In this document: piece by piece, positions 1 through 48,968 of the stretch
Layout of the letters: each line of letters starts with the position of its first letter
How positions within the stretch are numbered: the first letter of the stretch is position 1
Source of the DNA: a virus
Strand: one strand, 5' to 3'
Length of the DNA stretch: 48,968 bases
IMG/VR virus record: IMGVR_UViG_3300017917_001961
Span: 1-48,968 of that record
Notes under the pieces: model-generated
Databases searched by the model: none
Told to the model about the DNA's origin: nothing
The model's input: only the letters and a program-made list of their open reading frames with translations
Made by a program: the position numbers and the translations under genes

Positions 1-1448
1 GAAGTTCTGGTTCATCAGGTATCTCCGGCTCATCTGGTTCAAGCGGTACATCAGGTTCTAGCGGTACATCTGGTTCTTCAGGAACATCAGGTAGCTCTGG
101 ATCTTCAGGAACATCAGGTTCATCAGGAACATCAGGTTCAAGTGGTTCGTCTGGAACTAGTGGAAGTTCAGGTTCATCAGGTAGCTCCGGCTCATCTGGT
201 TCAAGCGGTACATCAGGTTCTAGCGGTACATCTGGTTCTTCAGGAACATCAGGGTCATCTGGATCTAGCGGTACATCAGGAAGTTCTGGTTCTTCAGGAA
301 CTTCAGGGTCTAGCGGTTTTTCAGGAACATCAGGGTCATCTGGTTCTAGCGGCACATCAGGAAGTTCTGGTTCTTCAGGAACATCTGGCTCAAGTGGTAC
401 ATCAGGTTCTTCAGGAACATCTGGCTCTAGTGGAATAAGTGGAAGTTCTGGTTCTTCAGGAACATCAGGGTCATCTGGATCAAGCGGAACTTCAGGATTA
501 AGTGGTGTTAACGGTATAGATGGAACTAGCGGTAGCTCAGGAACATCTGGTTCATCAGGAATATCTGGATCTAGCGGAACAAGTGGATCATCAGGAACTA
601 GTGGAAGCTCTGGTTCTTCAGGAACATCAGGGTCATCAGGTTCTAGTGGAATAAGTGGAAGTTCTGGTTCGAGCGGCTCATCAGGAACATCTGGTTCTTC
701 AGGGACATCTGGTTCATCAGGGACATCAGGAACAAGTGGTTCGTCAGGTTCTAGTGGTACATCAGGTTCAAGTGGATCATCAGGAACATCTGGTTCTTCA
801 GGAATTTCTGGTTCAAGTGGTTCTTCAGGAACATCCGGATCATCGGGAACTAGCGGAAGTTCAGGGTCTTCAGGAACTAGTGGAAGTTCAGGTTCATCGG
901 GAACTAGCGGAAGTTCTGGTTCATCGGGAACATCTGGTTCAAGCGGTTCTTCTGGAATTTCTGGATCATCAGGAACTAGTGGTTCTTCAGGAACATCTGG
1001 TTCAAGTGGTACATCTGGTTCAAGTGGTTCTTCAGGAACATCTGGTTCTAGTGGTTCTTCAGGAACTAGCGGAAGTTCAGGGTCATCCGGATCTTCAGGT
1101 AAATCAGGTTCTTCAGGAACTTCTGGATCATCTGGAACATCAGGTAGTTCAGGAACATCTGGTTCGTCTGGTTCATCGGGTACATCAGGTACAAGCGGCG
1201 TTGGAGGGATAACAACAAAATCTGGGTTAGTGGCAAATTCATCATTTACAGGAACTCCAAGGAAAGCTTCTGTAACCTTTACATCGGCGTTTTCTGCAAC
1301 AACATATGCAATTGTTGTTACAGGTGAAGACGCAAGAACTTGGACTACAGAATCCAAAACAACGGGAGGATTTACAATAAACTCCAATAGTAATAGTGCG
1401 TTAGCAGGAACTACTTCTTGGATTGCAATAATTAATGGAGAATCATGA
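1..1448 (+). CDS. Collagen-like tail fibre protein, 5' end outside window
   Basis: The reading frame is open from the window edge (codons start at base 3), so the N-terminus is missing. About 400 residues are perfect Gly-X-Y triplets, nearly all GSS, GTS or GIS, with no proline. The run ends near base 1205 and is followed by a C-terminal beta-rich domain of about 80 residues (SFTGTPRKASVTF, then TSWIAIINGES). Such a head domain is often found at the tip of phage fibres and is a probable receptor-binding or trimerisation domain. The triplet period indicates a trimeric collagen-like shaft. X/Y positions are Ser/Thr, which makes it a candidate for O-glycosylation by the glycosyltransferases at 6385-10927. 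Its stop overlaps the next start (ATGA). The collagen-like nature is certain from the sequence; the fibre role is inferred from context. Confidence 0.85.
   Translation, partial: SSGSSGISGSSGSSGTSGSSGTSGSSGTSGSSGSSGTSGSSGTSGSSGSSGTSGSSGSSGSSGSSGSSGTSGSSGTSGSSGTSGSSGSSGTSGSSGSSGTSGSSGFSGTSGSSGSSGTSGSSGSSGTSGSSGTSGSSGTSGSSGISGSSGSSGTSGSSGSSGTSGLSGVNGIDGTSGSSGTSGSSGISGSSGTSGSSGTSGSSGSSGTSGSSGSSGISGSSGSSGSSGTSGSSGTSGSSGTSGTSGSSGSSGTSGSSGSSGTSGSSGISGSSGSSGTSGSSGTSGSSGSSGTSGSSGSSGTSGSSGSSGTSGSSGSSGISGSSGTSGSSGTSGSSGTSGSSGSSGTSGSSGSSGTSGSSGSSGSSGKSGSSGTSGSSGTSGSSGTSGSSGSSGTSGTSGVGGITTKSGLVANSSFTGTPRKASVTFTSAFSATTYAIVVTGEDARTWTTESKTTGGFTINSNSNSALAGTTSWIAIINGES
3..1205 (+). repeat. Collagen-like coding repeat, 9-nt period
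   Basis: Tandem degenerate 9-nt units such as GGTTCATCA, GGAACATCA and GGTTCTAGC encode Gly-Ser/Thr-Ser. Near-identical blocks of 30-60 nt recur, for example around 121-250 and 450-620. Copy number could change by recombination or slippage. Confidence 0.9.
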
Positions 1449-2176
1449 TGGCAATAACAATTAATCGATCGGTAGTTACCATAAATCAAGGTTTGATTTT
1501 AAATTATGAACTACCTGTAACTCCAAGTGTGACTCCAAGTGTGACTCCTACTTTGAGTGTAACTCCAAGTGTAACACCTACTTCGAGCGTAACTCCAACT
1601 TTCACTCCAACATCAACTATTACTCCAACACCAACATATACACCAAGCGCGACCCCACCTGCTAGTTACGAATTAATTGGATATGTTGGAACCCCAACTT
1701 ATTTCCCTGGAAATAATGCAATTACAGGGCAAACATGTACCACCCCAATATACACATCAGGTTTAACATTAGGTCAAATTGCATATGGTAAAAAATATTA
1801 TTTTGATACTGCGTTAACAAATCCATTAAACGAAACACTTCTTATGTATCCATTTAGCACAATAAATGGTGGTAATAATTTCTTTGGGTTTAGAATGGAT
1901 AACGCTGGAGGTGTTGGAACTAGTAATGTATGGGGAACATATCAAAAAACTAATGGATATTATGTGGTGTCAACAACCAAAGTTAATGTTGGAAACACTA
2001 ATCAATTCTATAGTTATTCTGGTGATAGTGGAATGTATTTGGGTGCTTTCCGTTTTGTAAGTAGTACGGGTGCATTCCCTAGTGGTACTAGTACATATGC
2101 TTGGGCGGATACTGCGAATATTACTGCACAATATTTAGTAACATTCTCAGGTACACACGTTATAACATTAAGTTAA
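1445..2176 (+). CDS. Virion protein with Thr-Pro stalk
   Basis: 243 residues. A short N-terminal segment (MMAITINRSVVTINQG) leads into a mucin-like stalk of VTPSVTPT-type repeats at about residues 24-73, then a globular beta-rich C-terminal domain rich in Gly, Thr, Asn and Tyr. GGAG at 1437-1440 is a plausible ribosome binding site for the ATG at 1445 or the one at 1448. The gene overlaps the collagen-like fibre gene and is probably translationally coupled to it. I do not recognise the C-terminal domain. A stalk plus head plan next to a fibre gene suggests a tail-fibre or capsid decoration protein. The stalk is a candidate O-glycosylation target. Confidence 0.75.
   Translation: MMAITINRSVVTINQGLILNYELPVTPSVTPSVTPTLSVTPSVTPTSSVTPTFTPTSTITPTPTYTPSATPPASYELIGYVGTPTYFPGNNAITGQTCTTPIYTSGLTLGQIAYGKKYYFDTALTNPLNETLLMYPFSTINGGNNFFGFRMDNAGGVGTSNVWGTYQKTNGYYVVSTTKVNVGNTNQFYSYSGDSGMYLGAFRFVSSTGAFPSGTSTYAWADTANITAQYLVTFSGTHVITLS
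1514..1663 (+). repeat. VTPS/VTPT coding repeat
   Basis: Tandem 12-nt units close to GTGACTCCAAGT and GTAACTCCTACT encode a Thr-Pro-rich linker inside the 1445 gene. Confidence 0.85.
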
Positions 2177-2193
2177 AAATAAAATAGATTAAC

Positions 2194-2203
2194 TATTTAT
2201 AAT
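2194..2203 (+). promoter_or_regulatory. TATTTATAAT motif before the 2206 gene
   Basis: TATTTATAAT ends 2 nt before the ATG at 2206. It is one of a family of near-identical sense-strand motifs upstream of genes across the window. Function is inferred. Confidence 0.4.
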
Positions 2204-2205
2204 AT

Positions 2206-2808
2206 ATGGCAATATTTGATACATCGGACATACAAGCCACGGGAGTCACGGTTTATGGTAAAGTAATTATTTCAGGTAATAGTTCTAATAATCTATTAAC
2301 TATTAGTGGTGCAACCGGTCCTATTGTAACTGTTACCGATAACGTTGACGCAACTTTATGGGCGGTTGCAACCACAGGAGGAACAACAGTATTTAGCGTT
2401 CTTACCGGTGGTACAAGATTACATAATTTTTTATATGATAGTACAAACTCAACAGGATCTACCAATCAAGTGTTGTCTTCAACCGCAACAGGAGTTCAAT
2501 GGGCGACAGTTGCAGGTGGGTCATCAATATATACGGTAAACTCGGTAACAACGACATATACCGCAACCGCAACAACAGGAACACAAATAGTTCTATGTAA
2601 TACAACTGGAGGTGCATTTACCGTTACATTGCCAACAGCGGTTGGTAATAAAGCCACCATAATAATTAAAAAAATTGCAGGAACGCCAAATCTAACTGTG
2701 GATGGAAGTGCGTCAGAAACAATAGATGAAGGTTTAACCGCCACTCTGGTTAGGATTTATGAATCCATAACGTTGGTATCAGATAACTCAAATTGGTTAA
2801 TAGTATAA
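2206..2808 (+). CDS. Tail fibre/appendage structural protein
   Basis: 200 residues, rich in Thr, Val, Gly and Ala with almost no charge, as is typical of beta-helical fibre proteins. Residues 1-110 contain repeats of the SGATGPIVTVTDN and TGVQWATVAG kind, seen in phage and algal-virus fibre shafts. Residues 120-200 look like a small C-terminal domain common in phage fibres (FTVTLPTAVGNKATIIIKK, then ESITLVSDNSNWLIV). The start ATG follows a TATTTATAAT motif and has no Shine-Dalgarno sequence. It lies between other surface genes in the same direction. The structural role is likely; the exact location on the particle is unknown. Confidence 0.75.
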   Translation: MAIFDTSDIQATGVTVYGKVIISGNSSNNLLTISGATGPIVTVTDNVDATLWAVATTGGTTVFSVLTGGTRLHNFLYDSTNSTGSTNQVLSSTATGVQWATVAGGSSIYTVNSVTTTYTATATTGTQIVLCNTTGGAFTVTLPTAVGNKATIIIKKIAGTPNLTVDGSASETIDEGLTATLVRIYESITLVSDNSNWLIV

Positions 2809-2829
2809 ATTTTAAAATAAGTATAAAAT

Positions 2830-3813
2830 ATGGCATATAATCCAAATAATCCGAACGGACAAGCAGAATCTTCAGGTAGTTCACCGGTCGTAATTGCATC
2901 GAATCAATTTCCATTAGCGTCTTTAGTTGCAGATGCGACTGCAAATTTTAGTGCAACAACGGTTGAAACCGCGGGAATGGTATATAATAATACAACATGG
3001 GACAGAATGAGGGGTGTTGACGCTGTGTCAGGAACTACCGACAATATAACAACACCTGGAGTTCTTGCCGCAGGTATTGGGCCTGGGTACGCATTAAGAA
3101 ACAATCCATCTAATTTAGGAACCGCAACAAACTCAACATCTGTGTTTAATACAGATGGTTCAAGTTCGGTTATGGTAACCGTAGGAACAACAACATCAGG
3201 TACGTTTACTGTGGAAGGAACGGGGGATGGCACAAACTGGGGTATTCCCGAAGTTTTTGACGGTACTAACGACGTATGGGTTACAGGTGCTAACATCACA
3301 CCGATTTTGGGAAATAATTATCAAATCTTGTCGTCAAATTTTAGATCAATTAGGTTAAGAACAACCGCAACACTTGGTGCAACTATGGCACATGCCTTTA
3401 ATGGTTCAATGGCACAACCATTTTTAGGTGGATTGGATACAGGATTTGCCCCACATAACTTTGGTTATACTTTGTGGCATAAAGAAATTGCATCTGCAAC
3501 AACATTAACTTCACTTACGGTTTTAACTCCACCAACAGGTAAAAGATATACGGTTACAGATTTAACTGTTATGGCAGGTGGTACTACCGCAGGTATCGTT
3601 ACAATTTATGATGCAACTACAGGTACAGCATTTACAAACCAAATAACACCAACGATATTTAGAGGTGAATTCGCACCATCAACAACGTCAAGACCAGGTT
3701 TTTCAAAAACATTTTCTGTCCCATATTATTCTGCGGCAGTTAATAATAGTTTATTGATAACAACCTCGGCGGCTATGACGATATATGTTCAATTAAATGG
3801 ATATTACGTATAA
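2830..3813 (+). CDS. Virion structural protein
   Basis: 327 residues. The N-terminus includes SGSSPVVIASNQFPLASLV; a short SSPVVIASDQ-like segment of this kind recurs in phage virion proteins. The middle is a Thr/Gly-rich beta region (SSSVMVTVGTTTSGTFTVEG) resembling a jelly-roll or Ig-like fold. The end has FRSIRLRTTATLGATM and a final beta sandwich. No signal peptide or membrane segment. The stop codon overlaps the next ATG (TAATG). It is probably an appendage or decoration protein; no enzyme motif was seen. Confidence 0.7.
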   Translation: MAYNPNNPNGQAESSGSSPVVIASNQFPLASLVADATANFSATTVETAGMVYNNTTWDRMRGVDAVSGTTDNITTPGVLAAGIGPGYALRNNPSNLGTATNSTSVFNTDGSSSVMVTVGTTTSGTFTVEGTGDGTNWGIPEVFDGTNDVWVTGANITPILGNNYQILSSNFRSIRLRTTATLGATMAHAFNGSMAQPFLGGLDTGFAPHNFGYTLWHKEIASATTLTSLTVLTPPTGKRYTVTDLTVMAGGTTAGIVTIYDATTGTAFTNQITPTIFRGEFAPSTTSRPGFSKTFSVPYYSAAVNNSLLITTSAAMTIYVQLNGYYV

Positions 3814-4013
3814 TGACAAACGAATTAACAGTTGAAGATAGAGTAGATAATGGTGATGGAACCATCACTTGTATTGGATATTATAGAGAAATTGAAGATG
3901 ATGGGGTGACAGTAGATTGGGGAGTTAGGGCATATTACACATTTCCAAATACAATGACAGATGACGATATCATCACCTATCTAAAAAATAACGATTTTAA
4001 ACAATATTATTAA
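3813..4013 (+). CDS. Small acidic protein of unknown function
   Basis: 66 residues, acidic, with VEDRVDNGDGTITCIGYYRE near the N-terminus and a Tyr-rich end. It overlaps the preceding stop by 1 nt and is followed 2 nt later by the next gene, so it sits in a tightly packed operon of fibre genes. No family recognised. It could be a small virion component or a fibre-assembly chaperone. Confidence 0.6.
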   Translation: MTNELTVEDRVDNGDGTITCIGYYREIEDDGVTVDWGVRAYYTFPNTMTDDDIITYLKNNDFKQYY

Positions 4014-4015
4014 TA

Positions 4016-4720
4016 ATGCCATTAGCATTCACACAATTAGCCGCAGCAAATGCTAACACTACAAATCAGTCAACAGCATATGCGGGAAATGCCGGTACTC
4101 CTGTTGCTGGTGATATCTTAATTTGTTATGTTTTGTGTAGTGGTAACTCTACAGTTGGAACTTTAAGTGGTGGTGGGTGGACATGGACATTATTAACATC
4201 ATTTACCAAAACAGCAGGTGCAGATATTATATCAATATGGTATGCATTAGCAAGTGCTGCGACATCAACAACACCTTCATATTTACCATCTGCTGCTGCA
4301 ACAGGATGTATTATATCTTGCGTGAGGGTTACAGGACAAGAGGGAACAAATGTACCTTATATTAGACAAACAGCGACAGGTACGGGTACCGGTGCCAACC
4401 CTACTGCAGTATTTGGTGCCGCACCACTTACAGGTAATGGTATTTTGGCATTCGCAACAAACGCAACCAACTCAACAGCACAATGGACCGCACCAACATC
4501 ATTTACGGAAATTAGTGAGGTTGCATACAATACACCTGCAAACTCATTAGAAACCGTACAAAGAGCCACAGGTCAAACTGCAGCAACCTTAACTTGGACA
4601 AATGCGAATACAACCGCATGGGTTACATATGCAATTGAATTTTATGTTGCAGGAACTGGTCCTACATCACCACAATACGATAACGGAACAGGATCTTTTG
4701 GTGGAATTTATACTATATAA
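4016..4720 (+). CDS. Beta-rich virion surface protein
   Basis: 234 residues with low charge, rich in Ala, Thr and Gly. Patterns such as GDILICYVLCSGNSTVGTLS, GGGWTWTLL and WVTYAIEFYV fit a single beta-sandwich (concanavalin-like or jelly-roll) domain as found in phage decoration and appendage proteins. The short C-terminal tail is Gly-rich. It is the sixth gene of the surface-protein series, 2 nt after the 3813 gene. No catalytic residues were recognised. Confidence 0.65.
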   Translation: MPLAFTQLAAANANTTNQSTAYAGNAGTPVAGDILICYVLCSGNSTVGTLSGGGWTWTLLTSFTKTAGADIISIWYALASAATSTTPSYLPSAAATGCIISCVRVTGQEGTNVPYIRQTATGTGTGANPTAVFGAAPLTGNGILAFATNATNSTAQWTAPTSFTEISEVAYNTPANSLETVQRATGQTAATLTWTNANTTAWVTYAIEFYVAGTGPTSPQYDNGTGSFGGIYTI

Positions 4721-4797
4721 AATTACCCATTAACACAATAACTTTTGAATTTTTTGGAAACGTTCAAACATTATAAGAATTAATTATCGTATTGTTA

Positions 4798-4807
4798 TAT
4801 TTATAAT
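4798..4807 (+). promoter_or_regulatory. TATTTATAAT motif before the 4820 gene
   Basis: An exact TATTTATAAT lies 12 nt before the ATG at 4820, in the 99-nt AT-rich gap 4721-4819. Nothing else was seen in that gap. Confidence 0.45.
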
Positions 4808-4819
4808 AAAATATAAAAT

Positions 4820-5506
4820 ATGGCATGTAGTAAATATACGTTAACGAATACTGGTACAACAGTAATTAACTTTAATTATAGAAGATGTGATGATTCAATG
4901 TGGGAATATCAAGTTGAATTGGAACCAAATCAAACAAAGAATATATGGTTAATAAATAACACGTATTCAATTGCACCATCATATGTTAATGGTGTAATAC
5001 TTAATAATCAAGGTGAGTTTCCTCCTACAGGTCCGACACCTACACCGTCCACAACCGCACCTTCAACACCTACTCCAACACCTACACCAACAGGAACACC
5101 GGCAGAAACACCAACAGGAACTCCAGCAGAAACACCAACAGGAACTCCAGCAGAAACACCAGCAGAAACACCAACAGGAACACCAACAGGAACTCCAGCA
5201 GAAACACCAGCAGAAACACCAACAGGAACACCAACAGGAACACCAACACCTACACCAACTCAGTCATTATTTGAAACTTATTTGGGTCAAGATATTATTT
5301 CATATGCGGGGGCTTGTTCTAATTATACCACAGGTGGAACCGTATATTATACAAGTAAAATTTTCGGATCTTTGGTTAATGGAGATTATATCTATACTGA
5401 TTCGGGATTATCAACACAATTATCGTATGATGGATTTGTGTCTAATGGTACAGTTTCGTATGTTTATAACGCAAGCGGTATTCAAAGTGGACCAACTAGT
5501 TGTTAA
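4820..5506 (+). CDS. Virion protein with long Thr-Pro-Gly-Glu stalk
   Basis: 228 residues in three parts: an N-terminal domain of about 65 residues (KYTLTNTGTTVINFNYRRCD), a low-complexity stalk at about residues 69-150 made of TPTGTPAETP repeats, and a C-terminal domain of about 78 residues with three cysteines. It has the same head-stalk-head plan as the 1445 gene. Its own upstream motif and a strong downstream terminator suggest a monocistronic unit. The stalk resembles eukaryotic mucin repeats and is a candidate for Thr O-glycosylation. Function beyond a structural appendage is not recognised. Confidence 0.75.
   Translation: MACSKYTLTNTGTTVINFNYRRCDDSMWEYQVELEPNQTKNIWLINNTYSIAPSYVNGVILNNQGEFPPTGPTPTPSTTAPSTPTPTPTPTGTPAETPTGTPAETPTGTPAETPAETPTGTPTGTPAETPAETPTGTPTGTPTPTPTQSLFETYLGQDIISYAGACSNYTTGGTVYYTSKIFGSLVNGDYIYTDSGLSTQLSYDGFVSNGTVSYVYNASGIQSGPTSC
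5086..5262 (+). repeat. Thr-Pro-rich coding repeat
   Basis: Tandem 12-nt units (CCAACAGGAACA, CCAGCAGAAACA) are arranged in longer nearly identical blocks. They encode TPTGTPAETP in the 4820 gene, and the unit count is likely to vary between relatives. Confidence 0.9.
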
Positions 5507-5530
5507 ATTTATTAAAATAAAAAAATACAA

Positions 5531-5558
5531 ACCCTCGACATTATCGAGGGTTTTTTTT
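5531..5558 (+). terminator. Rho-independent terminator
   Basis: Stem ACCCTCGA / TCGAGGGT (5531-5538 with 5544-5551), 5-nt loop, then a run of T. It closes the fibre gene series after 5506. Confidence 0.9.
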
Positions 5559-5580
5559 GTACCTACATTAAATAAGTATG

Positions 5581-5596
5581 ACTTTTATTATATTTG
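5581..5596 (+). promoter_or_regulatory. ACTTTTA-N3-TATTTG box, cassette A
   Basis: ACTTTTA (5581-5587) and TATTTG (5591-5596) lie 32 nt before the ATG at 5613. The same two-part element precedes the other three RHH-HNH cassettes. It may be a promoter or an RHH operator. Confidence 0.4.
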
Positions 5597-5612
5597 CGGA
5601 TATGTATATTAC

Positions 5613-5768
5613 ATGGGGAGGATAAAAAAATCAGAAGAAGATAAAAAAATAAAAATAGGAATTAGTATTGATAGAACATTATTTAATCAACTAAAAAAAG
5701 ATAAAATAATTCCATCAAGATTTTTTGATAAATCATTAAAGGAGTATTATGGAAAAAAAAATATGTAG
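5613..5768 (+). CDS. Small ribbon-helix-helix-like protein, cassette A
   Basis: 51 residues: a basic N-terminus (MGRIKKSEEDKK), a predicted beta strand (KIGISID), helix RTLFNQLKKD and a second helix FDKSLKEYYGKK. This is the size and layout of Arc/CopG/ParD-type RHH DNA-binding proteins, though that rests on pattern only. The ATG at 5613 is chosen because it matches the MGR starts of the related proteins at 11605 and 47513. The gene overlaps the HNH gene at 5749 by 20 nt, so the two are probably translationally coupled. It may be an autorepressor or DNA-targeting partner of the nuclease. Confidence 0.7.
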   Translation: MGRIKKSEEDKKIKIGISIDRTLFNQLKKDKIIPSRFFDKSLKEYYGKKNM

Positions 5769-6327
5769 TGGTTGTAAAATTGAAAAGGATGTTTGCGAGT
5801 TTCATAAAAGTAAAACCACTGACGGGTATCAGTATAGATGTAAGGAGTGTAAGAAAAAATATTCAAGGATGAATGTTATTAAAGAAAATGACCGCAAGAT
5901 TCGTTGGGCAACAAATAACCCAGATAAAATAAAAAAATCTAAACAAAAATATTATTCAAATAATTCTGATAAAGAAAATTTCCGAAATAACAAGTATTCT
6001 CAAAATAGAAAAAAAACAGATATCATTTATAAATTATCATGTATTTCAAGGACAAGATTATATGAATTTCTAAAAATAAAAAATATAACAAAGAAAAATA
6101 AAACATTTAACTATATTGGATGCTCCCCTAAATTCCTTAAAGAATATTTAGAGTCCAAATTTATTGTTGGTATGTCGTGGGATAATCATGGAGATTGGCA
6201 CATTGACCACATAATTCCATTGAGTTCTGCGAAAACAGAAAAAGATGTGTATAAACTCTGCCACTATACTAATCTTCAGCCATTATGGGCTAAAGATAAT
6301 TTAAAAAAAACCAATAAAATATTGTAA
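5749..6327 (+). CDS. HNH homing-type endonuclease, cassette A
   Basis: 192 residues. An N-terminal zinc ribbon (CSGC near residue 5, CKEC near residue 32) is followed by a basic middle region and a C-terminal HNH nuclease domain: WHIDHIIPLSSA, then LCHYTNLQPLWAKDNLKK. The His-Asp-His and Asn residues of the HNH metal site are all present, so it should be active. GGAG at 5741-5744 precedes the ATG. It is one of six paralogues in the window. Free-standing HNH genes of this kind in T4-like phages are selfish elements that cut cognate alleles. It lies just upstream of the glycosyltransferase operon. Confidence 0.85.
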   Translation: MEKKICSGCKIEKDVCEFHKSKTTDGYQYRCKECKKKYSRMNVIKENDRKIRWATNNPDKIKKSKQKYYSNNSDKENFRNNKYSQNRKKTDIIYKLSCISRTRLYEFLKIKNITKKNKTFNYIGCSPKFLKEYLESKFIVGMSWDNHGDWHIDHIIPLSSAKTEKDVYKLCHYTNLQPLWAKDNLKKTNKIL

Positions 6328-6384
6328 TACCTCTATACTCTTTTTTATTATATTTTTTATTATTAATACTAAATCTATAATAAT

Positions 6385-7653
6385 ATGAGTAAAATTTTTA
6401 TACAATGCGCAGCTTTTTGTGATCCACAATTAGTTCCAACTATTAAGGATATGTTAGCTAATGCAAAAAAACCAAAGAACTTGGTATTTTCAATTGCAAG
6501 ACAATTTAACCCTTCTGATGGTTTTGATAATTTAGATGAATGGAGAGGAGATAAAAGGTTTAAAATTCTAGATATTCCATATGAGGAATCCAAGGGAGTT
6601 TGCTGGGCTCGTAATTTATGTCAGCAATTATATGATGGTGAAACATATACAATGCAAATTGATTCCCACATGAGATTTATTAAAGATTGGGATGATATCT
6701 TAATTAAAATGATTAAGGGTCTCCAAAAAGATGGATACAAGAAACCTTTACTTACGGGTTATGTTCCATCTTTTGACCCTGAAAATGACCCTGCGGGACG
6801 GGCTCAAGATGCTTGGAGAATGGTATTCGATAGATTTATTCCTGAAGGTGCGGTATTCTTTTTACCTGAAACAATTCCAGGTTGGAGAGAGATGACCAAA
6901 CCAGTTCCAGCAAGATTTTATTCTGCTCACTTTTGTTTTACATTAGGCGCATTCTCAACAGAGGTTCAACACAATCCTGAATATTATTTTCACGGTGAAG
7001 AAATTTCAATCGCAGCAAGAGCGTATACTTGGGGTTATGATTTATTTCACCCACACATTCCTGTTGTTTATCATGAATATACCCGTAAAGGTAGAACGAA
7101 ACAGTGGGATATTGATAAAACGTGGGGAGATAAAAACAAACATTCACATTTAACAAATAGAAAATTATTCGGTATGGATGGAGAAATCCAAGAAGGTCAC
7201 GATGGTCCGTATGGTTTTGGGACTATAAGGACTTTAAGGGATTATGAAAAATATGCCGGGTTATTATTTGAAAAAAGAGCGGTTGATAAAAATTGTTTAG
7301 ATAAGAACTACCCGCCAAGTCCGTATAATTTTGAAACAGAGGAAGACTGGAAAAATTCGTTCTCAACCATATTTAAACATTGTATCGATATTGGATACTC
7401 TCAAGTACCTGAAAAAGATTATGATTTTTGGGTTGTTGCATTCCATAATTCAAAAGATGAAACTCTCTATAGAAAAGATTCAACTAAACAAGAAATTGAA
7501 GGATATATGAGAGATCCTGATAAATATTGTAAAATTTGGAGAGAGTTCCCAACAACTGAATTACCTACATATTGGGTTGTTTGGCCGCACTCGGAATCAA
7601 AGGGATGGTGTGATAGAATCACAGGTCAATTAAATCACAATGTTGTAAGTTAA
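6385..7653 (+). CDS. GlcNAc-transferase-like glycosyltransferase (GT60-like)
   Basis: 422 residues. The N-terminus (IFIQCAAFCDPQLVPTIKDM) and IARQFNPSDG match the start of the GlcNAc (Skp1-type, GT60) family. MQIDSHMRF with the Asp-X-His sugar-nucleotide/metal motif is at residues 91-99, and YFHGEEISIAARAYTWGYD near residue 201 resembles the family's second conserved block. Known family members transfer GlcNAc to hydroxyproline or Thr in proteins, including mucin-like substrates. No signal peptide or membrane segment, so it should act in the cytoplasm of the infected cell. It is the first gene of a four-gene operon, and its stop overlaps the next ATG by 1 nt. The target is inferred to be the phage's own Thr-rich proteins or the host envelope. 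Confidence 0.75.
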   Translation: MSKIFIQCAAFCDPQLVPTIKDMLANAKKPKNLVFSIARQFNPSDGFDNLDEWRGDKRFKILDIPYEESKGVCWARNLCQQLYDGETYTMQIDSHMRFIKDWDDILIKMIKGLQKDGYKKPLLTGYVPSFDPENDPAGRAQDAWRMVFDRFIPEGAVFFLPETIPGWREMTKPVPARFYSAHFCFTLGAFSTEVQHNPEYYFHGEEISIAARAYTWGYDLFHPHIPVVYHEYTRKGRTKQWDIDKTWGDKNKHSHLTNRKLFGMDGEIQEGHDGPYGFGTIRTLRDYEKYAGLLFEKRAVDKNCLDKNYPPSPYNFETEEDWKNSFSTIFKHCIDIGYSQVPEKDYDFWVVAFHNSKDETLYRKDSTKQEIEGYMRDPDKYCKIWREFPTTELPTYWVVWPHSESKGWCDRITGQLNHNVVS

Positions 7654-8387
7654 TGAATTTTAATAATATACCAAAATTTGTGGTAAATTTAGAAAGACGA
7701 CCCGATAGATTAGAACATATCAAAAAAGAGATGGACTATATCGGATGGGATTTTGAATTGTTTAAAGCTATTGATTTGAATAATCATGGTGGATGTACAT
7801 TATCTCATGTTGAGATATTAAAAATCGCAAAAGAAAGAAATTATGAATCAATTATGGTGATTGAGGATGACTGTACATTCTTACCATACTCAAAAGATTT
7901 AATTAGTAGAATTGAAATTGAAACCAATAATTTTGAATTTGGAATTATAAACTTGTCTCCAACATTAAACAGACCAGTTAATCGTTGCGAAGAACTTACT
8001 TTGTTTTTAGATATAACAAACCTTCCTCCAAAAAAAGATTATGAAAGAGGTATCTTTGCAACAAATATGATAATTTATCATAACTCAATTTATGATAAAG
8101 TTATTGAAATGGAAAAACCCGAAATCTTGGGTTATTATGCGATCGATGATTATATATATCAATTTGTATTACCATTTAAACAAAGTTATACTCCCATACT
8201 TCCAATTGCACCACAAATGAGTAGTTGGTCAGATGTTTCAGGAGGAATGTATAATAATTTTTATACTCAAACATATAATTGGAATTTATATAGTCCTTGT
8301 AAAATACCTGGTGAATATTTAAATGGAACACTAACACAAGATTTAAAAAATAAAAAAGAACATAAAGAATTTTATTATGTCAGTTAA
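7653..8387 (+). CDS. Glycosyltransferase family 25
   Basis: 244 residues. PKFVVNLERRPDRLEHIKKE (residues 7-26), GCTLSHVEILKIAKE (48-62) and VIEDDCTF (69-76) are the hallmark blocks of GT25, the LPS galactosyltransferase / procollagen galactosyltransferase family. EDD is the metal-binding DXD equivalent. The gene overlaps the previous one by 1 nt and the next by 11 nt, implying co-translation. The substrate cannot be read from sequence. Because GT25 includes collagen galactosyltransferases, the collagen-like fibre at the start of the window is an attractive target; host lipopolysaccharide is the alternative. Confidence 0.8.
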   Translation: MNFNNIPKFVVNLERRPDRLEHIKKEMDYIGWDFELFKAIDLNNHGGCTLSHVEILKIAKERNYESIMVIEDDCTFLPYSKDLISRIEIETNNFEFGIINLSPTLNRPVNRCEELTLFLDITNLPPKKDYERGIFATNMIIYHNSIYDKVIEMEKPEILGYYAIDDYIYQFVLPFKQSYTPILPIAPQMSSWSDVSGGMYNNFYTQTYNWNLYSPCKIPGEYLNGTLTQDLKNKKEHKEFYYVS

Positions 8388-9264
8388 GGTTAAATTTATA
8401 ACTTCCATCTATAGTGACTTATACGGTACCGAATTTGGAGGTAGGATTGGAAGGGCGGGTCATTATATTTACAGTTTACTATCTCTTTTAAAAATGACAA
8501 ACGCAGATTTTCTGTGCTACACTTCAGAGAGAGAAATAGATAAATTAAAACATTTTTTCTACGAGACTCATTTGATATCGCCAGAAAAATTAAAATTTCA
8601 AGTCTTTGACATATCAAAAACAAAATTTCAACATTTAATTCAAGAATATAAAAATGTTGAACAAACTAAAAAATCTGATAGATGTGTCGAAATTCAGTAT
8701 TCTAAATTTCATTGGTGGTGGAATGAGGATAAATCGTATGACTATTATTATTGGATTGATGCTGGATTATCCCATTGCGGACTCATTCCTGTAAAATATC
8801 TTGTAGGTACTCACCCCGAAAGAAGATATTATGAATCTACATTATTTAATAACGATTTTTTATCTAACCTAATCGAAGATACCAACGATAAATTTTTTAT
8901 TATAGGTAAAGATAATGATAGAAATTTTTGGTCTCAAACATTACACCCTAAATGGTATACAGAGTACGATAGAAGTCTTCATATTATTGGCGGTTTATTT
9001 GGTGGACATAGAGATAAGTGGGATGAGGTTGTTAATTTATTTGAATCGTATGCTGAAAAAACGATTATAGATGCAAAACACCTTCATCATGAAGAACCTA
9101 TAATGACATTAATGTATTTCAACCATAAAGAATTATTTGAAAGAAAACATTTTGATATTTGGTGGTGTAGAGATAATGCACCTTCGGGAACATCCGATGA
9201 ACTTTTCGAAAAAAATAAAAGCTTTTTTAGAATCTTAGAAGAAATTAATAGAATATATGAGTAA
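8377..9264 (+). CDS. HtrL/YibB-like glycosyltransferase
   Basis: 295 residues. YYYWIDAGLSHCG (residues 123-135) is the conserved core of the HtrL/YibB (WlaTC-like) family, a group of putative glycosyltransferases in surface-polysaccharide loci. Further conserved features are LLSLLKMTNADFLCYTSE near the N-terminus and GGLFGGHRDKWDEVV near residue 205. It overlaps both neighbours. The family is poorly characterised, so the sugar and acceptor are unknown. The context suggests that it extends glycans begun by the upstream enzymes. Confidence 0.7.
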   Translation: MSVKVKFITSIYSDLYGTEFGGRIGRAGHYIYSLLSLLKMTNADFLCYTSEREIDKLKHFFYETHLISPEKLKFQVFDISKTKFQHLIQEYKNVEQTKKSDRCVEIQYSKFHWWWNEDKSYDYYYWIDAGLSHCGLIPVKYLVGTHPERRYYESTLFNNDFLSNLIEDTNDKFFIIGKDNDRNFWSQTLHPKWYTEYDRSLHIIGGLFGGHRDKWDEVVNLFESYAEKTIIDAKHLHHEEPIMTLMYFNHKELFERKHFDIWWCRDNAPSGTSDELFEKNKSFFRILEEINRIYE

Positions 9265-10927
9265 TATAACGTTAGTAACAGGGATTTGGGATATTGGTAG
9301 AGGAGAACTTACCGAGGGATGGTCAAGACCATACCAACATTATTTAGATAAGTTTGAAAAACTATTAGAAATAGATGAGAATCTAATAATTTTTGGCGAC
9401 GAAGAGCTCCAAGAATTTGTTTCAAAAAGAAGAAGTCCTGAAAACACTCAATTTATTTTAAGACCGTTATCATGGTTTAGAGAATCTGAATTTTTTAATA
9501 AAATACAAAGAATTAGAAATAGTGAGAATTGGAAAGGTTTGGCAGGATGGTTGAGAGAATCGACTCAATCTAGATTAGAAAACTATAATCCATTGGTTAT
9601 GTCAAAAGTGTTTCTTTTACATGATGCCAAGATTATGGATAAATTTAATTCTGAATATATGTTTTGGATTGATGGAGGTCTTACCAATACTGTACATCCA
9701 GGATATTTCACACACGATAAAGTGTTGGATAAACTATCCAAATACATATCAAAGTTTAGTTTTATTTGTTTTCCATATGATGCCGAGAATGAAATACATG
9801 GATTTGAATATAATAAATTAAATTCAATTGCTGGAGATAAGGTTAATAAAGTTGCTAGAGGTGGATTTTTTGGAGGACCAAAACACACCATTACGGATAT
9901 TAATGGGATTTATTATGGACTATTAAAATCAACTTTAGATGAAGGATATATGGGTACTGAAGAGTCGATATTCAGTATTATGTGTTATAAACATTCTGAT
10001 TTAGTTAATTATTTTGAAATAGAATCAAATGGATTAATTGGGAAGTTTTTTGAGGATTTAAAAAATGATTCTCTCAAAGCCAAGTCCGAAACTATAATAG
10101 TTCCAAATACATTAGATGTTAACAAGGTAGGTCTTTATGTAATAACATTCAACAGCCCAAAACAGTTTAAAACATTAATTCAATCAATGTTAGAATATGA
10201 TAAAGATTATATTCTAAAAACGCAAAAATTCTTATTAGATAACTCAAGTGATTTATCCACAACAGAAGAATATTCTAAAATTTGTGATGAATTTGGATTT
10301 GAGCATATAAAGAAAGATAATTTAGGCATTTGTGGTGGAAGACAATGGATTGCAGAACATTTTGCAAATGAAACCGATTTAGATTATTATTTATTTTTTG
10401 AAGACGATATGTTCTTTTATCAGAAAGATGGGGTTTGTAGAAATGGATTTAATAGATTTGTTCCAAATTTATTTACAAAATCATTAGAGATTATTAAAAA
10501 AGAAAGTTTTGATTTTTTAAAGATGAATTATTCCGAATTCTATGGAGATAATGGAACTCAATGGTCTTGGTATAATGTTCCACAACACGTTAGAGAAAAG
10601 TTTTGGCCAGGTAAGAATAGATTACCTGAAATGGGATTAGACCCTAACGCACCAAAAACCGTATTCACAAATGTTTTATCACATAAAGGAGTTCCATATG
10701 CAACAGGTGAAATTTATTTTTGTAACTGGCCTCAAATAGTATCAAGGACTGGAAACAAGAAAATGTTTTTGAATACGACATGGGCACATCCATTTGAACA
10801 AACATGGATGAGTCATATGTATCAATTAATGATGGAAGGTGAATTAAATCCTGGTCTTTTACTTCTCACACCAACCGAACACGACAGATTTGACCACTAT
10901 GATAGAAATTTAAGAAAAGAATCTTAA
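9257..10927 (+). CDS. Bimodular glycosyltransferase (HtrL/YibB-like plus GT-A domain)
   Basis: 556 residues in two modules. Residues 1 to about 270 are HtrL/YibB-like (TLVTGIWDIGRGEL at the start, MFWIDGGL at 135-142, GGFFGGPKHTI near 203), paralogous to the preceding gene. Residues from about 290 form a second GT-A-like domain (VGLYVITFNSPKQFKTLIQS, GICGGRQWIAEHF, FFEDDMFF with EDD at 382-384, and TTWAHPFEQTW near the end). It is the last gene of the operon. Its stop overlaps the stop of the inverted HNH gene (10924-11469) by 4 nt, so the cassette was inserted exactly at the operon's end. The second domain looks like a GT2-type transferase, but the family is uncertain. Confidence 0.7.
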   Translation: MSNITLVTGIWDIGRGELTEGWSRPYQHYLDKFEKLLEIDENLIIFGDEELQEFVSKRRSPENTQFILRPLSWFRESEFFNKIQRIRNSENWKGLAGWLRESTQSRLENYNPLVMSKVFLLHDAKIMDKFNSEYMFWIDGGLTNTVHPGYFTHDKVLDKLSKYISKFSFICFPYDAENEIHGFEYNKLNSIAGDKVNKVARGGFFGGPKHTITDINGIYYGLLKSTLDEGYMGTEESIFSIMCYKHSDLVNYFEIESNGLIGKFFEDLKNDSLKAKSETIIVPNTLDVNKVGLYVITFNSPKQFKTLIQSMLEYDKDYILKTQKFLLDNSSDLSTTEEYSKICDEFGFEHIKKDNLGICGGRQWIAEHFANETDLDYYLFFEDDMFFYQKDGVCRNGFNRFVPNLFTKSLEIIKKESFDFLKMNYSEFYGDNGTQWSWYNVPQHVREKFWPGKNRLPEMGLDPNAPKTVFTNVLSHKGVPYATGEIYFCNWPQIVSRTGNKKMFLNTTWAHPFEQTWMSHMYQLMMEGELNPGLLLLTPTEHDRFDHYDRNLRKES

Positions 10928-11469
10928 ATAATAATTTTATTTCCTTTTTTTAAATTATCCTTGGCCCATAAAGGTTGTAAATTTTTGTAGTGACATAACC
11001 TAATAAATTCTTCCTCATTTTTTGCGGATGATAGAGGGATTATGTGGTCAATATGCCATCCGTTTAATCCGTAGTTATCCCAAGACATATTATCTAAAAA
11101 TTTAGATTCAAGATATAATTTAAGTGAAGGTATGTCAATTCCCAACATATCTACGGTTTTTCCTTTTTTATAATTGTTTTTAACTGCAATTTTTATTCTT
11201 GTTCTTATACTAATTTTTAATTTATAAAGTAGGTCCGTATTTCTTCTTTTTTTATTTTTATTTATTAGATTTTTTGAATTTTTTTGATACCATTTAATAC
11301 GATATTCTTTATTTTTCTTTGGGTTTGCGGTATTAAAATCCATAGATATTTTACAATGACATTTTTTACAGAATCCTCTCGGAACTATTAATCCCTTACG
11401 ATTTTTTCTCGTGTTAAATTCGGAGATATTTTTCTCAATACCACATTTACTGCATATTTTTTTTTCCAT
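10924..11469 (-). CDS. HNH homing-type endonuclease, cassette B
   Basis: 181 residues. Zinc ribbon CSKC (residues 6-9) and CKKC (residues 35-38), basic linker, C-terminal HNH domain with WHIDHIIPLSSAKNEEE and LCHYKNLQPLWAKDNLKKG. All catalytic residues are present. It runs against the direction of the surrounding genes and is convergent with the glycosyltransferase operon. The first codons overlap the end of the RHH gene at 11447-11605 by 23 nt. Confidence 0.85.
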   Translation of the reverse strand: MEKKICSKCGIEKNISEFNTRKNRKGLIVPRGFCKKCHCKISMDFNTANPKKNKEYRIKWYQKNSKNLINKNKKRRNTDLLYKLKISIRTRIKIAVKNNYKKGKTVDMLGIDIPSLKLYLESKFLDNMSWDNYGLNGWHIDHIIPLSSAKNEEEFIRLCHYKNLQPLWAKDNLKKGNKIII

Positions 11470-11605
11470 AGTATTCTCTTAATAACTTATTGATTAAAGA
11501 TGATTTTTTTGTTTTTTCTTTAACCATTTTATCAAATAAATCCCGGTCTATGCTGATTCCGAATTTAATTTTACAATCTTTTTTTTCTTTTTTTGGCCTC
11601 CCCAT
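11447..11605 (-). CDS. Small ribbon-helix-helix-like protein, cassette B
   Basis: 52 residues, the closest relative in the window of the cassette A protein (MGRPKKEKKDCKIKFGISID, then KSSLINKLLREYYGKKNMQ). A strand-helix-helix pattern fits an RHH DNA-binding fold. The frame is open upstream to 11668, but the ATG at 11605 is preferred from the shared MGR start. The TAG stop seen in the other cassettes is changed here to CAG, so this protein ends one codon later at TAA. Confidence 0.7.
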   Translation of the reverse strand: MGRPKKEKKDCKIKFGISIDRDLFDKMVKEKTKKSSLINKLLREYYGKKNMQ

Positions 11606-11625
11606 ATAATATATATATATATTAT

Positions 11626-11641
11626 CAAAAATATTAAAAGT
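11626..11641 (-). promoter_or_regulatory. ACTTTTA-type box, cassette B
   Basis: On the minus strand, ACTTTTA (11641-11635) is followed by TTTTTG (11631-11626), 36 nt before the ATG at 11605. It is the counterpart of the boxes at 5581, 14953 and 47482. Confidence 0.4.
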
Positions 11642-11670
11642 TTCACTTTTATTAAAATAATTTTTCATAA

Positions 11671-11680
11671 TATTTATAAT
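11671..11680 (+). promoter_or_regulatory. TATTTATAAT motif before the 11687 gene
   Basis: An exact TATTTATAAT lies 6 nt before the ATG at 11687, in the divergent gap between cassette B and this gene. Confidence 0.45.
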
Positions 11681-11686
11681 GAAAAA

Positions 11687-12064
11687 ATGGAGTTCTTTAT
11701 TAAGAAAAATGCAACCCTACCTGTTTTAAAAATGCAGGTGGTAAAAGACGGAAGAGCGGGATATATCCAACTAATGAAAGATTTGGAAATATCTACAATA
11801 TATTTTTCAATGATTGATGTGGAAACTGGTATTCCTAAAATTGTATCGGCACCCGCTTATATTGTTGGTCTTATTTTACCTGAAGGCGCAACACCAGAAT
11901 ATTACATATATTTCCAATTTACACAAAGAGATACCAATACTGTAGGAAGATACCAAGGACAATTTTTAATTAAAAATGACGAGGGTAATTTAATTCTACC
12001 ATTAAGAGAAGAACTTTACATCAATATTCAAGATAGTTTTATTTCAGAAACTGCTTGTTGTTAA
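11687..12064 (+). CDS. Small beta-rich protein, probably structural
   Basis: 125 residues, with alternating hydrophobic strands: LPVLKMQVVKDGRAGYIQLM, a central TIYFSMIDVETG block and YYIYFQFTQRD. The N-terminal layout (constant KKNATLPVLKMQV, then strand-rich sequence ending in ETACC) resembles beta-sandwich N-terminal domains of baseplate or receptor-binding components, but no family assignment is secure. It stands alone between cassette B and the DNA polymerase with its own upstream motif. Confidence 0.6.
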   Translation: MEFFIKKNATLPVLKMQVVKDGRAGYIQLMKDLEISTIYFSMIDVETGIPKIVSAPAYIVGLILPEGATPEYYIYFQFTQRDTNTVGRYQGQFLIKNDEGNLILPLREELYINIQDSFISETACC

Positions 12065-12089
12065 TTTGATTTACAAATACGTTTTTTTA

Positions 12090-12099
12090 TATTTATTGT
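12090..12099 (+). promoter_or_regulatory. TATTTATTGT motif before the DNA polymerase gene
   Basis: A TATTTATTGT variant of the shared motif, 21 nt before the GTG at 12121 and 54 nt before the ATG at 12154. Confidence 0.35.
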
Positions 12100-12120
12100 G
12101 GAAGGTAAACTTCACTTAAT

Positions 12121-14937
12121 GTGAAAGCTAATAAACCACCCAACAAATATATTATGATATCTAACGAAGAAATTGAATCATTCCTGCACGGAAATGACCC
12201 CGAAGAATTTATTACTGCGATAGAATTCGATTACGCATCTAACTCCATTTACAAAATTAAAGAGATTCCTGGTAAGGGAAAAGAAATCCGTAAGGATACA
12301 TTTACACCATTTGCGTGGGTTGGTGATTTACGAGGTATTAAGTTTTATAACGATTCCAAAGAGGCTCAGAAAGAAGCTATGACCAAGTATGGGATTATGA
12401 TTGATAAGCTTGAGACCAAGGACAATGAAAGGCTTAAAAAGGGTTTGACATTTATGGTTAAATCCTTAAAGGGATATAGAGAACTTATTCAGTTCTTTAG
12501 AGATGGCGGATGTGACCCGTGGGGAGAAAAAACAAAAGATAAAGTGATGATTCTACCTCCTGTAGAACAATATCTTATATCAAAAGAAAAAAGATTATTT
12601 AAAGGTTTTGAAGATTACAATCAGGTTACAAGACTTGTATTTGACTTGGAGACGACCGCATTAGAACCAAAGGATGGTCGTATCTTCATGATTGGAATTA
12701 AAACAAATAAGGGATACCATAGAGTTATTGAATGTATCGATGAGTCCCAAGAAAGAGGTGCAATTATTGAATTCTTTAAAGTGATTAATGAGTTAAAACC
12801 AAGTATTATTGGTGGTTATAATTCAGCGAACTTCGACTGGCATTGGATATTTGAAAGATGTAAGATTTTGGGTATGGATGCTAAAAAGATTTGTAAATCT
12901 CTACATCCTGACCATTCATATACAAGAAAAGATACAATATTAAAATTAGCGAATGAGGTTGAGGATTATACCCAAACATCAATTTGGGGATATAATGTGA
13001 TTGATATTATCCATGCCGTTAGAAGAGCACAGGCCATTAATTCAAGCATCAAAGCTGCGGGATTGAAGTATATTACAAAATATATAAACGCTGAAGCTCC
13101 TGACCGTGTATATATTGACCACACCGATATCGGTAAGATGTACACCAAAAAAGAAGAGTATTGGTTAAATATTCAAAACGGTAAGTACAAAAAAGTTGGT
13201 TTAGATGAAAAGGTTGATGAGATATGTGAAAAACGAACTGATGTTTATATTAAAACCACAGGTGATAATATAGTTGAGAGATATCTTGATGATGACTTGG
13301 ATGAGACTCTTAAGGTAGACCAAGAATTTAATCAGGGTTCGTTCCTACTTGCGGCCATGATTCCAACAACATATGAGAGAGTATCCACGATGGGTACAGC
13401 AACATTATGGAAGATGTTGATGTTGGCTTGGTCATACAAACATGGGCTCGCCATTCCTGAGAAACAATCCAAAACAGACTTCGTAGGAGGTCTTTCTCGA
13501 CTACTTAAGGTTGGGTATAGTAAGAATGTACTTAAGTTAGACTTCTCGTCTCTATACCCCTCCATTCAGCTCGTACATGATGTTTTCCCCGATTGCGATG
13601 TGACGGGTGCAATGAAAGGTATGTTAAAGTGGTTCCGTGATACACGTATCAAATACAAACAACTTTCAGAACAATATTACGAAACAGATAAGAAGAAATC
13701 CGAATCATATGGTAACAAACAATTACCGATTAAAATCTTCATCAACTCAATGTTCGGTGCGTTGTCTGCACCACAGGTTTATGCGTGGGGAGACATGTAT
13801 ATGGGGGAACAAATCACTTGTACAGGTAGACAATACCTTCGTCAGATGATTAAGTATTTTATGAGTAAAGGATACACACCACTTGTAATGGATACAGACG
13901 GTGTGAACTTCTCAAGTCCTGATGGTGTGGATGATAGAAAATATATTGGTCGTGGTTTGAACTGGAAAGTTAAATTAGGTAAAGAATACACAGGACCTGA
14001 AGCCGATGTTGCGGAGTATAACGATATTTTTATGAGAAACGAAATGGCGCTTGACACTGATGGTGTTTGGCCATCGTGTATCAATTTAGCTCGTAAGAAC
14101 TATGCGGTTATGGATGCGAAGGGTAAGATTAAACTCACAGGTAATAGTATTAAATCAAAGAAATTACCTCTTTATATTGAAGAATTCTTGGACAAAGGAA
14201 TTAAGATGTTATTAGAGGGAAATGGTTCTGAGTTTGTGGAATATTATTATGAATACTTACAAAAAATATTTGATAAACAAATTGCATTAAGTAAGATTGC
14301 GCAGAGGGCGAAAGTTAAATTAACTTTAGATGATTACAAAAAAAGGCTAACACAAAAAACCAAGGCAGGTAATAGTATGTCTAGGATGGCCCATATGGAA
14401 TTGGCAATCAGGGAAGGTCTTAATGTCAATCTTGGTGATGTAATTATGTATGTTAATAACGGAACTAAATCCTCTCAAGGAGACGTTCAAAAGATGACCG
14501 CAAAACAAATTAAAGACACAAACGCAGTTCTTCTACATGAAAACCCAAAAGCTAAATTAATTACTGAAGGTGTTATGATTAATTGTTACATGTTAGATTC
14601 TAATATATTGGAAACAAATCCAAATTTAACGGGTGAATATAATGTTCCAAGGGCGATATCCACATTTAATAAAAGAATTGAACCTTTATTGGTTGTCTTT
14701 AAAGATGAAGTTAGGGAAGGATTAATTGTTAATGACCCCGCGGAGAGAGGTATTTTTACAAAATCACAATGCGAACTTATTAATGGTAAACCATTTGAAG
14801 AAGGTGACCAAGATAAGTTACAGGAAGATGTTTTGGATATTACAGAGGCGGAACTAAAGTATTGGGAAAAAAGAGGTCTTGACCCTAACTATATGTACGA
14901 ATTGGCAGAAGAAGGGTGGGAAAAATATTTAGAATAA
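12121..14937 (+). CDS. 43: Family B replicative DNA polymerase (T4 gp43-like)
   Basis: 938 residues from the GTG at 12121; the ATG at 12154 (MISNEEIESFL, 927 residues) is an equally plausible start. T4 gp43 has 898. The 3'-5' exonuclease motif I VFDLETTALEP has Asp175 and Glu177, and Exo II is GGYNSANFDWHWIF. Polymerase motif A is KLDFSSLYPSIQ (Asp474), motif B KIFINSMFGALSAP, and motif C VMDTDGVNF (Asp591, Asp593). The usual Ser after DTD is replaced by Gly. Both active sites look intact, so it should be a proofreading replicase working with gp32 and UvsX encoded later in the window. An RHH-HNH cassette follows directly. Confidence 0.95.
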   Translation: MKANKPPNKYIMISNEEIESFLHGNDPEEFITAIEFDYASNSIYKIKEIPGKGKEIRKDTFTPFAWVGDLRGIKFYNDSKEAQKEAMTKYGIMIDKLETKDNERLKKGLTFMVKSLKGYRELIQFFRDGGCDPWGEKTKDKVMILPPVEQYLISKEKRLFKGFEDYNQVTRLVFDLETTALEPKDGRIFMIGIKTNKGYHRVIECIDESQERGAIIEFFKVINELKPSIIGGYNSANFDWHWIFERCKILGMDAKKICKSLHPDHSYTRKDTILKLANEVEDYTQTSIWGYNVIDIIHAVRRAQAINSSIKAAGLKYITKYINAEAPDRVYIDHTDIGKMYTKKEEYWLNIQNGKYKKVGLDEKVDEICEKRTDVYIKTTGDNIVERYLDDDLDETLKVDQEFNQGSFLLAAMIPTTYERVSTMGTATLWKMLMLAWSYKHGLAIPEKQSKTDFVGGLSRLLKVGYSKNVLKLDFSSLYPSIQLVHDVFPDCDVTGAMKGMLKWFRDTRIKYKQLSEQYYETDKKKSESYGNKQLPIKIFINSMFGALSAPQVYAWGDMYMGEQITCTGRQYLRQMIKYFMSKGYTPLVMDTDGVNFSSPDGVDDRKYIGRGLNWKVKLGKEYTGPEADVAEYNDIFMRNEMALDTDGVWPSCINLARKNYAVMDAKGKIKLTGNSIKSKKLPLYIEEFLDKGIKMLLEGNGSEFVEYYYEYLQKIFDKQIALSKIAQRAKVKLTLDDYKKRLTQKTKAGNSMSRMAHMELAIREGLNVNLGDVIMYVNNGTKSSQGDVQKMTAKQIKDTNAVLLHENPKAKLITEGVMINCYMLDSNILETNPNLTGEYNVPRAISTFNKRIEPLLVVFKDEVREGLIVNDPAERGIFTKSQCELINGKPFEEGDQDKLQEDVLDITEAELKYWEKRGLDPNYMYELAEEGWEKYLE

Positions 14938-14952
14938 ATTGTGAATATTAAT

Positions 14953-14969
14953 ACTTTTTACTATATATG
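14953..14969 (+). promoter_or_regulatory. ACTTTTTA-type box, cassette C
   Basis: ACTTTTTA (14953-14960), then TATATG (14964-14969), 33 nt before the ATG at 14986. A variant of the box shared by all four RHH-HNH cassettes. Confidence 0.35.
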
Positions 14970-14973
14970 TAGA

Positions 14974-14983
14974 TATTTATAAT
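14974..14983 (+). promoter_or_regulatory. TATTTATAAT motif, cassette C
   Basis: An exact TATTTATAAT ends 2 nt before the ATG at 14986. Confidence 0.4.
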
Positions 14984-14985
14984 AT

Positions 14986-15147
14986 ATGAGAAAAAAATTA
15001 AAAACAGAAGAAGAAAAGAAAACTAAAGTATCGGTGGCATTAGACCCTGAGTTATTATCATACTATAGGTCGTTACATATTAATCTTTCTTCATTAGTGA
15101 ATGATTTACTTAAAAAGTATAGAGAAAGTGGAAATAAAAATTTGTAG
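14986..15147 (+). CDS. Small ribbon-helix-helix-like protein, cassette C
   Basis: 53 residues: basic start MRKKLKTEEEKK, strand TKVSVALDPE, helix LLSYYRSLH, turn INLS and second helix SLVNDLLKKYRES. The INLSSLVN(D/K)LLK core is shared with the cassette D protein, and the layout matches RHH transcription factors. It ends at the TAG 15145-15147, inside the start of the HNH gene (20-nt overlap). It lies 48 nt after the DNA polymerase stop. Confidence 0.7.
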   Translation: MRKKLKTEEEKKTKVSVALDPELLSYYRSLHINLSSLVNDLLKKYRESGNKNL

Positions 15148-15736
15148 TAAATGTAATGAGGTAAAAAATTATTATGATTTTAATAAATCAAATAATAAAA
15201 AAAACGGATTGCGTTCTGAATGTAGGGTGTGCCAAAATTTTTTGGCGAAAAAATATAGGGAAAAAAATTGTGAAAAAATTAATCAATCTCATATCGAATG
15301 GAAGAAAAATAATCCTGAAAAATATAGATTACATAAGAAGATTAATAAAATAACATATAGAGTAAAACATAGTGATAAAGTTAGAGAACATCATAGAAAA
15401 TATATGAATGAAAAATATAAAAATGATATCTTTTATTCATTATCATCTAAACTTAGAAGTAGATTAAATATTTTTATAAAATCAAAAAATATTAAAAAAC
15501 AAAACAAAACATTTGAAATTATTGGTTGTTCTCCAGAGTTTCTTAAAATTTATATAGAAAACCAATTTACCGAAGGAATGTCTTGGGAGTTAATGGGTAA
15601 ATATATTCATATTGACCATATCATACCTCTTTCATCCGCAAATAACGAGGAGGAGGTTTACAAACTTTGTCATTACACCAATTTACAACCATTATGGTCT
15701 GAGGATAATCTTAAAAAAGGGGATAAAATACTTTAA
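15128..15736 (+). CDS. HNH homing-type endonuclease, cassette C
   Basis: 202 residues from a GTG start at 15128. This start is chosen over the in-frame ATG at 15101 because it gives VEIKICSKC, aligned with MEKKICSGC, MEKKICSKC and METKVCSKC in the sister cassettes, and reproduces the 20-nt overlap with the RHH gene. Zinc ribbon CSKC (residues 6-9) with CRVC near residue 34; HNH core HIDHIIPLSSANNEEE and LCHYTNLQPLWSEDNLKKG. The metal site is complete. It is convergent with the 15733 gene (4-nt overlap). Confidence 0.85.
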   Translation: MEIKICSKCNEVKNYYDFNKSNNKKNGLRSECRVCQNFLAKKYREKNCEKINQSHIEWKKNNPEKYRLHKKINKITYRVKHSDKVREHHRKYMNEKYKNDIFYSLSSKLRSRLNIFIKSKNIKKQNKTFEIIGCSPEFLKIYIENQFTEGMSWELMGKYIHIDHIIPLSSANNEEEVYKLCHYTNLQPLWSEDNLKKGDKIL

Positions 15737-16068
15737 GATTGCTTCAATCCATCACTAGATAAAATATACCAGTTTCCGCTAGCAAATCTAAATTCAACAC
15801 AAGAGAATTTATCCATAACAATCTCATCATACTCCTCATCAATCTTGCCTATATCAGGTTTGACGGTGAGGAGTGTCATGGATTTAACAACGGTATGATC
15901 TGTGGTTTTTGAATCTAAAATAATTTCAGAATGAGAAACACCTCTAACTATTATACATTCTTCTCCATTTGTGTGATAATCTAATTCTGAAACTATTGAT
16001 ACTTCTGAAGTTTCAATCACATTTCCGTTTATTATTCTTCTTGATGGGATTGTTTTAAGTATTGCCAT
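15733..16068 (-). CDS. Small beta-rich protein of unknown function
   Basis: 111 residues, beta-rich, ending in VEFRFASGNWYILSSDGLKQ. No family recognised. It is the last gene of the minus-strand block, 4 nt after the stop of the gp13-like neck gene. This suggests a virion or assembly protein made with the neck. The size and composition would suit a small head or neck decoration protein. Confidence 0.6.
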   Translation of the reverse strand: MAILKTIPSRRIINGNVIETSEVSIVSELDYHTNGEECIIVRGVSHSEIILDSKTTDHTVVKSMTLLTVKPDIGKIDEEYDEIVMDKFSCVEFRFASGNWYILSSDGLKQS

Positions 16069-16072
16069 AAAA

Positions 16073-17200
16073 TTATATTACATATATTTGACGAGGCATT
16101 GCTCTGAATTTCATTTGCTTATTTAAATTCTCGGCAATAAGAGCCTCTCTTTCCATAACTTTTTCAGGCCTGAGTCTTGTTAACCAACCTTCAGCACCGA
16201 TAAGTTCTTCTAATAATTTAGTTTTTTCGTCTTTACCTTCAGTTAAAAGACTTGTATAATCCATAGTAATTTCAGAGTCTGGTGTTTTTAAATTACCACT
16301 ATACTTTCCTCTTACTCTTCCTAACGTTTCTTTAACATATGCCGTAAACCATCTTCTAACCCATTGCTTACCAGGAGCATTTAAATCCTCCCAAGACAAG
16401 TCTTCCATAGGAACATCTGTTGGTAATTTGATTACATCAGGGTTGGACTTTAAACAATCCGCTCTGTTATCAGGTGTTGTATCATAGTACCAATACCAAA
16501 CAGCTTTACCAACATATAAGTTATAGTTAGACCAGTTAAATTTACCACCAGGCGTGTTATAAAGCTGTATTGCCTTTTTTCCGTCAGGTAAGCCTGTTAT
16601 TCTATATGTTAAGGAACCACCCAAGATTCTATTAAGAATATTTGCTTCTTGCATTCTAATTAGATAGTCAAATCCTGACATCATAAAGTAAGAACCTTGA
16701 TATCCCATTTGAGCGTATCCCGCTTCATTTGCACCTAAACCAATACCACCAAAACCAAATCCACCGAGACCACCTAATCCAAACGCAGTCCAAGCCTGAT
16801 TACTAAACCACAAAAGTTCATTTACCTCACGTCCCGCAGGAATTTCATAGATCTGCTTATTTGCTTCAAGAATAAAATAATCTTTTTTAAGAACCCAAGG
16901 ACCCGTTGTTTGTAAACCAACAATTTTAGAATATGAATACGAGAATTGTTGTTCAAAATCCATAGTTCTGGTTATCAATGCATTTGCAACAGATTTTTCA
17001 GTCATATTAAGGTTAACTAGATTAACCCATTGACTGTCAATCAACCATTGCAAAATGTATTGTTCATAATCTTGAATAGATAGTTCCATTAAAGAATCTA
17101 ACATTTCATCTTCTATCTCAACGCTTCTGAGCGGAGCACCCAATAGGTGTTTAACCCTGGTATATATTTTTGACCTTTCTGGTTCTGGAATAACTGCCAT
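16073..17200 (-). CDS. 13: Neck protein, T4 gp13-like
   Basis: 375 residues. The N-terminal block YTRVKHLLGAPLRSVEIEDE, followed by a helix with SIQDYEQYI, matches the start of T4 gp13 (LGAP, then V-E-L/I and an acidic helix). A hydrophobic Gly-rich loop (GFGFGGIGLG) lies near residue 150. The C-terminal WVRRWFTAYVKETLGRVRGK region and the final charged helix also fit gp13. gp13 forms part of the head-completion and neck complex with gp14. This copy is on the opposite strand from the gp14/gp15-like genes at 22669-24228. A TATTTATTTG motif ends 1 nt before its ATG. Confidence 0.65.
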   Translation of the reverse strand: MAVIPEPERSKIYTRVKHLLGAPLRSVEIEDEMLDSLMELSIQDYEQYILQWLIDSQWVNLVNLNMTEKSVANALITRTMDFEQQFSYSYSKIVGLQTTGPWVLKKDYFILEANKQIYEIPAGREVNELLWFSNQAWTAFGLGGLGGFGFGGIGLGANEAGYAQMGYQGSYFMMSGFDYLIRMQEANILNRILGGSLTYRITGLPDGKKAIQLYNTPGGKFNWSNYNLYVGKAVWYWYYDTTPDNRADCLKSNPDVIKLPTDVPMEDLSWEDLNAPGKQWVRRWFTAYVKETLGRVRGKYSGNLKTPDSEITMDYTSLLTEGKDEKTKLLEELIGAEGWLTRLRPEKVMEREALIAENLNKQMKFRAMPRQIYVI

Positions 17201-17201
17201 A

Positions 17202-17211
17202 CAAATAAATA
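17202..17211 (-). promoter_or_regulatory. TATTTATTTG motif before the gp13-like gene
   Basis: On the minus strand, TATTTATTTG ends 1 nt before the ATG at 17200. It is a variant of the shared upstream motif. Confidence 0.35.
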
Positions 17212-17217
17212 TCTTAA

Positions 17218-18756
17218 TTATTCTATTTCGTGTAATAATGAACTAACATTAAAAATGTATTGGTTCTCATTACTGATAGGTTTATTGTCAAATATCATTA
17301 CCCTGTTAGTCTTTGGATTAATGAATATCAACCAATCGACATTATATGGTTTAACATTTCCCGTATTTAATAATTCAATTCTGTCTTTAATTTTTGAGGC
17401 ACTTGAAAATGGTTTAACTTGTGCGGTATATGGTTTACCATTTAAATTAATAATCAAATCAACTCCCTTAAAGGCATCCAGTTTTTGTCCATGACCGCCA
17501 ATCTTTTCAACTTTAGCGTCACCCTTAAAATGAGTTTCTATTTTCTTATACACGTTATCTTCAGATTTTTGACCTCTATCCCACAATTTCTTAAGAACTT
17601 TAATAATGTTGATAAAATCTTCATTATTTTTTGTAAAAATTTCTTTTCTAAAAAAATCTAATGCCTTTATAAATCTCACTAATTCTTTATCGGTTCTTTT
17701 TTCTTTATCTTCAAATTTAAAAAGTTTTTCTGGTTTATCGATTTTTTCAATTTCTTTATTAACCGCTTTAACCAATAAACAAAATGTGTTAAAGTTTGTA
17801 TTAAGGTTGTTTAAAACCGACCTACCTTCTTTTGATTCTACACCATAAAACCCTGACATTTCTTTTGTGTTACCATCAACCCAAAATTGACCAAACACTT
17901 TTTTCAAAACATCAGTAACACCATCTTGATATATTCTTTTTGTTTTTGAATTATTAATTAAATCTTTATAGGCTAAAATTTCTTTTGAGTCGCAAAACCG
18001 AGCGTCTTTAGATTCGGTTATTAATTTTTGTAGATTAACGGATTCAAGTAATTTTGTTTCGGTTCTCATCTCATAAAGCTTGGATACAAAATCCCAATTC
18101 ACTACTTTCCAAAAGTTTGTGATATACTCGTCTCTTTTGTTTCTATATTTCAAATAATATGCATGTTCCCATAAATCAAGACCAAGAATTGGAAATCCAC
18201 CACCTTCGATTACATTCATTAGTGGATTATCTTGATTTGGAGTTGACATTATTTTTAATGTATTTTTGGCGGTTAAAACCAACCAAACCCAACCAGAACC
18301 AAATCTATCTTTAGCCATAGATTCAAACTTTTTTTTGAATTCTGGAAAACTACCAAACTGTTTGGTTATTTTTTTATATAGTTCGCCTTTTAATTTTTTT
18401 GGATCTGGAGTTAACATATTCCAAAACAATGCGTGGTTAAATGCGCCGCCGGCATTATTTCTAATATTTTTATCAAAACGACTAATCGTTTTAATAATGT
18501 CCTCTAACTCTAAATCTCCGTGTTTTTTCTTGGAGAGTGCGTCATTTAATTTATCCACATAACCTTTATAATGTTTGTTGTAGTGAAAATTCATCGTTTC
18601 TGCATCGATAAACTGTTTGAGGGCGGAGTAAGAATATGGTAATTTTTCTATTCCAATCTTCTTCATTTCGGTAATCAACAACTCTTTTTCGGTATCAATT
18701 TGTTCTTTAAGTATTTGTGTTTCTAGTTGTTGAATTTTCTCTTCTATTTTATTCAT
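17218..18756 (-). CDS. Fe/Mn superoxide dismutase fused to a nuclease-like domain
   Basis: 512 residues. Residues 38-230 form a full Fe/Mn superoxide dismutase: metal ligands His58 (in FHYNKHYKGYV), His108 (FNHALFW), Asp194 and His198 (LGLDLWEHAYYLKY). His62 and Tyr66 match the active-site gateway residues, and NQDNPLM (174-180) matches the MnSOD outer-sphere Gln position. A basic coiled region (1-35) precedes it. Residues 240-400 are helical and unassigned. Residues 400-490 contain GVDLIINLNGKPYTAQVKPF, a D-X12-QXK arrangement (Asp433, Gln446, Lys448) typical of PD-(D/E)XK nuclease folds. It is transcribed with the helicase and neck genes. SOD activity is likely; the nuclease assignment is tentative. 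Confidence 0.8.
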   Translation of the reverse strand: MNKIEEKIQQLETQILKEQIDTEKELLITEMKKIGIEKLPYSYSALKQFIDAETMNFHYNKHYKGYVDKLNDALSKKKHGDLELEDIIKTISRFDKNIRNNAGGAFNHALFWNMLTPDPKKLKGELYKKITKQFGSFPEFKKKFESMAKDRFGSGWVWLVLTAKNTLKIMSTPNQDNPLMNVIEGGGFPILGLDLWEHAYYLKYRNKRDEYITNFWKVVNWDFVSKLYEMRTETKLLESVNLQKLITESKDARFCDSKEILAYKDLINNSKTKRIYQDGVTDVLKKVFGQFWVDGNTKEMSGFYGVESKEGRSVLNNLNTNFNTFCLLVKAVNKEIEKIDKPEKLFKFEDKEKRTDKELVRFIKALDFFRKEIFTKNNEDFINIIKVLKKLWDRGQKSEDNVYKKIETHFKGDAKVEKIGGHGQKLDAFKGVDLIINLNGKPYTAQVKPFSSASKIKDRIELLNTGNVKPYNVDWLIFINPKTNRVMIFDNKPISNENQYIFNVSSLLHEIE

Positions 18757-18762
18757 AAATTT

Positions 18763-18789
18763 GGATTATTCAATATATAAATAATCCAG
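18763..18789. other. Perfect hairpin between HNH E and the SOD gene
   Basis: TGGATTATT (18763-18771) pairs with AATAATCCA (18781-18789) around a 9-nt AT loop. It spans the stop codon of the lone HNH gene and lies just upstream of the SOD-fusion start. There is no T tract on the minus strand, so it is either a weak terminator or a leader hairpin. Confidence 0.5.
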
Positions 18790-19446
18790 TTTGTTGGATT
18801 TTACCAAATTATCTTTCGCCCATAGTGGTTGGAGATTTGTATAATGACATAGTTTGTATAATTCTTCTTCGGTATTTGCGGAGGATAATGGGATTATGTG
18901 GTCAATATGAATATCCTTACCCAATTTATCTAAAGTCATTCCTTCTGTGAATTTATTTTGAATATATATCATAAATTCAGAATAGGATATCCCTAATATA
19001 CTTTCTGTCGATTCTGATTTTGACTTTAAGTATCGGTTAATTCTCCTTCTTAAATTTGATTTTACTCTATATAATGGATTTGTTTTACGATATTCTTTTT
19101 GTTTTTGTTTAGAATATTCTAAACGAACTATTTTGTTTTCATCGTAATATTTTTTATTGTAATTTTTTAAATAATCCGACCTTTGTTCTTTATTATGTAT
19201 TAACCAATTTTTACGACTTTCATTAACTTTATCTTTATTGTTGGTTGCCCATTCCTTTTTTTGTTCTTTTCTTTTTTTATTGTATTTTTTGTTTTGTTCT
19301 TTAATTTTGTTTTCATTTGATAATTTATATTCATTACCACATTCAATACAATTTGACCTTAGCCCATCTTTTGATTTTTTATTTTTATAAAAACTTGTGA
19401 ATGGTTTTAAGGTCGAACATTTACTACATATTTTTTGCTCTGTCAT
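18766..19446 (-). CDS. HNH homing-type endonuclease E (no RHH partner)
   Basis: 226 residues. Zinc ribbon CSKC (residues 7-10) and CIEC (residues 34-37), a long Lys/Asn-rich linker, and HNH core HIDHIIPLSSANTEEE with LCHYTNLQPLWAKDNL. The metal site is complete. Unlike cassettes A-D it has no RHH gene upstream; the helicase stop is only 24 nt away. It sits within the minus-strand block in the same direction and separates the helicase from the SOD fusion. Confidence 0.85.
   Translation of the reverse strand: MTEQKICSKCSTLKPFTSFYKNKKSKDGLRSNCIECGNEYKLSNENKIKEQNKKYNKKRKEQKKEWATNNKDKVNESRKNWLIHNKEQRSDYLKNYNKKYYDENKIVRLEYSKQKQKEYRKTNPLYRVKSNLRRRINRYLKSKSESTESILGISYSEFMIYIQNKFTEGMTLDKLGKDIHIDHIIPLSSANTEEELYKLCHYTNLQPLWAKDNLVKSNKLDYLYIE
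18775..18784 (-). promoter_or_regulatory. TATTTATATA motif before the SOD fusion gene
   Basis: TATTTATATA on the minus strand, 18 nt before the ATG at 18756, partly inside the hairpin 18763-18789. Confidence 0.35.
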
Positions 19447-19448
19447 CT

Positions 19449-19458
19449 ATTATAAATA
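19449..19458 (-). promoter_or_regulatory. TATTTATAAT motif before HNH E
   Basis: An exact TATTTATAAT on the minus strand ends 2 nt before the ATG at 19446. Confidence 0.4.
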
Positions 19459-19470
19459 CCACAAAAATAA

Positions 19471-21228
19471 TTATTTTCTTGAATTATTAATTCTATTTAA
19501 TATATCTTCCGCCACATCTGCAGGATTTTGGTCATCACCCATCACCGTAGCAATAACTTTTTTCTTTGCATTTACAATGTCATAGATTATGCCTTCAATA
19601 GTGTTTTCAAAAATAGGATAATAAACTAATACATTATTTTTTTGACCATAACGGTATGCTCTATCTTCAGCCTGTGCCATATCTGAAGGTAAAAATGATA
19701 AATCATTAAAAATAACAGTCTCACCCGCGGTTAAAGTTAAACCAACACCAGCCGCCTTTATGTTACCAACAAAGATTTTAATTTTTTCGTTGTCTTGGAA
19801 ATCATCAACACTTTTTTGTCTCTCAGGTTTTGACATTGAGCCGTCGACCTTAACTGCTGATTTCCCAAAATGTTCACATATTTTATTAAGGGAATCTGTA
19901 AAATTACAAAAAACAATTACCTTCTTACCTTGTTCGATAATATTCTCCGCAAGTTCTATTGTTTGTAATATTTTTTCATTTGCAATGATTTGCCTAACCT
20001 TAGTCAGTTTACTAAATTGAACAGTTAAAGACTTAGATTCCTCAGGGTTTTTATCGTACCAATTATAGTATTCACCCATAACTTCTTCATACTCTTTGGA
20101 TTTTAATCTCAAGTAAACAGGGGTGATTATCTTGTCAGGGAGGTCAAGGACATTTTCCTTTAATCGTCTTAATATTAATCCCGATGTCCTATCTCTAAGC
20201 TCTTCCAAGTTCGACGCACCTGTCACATTCCAAACTTTTCTACCTCCGACATTAAATTGATAACCTGAACAATATCGTATTGCATATGCCATCCAATTCT
20301 TTGCGACAGGAGAATCAACAAGACTTAATAAATTGAAATAATCCATTGGTCTTGAGGTCATCGGAGTACCAGTTAATAACCACAATCTTTCGACTTTATT
20401 TGCAATATCATTAATTAACTTTGTTCTTTGCGCGGTTCCGTTTTTAATGTAGTGAGCCTCATCAACCACAACTAAATCAAAATTAGCGTCGAGAATTTGA
20501 GATTCTTTTTTCTTTTTTGTGTCGTGGAAATTTTTAATAATGTCGTAATTTATTATGACAAAATCATGCTCGGTACTGAAATTTTTACCTTCACATATGA
20601 ACACTGATTTGTCAGAATAATTTGCAATTTCTCTTTGCCAGTTAATCTTTAAACTCGCAGGACATACAATCAAAACTTTTTTAGCCCCCGTCTCAAGAGC
20701 GGCAATAATTGTAGATGTAGTTTTACCAAGACCCATATCATCGGCCAAGATAAATTTTTTGTTCTCAACAAGTTTTTGGATTGCTTCTTTTTGGTGATTG
20801 AGTGGAGGGCGATGAGAATATTTTTCATAATTAATGACAACATCTTTAACGGTATTATCTTTAATTATTGCGGCTTTCGGTAACCAAAAATCGTGAAGTT
20901 GTTCGGATTCAAAAACCTTACCCCAAATATGAAACGCTTTATCTTTCTCTGCTAATAATTTTTCCACCCAAACTCTGGTTGGTACTTCCGTATATAATTT
21001 ATCATCGGCGAGCCTTTGTGCAAAATAAGCATCAAGAATTACCCACTTTTTTGCAACTTTTGGTTGTTTATCATGATTATTAATAATATATTCGGCCTGA
21101 CTTCTTGTAGGATAAAATTTTTTATTGAGTTGAGATTTTCTCTTTAATTCAAGTAAATAATTGTTTCCACCATCATACCCCTCAAGAAGGGATAACGCCT
21201 TTGACTCTAAACTTATTTCATTCATCAT
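19471..21228 (-). CDS. SNF2-family DEXH helicase
   Basis: 585 residues. Motif I ADDMGLGKT (162-170), motif II DEAH (256-259), motif III LLTGTP (284-289) and the C-terminal RecA-like lobe ending with AQAEDRAYRYGQK (motif VI) define a complete SNF2-type ATPase. T4 UvsW is a related superfamily 2 helicase, but the DMGLGKT and RYGQK signatures point to the SNF2/HepA/SMARCAL1 side. The probable role is DNA remodelling, fork reversal or displacement of proteins during replication. About 130 N-terminal residues are unassigned. The start overlaps the SET gene stop by 4 nt (ATGA), so the two are probably co-translated. Confidence 0.9.
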   Translation of the reverse strand: MMNEISLESKALSLLEGYDGGNNYLLELKRKSQLNKKFYPTRSQAEYIINNHDKQPKVAKKWVILDAYFAQRLADDKLYTEVPTRVWVEKLLAEKDKAFHIWGKVFESEQLHDFWLPKAAIIKDNTVKDVVINYEKYSHRPPLNHQKEAIQKLVENKKFILADDMGLGKTTSTIIAALETGAKKVLIVCPASLKINWQREIANYSDKSVFICEGKNFSTEHDFVIINYDIIKNFHDTKKKKESQILDANFDLVVVDEAHYIKNGTAQRTKLINDIANKVERLWLLTGTPMTSRPMDYFNLLSLVDSPVAKNWMAYAIRYCSGYQFNVGGRKVWNVTGASNLEELRDRTSGLILRRLKENVLDLPDKIITPVYLRLKSKEYEEVMGEYYNWYDKNPEESKSLTVQFSKLTKVRQIIANEKILQTIELAENIIEQGKKVIVFCNFTDSLNKICEHFGKSAVKVDGSMSKPERQKSVDDFQDNEKIKIFVGNIKAAGVGLTLTAGETVIFNDLSFLPSDMAQAEDRAYRYGQKNNVLVYYPIFENTIEGIIYDIVNAKKKVIATVMGDDQNPADVAEDILNRINNSRK

Positions 21229-21620
21229 ACAACATTAGTGTGGGTTCTCCCGTCTGACCAATAGTTTACATCTCCATAGTAAACCAATATTTCTTCTTCA
21301 GGGTTTATATCTTTTATTGCGTAAAACTCAAAAGATTCGTTAAGAATGTTTGACCTCCATAAAGCGTTTGGTGTGTTTGAATGATTATATAATCCCGCCC
21401 ACCCAAAACCAATAACTTGTTTATCCCATTCTCCACCTTGAGGCCAATTAAATCTATAATCAATTAAAACAGGGCTTGATTCACCTTTTGGAATACCTAA
21501 ATCCAATATCGGGCATTCTTCAATAATCTCACCCTCTTTTATAAATTCAGACGCAAAAACTCCTAATCCATGTATTGGACTATGAGAAACATATAATTTA
21601 TGCGGAGGTTTAATTTTCAT
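21225..21620 (-). CDS. SET-domain protein (putative lysine methyltransferase)
   Basis: 131 residues from the ATG at 21620; the open frame extends to 21680, but this ATG gives the compact domain. SET features in order: SPIHGLGVFASEFIKEGEII (residues 14-33), LYNHSNTPNA (77-86, the NHS S-adenosylmethionine and substrate motif) and EEEILVYYGDVNYW (108-121, the GEE/YG motif). It is a minimal SET domain without pre-SET or post-SET parts. Such proteins methylate lysines; the phage target is unknown. It is the first gene of the minus-strand block, overlapping the SNF2 helicase gene. Confidence 0.8.
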   Translation of the reverse strand: MKIKPPHKLYVSHSPIHGLGVFASEFIKEGEIIEECPILDLGIPKGESSPVLIDYRFNWPQGGEWDKQVIGFGWAGLYNHSNTPNALWRSNILNESFEFYAIKDINPEEEILVYYGDVNYWSDGRTHTNVV

Positions 21621-21635
21621 GCAAGCTTTGTGGGA

Positions 21636-21645
21636 AATATAAATA
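21636..21645 (-). promoter_or_regulatory. TATTTATATT motif before the SET gene
   Basis: TATTTATATT on the minus strand, 15 nt before the ATG at 21620. It forms a divergent pair with the plus-strand motif at 21655. Confidence 0.4.
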
Positions 21646-21654
21646 AAAATAAAG

Positions 21655-21664
21655 TATTTATCAA
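21655..21664 (+). promoter_or_regulatory. TATTTATCAA motif before the 21668 gene
   Basis: TATTTATCAA ends 3 nt before the ATG at 21668. Together with 21636 it marks the divergent start of two operons. Confidence 0.35.
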
Positions 21665-21667
21665 TAT

Positions 21668-21991
21668 ATGAAAATGACATTAGAGGTATTAAATAAACTA
21701 ATAAGAAGGGCTCTTGATTTGATAAAACCAGAAGGAGTTAAATACATAGATTTCAATTTGAGTCCAGTTGATCTTGGTTCTGATGATGAATATTACTTGG
21801 ACATAACTTATGTGGTTCCTGATGATAGTGAATTTCTTAGGTCATCTAACATGAGAGAATCGGATTTAATTAGAAGAGAGTGGAATAAGATAATTAGAAG
21901 TACAATAGAGTCTTATTTTGGTGTTAAAACAATAATAATACATTCGACTGGCATACAAGCAGAATCGTACTATAAAAAACAAAATTACTAA
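21668..21991 (+). CDS. Conserved-looking small protein of unknown function
   Basis: 107 residues, mixed alpha/beta: LEVLNKLIRRALDLI helix, YIDFNLSPVDL strand, YYLDITYVVPDD strand, a helix with IRREWNKIIRSTIESYF and a final strand KTIIIHSTGI. No family recognised and no catalytic motif seen. It begins the plus-strand structural block and is followed 2 nt later by HNH F. Confidence 0.6.
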   Translation: MKMTLEVLNKLIRRALDLIKPEGVKYIDFNLSPVDLGSDDEYYLDITYVVPDDSEFLRSSNMRESDLIRREWNKIIRSTIESYFGVKTIIIHSTGIQAESYYKKQNY

Positions 21992-21993
21992 AA

Positions 21994-22668
21994 ATGGTGG
22001 AATTAATTTTAATTAAAAAAGATGATAAATTATTTCGGATTTGTCGTAAATGTAATTGTGAACTTGAGGTTATTAATTTTGACAAATGCGGTAAAACTAA
22101 ATGTGGGTATAGATCTGTTTGTAAGTTATGCAGAAGAATTGAAAATGAAAAAAAAATTCATCAATTAAAAGTGACAAGAAAACAATATTACGAAACAAAT
22201 AAAAAAAAGGTGTTAGATCGTGCAAAAACATATAGAGAAAAAAACAAAGATAAAGTCTTGGAGTCGGCAAAAATATATAGAGAGAATAATAAATTAAAAG
22301 TTGCAATTTCAAAAAGATTATCAACAAAAAAAAGATATGAATCTGACGGGTTTTTTAGGTTGAGAACACAGTTAAGAAAATACTCCAGACGATATTTTAA
22401 CATCAAAACAACACCTAAAAAAACTATGGATATTATAGGATGTGATCCTAAAGAATTGAAAAACAAAATAGAATCTCAATTTGAGATATGGATGTCTTGG
22501 GATAATTATGGATACGGAAAAAATAAATGGGTTATTGATCACATAATCCCACTTTCTTCCGCAACGAATGAAGAAGAGCTTTATAAATTATGCCATTATA
22601 GCAATCTTCAACCTCTTTCTTGGGAAGAGAATATGAAAAAAAGTGATAAACTTGAAAAATTCAATTAA
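21994..22668 (+). CDS. HNH homing-type endonuclease F (no RHH partner)
   Basis: 224 residues. Zinc ribbon CRKC near residue 17 with CKLC near residue 43, then duplicated RAKTYREKNKDK / SAKIYRENNKLK segments in the linker, then HNH core WVIDHIIPLSSATNEEE (first His replaced by Val, DH pair kept) and LCHYSNLQPLSWEENMKK. The WHIDH His of the sister proteins is changed, so the activity of this copy is less sure. It fits exactly between its neighbours (2 nt and 0 nt gaps) and has no RHH gene. Confidence 0.8.
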   Translation: MVELILIKKDDKLFRICRKCNCELEVINFDKCGKTKCGYRSVCKLCRRIENEKKIHQLKVTRKQYYETNKKKVLDRAKTYREKNKDKVLESAKIYRENNKLKVAISKRLSTKKRYESDGFFRLRTQLRKYSRRYFNIKTTPKKTMDIIGCDPKELKNKIESQFEIWMSWDNYGYGKNKWVIDHIIPLSSATNEEELYKLCHYSNLQPLSWEENMKKSDKLEKFN

Positions 22669-23181
22669 ATGGAAAAATTAGTACCGATAACAAGATTAGG
22701 TAAGTTCTTTGGGGGTGAAGACTACAATTTAGATATTGATATGGGAATGCAATGGTTGATTGGTGATATGAACTTTAAAATTGTTCTTTATCGTATTGAT
22801 AGGCAAAAAACAAAAACAGATAATGTTTATGGTGAGGTTCTTGAAGATGGGATTCAATTCATGGCACCAATAGAGTTAAATGGAATGGTTCAAATTTCCG
22901 CACCGACAAATAAGTTATTGGGTAATTCTAAGATTAAACAAGATGAACCAGGTAATATGAAATTCTCAATTTACCAAAAAACTTTGGATGAGATGCAAGT
23001 TAATATTTTAATGGGTGATTATATCGGATATCAAGAAACTGAAGATAGAATGAGATACTATTCCGTAATTGATGATGGGTTGGTCGTTTCGGACAACCGC
23101 CACTCATATGGGGGATATAAATCTTTCTATAGAACAATTACCGCAACATATGTAAGCGAAAATGAATTTAGGGCATTATAA
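22669..23181 (+). CDS. Head-tail connector protein, possibly gp14-like
   Basis: 170 residues. YRIDRQKTKTDNVYGEVLED and the later MGDYIGYQETEDRMRYYSVI resemble the core of T4 neck protein gp14 (Y-x-x-R, then D-x-x-(F/Y)-G-E-x-L; later a short strand before a phase of polar loops), but gp14 is longer (256). Its position just before the gp15-like and sheath genes supports a neck role. The match is from memory of the family pattern and could be a different small connector. Confidence 0.5.
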   Translation: MEKLVPITRLGKFFGGEDYNLDIDMGMQWLIGDMNFKIVLYRIDRQKTKTDNVYGEVLEDGIQFMAPIELNGMVQISAPTNKLLGNSKIKQDEPGNMKFSIYQKTLDEMQVNILMGDYIGYQETEDRMRYYSVIDDGLVVSDNRHSYGGYKSFYRTITATYVSENEFRAL

Positions 23182-23190
23182 TAAAATATT

Positions 23191-24228
23191 ATGGGATTTC
23201 CAAAACAAATAAAAAAATCATTACCATTAGTTCCAAAGAAAGAGTTGTCTGCTCGTAGAGAACAACTATTGGATTACATTAAAAAAGATGGCACCTATCT
23301 TCCAAAGTCAGTATTACATGCTGATTTAGATAGGGGGATGCTAGATTTTGTCAAAGGTGACCTACAAGTTGTTAGTGCAGGAAAAATTGTACCAATGGTT
23401 GATATTATCATAACAACACAAAACTGGTCTCAATATGTTGAAACATCTCAATTTGTAGATTTAGATAATAATCCGTCACCACCTTTTATTACGGTAGTTA
23501 GAAATCCTGAAGTTAAGTATGGTTCCAACCCGTCACTTCAATATACTATCCCAAATAGAAAAGAATTTTATTATGCATCTGTTCCTACTTGGAATGGAAA
23601 CGAACAAGGTATGGACATTTATAAAATTCCTCAACCAGTTCCTGTTGATATAAAATATAGTGTTAAGATTGTTTGTAATAGAATGAGAGAACTTAACCAA
23701 CTTAATAAAGTGGTGATGCAAAAGTTTTCATCAAGACAGGCATACACATTCATTAAAGGTCAATATGTTCCAATTATATTAGATAATGTTTCTGATGAAT
23801 CTCAAATGACTATTGAGTCAAGAAAATATTATATCCAAAATTATGATTTCATAATGTTGGGTTATCTTATTGATGAAGAAGAGTTTGAGGTTAAACCTGC
23901 AATTGTAAGAGTTGCTCAAATAATGGAGCTGGATACAAGTTTATATAGTAAAAGAAAAAAACACACTAATGTTAAAAGTGATTTTGACTTTAATTTTTTA
24001 TTTGTTAGTGGTAATACTGTATTAAGTGATTTAATTGATTTTACCGCAAATATGAAATTTGTTAGTTCGAATAATGTGCAATCATATGACGTTTACATTA
24101 ATAACAATTATTATGGTAGCAATGTTGGGCTAATTCAAATTACCACAAACGATTCATTAAGAATTGAAGTTACAAAAGAAAATAATGGTCAGGACGCAAA
24201 TATTTTATTTGAGAATGATTTAGTTTAG
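23191..24228 (+). CDS. Tail terminator/sheath stabiliser, gp15-like
   Basis: 345 residues. The central domain (about 60-245) has PVDIKYSVKIVCNRMRELNQ, VVMQKFSSRQAYTFI and YYIQNYDFIMLGYLIDEEEF, a layout like T4 gp15, the tail terminator that also caps the sheath (P-I-K/x-YELSIFTRYEDDMFQIVE in gp15). The extra C-terminal 100 residues form a beta-rich repeat domain not in T4 gp15 (272 residues). Gene order neck, terminator, sheath agrees. It ends convergently with the orphan RHH gene (4-nt overlap). Confidence 0.55.
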   Translation: MGFPKQIKKSLPLVPKKELSARREQLLDYIKKDGTYLPKSVLHADLDRGMLDFVKGDLQVVSAGKIVPMVDIIITTQNWSQYVETSQFVDLDNNPSPPFITVVRNPEVKYGSNPSLQYTIPNRKEFYYASVPTWNGNEQGMDIYKIPQPVPVDIKYSVKIVCNRMRELNQLNKVVMQKFSSRQAYTFIKGQYVPIILDNVSDESQMTIESRKYYIQNYDFIMLGYLIDEEEFEVKPAIVRVAQIMELDTSLYSKRKKHTNVKSDFDFNFLFVSGNTVLSDLIDFTANMKFVSSNNVQSYDVYINNNYYGSNVGLIQITTNDSLRIEVTKENNGQDANILFENDLV

Positions 24229-24386
24229 TTCTCACCATAGATATCTTTCTTCTCCTTACATTTTTCAAAAATTAAATTTTCTAAAAATTTATAAATTTTA
24301 ATTCCCTTCTTGTCACAATACTTTTTTAGTGTTTCGTGAGCTTCAGGGGATATTTTTATGTTCTTTATTTCTTTCTTTGTTTTCAT
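24225..24386 (-). CDS. Orphan ribbon-helix-helix-like protein
   Basis: 53 residues: MKTKKEIKNIKISPEAHETL, then KKYCDKKGIKIYKFLENLIF. Strand-helix-helix pattern of a CopG-like RHH protein. A TTG at 24443 would extend the frame, but the ATG at 24386 keeps the RHH length, and the minus-strand ACTTTTA box at 24440-24434 lies just upstream. No HNH gene follows. It overlaps the gp15-like gene end by 4 nt, the same arrangement as inverted cassette B, so it may be a cassette that lost its nuclease. A host-regulating RHH protein is also possible. Confidence 0.6.
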   Translation of the reverse strand: MKTKKEIKNIKISPEAHETLKKYCDKKGIKIYKFLENLIFEKCKEKKDIYGEN

Positions 24387-24464
24387 GGTAGAAAAAAGGT
24401 AGAATTTATTCTCACCGTTTACAAATAGATATCTAAAAGTCAAGTTTTTTCATCGTATGCCGAA

Positions 24465-24474
24465 TATTTATCAT
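24465..24474 (+). promoter_or_regulatory. TATTTATCAT motif before the sheath gene
   Basis: TATTTATCAT lies 31 nt before the ATG at 24506. Confidence 0.4.
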
Positions 24475-24505
24475 TAAAATAAATCTGCATTAGAATAATT
24501 TAATA

Positions 24506-27500
24506 ATGGCAACAGCACAAGCAAATCAAAAAGTATATGTATCACCTGGAGTGTACACTTCTGAAACGGACTTATCGTTCGTGGCACAGAGTGTAGGTGT
24601 TACAACATTAGGTCTCGTAGGAGAAACACTAAAAGGTCCGGCATTTGAACCAGTATTCATAACAAATTACGATGAATTCCAAGCTTATTTTGGAGGAACC
24701 CTTCCTGAAAAGTTTGTGAACACTCAAATCCCAAAATATGAAGCAGCATATATCGCTAAATCATATCTACAACAATCAAATCAATTGTTTGTTACTAGAG
24801 TTTTAGGTTTATCAGGATATGATGCGGGTCCATCTTGGAGTATTAGAGTGACGGCTAATGTTGATCCAACAACGGTGGATTTAAGTCCATTAACAGGTTC
24901 TACATGGTCTGCAACAATAACAGGTAGTACAACTGCTAACACGGTTACTATCATATCAGGGGCGTTACCTACTCAAGCTAATGCTAATTTCACAACACAA
25001 TATAAGTTATCTGATGGAAGCGTTTCAACATTACAGGAAGATTTGATTAATAATATGAGTAATGCAACATCAACTCCATCATTAACTGCAAATACCGCGG
25101 TTGTTTATGGTTCAATTTCAGAAAACGATTATTATAGTGTAATTGCACAATATTCCGCATTAACAAACGCTTATAATGTTGATTCAATTAATATTGTAAC
25201 AAATGATTTAACATCGTCTTCTAACGACCCTTGGTTTTATGCTAATTTTAGTAATGACCCAACAGTAGATAATAATTACACAGGATATTCATTCTTTTAT
25301 GGTGTATCATCTTTTGCAACAGGTGCTTCCTCAACGTATATCGCAACATTAACTGGTAAAAGTTACACATTCACAGGTACTGCATATTCGGAATATAACA
25401 ATATGGTTATTGCAACATTACGTTCAAGAGGTATATCATTATATGATAGTACTCATCACGGACCACAATATGAGGTAACCGGTTTAACAGACGTTCAACT
25501 TCTTTGTTCGGGAAATTATTCTGGTGTATCTCAAAGTCCATATGCAACATTTGCAATTTCGGGTGTTACATATGAAGGTAAGTCATTCACACTTGAAACA
25601 TCTTTATTGGCGTCATCGTCAAAATATATAACTAAAGTATTAGGTGTTGATAATTTTGGTAAATCAAGAACTTCAGTTCCTTTATTTGTTGAAGAATCAT
25701 ATCAGGGTGTTTTAAATTATGCGTATAATAAAGGATATATTAAAGGAATTAATTGTGAGTTGGTTGCACTTCCAGAAGCAAGAAGTCAAAACCCTTCATC
25801 AATTGCGTGGAATTTAGAGAAATATCAATCACCTGAAACACCATTTTTGGTTTCTGAATTAAGAGGTAATAAAGTATATAGTTTGTTTAAATTCATATCA
25901 ATTTCTGATGGAGATTCTGCAAACACTGAAGTTAAAGTTTCGATCGCAAACTTATCTTTTAATAATATGACTTTTGATGTATTAGTAAGAAATTTCTACG
26001 ATACAGATGCTAACCCAATTGTGATTGAAAAGTTCACAAATTGTACTATGGACCCAAGTTCTAACAGCTTTATTGGTGTTAAGATTGGTACTTCAGACGG
26101 ACAATACGCGTTATTATCAAAATATATTATGGTTGAACTAGCACCAGAAGCTCCAATAGACGCGATTCCTTGTGGATTCTACGGATATATTCAGAGAGAA
26201 TATGAATCAGTTTCAAACCCATCACCTAAACCAGTATTTAAGACAAAATATTATTATCCTGGTGAAGTGATTTATAATCCTCCATTTGGCACGGCTAACG
26301 GAGGACAAAATACAGTTGAGTCTGGTGGAGATATTGTTAGAAGAAGTTATTTAGGTTTCTCAAGTCAATTTGGAATTGACGAATCTTTTTTAGAATATAA
26401 AGGAAAACAAAATCCTGTTGTAGGTTGGGAAATTGCAACAGATTCAACACCTTGGAATTGGTTAAGTAAAGGATTCCATATGGACTCCGGTGCAACTGTT
26501 GTAACTATATCAAGTTCCGCGTTATTAACTAGTGGTCAAACGGCCTTTGAATGTGGTGTTGCAGATTTTAGAGAAGACCCTCAAACTCAAGAAAACCCTT
26601 ACTATTACATTTACGCAAGAAAATATACAGTATGTTTCGCAGGTGGATTTGATGGTTGGGATATCTATAGAGAATATAGAACTAACCAAGATAGATTCCA
26701 ATTAGGTGCATCAGGTTATTTAGCAGGAGCATATCCTTCAACAAGATACCCAACGGCATCTGGTGACGGATTGTTCAAAAGAATCGTGGTTCAAAATAAC
26801 ACACAAGATTTTGCTAATACTGACTACTACGCTTACTTATTAGGTATTTTAACATATGCAAATCCTGAAGCTACAAACATTAACGTATTTGCAACCGCAG
26901 GTATGGACTATGTTAATAACTCAAATCTTGCAGAAGAAGCTATCAATATGGTTCAATATCAAAGAGCGGATTCAATATATATTGCAACAACTCCCGATTA
27001 CAATATGTACACTCCTGATGGAACTAGTCAATATGACGTTATCTACTCTCAAGAGGCTGTTGATAATCTAGACAATACTGGAATTGATTCCAACTATACT
27101 GCGACATATTATCCTTGGATTTTAACAAGAGATACGGTTAATAATACTCAAATCTATTTACCACCAACAGGTGAAGTTTGTAGAAACTTGGCATTAACAG
27201 ATAATATCGCTTTCCCTTGGTTCGCATCAGCGGGTTATACAAGAGGTCTTGTAAATTCAGTTAAAGCTAGACAAAAATTAACTCAAGAAAATAGAGATAC
27301 TTTGTATCAAGGTAGAATTAATCCAATTGCAACATTTGCTGACGTGGGTACTGTAATTTGGGGTAATAAAACATTACAAGTTAATGATACCGCTCTTAAC
27401 AGATTAAACGTTAGAAGATTGTTATTACAAGCACGTAAATTAATTTCAGCGGTAGCGGTAAGATTGTTGTTTGAACAAAACGACCAAATCGTAAGACAAC

Positions 27501-27709
27501 AATTCTTGGATAGTGTTAACCCTATCTTGGATTCAATCAGAAGAGACAGAGGTCTTTATGATTTCCGTGTAACAGTTTCATCTTCACCAGAAGATTTAGA
27601 CAGAAACACACTTACAGGTAAAATATACCTTAAACCAACGAAGGCGTTAGAATTCATCGATATTGAGTTCTTTATTACACCAACAGGTGCTTCGTTTGAA
27701 AATATATAA
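24506..27709 (+). CDS. 18: Contractile tail sheath protein (gp18-like)
   Basis: 1067 residues; T4 gp18 has 659. The N-terminus has VYVSPGVYTSETDLSF and LGLVGETLKGPAFEPV, typical of phage sheath proteins. The C-terminal core includes GGFDGWDIYREYR near residue 712, NVRRLLLQARKLISAVA, and a final beta strand set KALEFIDIEFFITPTG that forms the inter-subunit mesh. Roughly 400 extra residues between about 110 and 600 are Thr/Ser/Tyr-rich and probably form enlarged surface domains on the tail. A strong terminator follows. Confidence 0.95.
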   Translation: MATAQANQKVYVSPGVYTSETDLSFVAQSVGVTTLGLVGETLKGPAFEPVFITNYDEFQAYFGGTLPEKFVNTQIPKYEAAYIAKSYLQQSNQLFVTRVLGLSGYDAGPSWSIRVTANVDPTTVDLSPLTGSTWSATITGSTTANTVTIISGALPTQANANFTTQYKLSDGSVSTLQEDLINNMSNATSTPSLTANTAVVYGSISENDYYSVIAQYSALTNAYNVDSINIVTNDLTSSSNDPWFYANFSNDPTVDNNYTGYSFFYGVSSFATGASSTYIATLTGKSYTFTGTAYSEYNNMVIATLRSRGISLYDSTHHGPQYEVTGLTDVQLLCSGNYSGVSQSPYATFAISGVTYEGKSFTLETSLLASSSKYITKVLGVDNFGKSRTSVPLFVEESYQGVLNYAYNKGYIKGINCELVALPEARSQNPSSIAWNLEKYQSPETPFLVSELRGNKVYSLFKFISISDGDSANTEVKVSIANLSFNNMTFDVLVRNFYDTDANPIVIEKFTNCTMDPSSNSFIGVKIGTSDGQYALLSKYIMVELAPEAPIDAIPCGFYGYIQREYESVSNPSPKPVFKTKYYYPGEVIYNPPFGTANGGQNTVESGGDIVRRSYLGFSSQFGIDESFLEYKGKQNPVVGWEIATDSTPWNWLSKGFHMDSGATVVTISSSALLTSGQTAFECGVADFREDPQTQENPYYYIYARKYTVCFAGGFDGWDIYREYRTNQDRFQLGASGYLAGAYPSTRYPTASGDGLFKRIVVQNNTQDFANTDYYAYLLGILTYANPEATNINVFATAGMDYVNNSNLAEEAINMVQYQRADSIYIATTPDYNMYTPDGTSQYDVIYSQEAVDNLDNTGIDSNYTATYYPWILTRDTVNNTQIYLPPTGEVCRNLALTDNIAFPWFASAGYTRGLVNSVKARQKLTQENRDTLYQGRINPIATFADVGTVIWGNKTLQVNDTALNRLNVRRLLLQARKLISAVAVRLLFEQNDQIVRQQFLDSVNPILDSIRRDRGLYDFRVTVSSSPEDLDRNTLTGKIYLKPTKALEFIDIEFFITPTGASFENI

Positions 27710-27715
27710 AAAATT

Positions 27716-27742
27716 TGGGGGAGACAATCTCCCCCACTTTTT
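27716..27742 (+). terminator. Rho-independent terminator after the sheath gene
   Basis: TGGGGGAGA (27716-27724) pairs with TCTCCCCCA (27728-27736) around a CAA loop, followed by a T-rich tail. It is strong and GC-rich compared with its surroundings. Confidence 0.9.
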
Positions 27743-27750
27743 AGCCAATT

Positions 27751-28581
27751 ATGAAAAGAATACACATTAAAGAAGGATTTAAAGGTGAGAATACACCGGA
27801 TATGAAATATTATGCATTCGATTGGGATGATAATATTGTTCATATGCCAACCAAGATTGTCTTAAAAACAAAAGATGGTGATGAAGTAGGTATGTCAACA
27901 GATGATTTTGCAAAGTATAGACATGATATTGGTAAAAAAGATATCGACTATAATGGTGAAACAATTGTTGGATTTGCGGAAAATCCATTTAGAAATTTTG
28001 GTACCGAAGGAGACAAGAATTTTTTAGTTGATTCTATGAGAGCGAAATTAGGTCCAGCGTTTAAAGATTTTAGAGAAGCAATAAATAACGGGTCGATTTT
28101 TTCAATCATCACCGCAAGAGGACACAATCCTAATACGTTAAAACAAGCGGTGTATAATTACATCATTAATGACTTCAACGGGATAGACAAAGAACAATTA
28201 GTTAAGAACCTTAAAAAATATAGGACGTTCGTAGACGAAGAAGATATGTCAGATGACGATTTAATTAAATCATATTTGTCTATGTGTAAGTATCATCCGG
28301 TATCGTTCAACAACGAACAAGGCGCGAAAAATCCTGAAGAAGCTAAAGTTAGGGCGATGGATGATTTTGTGGACTATATTAAAGGAATGGCAGCAATTCT
28401 AAATAAAAAGGCATATCTCAAAAAAGATATGGGTAATAAATTTATACCAGGAAAACCATCTATAGGATTTTCAGATGATGATATAAAAAATGTAGAAGTA
28501 ATGAAAAAACATTTTAAAGATAAACCAGATAATATAGTTAAAACTTATTCTACCGCTGGAGGAATTAAGAAAGAGTACTAG
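27751..28581 (+). CDS. HAD-superfamily phosphatase-like protein
   Basis: 276 residues. YAFDWDDNIVHMPT (residues 21-34) is HAD motif I with the nucleophile Asp in DXD; IFSIITARGHN near residue 116 is motif II (Thr); SIGFSDDDIKNVEVM near 237 is the acidic motif IV that binds magnesium. HAD enzymes hydrolyse phosphate esters. This one could act on nucleotides or polynucleotide ends, like the phosphatase half of T4 polynucleotide kinase, but no kinase domain is present. It sits between sheath and tube genes, which are adjacent in T4, just after a terminator, so it may be an inserted gene. Confidence 0.75.
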   Translation: MKRIHIKEGFKGENTPDMKYYAFDWDDNIVHMPTKIVLKTKDGDEVGMSTDDFAKYRHDIGKKDIDYNGETIVGFAENPFRNFGTEGDKNFLVDSMRAKLGPAFKDFREAINNGSIFSIITARGHNPNTLKQAVYNYIINDFNGIDKEQLVKNLKKYRTFVDEEDMSDDDLIKSYLSMCKYHPVSFNNEQGAKNPEEAKVRAMDDFVDYIKGMAAILNKKAYLKKDMGNKFIPGKPSIGFSDDDIKNVEVMKKHFKDKPDNIVKTYSTAGGIKKEY

Positions 28582-28635
28582 TAAGTATATTTTTTTCCAG
28601 AATAAAAGTAAAGAGAAATATTTTTCATAAGACTA

Positions 28636-28645
28636 TATTTATAAG
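28636..28645 (+). promoter_or_regulatory. TATTTATAAG motif before the tube gene
   Basis: TATTTATAAG lies 30 nt before the ATG at 28676. Confidence 0.4.
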
Positions 28646-28675
28646 AATAAACAAAGAAAACAAAATTAAAATAAT

Positions 28676-29164
28676 ATGGCTGATTTACTGATGAAAATGC
28701 CGATACCGTATGAACCGAAACGTCAGAATCGATTCATCTTGAGATTCCCTTCAAGTTTAGGTATTAATGAATGGTTTGTAGAAACTGCTTCTAGACCACA
28801 CATAACAATTGCACCTACTGAGATTCCATTCCTTAATACTTCGGTTTGGGTTGCAGGTAGATTCAACTGGCAAACAATTAACGTTACATTCCGTGACCCA
28901 ATTGGACCTTCAGCGTCCCAAGCTCTTATGGAGTGGGTTCGTTTACATGCTGAATCAGTAACAGGTCGTATGGGTTATGCCGCGGGTTACAAAAAAGATA
29001 TTGACCTTGAGATGTTGGATCCAACAGGAGTTGTAGTTGAAAAGTGGATATTATACGGTACATTCTTAACAGATGTTAACTTTAACACTTTAACATATGC
29101 TAGTGACAACTTGGCAACAATTTCTGCAGTGTTAAGACCTGATAGATGTGTGTTAGTTTATTAA
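28676..29164 (+). CDS. 19: Tail tube protein (gp19-like)
   Basis: 162 residues, the same length class as T4 gp19 (163). Hallmarks: PKRQNRFILRFPSSLGINEW near the start, RPHITIAPTEIPFLN, TINVTFRDPIGPSASQALME and the C-terminal NFNTLTYASDNLATISAVLR. It polymerises into the inner tail tube inside the sheath. A terminator follows directly, which suggests high separate expression. Confidence 0.93.
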   Translation: MADLLMKMPIPYEPKRQNRFILRFPSSLGINEWFVETASRPHITIAPTEIPFLNTSVWVAGRFNWQTINVTFRDPIGPSASQALMEWVRLHAESVTGRMGYAAGYKKDIDLEMLDPTGVVVEKWILYGTFLTDVNFNTLTYASDNLATISAVLRPDRCVLVY

Positions 29165-29167
29165 TAC

Positions 29168-29177
29168 TATTTATTAA
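29168..29177 (+). promoter_or_regulatory. TATTTATTAA motif between tube and chaperone genes
   Basis: TATTTATTAA lies 59 nt before the ATG at 29237 and upstream of the terminator 29197-29234, so a promoter role here is doubtful. Confidence 0.25.
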
Positions 29178-29196
29178 AAGTAAAGAATAACTATAT

Positions 29197-29234
29197 TTAA
29201 CCGTAAAGACATAAACTTTACGGTTAATTTTTTT
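29197..29234 (+). terminator. Rho-independent terminator after the tube gene
   Basis: A 12-bp perfect stem TTAACCGTAAAG / CTTTACGGTTAA (29197-29208 with 29215-29226), 7-nt loop, followed by TTTTTTT. Confidence 0.9.
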
Positions 29235-29236
29235 AT

Positions 29237-29980
29237 ATGGATAATCAAACAAGAGATTACGCACAAGAGAATTTTTCTCTTCCCCACGATGTGGTTACAT
29301 TACCATCACAAGGGGTTTTTTACAAAAATAAGAAAAAATCAATTAAAGTCGGGTACTTAACAGCATCTGATGAAAATATTTTAATGGGTGGAGGTAGTGA
29401 CCTTACTTTAAATTTATTGAGAAATAAAATATTTGAACCAGATATTAGAGTTGAAGACTTATTGGAGGGTGATGTTGAGGCTATTTTAATATTCTTAAGA
29501 AACACAGGGTTTGGACCCGAAATGGTTCTAAATTTAGTTGACCCAAAAACAAACAAACCGTTTCAAACAACGGTATTGTTGGATCAGTTAACGGTTAATG
29601 AAGGTCAAAAACCTTTAGAAGACGGAACTTTTGTTACAACATTACCTAAGTCACAAACAACAGTTAAATTAAAACCATTAACATATGGTGAAGTTACTGA
29701 GATATCAAAAATGGCAGATTTATATCCACAAGGAAGAATTGTTCCAAAAGTTACTTGGAGACTTCAAAAAGAAATTGTTGAGGCTAATGGAGTGACGGAT
29801 AAAGGGGAGATTGCAAAATTTGTTGAGCAAATGCCTATTTTAGATTCAAAGTATATTAGAACGTTTATGGATGAAAATGAACCTAAATTGGATATGAAAA
29901 AAATAGTACTTGCCCCATCAGGAGAAAAACTAACGGTTAATGTTGGTTTTGGGGTAGAATTTTTTCGTCCTTTCTTCTGA
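29237..29980 (+). CDS. 26: gp26-like baseplate/tail chaperone protein, zero-frame product
   Basis: 247 residues. LPSQGVFYKNKKKSIKVGYL near residue 22, then LTASDENILM and a helical region ending in FMDENEPKLDMKKIVL, match the T4 baseplate hub family that includes gp26. The zero-frame product ends VEFFRPFF. At the same place another frame opens (29958-30119) encoding a well-formed helical tail. In many tailed phages the gene between tube and tape measure makes two chaperone forms by frameshifting, and this gene holds exactly that position. See the next entry. Confidence 0.75.
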   Translation: MDNQTRDYAQENFSLPHDVVTLPSQGVFYKNKKKSIKVGYLTASDENILMGGGSDLTLNLLRNKIFEPDIRVEDLLEGDVEAILIFLRNTGFGPEMVLNLVDPKTNKPFQTTVLLDQLTVNEGQKPLEDGTFVTTLPKSQTTVKLKPLTYGEVTEISKMADLYPQGRIVPKVTWRLQKEIVEANGVTDKGEIAKFVEQMPILDSKYIRTFMDENEPKLDMKKIVLAPSGEKLTVNVGFGVEFFRPFF

Positions 29981-30119
29981 TTATAGGAAAAACCAAATAG
30001 ACGAGTTTTATTATTTAAACACTCTTCTTAAGATAACATACCAAGATTTTGAAAAAATGCCGTTGTTTATGAGAAAATATCTATTAGACAAATGGCTTGA
30101 AGATAATAAGAAGGACTGA
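29958..30119 (+). CDS. Frameshift extension of the tail chaperone gene
   Basis: This frame has no good start of its own: the only ATG, at 30057, would give 20 residues. It codes for DYRKNQIDEFYYLNTLLK, then KMPLFMRKYLLDKWLEDNKK, which looks like a real charged helical protein. It is entered from the gp26-like frame by +1 (or -2) shifting. A candidate site is TTT-TTT-CGT at 29960-29968, where Phe-tRNA can slip from UUU to UUC before CGU, an Arg codon expected to be uncommon in this AT-rich genome. The stop codon lies inside the terminator-like hairpin 30108-30135, so transcription units end here. A sequencing or assembly error is the main alternative. Confidence 0.6.
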   Translation, partial: NFFVLSSDYRKNQIDEFYYLNTLLKITYQDFEKMPLFMRKYLLDKWLEDNKKD

Positions 30120-30140
30120 TATTTCAGTCCTTCTTCTATT
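30108..30140 (+). terminator. Hairpin/terminator after the chaperone frame
   Basis: Perfect 12-bp stem AAGAAGGACTGA / TCAGTCCTTCTT (30108-30119 with 30124-30135), TATT loop, followed by CTATTTAT. The T tail is weak. Confidence 0.65.
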
Positions 30141-30146
30141 TATATG
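30137..30146 (+). promoter_or_regulatory. TATTTATATG motif before the tape measure gene
   Basis: TATTTATATG lies 16 nt before the ATG at 30163. Confidence 0.4.
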
Positions 30147-30162
30147 TAAATGATTTAACAAT

Positions 30163-32061
30163 ATGCTAGACGATAAAATAAATGAATCGGCAGAATCGAT
30201 CGGAGATGCTCTTAAAAGGGGGAATACCCTATTAAACCAATTAAATGAACAGAAAACAAGAATTAGTGATGTAACGGCAAATATTAACAATATGGCTCAG
30301 GCAACCTTAACTGCGTATGATTATATGGTTAAGTTGGATAAGTCAATGGGTACTGTGAAAATGAGATCAGAGGAAATGATGCAGTCATTCGGCGGTGCGG
30401 TTGCAAATATAACTAGATTGGGTGGAAATTATAAAGATGTATATACTACAATTGAAAATATTGCCAAGGCATCAAAACGAAACGTTATAGAAAGTGAAGA
30501 AGTGTTAACAAAGATTTATGCAACTTCAAAAGTATTAAATCAAGATTCTGGTGAATTGGTTAATGCCTTTAAAAAGGTGGGATATGAAACTAAAGATATT
30601 GGTGAAAATTTACAGCTCTCGGTCGAGTATGTTAGAAACGTAGGTCTTAACACTGAAACCGTAATGAAAAGTGTGGTTAATAACACAGAACAATTATCAA
30701 GATTTAATTTTGAAAACGGAGTTCAAGGATTAACTAAAATGGCTGCACAAGCATCTATGTTAAGATTTGATATGGGTAAAACGTTTGATTTTGCGGACAA
30801 AGTTTTAGACCCTAAAGGTGCGATCGATATGGCATCAGCCTTCCAAAGACTTGGAGTTGCGGTTGGTAGTTTAGGTGATCCATTCCAAATGATGAATCAG
30901 GCTATTAATGACCCATCTGGTCTACAAGATAGTTTGATTAAAATGACAAAACAATTCACTTATTTTGATGAAAAAACAAAAAGTTTTAAAATAAGCCCAA
31001 ACGGTATATTGACCTTTAAAGAACTTGAACAACAAGGTGTTGCAAATGCTAAACAACTTAGAGAAACCGCATTAGCAGCCGCAGATTTAGATAGAAGATT
31101 ATCTCAAGTAAAATTAGATGTACCTGATGAAGATAAAACTCTATTAGCCAATATGGCTAGAATGGGTGAAGGTGGACAATATGAAGTTACTATTAAAAAT
31201 GACGAAGGAATAACAACCACTAAAAATCTTACTGATGTAACTAAAGATGAATTTAAAGAATTAAAGAAAATTCAAGAGAAGGCTCCAAAAACAATGGAGG
31301 AAATATCTATAAAAAGTTTATCAATACAAGAAGATTTGTTATATACTACAAAAAGTATTGCCGATAAATTGGGATTTGCGCCTGCAACATCAAAATATGT
31401 AACAAGTAATTTGATGGGTGCAGAAAGAATTAGTAAAAGTATTACGAGTACGGTATCCGATCTGGTACCATCATCACGTTTAATTGGAAAAAAATTAGAT
31501 GAAGGGCTGGATAAGATGAAAGATTTATTTTTAAAGAAAGATAATAAAAATATATCACAAGAAGAATTTACTAAAGAAGTTAAAAAATTAGAAGATAATT
31601 TTAAGGATTATATTGGTGGTTTACCAAAACAAGCATTAGAAGGTATTAAAGGTGCTATTAAAGAAGTTAACGATAAAATTCAACCTAAAAGTGATATTGA
31701 AAAGATGTTTAAATATAATATCACACAACCTTTAGCTGATATGGTTGGAGGGGGAGGGTCAATAAAATCAATTAAAGTTACTCCCGAAACATTAAAGTCA
31801 TCACAAAAAACTGCACTATTTGGTGACGAAGTGGCATCTACGGGTAACACACCGCTAACCCAAAAAATGTCATCAATCTCAAGATCAAAAATCGATTTTG
31901 ATGGAACTGTGATTTTTAAAGTAGATGCCCCACCAGGAGTAAGTGTCCAATGGTTAAATAATTATTTGAATAGTGTTGAGTATCAAAAGAAGGTTACAGA
32001 TATGCTTAATGACTATCTAATTAGACAAGGAGTCATAAAAGGAACGGGGAGAACTCAATAA
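30163..32061 (+). CDS. Tail tape measure / baseplate hub protein
   Basis: 632 residues, close to the size of T4 tape measure gp29 (590). The N-terminal 220 residues are strongly helical with heptad-like spacing (LKRGNTLLNQLNEQKTRISD), followed by KGAIDMASAFQRLGVAVGSL, a pattern seen in phage tape measure proteins. Basic, Lys/Glu-rich helices follow to about 560. The C-terminal 70 residues (IDFDGTVIFKVDAPPGVSV) form a beta-hairpin end. It lies just after the tube and chaperone genes, the expected place. The assignment rests on position, size and helicity. Confidence 0.7.
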   Translation: MLDDKINESAESIGDALKRGNTLLNQLNEQKTRISDVTANINNMAQATLTAYDYMVKLDKSMGTVKMRSEEMMQSFGGAVANITRLGGNYKDVYTTIENIAKASKRNVIESEEVLTKIYATSKVLNQDSGELVNAFKKVGYETKDIGENLQLSVEYVRNVGLNTETVMKSVVNNTEQLSRFNFENGVQGLTKMAAQASMLRFDMGKTFDFADKVLDPKGAIDMASAFQRLGVAVGSLGDPFQMMNQAINDPSGLQDSLIKMTKQFTYFDEKTKSFKISPNGILTFKELEQQGVANAKQLRETALAAADLDRRLSQVKLDVPDEDKTLLANMARMGEGGQYEVTIKNDEGITTTKNLTDVTKDEFKELKKIQEKAPKTMEEISIKSLSIQEDLLYTTKSIADKLGFAPATSKYVTSNLMGAERISKSITSTVSDLVPSSRLIGKKLDEGLDKMKDLFLKKDNKNISQEEFTKEVKKLEDNFKDYIGGLPKQALEGIKGAIKEVNDKIQPKSDIEKMFKYNITQPLADMVGGGGSIKSIKVTPETLKSSQKTALFGDEVASTGNTPLTQKMSSISRSKIDFDGTVIFKVDAPPGVSVQWLNNYLNSVEYQKKVTDMLNDYLIRQGVIKGTGRTQ

Positions 32062-32077
32062 AAAATTGTAGTCAACC

Positions 32078-32087
32078 TATTTATAAT
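32078..32087 (+). promoter_or_regulatory. TATTTATAAT motif before the 32099 gene
   Basis: An exact TATTTATAAT lies 11 nt before the ATG at 32099. It probably drives the baseplate genes. Confidence 0.45.
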
Positions 32088-32098
32088 AAAATAATTAA

Positions 32099-35000
32099 AT
32101 GGGGAATAGTCCACTGGATTTAGTAAATTCGGAAGCGTTTAGAAAGAAACTTATAACAAGAAACTTAACGCCTTATATTAAGGCACCAAACAGACCTACG
32201 CCCCCAACCAATTACGAATATATTCAATCTGATACTTCAGTACAAGATAGTCCTGACCAACTTATTGACGAACCATCATTTGCGAATCAACTATACCCAT
32301 TAAATCAATATGGTAATGATGGAGGATATCAACAAGTACCAGACCCTGGTGGATTATTAAACACAAAATCAAATGAGGGACAGTATGGGTTTCAAGATGC
32401 ACATTTAATTGATGAAGGATATGCTGCAATTCAAGACTACAGACCCTTAAATGCATTTGCCGATACAACGAGAGTTTTTGATTCTGCGGAATCATTCTCA
32501 TCTTTAGATGTTGTATATCCTGATGGGGGAAGAATCCCAAATGCTCAACCATACCCTGCGGGTTTAGTTAATTCATCGTATTCATCAGTTTCAATTTTAC
32601 TTTCAGATGATCCACAAGGTAGTAATGGTCTTTTAAGTCAAGACTCATTCATTGCTAGATTAGGTGCCAAAACACTTAAGAAAGACTTCTTAAATAGAAT
32701 TGCAACTCAAATTAGAAGAGATACCCTTGGAAGAGTTAATGCTTTTAATGTCAGAAGTGGAACTGATGTGTTAAATATGGTTACAGGAAGAGTACCTCTT
32801 ATTGAACCAAATTACACAATTACAGTACCTTCTAACCCTATAATTGCTGCAACAGATTTCGCCTTGAGATTGGCTGGAAGTACAATACCCGTATCTCCAA
32901 TACCAGGTTCATATTGGGACACAAGTATTAATCCCGGTCAACCAACAACAATTCAACAACTTAATAATGCATTCAAGAAAACTGCTACAGGTAAGTTCTT
33001 TACAAGATTATTAGGTGGTGATAAGACTGGTTCACAAATAATGTATAATAATCTGGGTGGAGGACAAAAGTCTAGATTATTTGCAAATATTGATTATAAC
33101 AGATTTAAGCCAAGTTACGATAGAACTTTATTTGATAGGTTAGGAGGTGCTCTTGTATCATCAACAACAAATAATAGTGATTATTATGTTGGATCTAAAA
33201 CTTCAGACCCATCAAGAGTGTTTTCACCTGGAGGTGATTTACCAGTTAACTCATATGGACAAGAACAACAATCACCTGTATATGGACCACAAGAGTTAGC
33301 ACAACTTTATGAAGGACCAAGTAAGGATGTTAGACTTGGCGCTAATGGTCCAGCATATAGTGATGGTGGGGGTATCGAAGGAGGATTTACTTGGGTGTCA
33401 CCAAAATATAAGGGTAATGCTGGTAAAAAAGTTGGAGTTGGAGGTGAAATATCTGACCAAGACCAAAACTTTAGACCATCATCATATAATTCAACAGAAT
33501 CAACCAATAGAACTTTCAGAGACGGCTCAATTTTAGATGATACACAAAGAATTATTGAAAGCCAACCACAAGGAGGAAGAAGACTACAACACGTAGGTAA
33601 TGCTATTGACCAAGTAAGTAAAGTATTCAACGATGGATATAAAGAGATTACAAAGGGTTCAAGGGTTCTATCTTATGTTGGTTCGTTAGGACAAGAGGTT
33701 GGTACTGAATACTGTAGAGTATTTGCTAAAGATGTACCGTATCTACAATATAATGACTTACAGAAACAAGATGGTATAACTACCGAAGGTAGAAGATTTT
33801 CATATTCGGTTTTAGATAAAACATATAATCTTAATATTGCACCAAACAAACAAGAGGGAGGACAAGACTCATCAAATTTAATTGGTAGTGATAACAACGC
33901 ATACGCCAAAAAATATATGTTCTCTATTGAGAATTTAGCTTGGAGAACATCTGCAACTGCGGGGTATTCTGTATCTGATTTAGCAATTTGCGAAAGAGGT
34001 CCGAATGGTGGTAGAGTTATGTGGTTCCCACCATACGGTTTAACATTTACAGAAAACACAAGCGCAAGTTGGAAAGGTAACGACTTTATTGGAAGACCTG
34101 AACCAATTTATACTTACAACAATACTAGTAGGTCAGGTAGTTTAACTTGGAAGATAGTTGTAGACCATCCTTCAGTATTGAATTTGGTTGTTAATAGAGT
34201 TTTAAATAACGAAACAAACAAAGCAAGAATTGACAGTATTCTTGAATCTTTCTTTGCTGGATGCAAAAAATATGATTTATACGAATTAGCTAAAAAATAT
34301 TATACAATAAATCCTAACGATTTATTTCAAATACAACAAGCCATAACTTCAAAAGAAATGAGTTATGACCAAATGGAATATACCCTTAAATCATTAAATT
34401 CTGGTAAAGACGGCACAAGTTCAACTGGAGGTGCAGGACAACCAACAACACAATCAACACAAACCACTGTCAAAGATTTTGACAAATACAACAATTATGG
34501 TTTTTATTTTGATAATGACATACCTAAAAAGAATTCATCTGTTGGGTCATTCAGTCAATATTATGACCAGTACGCGAGCCCAAGTACAAAAAACAGTTAT
34601 CTTAAATTGGCACCAACAGTAAGTCAACCATATAATTCAACGCCAGACTCTGTCGGAAATTTTTTTGGGAACATTATTGAATATAATTTCACAGCTTTAA
34701 ATCAAATGGTAACCGAAATGGTTACATTTCTTAATAATAATCCTGATGCAACAATTGCAATAACACTTCAAGGAAGTGCATCGGCACCTGCCAAAAAAGA
34801 TTATAATATAAAATTATCAGAAAGAAGAAATGACTCTGTTGTTAAATGGTTTCAGTCAAATAGTGGTATTGCTGATGCGATTAAGGCAGGTAGATTTACA
34901 TTTAAAGATAATGTTGCTTTAGGTGAATCCCCTAACGTTCAAACAACAGGTAAAAACGGAAATGGGGAATCATACGAATGTAGTAGCGCTAAAGATAGTT

Positions 35001-37171
35001 TAAACGCAGGAGAACATCAGATTTATACAGTAAATGCAATGGCTTGTAGAAGAGTTTCAATTAAAGTAGATGTTAAAAATGTGACAAAAACACAAAAACC
35101 TGCAGAAGTTACTCCACAACAAGACGGGGAGTTTGTTGGTCAAATCGTTCCAAAAACAAAATTGGTCCCACAAATTGAAACTAAAGTAATTCAAAAAGAT
35201 AATATCACTAAAAAAGTATTAAGAGCTCTTTTATCCGAGTGTGATTATTTCGAAACAATTAAAGATGTCAGCCCAATGGTTTATGATAACTTAAAAGATA
35301 AACTTAAGTTTTTCCAACCAGCATTTCATTCGACAACACCTGAAGGATTGAATACAAGATTAACGTTTCTACAACAATGCATGAGACCTGGAGACACCAT
35401 CCCAACAATTAAAACTGTGAATGGTAAATCAACAACAGAATACAATAATGCAGTTAATACTGCGTTTGGTGCACCTCCTGTGTTAATACTTAGAGTTGGT
35501 GATTTTTATAACACAAAGATAATCCCTGAAGGACTACAATTAAGTTATGAAAATTTAGATATAAATCCCGAAGGTATCGGGATTCAACCAATGATTGCTA
35601 ACGTTACACTTAGTTTTAAATTTGTTGGTGGTAGTGGGTTAAAAGAGTCTGTCGATAAATTACAAAACGCATTAACGTTTAATTACTATGCAAATACTGA
35701 AATCTATGATGATAGGGCGGACGCTACAGACGAAAGTTATAAAGTTATTGATAAGGATTTTCTAAATGCAATCGGGGCGATAGCACCTGTCCCAACAGTT
35801 AACCAAACTCAAAACAATAACGGACAAAATAACAATTCAACAATTGGGACAATTAAAACGACTGTAACATCAACAAGTGGGACCACAACAGGTGTTATAT
35901 CGTATAAAGAATTTATGGATAAATTTGTTGCAGGAACTCAAACGTATTTTACAAATATTTTCAATAAAGAATTGGAAGTGTTTACCCAATACAATAATGC
36001 TATGATGCAGAAATGGACTGCCAATAGAAATTATATATTAGGAAATCTTCTTGTTGATAAGGCAACTCAAACAAAAACGACAGTTTTTGGTAAACCAGCA
36101 AAGCTTGAATCATCAATAAATAAAGTATTTGACGATTTAATTGATGATATTGACAGTAAAAAAACACAAACAGAAGATGATTTTATTAAATACATTTCAA
36201 ATAAAAGTCTTGGGTTTGACGGTAGAGTAATTTCTCAATTAAGAACTAACTATATTAATTATGTAAAAAATAAAAAGGGTTCGTATCAAAATACTGTTAC
36301 AAGAATAATACAAGAAACAACTGTTTCGATGCAGAACTACATTCAATTTTTAAGTAGAGCAAACGTTTTACCGTATAATTCGGTTAGTAACAAAGGAACA
36401 GATGGATTACAACAACCAAACGGATTTGTTGTTGCGTATGACATATCAGGAACAACAAAAGTCGGGCCTGCAAATACTGGAGGGCCGACACCAACAAATA
36501 CATTAGAAGAGTTAAAATATGATATACAAAGAATTAATTTAAATGTTAACGACTTTTATAAAATCGTAACAAAATCTAATAATTTTAATTACGGGCCGTC
36601 TAGTTATAATGGTATTTTATTAAGTGGTGCAATTGGTGAAGGAAGAGAACAAAAAGATTTAGACCAAGTAGTTTTTGTACCATTTACAAATAATGTAGAT
36701 AACGGACCATTTACAAGTTTTCCATTCAGAAGAGAATATATGATTTTATCTATGGATGTATTAGATGATGTTAAATATTCTTCGTTTAAAGATGCAATGA
36801 TTGGTAGTATTATTAAAAATAAAGGATTGTTTGGTAATGGTAATACCGATTTATCAGGTGAGTTTGATAAATATTGGAAAGGAGTTGCTAAACCTGCGTT
36901 CGAAAAAGAAAATAATGTTACCAAGACTTTTATGGATAATCTTAAAGATGGTAAATTAAAGAATTATTTAAACTATACTCCATTTTCATCTAAAGATAGA
37001 GAATTTACTTATGAAATTGTAAGTAATACCGCAACAACATATCCAAATCAAAAAATATTGATTAGTAGTCTTAACACAAACTCACAAGGAAAACAACAAG
37101 GCTCTAATTTAACGGAATGGAATGTAGAACAAACTGGAGATGTATATATATCAAAAACAAAACTTAACTAA
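32099..37171 (+). CDS. Giant baseplate protein with OmpA-like domain
   Basis: 1690 residues. The first 350 residues are Pro/Gly/Asn-rich. Residues about 540-710 contain WFPPYGLTFTENTSASWKG and FIGRPEPIYTYNNTSRSGSL, typical of T4-like baseplate and tube-initiator proteins. Residues about 854-992 are OmpA-like: a strand at IIEYNFTALNQMV, a loop with TIAITLQGSASAP, the helix NIKLSERRNDSVVKWF and MACRRVSIKVDV at the end, matching the LSxxRA and NRRV blocks of peptidoglycan-binding domains. The rest includes IANVTLSFKFVGGSGLKES and Thr-rich linkers. The domain may let the baseplate grip peptidoglycan during infection. The stop overlaps the next ATG. Confidence 0.75.
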   Translation: MGNSPLDLVNSEAFRKKLITRNLTPYIKAPNRPTPPTNYEYIQSDTSVQDSPDQLIDEPSFANQLYPLNQYGNDGGYQQVPDPGGLLNTKSNEGQYGFQDAHLIDEGYAAIQDYRPLNAFADTTRVFDSAESFSSLDVVYPDGGRIPNAQPYPAGLVNSSYSSVSILLSDDPQGSNGLLSQDSFIARLGAKTLKKDFLNRIATQIRRDTLGRVNAFNVRSGTDVLNMVTGRVPLIEPNYTITVPSNPIIAATDFALRLAGSTIPVSPIPGSYWDTSINPGQPTTIQQLNNAFKKTATGKFFTRLLGGDKTGSQIMYNNLGGGQKSRLFANIDYNRFKPSYDRTLFDRLGGALVSSTTNNSDYYVGSKTSDPSRVFSPGGDLPVNSYGQEQQSPVYGPQELAQLYEGPSKDVRLGANGPAYSDGGGIEGGFTWVSPKYKGNAGKKVGVGGEISDQDQNFRPSSYNSTESTNRTFRDGSILDDTQRIIESQPQGGRRLQHVGNAIDQVSKVFNDGYKEITKGSRVLSYVGSLGQEVGTEYCRVFAKDVPYLQYNDLQKQDGITTEGRRFSYSVLDKTYNLNIAPNKQEGGQDSSNLIGSDNNAYAKKYMFSIENLAWRTSATAGYSVSDLAICERGPNGGRVMWFPPYGLTFTENTSASWKGNDFIGRPEPIYTYNNTSRSGSLTWKIVVDHPSVLNLVVNRVLNNETNKARIDSILESFFAGCKKYDLYELAKKYYTINPNDLFQIQQAITSKEMSYDQMEYTLKSLNSGKDGTSSTGGAGQPTTQSTQTTVKDFDKYNNYGFYFDNDIPKKNSSVGSFSQYYDQYASPSTKNSYLKLAPTVSQPYNSTPDSVGNFFGNIIEYNFTALNQMVTEMVTFLNNNPDATIAITLQGSASAPAKKDYNIKLSERRNDSVVKWFQSNSGIADAIKAGRFTFKDNVALGESPNVQTTGKNGNGESYECSSAKDSLNAGEHQIYTVNAMACRRVSIKVDVKNVTKTQKPAEVTPQQDGEFVGQIVPKTKLVPQIETKVIQKDNITKKVLRALLSECDYFETIKDVSPMVYDNLKDKLKFFQPAFHSTTPEGLNTRLTFLQQCMRPGDTIPTIKTVNGKSTTEYNNAVNTAFGAPPVLILRVGDFYNTKIIPEGLQLSYENLDINPEGIGIQPMIANVTLSFKFVGGSGLKESVDKLQNALTFNYYANTEIYDDRADATDESYKVIDKDFLNAIGAIAPVPTVNQTQNNNGQNNNSTIGTIKTTVTSTSGTTTGVISYKEFMDKFVAGTQTYFTNIFNKELEVFTQYNNAMMQKWTANRNYILGNLLVDKATQTKTTVFGKPAKLESSINKVFDDLIDDIDSKKTQTEDDFIKYISNKSLGFDGRVISQLRTNYINYVKNKKGSYQNTVTRIIQETTVSMQNYIQFLSRANVLPYNSVSNKGTDGLQQPNGFVVAYDISGTTKVGPANTGGPTPTNTLEELKYDIQRINLNVNDFYKIVTKSNNFNYGPSSYNGILLSGAIGEGREQKDLDQVVFVPFTNNVDNGPFTSFPFRREYMILSMDVLDDVKYSSFKDAMIGSIIKNKGLFGNGNTDLSGEFDKYWKGVAKPAFEKENNVTKTFMDNLKDGKLKNYLNYTPFSSKDREFTYEIVSNTATTYPNQKILISSLNTNSQGKQQGSNLTEWNVEQTGDVYISKTKLN

Positions 37172-37494
37172 TGGCATTTCAATATTGGAATAGATATAGT
37201 GATTTTTTAATAAATGGACAGCAGACAGTTGTCCCATTTGTTCAACTACCACAAAAAACAACAGATAAAGCATACATATATAAAGTTGCTAGAAGTAGAC
37301 TTGATAAAGTATCACAAGAATATTATAACTCGCCATATTTTGGGTGGTTAATATTACAGGCCAATCCGCAATTTGGAGGTCTTGAAAATAACATATATGA
37401 TGGTGCGGTCTTGATTATTCCTTTTCCATTACTACCATCATTACAGGATTATAAAACTTCTTTGCAAAATTATTTCTATTACTATGGCCGATAA
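37171..37494 (+). CDS. 53: Baseplate wedge subunit (gp53-like)
   Basis: 107 residues. YKVARSRLDKVSQEYYNSPY, then FGWLILQANPQFGGLENNIY and GAVLIIPFPLLPSLQDY, follow the LysM-like pattern of T4 gp53 (YRYYGTPLYWWII in that protein). It is shorter than T4 gp53 (196), keeping the wedge-binding core. It overlaps the preceding and the following genes by 1 and 11 nt. Confidence 0.8.
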   Translation: MAFQYWNRYSDFLINGQQTVVPFVQLPQKTTDKAYIYKVARSRLDKVSQEYYNSPYFGWLILQANPQFGGLENNIYDGAVLIIPFPLLPSLQDYKTSLQNYFYYYGR

Positions 37495-40400
37495 CAGACA
37501 AAGACCCGATAATAGTGGTAATGTTTTGGTTGAATCAGATTATCAAAATATTATTATTGTTGACCCAAATAGAACTATCGATGCTTTTGGGAATATTTCA
37601 GAGAGATTGGTAGACCATGAAAATTTGGTGATGTATGCAAATCTTGAGGCTGATGTTGTGCCAAGAACAAAATTGGCGATAGGATTTAGCCCTCAAAATA
37701 CACCAAACAATCCGAATGTCAAAGGACAAACAGTATCAATTGCTAAAATAAATTTTCTAAGACCAACCGAAGGAAATTATTTATCTACAGGTTATTATGA
37801 TGAGTTGACAGGTAAGAACAGTCCGAATATGAAAGGACAAAATCAACTTAAACAAGAGTTAGTATTACCAAATAAGGAAGGTAGTAGTGCTTATTGGAAC
37901 ATGACAACAAACGCCGAAGGTGGTAAAACTGTCGATGACGGATTGTTAGGTATTACCAGTATTAGAGTAACAACAAACACATCATTTATACCTACCGTTG
38001 AGGTTGAAATGGAAGACATTCAAGGAAGAGCGCTATTTCAACTAGGGGATAATTCACCATATGCCGCATTTTTTAATATGCCATATTGTCCATTCTACCT
38101 AACACTGAAAGGATATTTTGGACAAGCAATAAGGTATCAACTTAATATTAAAAATTTTAATGCAAGATTTAATTCTTTTAGCGGTAACTATTCAATCACT
38201 GTACAATTTGTTGGATATAAATTTAATATATTAAATGAAATATCTGTCGCACATTTATTGGCAGCCCCACACATGTATGGGCAGAGGTATAGTGTTACAA
38301 CATCACCAACCGCAGAATCACCAAATAATTCACAGTCGACAAAAACCAACGATAAACAAAATGTTGGAGTATCAACAATTGGGGATAATAATATTGTGAC
38401 CTCGATGGCATCCGAAAAAGGATACCAAAAAATTGTTGAAGTTTATAGTGAATATAAGGCAAAAGGTCTTATACCTAAAAATTTTCCTGAATTAACTTTA
38501 GTTCAGTTAATGAATAAACTTAGAATATTTGAACAATCAATAGCTTCTACGTGGCCAGAAGTTGATTTGGAACCATTAACAAATATTAAGACATATAAAA
38601 AATCTTTGAATGAATATTTTAATGAAGTTATGGGAGGACAAAGTTCTTGGTTTAACACATATTTGAACCCAAAGCCGATTGTTTTAAATAATGGTCATGA
38701 GGTTTTTACATATAAACAAAATTTAGATGAAACAGCTAAAAGTGCGGCTAAGGCGACTTTAGCTAAAATAATTACCGATAATAATAAGATTTTAGCTGAG
38801 AATGCAACTTTAGGTGATAAAGGAACTACACCAATAATTAATAATATAAAATACGAGACATTAGAAACAACCGTTGAGGGTAATCAAATAGATTGGGAAA
38901 AAACTATAATTGCACAAACAAATCAATTAGTACCAACACTTGATGATATTGAAAAATTTAAAATTGGATTATCCGACTTTTTAAAAGTTAAGTTAGAAAC
39001 AATTAATGGTCAAACAACATTAGTAAAACCAACTTTTTTTATATTTAACTCAATTCATGAAAAAAGATTTCAAAACTCGGCATCTCAAATGGAGGCTGAG
39101 GCCAATAGAAAATTATCAGAATATGAATCAGCATTATCTGCAAAATTAGCGGCAAAACTTGAAGATAAAGCTAGCGGACTCGGATTTAAACCAACGGTTA
39201 GAAATATTATTGCGGTTATCATGGCATCTGCCGAAGGATTTATTAGATTATTAGATGATGTTCATAGTAAGGCGTGGGAAGTAAAGTATGATCCAATTAG
39301 AAAATTAGCAATACAAAACAATACCGCATCTATACCAAGTTCCGATGTTGTAAAAATTGCACCTTATGCGGGAAATGCTGCATTTTTAAACCAAGGTATT
39401 GATACATCACAAGACCCTGTTTATCCATGGCCTCAATTTTTTGTTGAAGATTTGCAAGATGCTAAAGGTAGATTTCAATTAAAATACCCCGCAGACCCAT
39501 CAGTTGTTAGATTTACTCAAGGATGGGATTTTGTTAAATGGCCTGAAGTGGAATTTGTTGAAGAATATATGAGAGGATTGAATGCAAAATTTATAGCACC
39601 TTTAGCTGCACCTCCATTAGATAGTGATCAAGTTACAAATATCATTAATATAAATGCGATAGAATATCCTGAGGCCGGTATTGCCTATGTTAATAAAGAA
39701 GAAATAAAATTTTTCTATGAGATATGGGAAAGACAATTTTTAACATCTCATTATTCGGGATTTAATAGGGTTAATGGAGATGCTAATCTAACTAATCAAA
39801 TTCTTAATTTAAATGTTGAAGCAGAAGCACAAAATATCACAAATAGTTTAGGTGTTAGCTCACCTTACATTACGTCAAAATTAAAAACATTATTGTTAAA
39901 TTCAACAACGTATCCCGCATTTTTGAATGAGATTTCTAATTTTGGTACAGGTAAAGCGTATCAAGATTACATTAGAGACTTTTTTATTACGCCATATATT
40001 AGAAGTTTAGTTGACAACCCTTTTAGTATTTTGAGTGTTAATGATATTGGAAAAATTCCACAGAATAGTCCAAAATCGGAAGGACTTGCACAGCTTGTAA
40101 AGAGCTCACCGAATGAACCATTAATTGTTGATACATATCCATTTACTGTACCTATTTGGAATTCTAATAATTTAAGTTTAGCGAGTAAAAGTACAGGTAA
40201 TGATGTTTATAATACATCACCAGTTTTACAAATTTTTAAAGAAAGAAATGTCGTTTCAAATTTTAATGACATTTACAACTATTCAGTTAATAGACCTGTT
40301 ACAAATTTCTCATACTTAAATGTTAGTGTACCAACGGTTGCTACCGCACCAACAACTGCAACCGAAACTTTATATACTTTTTATTTTAATAGAACACCTA

Positions 40401-43400
40401 ATAAGTTTGTACCAACAGAAGGGTATTTACAAAATGTACCACCAGTAGTTAATTCATTACCTGAAAAAGTAACAACATCAATATTAAACACACCATATTT
40501 TATTAATGCAATTCAAAACGGTGTTTATAATGAAAGAAAAGACGATGCATATCCTTATATTCAGGCCGCCTATTTGTTTTTAAATTCATTACCTCTTGCG
40601 TCTTTAAGGGAAAGATATAAGACAAATGGTGGATTGGATGATTTACCTTACATCGCTTCGTGTCTTAAAAAATTTGGCGCAATACATAAAATGCCTTACG
40701 CTTGGGTTCTAAAGTTCGGTTCTATATGGCACAGATATAAAAAATATAAAGAGTCAAATGTCGATATACTATCAACAGCATGGACTAACTACGATTATAC
40801 TTCAAACTATAGTCCAATAACAAAGTCAACGTCAGAAACATATAGTTTTACACAGAACAATGCTTCTTATAATATTACTCTACAAAGTGTCACACCTGAT
40901 TTAATTAATATTCAACCAGGGTTTTATCCTAAAACTATTAATGACTTTAACTATTTTTATAACGGATATGATTTGTATATTAACTATACTAATGAAGAGA
41001 TACAGAAAAGTGTTAATAGAGGTATGAGAGTTTTTAATTTAGGCGATTCCAATATCACTTTAGTTAAACAAAACGGAGTTAATTTAAATGTCACACCATA
41101 TTCAGTTTTAATACCTGAAAAAATTCTTAATTCAACAACGGGACAGGATAATTGTCCTCCTGCGAATAATTCAAAACTCGCACCTTATTTTATAGTACCA
41201 TCATTTGGTTCTAACATAAATCAAACAAGTGTTGAGTGTATTAATAATGGTTCAACAGTCGTTGATTTAACAAACAACAAACAAATGTATAATGGTAGTG
41301 TTAGACTCCTTTGGGCGGCACCTAACTACGGATATTTTGATAATACACAATCAAGACTTCCGCAACCAGACGCATATATGAATTTCATTAATCCGACAAC
41401 AACATCTCAATCTCCAATGCATCTTTTAAGTGGAGACACTTATTCTAAGATTGAAGAAGTATTTTCTGTATTTGAGAAGAGTATTTTAGACCAATTTGAA
41501 GACGCCTTTTTGAAATTTTCAAAACCAGCAACTAATATTGATTTAGGGAACCAAACATTTGGTATTGGGGTTGTTCCTTCAGATATTGATAAGAACTTTA
41601 AGAATTTCCAATTACTTATGAGGTCTTTAATGGTTGTAAATCCTGGCGATTCGGTAACCACTAACCAAGGGTATTACAATACTATTATGACACAACAACT
41701 TGGGACTTTTTCAAATGGTATAAAATCTTTTATGGAGTATGATGTGATATTAAGATACGGAAATCCATCTAACTATAGGAGAAGGGTATTTGATTCATTC
41801 TTATCTTGGGGACGTACCGCACAGGCGGTAACAGACCCAATTAATTTTGAACCATATGTAAAAAATTCATTACCATCTAAAGGAGGTATTACAACATTAA
41901 GCCAATCAAAACAAGTATACCCTAATGAGTGGAGAGCGTTAGAGCTTGAGGTAGGGTTTTCAACTATTAGTGGATTAGAATATACAAGTAATGGTTCATA
42001 TATTACCGATTTTTTTATTGATAATAATATTAAGTTCAGTACTTCAAACATTACATTATGTGCACCATTAATTAAAATGTATGCAACACAAAAACAACAG
42101 AATATTAAATTAAATAACAATTCATTTGTCACAGCATTAGGGTCATATATCGAGGGAATGAATACGTTACAAAATAATTTTTTAAATACTGTAATGGTAA
42201 GAGTACAAAAAGATTTACCATATCAACAACAATTACCTGAAAAAACATTACAGACAATTATTGATGGTAATCAAAGTAAGATCGAGAATTATGAGGTGTT
42301 CAAAGCGTTAAATGATAAATGGATTGCAGGTTCTGATTATAAAGAAAAAACATTATTTGAAGACATCATGTTTTTAGATAGGGCATCTAGAAATATTGGT
42401 GATAAAATTTTATTAGATATTTTTGATTTACAAAATATGATTAATGAAAATGCACTTAATATGCAAATGAGTGTGTTTACGTTGATTAGTGGAATATTAA
42501 TTAAGAATAATTTTAATGTGATGCCACTACCGGCTTATACCAATTTTTATAATGTACAAGATGTTAGTGGGTTAAGTAATAGAAAGGCGGAAGGTTCTTT
42601 GGAGTTTGCTAATAATATGTGGGGGACATTCTTAGATGTAGACTATAGAGCATCAGGCCCGAAATTAGTTTGTTTTTATGTTGGATTACCTTCAGCTTAT
42701 TTGGATTTACCTAAAGGTAATTTTAGATTTAGAAATGATGGTTTTGATATTCATAGGGCGTCTGAATGTCCGTTAATTGAAAATTTACAAGGTAAAACGG
42801 ATTTCGCACTATCAAATAGATGTGTTGGATTTAATGTTGATATTGGTATAAGAAATCAAAATATATTCTATTCATTTGCCGTGGATATGAATACAGGCAA
42901 AGCTACCTCAGAATCAATACAGGCTCAAGTTGATATGGTAGACCAAGCAAATGGTAGGAATGTAACAACACAAAATAATAGTTTATATAATTTATATAAA
43001 CGTATGAGTTACACTTGTAATGTTACTTGTCTGGGTAATGCTCTAATACAACCAACAATGTATTTTAATTTGAGACACGTACCAATGTTTTACGGACCTT
43101 ACATGATAACTGATGTTACACATACAATAACTGCAGGTAACTTCCAAACCAACTTTGTTGGAATTAGACAAGGGTTTTATGATTTACCAACAATTGATAA
43201 ATTTTTACAAAGCATCAATCAAAATTTATTAAGTAAGATAGAGGCATTAGTTGTGACTAAGAAAGACACACCAGCAAATACATCAACCACAAATAATGCC
43301 AAGAGTGCGAATATACAACAATCCGCAGGTAGTAGTAAGGCCGCTGAAAATAGTTGTAGAGCAAACCTATCGCCAACTTATTCTATATTCTCAGAAGCAC

Positions 43401-44239
43401 CTGCTCGTAGCGATAAATTAACACCTAAACAATTGAAGGACTTGATTGTTTCTAAAACAAAGAATAAAGAACTTCAAACTATAATTTATTGTTATTGTTA
43501 CATTAGAACATTTAAAGATAATGTGTTCTATGCAAATAATTCAAATTTTGCAACAATAACATTAAACGCGAATTACGACCCATTAACAACTATGTTAGTA
43601 CCAACATATTCTTGTATGAAGATTGGAACCACATCAACAAAAGAGGTCTCACAACCTATCGCCCATTTTGAAAGTAATTCAACATTTATGGACTTTATGG
43701 TTGCAAAATTAAAGGATAGAGTTAGTCAAATATTAGAACCATCTATGGGATTAGCTAGATTTTATGCTTGCTTCTTCCCAACAGATAATATATCTGTAGA
43801 GTATTATAATTCGCATGTTAATGAATTTACAAAACTTAAAGAAACCTTAACAAATGCAATTATTTCTGCGGAAAGTGTGGGGCTTTATAATTTTGTTAAT
43901 CCTAAAACATCACCACTACCACCTAACGTAACTCCAACACCGGCACAATCTACGATTGTTGTATGTCCACCACCAACAATAACATCATTTACTCCTAAAT
44001 CAGGGAAAGTTGGTACAATAGTCACTGTTAATGGGTCTGGATTAGATTTTACAACATCTGCAAAAATAAACGGAGCCCCTGTACCTGTTCAAGGATTGAC
44101 AGTTATTGGAGACAATCAAATTAAAATATCAGTACCATCAGGAATATTAGCGGCAAATAATCCTGGTTTAATTGAAATAACAACATCACATGGTGTTGTA
44201 ACAAGCGGAGTAAACAATAAGTTCACCGTAATACCATGA
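37484..44239 (+). CDS. Giant baseplate hub-like protein with C-terminal IPT/TIG domain
   Basis: 2251 residues, the longest gene here. The N-terminal 290 residues include YCPFYLTLKGYFGQAIRYQL and ARFNSFSGNYSITVQFVGYK, typical of T4-type hub/wedge proteins. The middle is long, mixed and unassigned. Near residue 1870, YFNLRHVPMFYGPYMITDVT and ITAGNFQTNFVGIRQGFYDL resemble the end of a gp27/VgrG-like ring domain. Residues about 1960-2140 form a cysteine-containing helical domain. From about 2160, ITSFTPKSGKVGTIVTVNGS to the end is a clear IPT/TIG immunoglobulin-like domain. It probably forms much of the central baseplate. No enzyme motif could be confirmed. Confidence 0.7.
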   Translation: MADNRQRPDNSGNVLVESDYQNIIIVDPNRTIDAFGNISERLVDHENLVMYANLEADVVPRTKLAIGFSPQNTPNNPNVKGQTVSIAKINFLRPTEGNYLSTGYYDELTGKNSPNMKGQNQLKQELVLPNKEGSSAYWNMTTNAEGGKTVDDGLLGITSIRVTTNTSFIPTVEVEMEDIQGRALFQLGDNSPYAAFFNMPYCPFYLTLKGYFGQAIRYQLNIKNFNARFNSFSGNYSITVQFVGYKFNILNEISVAHLLAAPHMYGQRYSVTTSPTAESPNNSQSTKTNDKQNVGVSTIGDNNIVTSMASEKGYQKIVEVYSEYKAKGLIPKNFPELTLVQLMNKLRIFEQSIASTWPEVDLEPLTNIKTYKKSLNEYFNEVMGGQSSWFNTYLNPKPIVLNNGHEVFTYKQNLDETAKSAAKATLAKIITDNNKILAENATLGDKGTTPIINNIKYETLETTVEGNQIDWEKTIIAQTNQLVPTLDDIEKFKIGLSDFLKVKLETINGQTTLVKPTFFIFNSIHEKRFQNSASQMEAEANRKLSEYESALSAKLAAKLEDKASGLGFKPTVRNIIAVIMASAEGFIRLLDDVHSKAWEVKYDPIRKLAIQNNTASIPSSDVVKIAPYAGNAAFLNQGIDTSQDPVYPWPQFFVEDLQDAKGRFQLKYPADPSVVRFTQGWDFVKWPEVEFVEEYMRGLNAKFIAPLAAPPLDSDQVTNIININAIEYPEAGIAYVNKEEIKFFYEIWERQFLTSHYSGFNRVNGDANLTNQILNLNVEAEAQNITNSLGVSSPYITSKLKTLLLNSTTYPAFLNEISNFGTGKAYQDYIRDFFITPYIRSLVDNPFSILSVNDIGKIPQNSPKSEGLAQLVKSSPNEPLIVDTYPFTVPIWNSNNLSLASKSTGNDVYNTSPVLQIFKERNVVSNFNDIYNYSVNRPVTNFSYLNVSVPTVATAPTTATETLYTFYFNRTPNKFVPTEGYLQNVPPVVNSLPEKVTTSILNTPYFINAIQNGVYNERKDDAYPYIQAAYLFLNSLPLASLRERYKTNGGLDDLPYIASCLKKFGAIHKMPYAWVLKFGSIWHRYKKYKESNVDILSTAWTNYDYTSNYSPITKSTSETYSFTQNNASYNITLQSVTPDLINIQPGFYPKTINDFNYFYNGYDLYINYTNEEIQKSVNRGMRVFNLGDSNITLVKQNGVNLNVTPYSVLIPEKILNSTTGQDNCPPANNSKLAPYFIVPSFGSNINQTSVECINNGSTVVDLTNNKQMYNGSVRLLWAAPNYGYFDNTQSRLPQPDAYMNFINPTTTSQSPMHLLSGDTYSKIEEVFSVFEKSILDQFEDAFLKFSKPATNIDLGNQTFGIGVVPSDIDKNFKNFQLLMRSLMVVNPGDSVTTNQGYYNTIMTQQLGTFSNGIKSFMEYDVILRYGNPSNYRRRVFDSFLSWGRTAQAVTDPINFEPYVKNSLPSKGGITTLSQSKQVYPNEWRALELEVGFSTISGLEYTSNGSYITDFFIDNNIKFSTSNITLCAPLIKMYATQKQQNIKLNNNSFVTALGSYIEGMNTLQNNFLNTVMVRVQKDLPYQQQLPEKTLQTIIDGNQSKIENYEVFKALNDKWIAGSDYKEKTLFEDIMFLDRASRNIGDKILLDIFDLQNMINENALNMQMSVFTLISGILIKNNFNVMPLPAYTNFYNVQDVSGLSNRKAEGSLEFANNMWGTFLDVDYRASGPKLVCFYVGLPSAYLDLPKGNFRFRNDGFDIHRASECPLIENLQGKTDFALSNRCVGFNVDIGIRNQNIFYSFAVDMNTGKATSESIQAQVDMVDQANGRNVTTQNNSLYNLYKRMSYTCNVTCLGNALIQPTMYFNLRHVPMFYGPYMITDVTHTITAGNFQTNFVGIRQGFYDLPTIDKFLQSINQNLLSKIEALVVTKKDTPANTSTTNNAKSANIQQSAGSSKAAENSCRANLSPTYSIFSEAPARSDKLTPKQLKDLIVSKTKNKELQTIIYCYCYIRTFKDNVFYANNSNFATITLNANYDPLTTMLVPTYSCMKIGTTSTKEVSQPIAHFESNSTFMDFMVAKLKDRVSQILEPSMGLARFYACFFPTDNISVEYYNSHVNEFTKLKETLTNAIISAESVGLYNFVNPKTSPLPPNVTPTPAQSTIVVCPPPTITSFTPKSGKVGTIVTVNGSGLDFTTSAKINGAPVPVQGLTVIGDNQIKISVPSGILAANNPGLIEITTSHGVVTSGVNNKFTVIP

Positions 44240-44257
44240 TATTTGTAAGTGAATGTA

Positions 44258-44267
44258 TATTTATATA
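44258..44267 (+). promoter_or_regulatory. TATTTATATA motif before the 44279 gene
   Basis: TATTTATATA lies 11 nt before the ATG at 44279. Confidence 0.4.
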
Positions 44268-44278
44268 AAAAGATTTTT

Positions 44279-44503
44279 ATGGATTTAAAATCAACATTGA
44301 ATAATTACCTTGGAAAATCTACAAGATATTCTGAGGAAGATAACGGAGACGGTACTAAACAAGTTTGTGATTTAGATACTGGCGATTGTTACACGGTTAG
44401 AGAAAGAGACGGACTTATTGAAAGAGCCGGACACCAAACAACTATAAATAGAAAGGTTAGAGTTGAGACTGCCAAAGGAATAAAAACACTTTTAAACGGA
44501 TAA
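44279..44503 (+). CDS. Small protein of unknown function
   Basis: 74 residues from the ATG at 44279, chosen over the in-frame ATG at 44249 because the latter lies upstream of the motif at 44258. Contains STRYSEEDNGDGTKQVCDLD and a CYTVRERDG segment. Two cysteines; short and hydrophilic. No family recognised. It is co-directional with the next gene, 4 nt away. Confidence 0.55.
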   Translation: MDLKSTLNNYLGKSTRYSEEDNGDGTKQVCDLDTGDCYTVRERDGLIERAGHQTTINRKVRVETAKGIKTLLNG

Positions 44504-44507
44504 TAAA

Positions 44508-45176
44508 ATGAGTTTAGATAAAAAAATTATTAGTGAAATCGAAAGATATAGAACTATTAACAAATACATTATAGAACAAACCGAGACATTACCTACTGAA
44601 GATTTAGGGGCGTTAGCACCTCCACCACCAGCAGATGCAGGCGCAGTACCCCCACCACCAACAGAAGGATTACCTGTTGCAGAACCTGAAAAAATTGATG
44701 TTGAAAACGACCCTGATGTTGAAAAATTAGACGACGAAGGAAACTCTGATGAAAAAACTAAAGATACCGAAGGCGGAACCGAAGAATTAGAAATTACTGA
44801 TTTAGTGGATTCTCAAAAAAATATTGAATCTAAACAAGAAGAATATTTTAGTAATCTTTTTAATCAGTTAGAAACATTACAATCTAAGTTAGGTGAAATG
44901 GATCAAATCATGAACAAGTTAAACACACTTGAAAATAAGATTGAAAAATACAGAGAAAAAACACCTCAAGAAAAATTAGAATTAAGAACATATGATTCAT
45001 ATCCTTTTAATCAAAAACTTTCAGATTTTTTTGAAGATAAACAAGACGATATGGAAAAGACGGGAAAAAATGATTATGTTTTAACAACTGATGAAGTTAC
45101 GGATATTAATCCTAGTGAAATCAAAAGTTCTTTCTCACCATCAAGTAATGACGATGGAGAATACAAGACTTATTAA
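44508..45176 (+). CDS. Acidic Pro-rich coiled-coil protein
   Basis: 222 residues. Residues 35-70 are a Pro/Ala linker (APPPPADAGAVPPPPTEG), residues 70-110 are strongly acidic, and residues 110-150 (QLETLQSKLGEMDQIMNKLN) form a coiled coil. The acidic, helical make-up would suit a scaffold-like or assembly protein, but no family was recognised. A clear terminator follows, which ends the structural unit before gp32. Confidence 0.6.
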   Translation: MSLDKKIISEIERYRTINKYIIEQTETLPTEDLGALAPPPPADAGAVPPPPTEGLPVAEPEKIDVENDPDVEKLDDEGNSDEKTKDTEGGTEELEITDLVDSQKNIESKQEEYFSNLFNQLETLQSKLGEMDQIMNKLNTLENKIEKYREKTPQEKLELRTYDSYPFNQKLSDFFEDKQDDMEKTGKNDYVLTTDEVTDINPSEIKSSFSPSSNDDGEYKTY

Positions 45177-45196
45177 AATAATAAAAAAAAATAATT

Positions 45197-45230
45197 AAAG
45201 GGTCATCAAAAACGATGACCCTTTTTATTT
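45197..45230 (+). terminator. Rho-independent terminator before gene 32
   Basis: An 11-bp stem AAAGGGTCATC / GATGACCCTTT (45197-45207 with 45214-45224), 6-nt loop, then TT and ATTT. The remaining gap to 45292 is AT-rich and presumably holds the gene 32 promoter, but no shared motif was found. Confidence 0.85.
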
Positions 45231-45292
45231 GACATACGACCATATATCAATTATATTTTTAATTCAATCTAACAATTTAAATAATAAAAACT

Positions 45293-46150
45293 ATGATGAG
45301 TTCATTAGACGCCGTATTGGCACAGTACGAAAAAAGTCAACAAGGGGGCGGGGCCCAAGGAAAAATGTCGCAAGACGAAAGAATGAAAAAGTATTTCGCT
45401 TTAATCCTCGGAGATAAAGAGAAATCAGGTCAGAGAAGAATTAGAATTCTTCCTACAACAGATGGATCCTCACCATTTAAAGAGGCTTGGTATCACGAAA
45501 TCCAAGTTGGAGGTCAGTGGCAAAAGTTCTACGATCCAGGAAAAAATGACAACGAACGTTCACCTTTGAATGAGGTATATGAAGAGTTGATGTCTACAGG
45601 TAAAGAGTCAGATAAAGAACTTGCAAAACAGTACAAATCTCGTAAGTTTTATATCGTAAAGGTTATCGACCGTGACCGCGAAGAAGATGGTCCAAAGTTT
45701 TGGAGATTCAAACACAACTATAAGAATGATGGTATCTTGGATAAAATCATTCCGATTTGGAGAAACAAAGGTGATATTACTGACCCTGAAAAAGGACGTG
45801 ACCTTATCATCGAATTGACAAAATCTAAAACACCTGCAGGTAAAGAATATACAAGTGTATCAACAATTATGTATGACGACCCAGCTCCTGTTCACGAAGA
45901 AAAAGAACAAGCTAACGCTTGGATTAATGATGAGTTGACTTGGTTAGATGTTTATTCTAAAAAACCTGTTGAATATCTTGAAGCGATTGCTCGCGGAGAA
46001 ACACCAAAATGGGATAACGATAAGGGTGGATATGTTTACGGAGATTCAACCGAATCTACAACATCTATGGGTGGTAGTAGTAAAAAAGCTGCAGAACCTG
46101 TTGTTGACCCACAAGCTAATGACGAACCAGACGGAGACCTTCCGTTCTAA
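45293..46150 (+). CDS. 32: Single-stranded DNA-binding protein (gp32-like)
   Basis: 285 residues (two in-frame ATGs, 45293 and 45296). The N-terminal LDAVLAQYEKSQQ, then RRIRILPTTDGSSPFKEAWY and WRFKHNYKNDGILDKIIPIW, fit the T4 gp32-like OB-fold. The C-terminal acidic tail ends DEPDGDLPF, the protein-interaction tip of many SSBs. The whole protein lacks cysteine, so the zinc site of T4 gp32 is absent. It coats single-stranded DNA and should work with UvsX and the polymerase. Its own terminator follows. Confidence 0.85.
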   Translation: MMSSLDAVLAQYEKSQQGGGAQGKMSQDERMKKYFALILGDKEKSGQRRIRILPTTDGSSPFKEAWYHEIQVGGQWQKFYDPGKNDNERSPLNEVYEELMSTGKESDKELAKQYKSRKFYIVKVIDRDREEDGPKFWRFKHNYKNDGILDKIIPIWRNKGDITDPEKGRDLIIELTKSKTPAGKEYTSVSTIMYDDPAPVHEEKEQANAWINDELTWLDVYSKKPVEYLEAIARGETPKWDNDKGGYVYGDSTESTTSMGGSSKKAAEPVVDPQANDEPDGDLPF

Positions 46151-46158
46151 TCTATAAC

Positions 46159-46190
46159 GGGCGAGATTAAATGTCTTGCCCTTAATTTTA
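46159..46190 (+). terminator. Hairpin terminator after gene 32
   Basis: GGGCGAGA (46159-46166) pairs with TCTTGCCC (46174-46181) with one G-T pair and a 7-nt loop, followed by TTAATTTTAATTT. It would separate gp32 expression from downstream genes. Confidence 0.65.
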
Positions 46191-46194
46191 ATTT

Positions 46195-46503
46195 ATGACA
46201 TTTAAAGAGGAAATTGACCTACAGTTAAGAGACAATAAAACATTATCTTATGAAATTCTAAGTCAGTTAAAAGAAAAAGGATACGCGTCTGGTAGACCAA
46301 AACAGATAGGTGATACTGTATTGTTTGGAATGATTCAGGAAGAATCTGAAGAAGGAGAACTAAATCTTAGAATTATAACTTTTCATGAAGAAGAAATAGG
46401 AGTTCTTTATGAAGAAGATGATAAGTGGTATTCTCGCCAAAAAACAAATAAAATACCAATAATTAAAAAAATTGAAGATGGCAATCAAGAAGAAAGAAAG
46501 TAG
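46195..46503 (+). CDS. Small acidic protein upstream of uvsX
   Basis: 102 residues: an N-terminal helix (IDLQLRDNKTLSYEILSQLK), then VLFGMIQEESEEGELNLRII and a Glu-rich end. Its last 26 nt overlap the start of uvsX, which suggests translational coupling. No family recognised; it could be a recombination or replication accessory factor, judged only from its neighbours. Confidence 0.6.
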   Translation: MTFKEEIDLQLRDNKTLSYEILSQLKEKGYASGRPKQIGDTVLFGMIQEESEEGELNLRIITFHEEEIGVLYEEDDKWYSRQKTNKIPIIKKIEDGNQEERK

Positions 46504-47464
46504 CGGAGGAGGATTTAAAGATAAGTTCTCAACTAAAACAAAATATAAAGAAACAAGTTATTACAATTGTGGTGAGGCGTTCTTAAATGCAAGTGGATTA
46601 CCGGGACCTATTATGGGTGGTATTAATATGTTCTTGGGACATAGTAATAGTTCTAAAACAACCGCTATGATTTTAGCCGCCGCAGACGCTCAGAAGAAAG
46701 GTCATTTACCTGTCTTTATTATTACTGAAAAGAAATGGAGCTGGGAACATGCCGTTGAATTAGGATTGGACGCTAAAAAGAATTCAGATGGTGAATGGGA
46801 TGGTGATTTCATCTTTAACGATGGATTCGACTATATCGAACAAGTTACTGATTTTATCAACGAAGTATTGGATGCACAAGAAAAAGGAGAGATAGAACAA
46901 TCTATTCTATTTCTTTGGGATTCAGTTGGTTCTATTCCTTGTAAAATGACTTTTGAAGGTAAAGGTGGAAAAATGCATTCGGCCGCAGTTCTTGCTGATA
47001 AAATAGGTATGGGTATTCATTCAAGAATTTCTAAATCAAAAAAAGAAGATTATCCCCATTACAATACATTAGTTGTGGTAAACCAACCTTGGGTTGAACT
47101 ACCAGATAATCCATTTGGACAACCTGAAATTAAGGCTAAGGGAGGAGAAGCGGTATGGTTAGCATCCTCAATAGTTTTTTTATTCGGTAACCAAAAGAAG
47201 GCTGGTATTAACCACATCACAGCAACCAAAGGAGGAAGAACCATAAGATATGCTATCAGAACTAAGATTTCAATTTTAAAGAACCATGTGAATGGTTTAG
47301 GTTATAGTGACGGTAAATTAATTGCAGTACCACAAGGGTATATTGAGGATACTAAAGAGGCTCTGGATGCATATAAGAAAGAATATTCTCAATATTGGAA
47401 CGGTATCTTATCAGGAACGGGTGAAATTAAACTTGAGGAAACTGAAGATGAGATTACTGAATAA
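46478..47464 (+). CDS. uvsX: UvsX/RecA-like recombinase
   Basis: 328 residues from the ATG at 46478. The P-loop GHSNSSKT (residues 54-61) fits the GxxxxxKT pattern, and the Walker B strand SILFLWDSVGS has Asp148. The latter part has LVVVNQPWVELPDN and GGRTIRYAIRTKISILKN. The overall size is close to T4 UvsX (391) minus part of the C-terminus. It promotes strand exchange and recombination-dependent replication on gp32-coated DNA. The acidic tail TEDEITE fits the family. It is followed by RHH-HNH cassette D. Confidence 0.9.
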   Translation: MAIKKKESSGGGFKDKFSTKTKYKETSYYNCGEAFLNASGLPGPIMGGINMFLGHSNSSKTTAMILAAADAQKKGHLPVFIITEKKWSWEHAVELGLDAKKNSDGEWDGDFIFNDGFDYIEQVTDFINEVLDAQEKGEIEQSILFLWDSVGSIPCKMTFEGKGGKMHSAAVLADKIGMGIHSRISKSKKEDYPHYNTLVVVNQPWVELPDNPFGQPEIKAKGGEAVWLASSIVFLFGNQKKAGINHITATKGGRTIRYAIRTKISILKNHVNGLGYSDGKLIAVPQGYIEDTKEALDAYKKEYSQYWNGILSGTGEIKLEETEDEITE

Positions 47465-47481
47465 AAGATATAAATAATTAT

Positions 47482-47497
47482 ACTTTTACAAGATTTG
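47482..47497 (+). promoter_or_regulatory. ACTTTTA-type box, cassette D
   Basis: ACTTTTA (47482-47488) and GATTTG (47492-47497), 31 nt before the ATG at 47513. Confidence 0.4.
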
Positions 47498-47501
47498 TTG
47501 A

Positions 47502-47511
47502 TATTTATTAA
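47502..47511 (+). promoter_or_regulatory. TATTTATTAA motif, cassette D
   Basis: TATTTATTAA ends 1 nt before the ATG at 47513. Confidence 0.35.
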
Positions 47512-47512
47512 T

Positions 47513-47674
47513 ATGGGAAGAAAAAAAGTTGAAGATGAAAAAAAGAAAGTAAAGTTAGCGGTGTCTATTGACCCTGAATTACCTCAATACTTTAAAGATA
47601 AATCTATAAACTTATCTTCTCTTGTTAATAAGTTGTTAAAAGAGTATATTAAAAATGGAGACAAAAGTTTGTAG
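47513..47674 (+). CDS. Small ribbon-helix-helix-like protein, cassette D
   Basis: 53 residues: MGRKKVEDEKKKVKLAVSID, helix PELPQYFKDK, turn INLS and helix SLVNKLLKEYIKNG. It is most like the cassette C protein (shared INLSSLVN(D/K)LLK). RHH layout as in the other cassettes. The TAG stop 47672-47674 lies inside the Cys-Ser codons of the HNH zinc ribbon, giving the same 20-nt overlap as cassettes A and C. Confidence 0.7.
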   Translation: MGRKKVEDEKKKVKLAVSIDPELPQYFKDKSINLSSLVNKLLKEYIKNGDKSL

Positions 47675-48323
47675 CAAGTGTAGTAAAGAAAAAAATGTTT
47701 GTGAGTTTGGTAAGTTAAAATCTTCTAAAGATGGGTTATTGTATTCTTGTAAAGAGTGTAATAATAAAAGGTCGGTAGATTATCGTAAAAATAATCCTGA
47801 AAAAGTTTTAGAATTGACACGAAATTGGACTAAAAAAAATCCTGAATGGGTTTACAATCGACATAAAAAATACAGATTGGAAAATTCAAAAAAATTAAAC
47901 GAATTACGTATAGATTGGTTAAATAATAATCCTGAAAAAAGAAAAGAATATCGGAAAAATTATAAACCAAGAAAGTGGGAACAAAGAAAAGAACGAAGAA
48001 ATAGTGACCCTATTTTTAATCTAATGAATAGAATGAGATGTAGAATATGGAAATATTTAAATATTTTTGAAATAACCAAAAAAAATAAAACATTTGATAT
48101 TGTTGGATGTTCTCCTGAATTTTTGAAAGAATATTTAGAAAAACAATTTGTAACTGGAATGACTTGGGAAAATAGAGATAAATGGCATATTGACCATATT
48201 ATTCCATTATCTTCAGCAAAAACAGAAGATGAAGTTTACAAATTATGTCATTATACTAATTTACAACCTTTATGGTTTGAAGATAATATTAGAAAAGGAA
48301 ACAAAATTTTATTCACACTTTAA
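47655..48323 (+). CDS. HNH homing-type endonuclease, cassette D
   Basis: 222 residues. Zinc ribbon CSKC (residues 6-9) and CKEC near residue 33, a long linker with repeated NNPEK motifs (NNPEKVLELTRNW, NNPEKRKEYRKNY), then HNH core WHIDHIIPLSSAKTEDE and LCHYTNLQPLWFEDNIRKG. Complete metal site. It is inserted between the uvsX and rnh genes. Confidence 0.85.
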   Translation: METKVCSKCSKEKNVCEFGKLKSSKDGLLYSCKECNNKRSVDYRKNNPEKVLELTRNWTKKNPEWVYNRHKKYRLENSKKLNELRIDWLNNNPEKRKEYRKNYKPRKWEQRKERRNSDPIFNLMNRMRCRIWKYLNIFEITKKNKTFDIVGCSPEFLKEYLEKQFVTGMTWENRDKWHIDHIIPLSSAKTEDEVYKLCHYTNLQPLWFEDNIRKGNKILFTL

Positions 48324-48332
48324 ATCACGTTT

Positions 48333-48968
48333 GTGATTAAGACATTATTAGTAGACGGAAACAACTTATTTAAAATAGGGTTCCACGGTGTAAAGGAGCT
48401 CTTTAACGATGGTTCTCATGTTGGTGGGGTATATCACTTCATTAATACTTTGAGACGATTCTTGGAGGAGCATAATCACGATAAGGTGGTTGTATTTTGG
48501 GATGGAGATTCAAACTCATCCGCAAGAAAAAAATTATACCCACAATATAAAGAGAATAGAAGAGTTGATGGTATGAATGAGTTTAAGTACGAATCATACC
48601 TCACCCAAATGTCTCGTGTTAAACAATATCTGGAAGAAGTATTTGTTAGGCAAGTTGAGATGCACGATAACGAGGCAGATGACCTTATTGCGTATTATTG
48701 TAAAATCGCTAAAGATGAGAAAATTATTATATTTTCCGCGGATAAGGATTTAACACAATTAATAAGTGAGAATGTTACAATATTCTCACCAATCAATAAA
48801 CATTATTATAAATTTGGTGATAAGATAACCATCAATAAGGTTGAGATATTACATCAAAATGTTTTACCCTGTAAAGTGTTTACAGGTGATAAATCAGATA
48901 ACATCGATGGAATTGAAGGTTTAGGTGAAAAAACCTTGGTTAAATACTTTCCTGAATTGCAGGAAAAA
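48333..48968 (+). CDS. rnh: RNase H / 5'-3' exonuclease (FEN-like), 3' end outside window
   Basis: 212 codons are visible and the frame runs off the window. The start is taken as GTG at 48333; an in-frame stop lies at 48321-48323 and no ATG lies between. TLLVDGNNLFKIG, VVVFWDGDSNSSARKKLYPQ, MHDNEADDLIAYYC, IIFSADKDLTQL and FTGDKSDNIDGIEGLGEKT are the conserved acidic motifs of the FEN1/T4 RNase H family, with the two-metal carboxylates in place. It removes RNA primers and 5' flaps on the lagging strand. Confidence 0.9.
   Translation, partial: MIKTLLVDGNNLFKIGFHGVKELFNDGSHVGGVYHFINTLRRFLEEHNHDKVVVFWDGDSNSSARKKLYPQYKENRRVDGMNEFKYESYLTQMSRVKQYLEEVFVRQVEMHDNEADDLIAYYCKIAKDEKIIIFSADKDLTQLISENVTIFSPINKHYYKFGDKITINKVEILHQNVLPCKVFTGDKSDNIDGIEGLGEKTLVKYFPELQEK

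Follow-up and report, generated by a model that had tools for sequence, protein, structure and literature searches.

The minus strand of a viral DNA stretch of 48,968 nucleotides (IMG/VR record IMGVR_UViG_3300017917_001961, hereafter the window) carries a gene at positions 17218–18756, stop codon included, which encodes a 512-residue protein joining a Fe/Mn superoxide dismutase (SOD) domain to a PD-(D/E)XK-like nuclease region. Its bounds rest on the open reading frame and on homologues. The fusion is real and conserved, and to our knowledge it has not been described as a fusion. The reading favoured here, to which we give a probability of roughly 0.45, is that of a late, head-packaged protein whose two enzymes are separated by a protease. 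It rests on active-site residues, fold, conservation, synteny, an upstream motif and a tag-like linker, all shown by computation; enzymatic activity, packaging, cleavage, delivery and target are inferred.

Gene arrangement and conservation of the fusion

Translation of 17218–18756 on the plus strand gives many stops, and the open reading frame matches these bounds exactly on the minus strand, which also carries the four neighbouring genes whose positions are given in this paragraph. A neck (head–tail adaptor) gene (phrog_211; 16073–17200) lies downstream after a gap of 17 nt and is followed by a gene for a 111-residue protein (15733–16068) that is conserved in this position. The conserved upstream neighbour is an SNF2-family helicase gene (phrog_62; 19471–21228). 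The order SNF2, SOD gene, neck, 111-residue protein and DNA polymerase, the last on the opposite strand, is shared by nearly all of the sampled loci that extend far enough to reveal it. In the window an HNH/endonuclease VII-like gene (18766–19446) is inserted between the SNF2 and fusion genes, and no such insertion was found there in the relatives examined.

Up to six similar HNH/endonuclease VII-like genes occur in the 49 kb of the window (5749–6327, 10924–11469, 15101–15736, 18766–19446, 21994–22668 and 47655–48323). HNH family matches were run for those at 5749, 10924, 15101 and 18766, and the remaining two were assigned by sequence likeness only. A SET-domain protein (21225–21680) adjoins the SNF2 gene, and its homologue in a 735-kb phage (L095:4951–5388) adjoins the stand-alone nuclease gene of that phage.

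A first scan of IMG/VR returned 80 loci with full-length fusions of 512 or 517 residues at 73–81% identity, and 75 distinct full-length fusion proteins were collected in all. A second, less biased sample, obtained by a pattern scan for the SOD alone, comprises 79 SOD loci, and the fusions within it reach down to about 40% identity. The occurrence of the full-length fusion in 75 distinct proteins across many independent contigs rules out an assembly artefact. Over 50 pairs the median dN/dS is 0.023 for the SOD and 0.042 for the C-terminus, showing that both halves are under strong purifying selection. Contigs bearing the fusion reach 317–326 kb and encode gp23-type capsid proteins, and the phages are therefore regarded as T4-like jumbo phages.

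Relatives are also present in public collections. At least one has been submitted simply as a ‘superoxide dismutase’ (A0A6J5L953). In the BFVD structure library the C-terminal fold is shared by a 501-residue ‘superoxide dismutase’ from an uncultured phage (30% identity) and by a 1113-residue marine phage protein. No description of an SOD–nuclease fusion was found in the open-access literature searched; subscription papers and preprints were outside the search.

The SOD domain

The protein begins with an N-terminal helix (residues 1–30; 18667–18756) that ends in LLITE just ahead of the SOD, and E30 at its end is kept in 113 of 115 aligned fusions. The SOD domain follows (residues 36–230; 18067–18651) with every ligand kept. 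Pfam recognizes Sod_Fe_N at residues 37–115 (E 8e-23, 81.1 bits against a cut-off of 27) and Sod_Fe_C at residues 123–226 (E 8e-41, 138.6 bits against a cut-off of 20.9), and the best PDB sequence match of the fusion protein is the SOD 6gsc (5e-60). The metal ligands H58, H108, D194 and H198, the gateway pair H62/Y66, and residues G104, Q175, W196, E197 and Y201 all agree with an E. coli SodA-type sequence and are invariant in 115 of 115 fusions. A Gly/Gln pattern is usual for Mn-type enzymes, and G104 and Q175 suggest that the fusion SOD is of this type. The SOD half is complete and likely to be catalytically competent, although both activity and metal are inferred from residues, with no assay.

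It is conceivable that the SOD fold serves as a structural or sensing module (a scaffold, a metal store or a redox switch for an attached effector) and not as a needed catalyst. In favour of this, the SOD stays constant in relatives while the modules attached to it vary, with a metallopeptidase-like N-terminus in some and several kinds of C-terminus. Against it, no variation is seen at any tested catalytic or second-sphere residue, not even at Q175 and Y66, for which a scaffold would have no use, and we regard this explanation as very unlikely.

The fusion SOD shares with Mn-type SodA and the wider Fe/Mn SOD family the whole domain, its ligands and its second-sphere residues, being 49% identical to the E. 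coli SodA-type sequence and 46–56% identical to SODs of Bacteroidota. It differs from that family in the added N-terminal helix and C-terminal nuclease, and also in its place in the tree, where the phage fusions make up a group of their own, set apart from nearly all bacterial SODs by a long branch of 0.81 (98/100). The nearest cellular SODs are mostly from Bacteroidota, and a host in this phylum is inferred. Stand-alone SODs of other jumbo phages (Vibrio phage 2.275.O and the Pseudomonas MIJ3/PA5oct group) are likewise of the Fe/Mn family, but they are unfused proteins of 182–189 residues, 28–30% identical, not placed by neck genes and separate in the tree.

Two further observations concern the sampling of SODs. 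An SOD from a Fluviicola MAG (L309:2920–3645) falls among the phage SODs, though only weakly supported there and with a long branch, and may come from a mis-binned phage contig. Phage-collection records such as OR845917 and OR850395 are short unannotated ‘phage’ contigs that resemble host DNA with ordinary bacterial SODs.

The C-terminal nuclease-like region

The C-terminal region comprises a helical middle region conserved with stand-alone homologues (residues 253–394; 17575–18000) and a PD-(D/E)XK-like nuclease core (residues 395–512; 17221–17574). No usable sequence match for residues 237–512 was found in Pfam or the PDB, the match to phrog_5018 is weak (E 8e-4), and a pattern scan found no C-terminal relatives in bacterial genomes. 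An AlphaFold model of the C-terminal region, made from an alignment of 41 sequences from which the row of the 735-kb phage (L095) was left out, has a pLDDT of 84 and a pTM of 0.69; a single-sequence model of the whole 512-residue protein was not usable (pLDDT 35). The top PDB matches of the C-terminal model in Foldseek are PD-(D/E)XK enzymes, with I-Ssp6803I first and the SPARDA nuclease, Hjc and NhoI also among them. Probabilities reach 1.00, yet the best E value is only 3.5e-3 and TM-scores are low over the whole query, which we attribute to the absence of the helical middle region from the matched structures.

The core contains the block D433-x12-Q446-x-K448, and E399 upstream completes the site. 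All four residues are invariant in 115 of 115 fusions, and the set is also kept in the stand-alone homologue. The structural model and the invariance of the site reject a chance PD-(D/E)XK motif, and it is very likely that the C-terminus adopts this nuclease fold; DNA cleavage is inferred. The predicted fold and the E-D-QxK site are held in common with I-Ssp6803I, Hjc, the SPARDA nuclease and NhoI, whereas the lack of a Pfam or PDB sequence match and the conserved helical region ahead of the core set this C-terminus apart from them.

These results bear on an earlier, sequence-only reading of the gene. Its claims that the protein is phage-encoded and placed next to a neck gene have computational support, and those that the four metal ligands and the gateway His/Tyr are kept and that a C-terminal D-X12-Q-X-K block suggests a nuclease fold also held, E399 and the structural model being added here. 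It had named two findings that would refute it, a C-terminus without a PD-(D/E)XK fold and a fusion that is an assembly artefact without relatives; neither AlphaFold and Foldseek on the first point nor IMG/VR on the second refutes it. Its statement that no SOD–nuclease fusion was known holds within the literature searched.

The linker and its resemblance to a possible head-targeting tag

The two domains are joined by a tag-like linker of 22 residues, RTETKLLESVNLQKLITESKDA (residues 231–252; 18001–18066), with candidate LxE|S sites after E238 and E248. Among 75 sequences K235, L236 and E238 are invariant while positions 237, 240, 241 and 243 vary, and across 115 fusions E238 is kept in all 115, E248 in 110, and position 246 is always I, L or M. 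An LxES...LIxE pattern is found at the exit of the SOD also where the C-terminal module differs. Of 31 non-redundant linkers, 14 carry the tag pattern, whereas shuffles give 0.23 and the 31 control windows none. The regular expression was composed after viewing the linkers, so these counts overstate independence; 17 of the 31 fail its strict form, and some depart from the pattern, such as L077 (IIKE|F). At the candidate site ahead of the SOD the glutamate is followed by M and not by A, S or G.

A similar tag, for example MSKIIRLTENDLIRLVNKVIKEQ, stands at the N-terminus of many small proteins in two relatives of the phage, G003 (loci L242–L258) and G004 (L467–L483). Its strict form is matched by 10 of 491 open reading frames in G003 and 5 of 494 in G004, where shuffled sequences give 0.05 and 0.03, respectively, and by no reversed proteins. 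A tblastn search of named phages with the 24-residue tag gave no match, the query probably being too short. The tag may be a head-targeting signal, but this remains tentative, as the tagged proteins have no known function and there are no virion data.

G003 encodes a head maturation protease and a gp23-like major head protein. The capsid protein has a predicted processing site, S(H/F)LINE|ASS, that is the same in four of four genomes; LINE|ASS is taken to be this site on the model of T4 gp23. The linker resembles it in having the form LxE|S. T4-type proteases cleave after glutamate, and the N-terminal targeting sequences of T4 internal proteins are removed by gp21 (PMC5694885, PMC3012670, PMC9958956). 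On the grounds of the likeness to the tag, the match to the capsid site and the T4 precedent, the linker is read as a targeting and cleavage signal, an inference by analogy with no cleavage data behind it.

The upstream motif and timing of expression

A late-promoter-like motif, TATTTATA, lies about 20 nt upstream of the fusion start codon (18776–18783, minus strand), within the 3′ end of the inserted HNH gene. In G003, a relative of 321 kb, this 8-mer precedes 37 of 231 genes against an expected 2.1, and in G004 it precedes 30 of 246. The G003 genes for scaffold, portal, tail tube and baseplate have it, those for protease, sheath and neck have one-base variants of it, and it is absent ahead of SNF2, the glycosyltransferases and a gene that we take to be RecA-like. 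The fit to ‘late’ is good but imperfect: DNA polymerase is also preceded by a weaker form, TATTTATT, and the major capsid gene has no motif within 120 nt upstream. TATTTAT occurs within 60 nt upstream of 75 of 75 fusion genes, mostly at −24 to −30, although these are related sequences and not independent. Read in the direction of the gene itself, the T4 late promoter TATAAATA was rejected as the motif: it lies upstream of only 8 genes in G003 and 11 in G004, far fewer than the 37 and 30 that have its reverse complement TATTTATA. The motif is a possible late promoter of these phages, without transcript data.

The motif bears on a second alternative, in which an auxiliary SOD keeps the host alive during infection and the nuclease-like domain is a passenger such as a captured homing endonuclease. 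The top PDB fold is indeed a homing enzyme (I-Ssp6803I), the window holds several HNH homing-type genes, other jumbo phages have stand-alone SODs outside virion clusters, and an Fe/Mn SOD gene of phages has been put forward as auxiliary (PMC12542629). Against this, neither an intron nor an interrupted gene is present, the nuclease site is invariant in 115 of 115 fusions with a dN/dS of 0.04, and the virion-gene motif lies ahead of 75 of 75 fusion genes. We consider this alternative unlikely.

Exchange of modules among relatives

The two halves also occur apart. The C-terminal region is found without SOD in the 735-kb phage LR756501 (L095; hhalign probability 97) and in L167, and no Fe-SOD match was found in the LR756501 genome. 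The SOD stands alone at the same locus (about 237 residues) in L362, L399, L403, L407 and L414. In L363 and L377 the SOD (224 residues) and the nuclease (271 residues) are separate genes overlapping by one base, the nuclease gene starting MKNSFVLNE|EK, and the split is a natural break at the linker.

Larger architectures are seen as well. Proteins of 690–734 residues carry a domain with HEWVH...NEDEANA ahead of the SOD and other C-termini after it; this arrangement of metallopeptidase-like domain, SOD and variable C-terminus is found in L411, L369, L356, L349 and L361. A relationship of the L411- and L369-type C-termini to the fusion nuclease was not supported by hhalign, and that they are nucleases is no more than a possibility drawn from motif reading. 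A 906-residue protein (L393:1908–4625) combines the SOD with two nuclease-like modules in a row, joined by a tag-like stretch, INLTESITKKELLNEV.

Some further proteins of these phages were recorded. Proteins of about 493 residues in L370 (3896–5377) and L392 (3930–5408) have a zinc-ribbon-like N-terminus and a C-terminus related to the fusion nuclease, and sit between p170 and p345 homologues. L363 has five tandem paralogues starting MKVKVTE(D/E)KLYP between SNF2 and the SOD gene (6191–7881). A short motif, DPYGEE(D/N/E)W, and N-termini like M(I/K)xxFxxF are frequent in proteins of the very large phages L095 (LR756501) and L167.

A third alternative is that no cleavage takes place and the intact fusion works inside the cell at a late stage of infection, its nuclease handling phage DNA (such as branched or concatemeric molecules during packaging) while the tethered SOD shields the DNA or the metal site from superoxide. 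This is possible: the Holliday-junction resolvase Hjc is among the close folds, the gene is placed with the SNF2 helicase and neck genes, and most of the relatives sampled have the two activities either fused or side by side. Against it stand the SOD-only and nuclease-only relatives described above, from which it follows that tethering is not essential, and the linker glutamates, which are kept while adjacent residues vary.

Proposed function

Under the favoured reading the protein would be a late precursor of a Mn-type SOD and a PD-(D/E)XK nuclease, with a linker doubling as head-targeting and prohead-protease signal. As the head is assembled, cleavage by a gp21-like phage protease behind the glutamates of the linker (LLE|S and/or LITE|S) would release the SOD and the nuclease as two distinct internal proteins of the head. 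The SOD would shield virion DNA, incoming DNA or the injection step from superoxide, and the nuclease would find its DNA substrate in the newly infected cell or in the head. The weakness of this proposal is that the likeness of tag and linker is a short pattern, and that no cultured phage, proteomics or assay stands behind it. Virion delivery, which had only been floated from sequence alone, now has indirect support from the late-type upstream motif and the tag-like linker; between protection from oxidation and superoxide sensing, both also put forward then, the evidence does not choose.

In a bolder version, the protein family would be a modular head-packaged effector, with a constant SOD, swapped nuclease or metallopeptidase-like modules and a head protease cutting the tag-like joints. 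On balance we lean slightly against it.

Relation to known systems and significance

The closest concept is the phage polyvalent protein (Iyer et al., 2017; PMC5512222), which likewise unites disparate enzymes, SNF2 and zincin-type domains among them, in a single polypeptide, and for which capsid packaging and later separation were proposed, as here; that the fusion would be injected with the DNA early in infection is only inferred. The fusion meets the polyvalent criterion of at least two disparate enzymatic domains in one phage polypeptide, and its relatives show larger architectures. It differs in belonging to a gp23-type phage and in the separation proposed via a head-protease-like site; the word ‘superoxide’ is absent from the main text of that paper. 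With the T4 internal proteins and Alt, which carry a capsid targeting sequence (PMC9958956, PMC3012670, PMC5694885), the system would have in common glutamate-directed gp21-like processing, here only predicted, and it has in common small tagged proteins and a gp23-type head. The T4 targeting sequences are N-terminal, whereas the tag of the fusion is internal with an enzyme on each side, and T4 is not known to have an SOD. Eukaryotic giant viruses are known to carry SOD in their particles (PMC9405923), and Fe/Mn SOD is listed among the auxiliary genes of Microcystis viruses (PMC12542629).

Superoxide control has hardly been considered so far as cargo of a phage particle. Widespread freshwater jumbo phages offer a conserved, putative SOD–nuclease precursor whose candidate cleavage site can be tested, which opens phage-borne superoxide control to experiment, and the tag together with the upstream motif may predict which unknown proteins of these phages enter the head. 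If the bolder reading were true, the phage would bring an antioxidant enzyme activity into the cell along with DNA-attacking enzymes.
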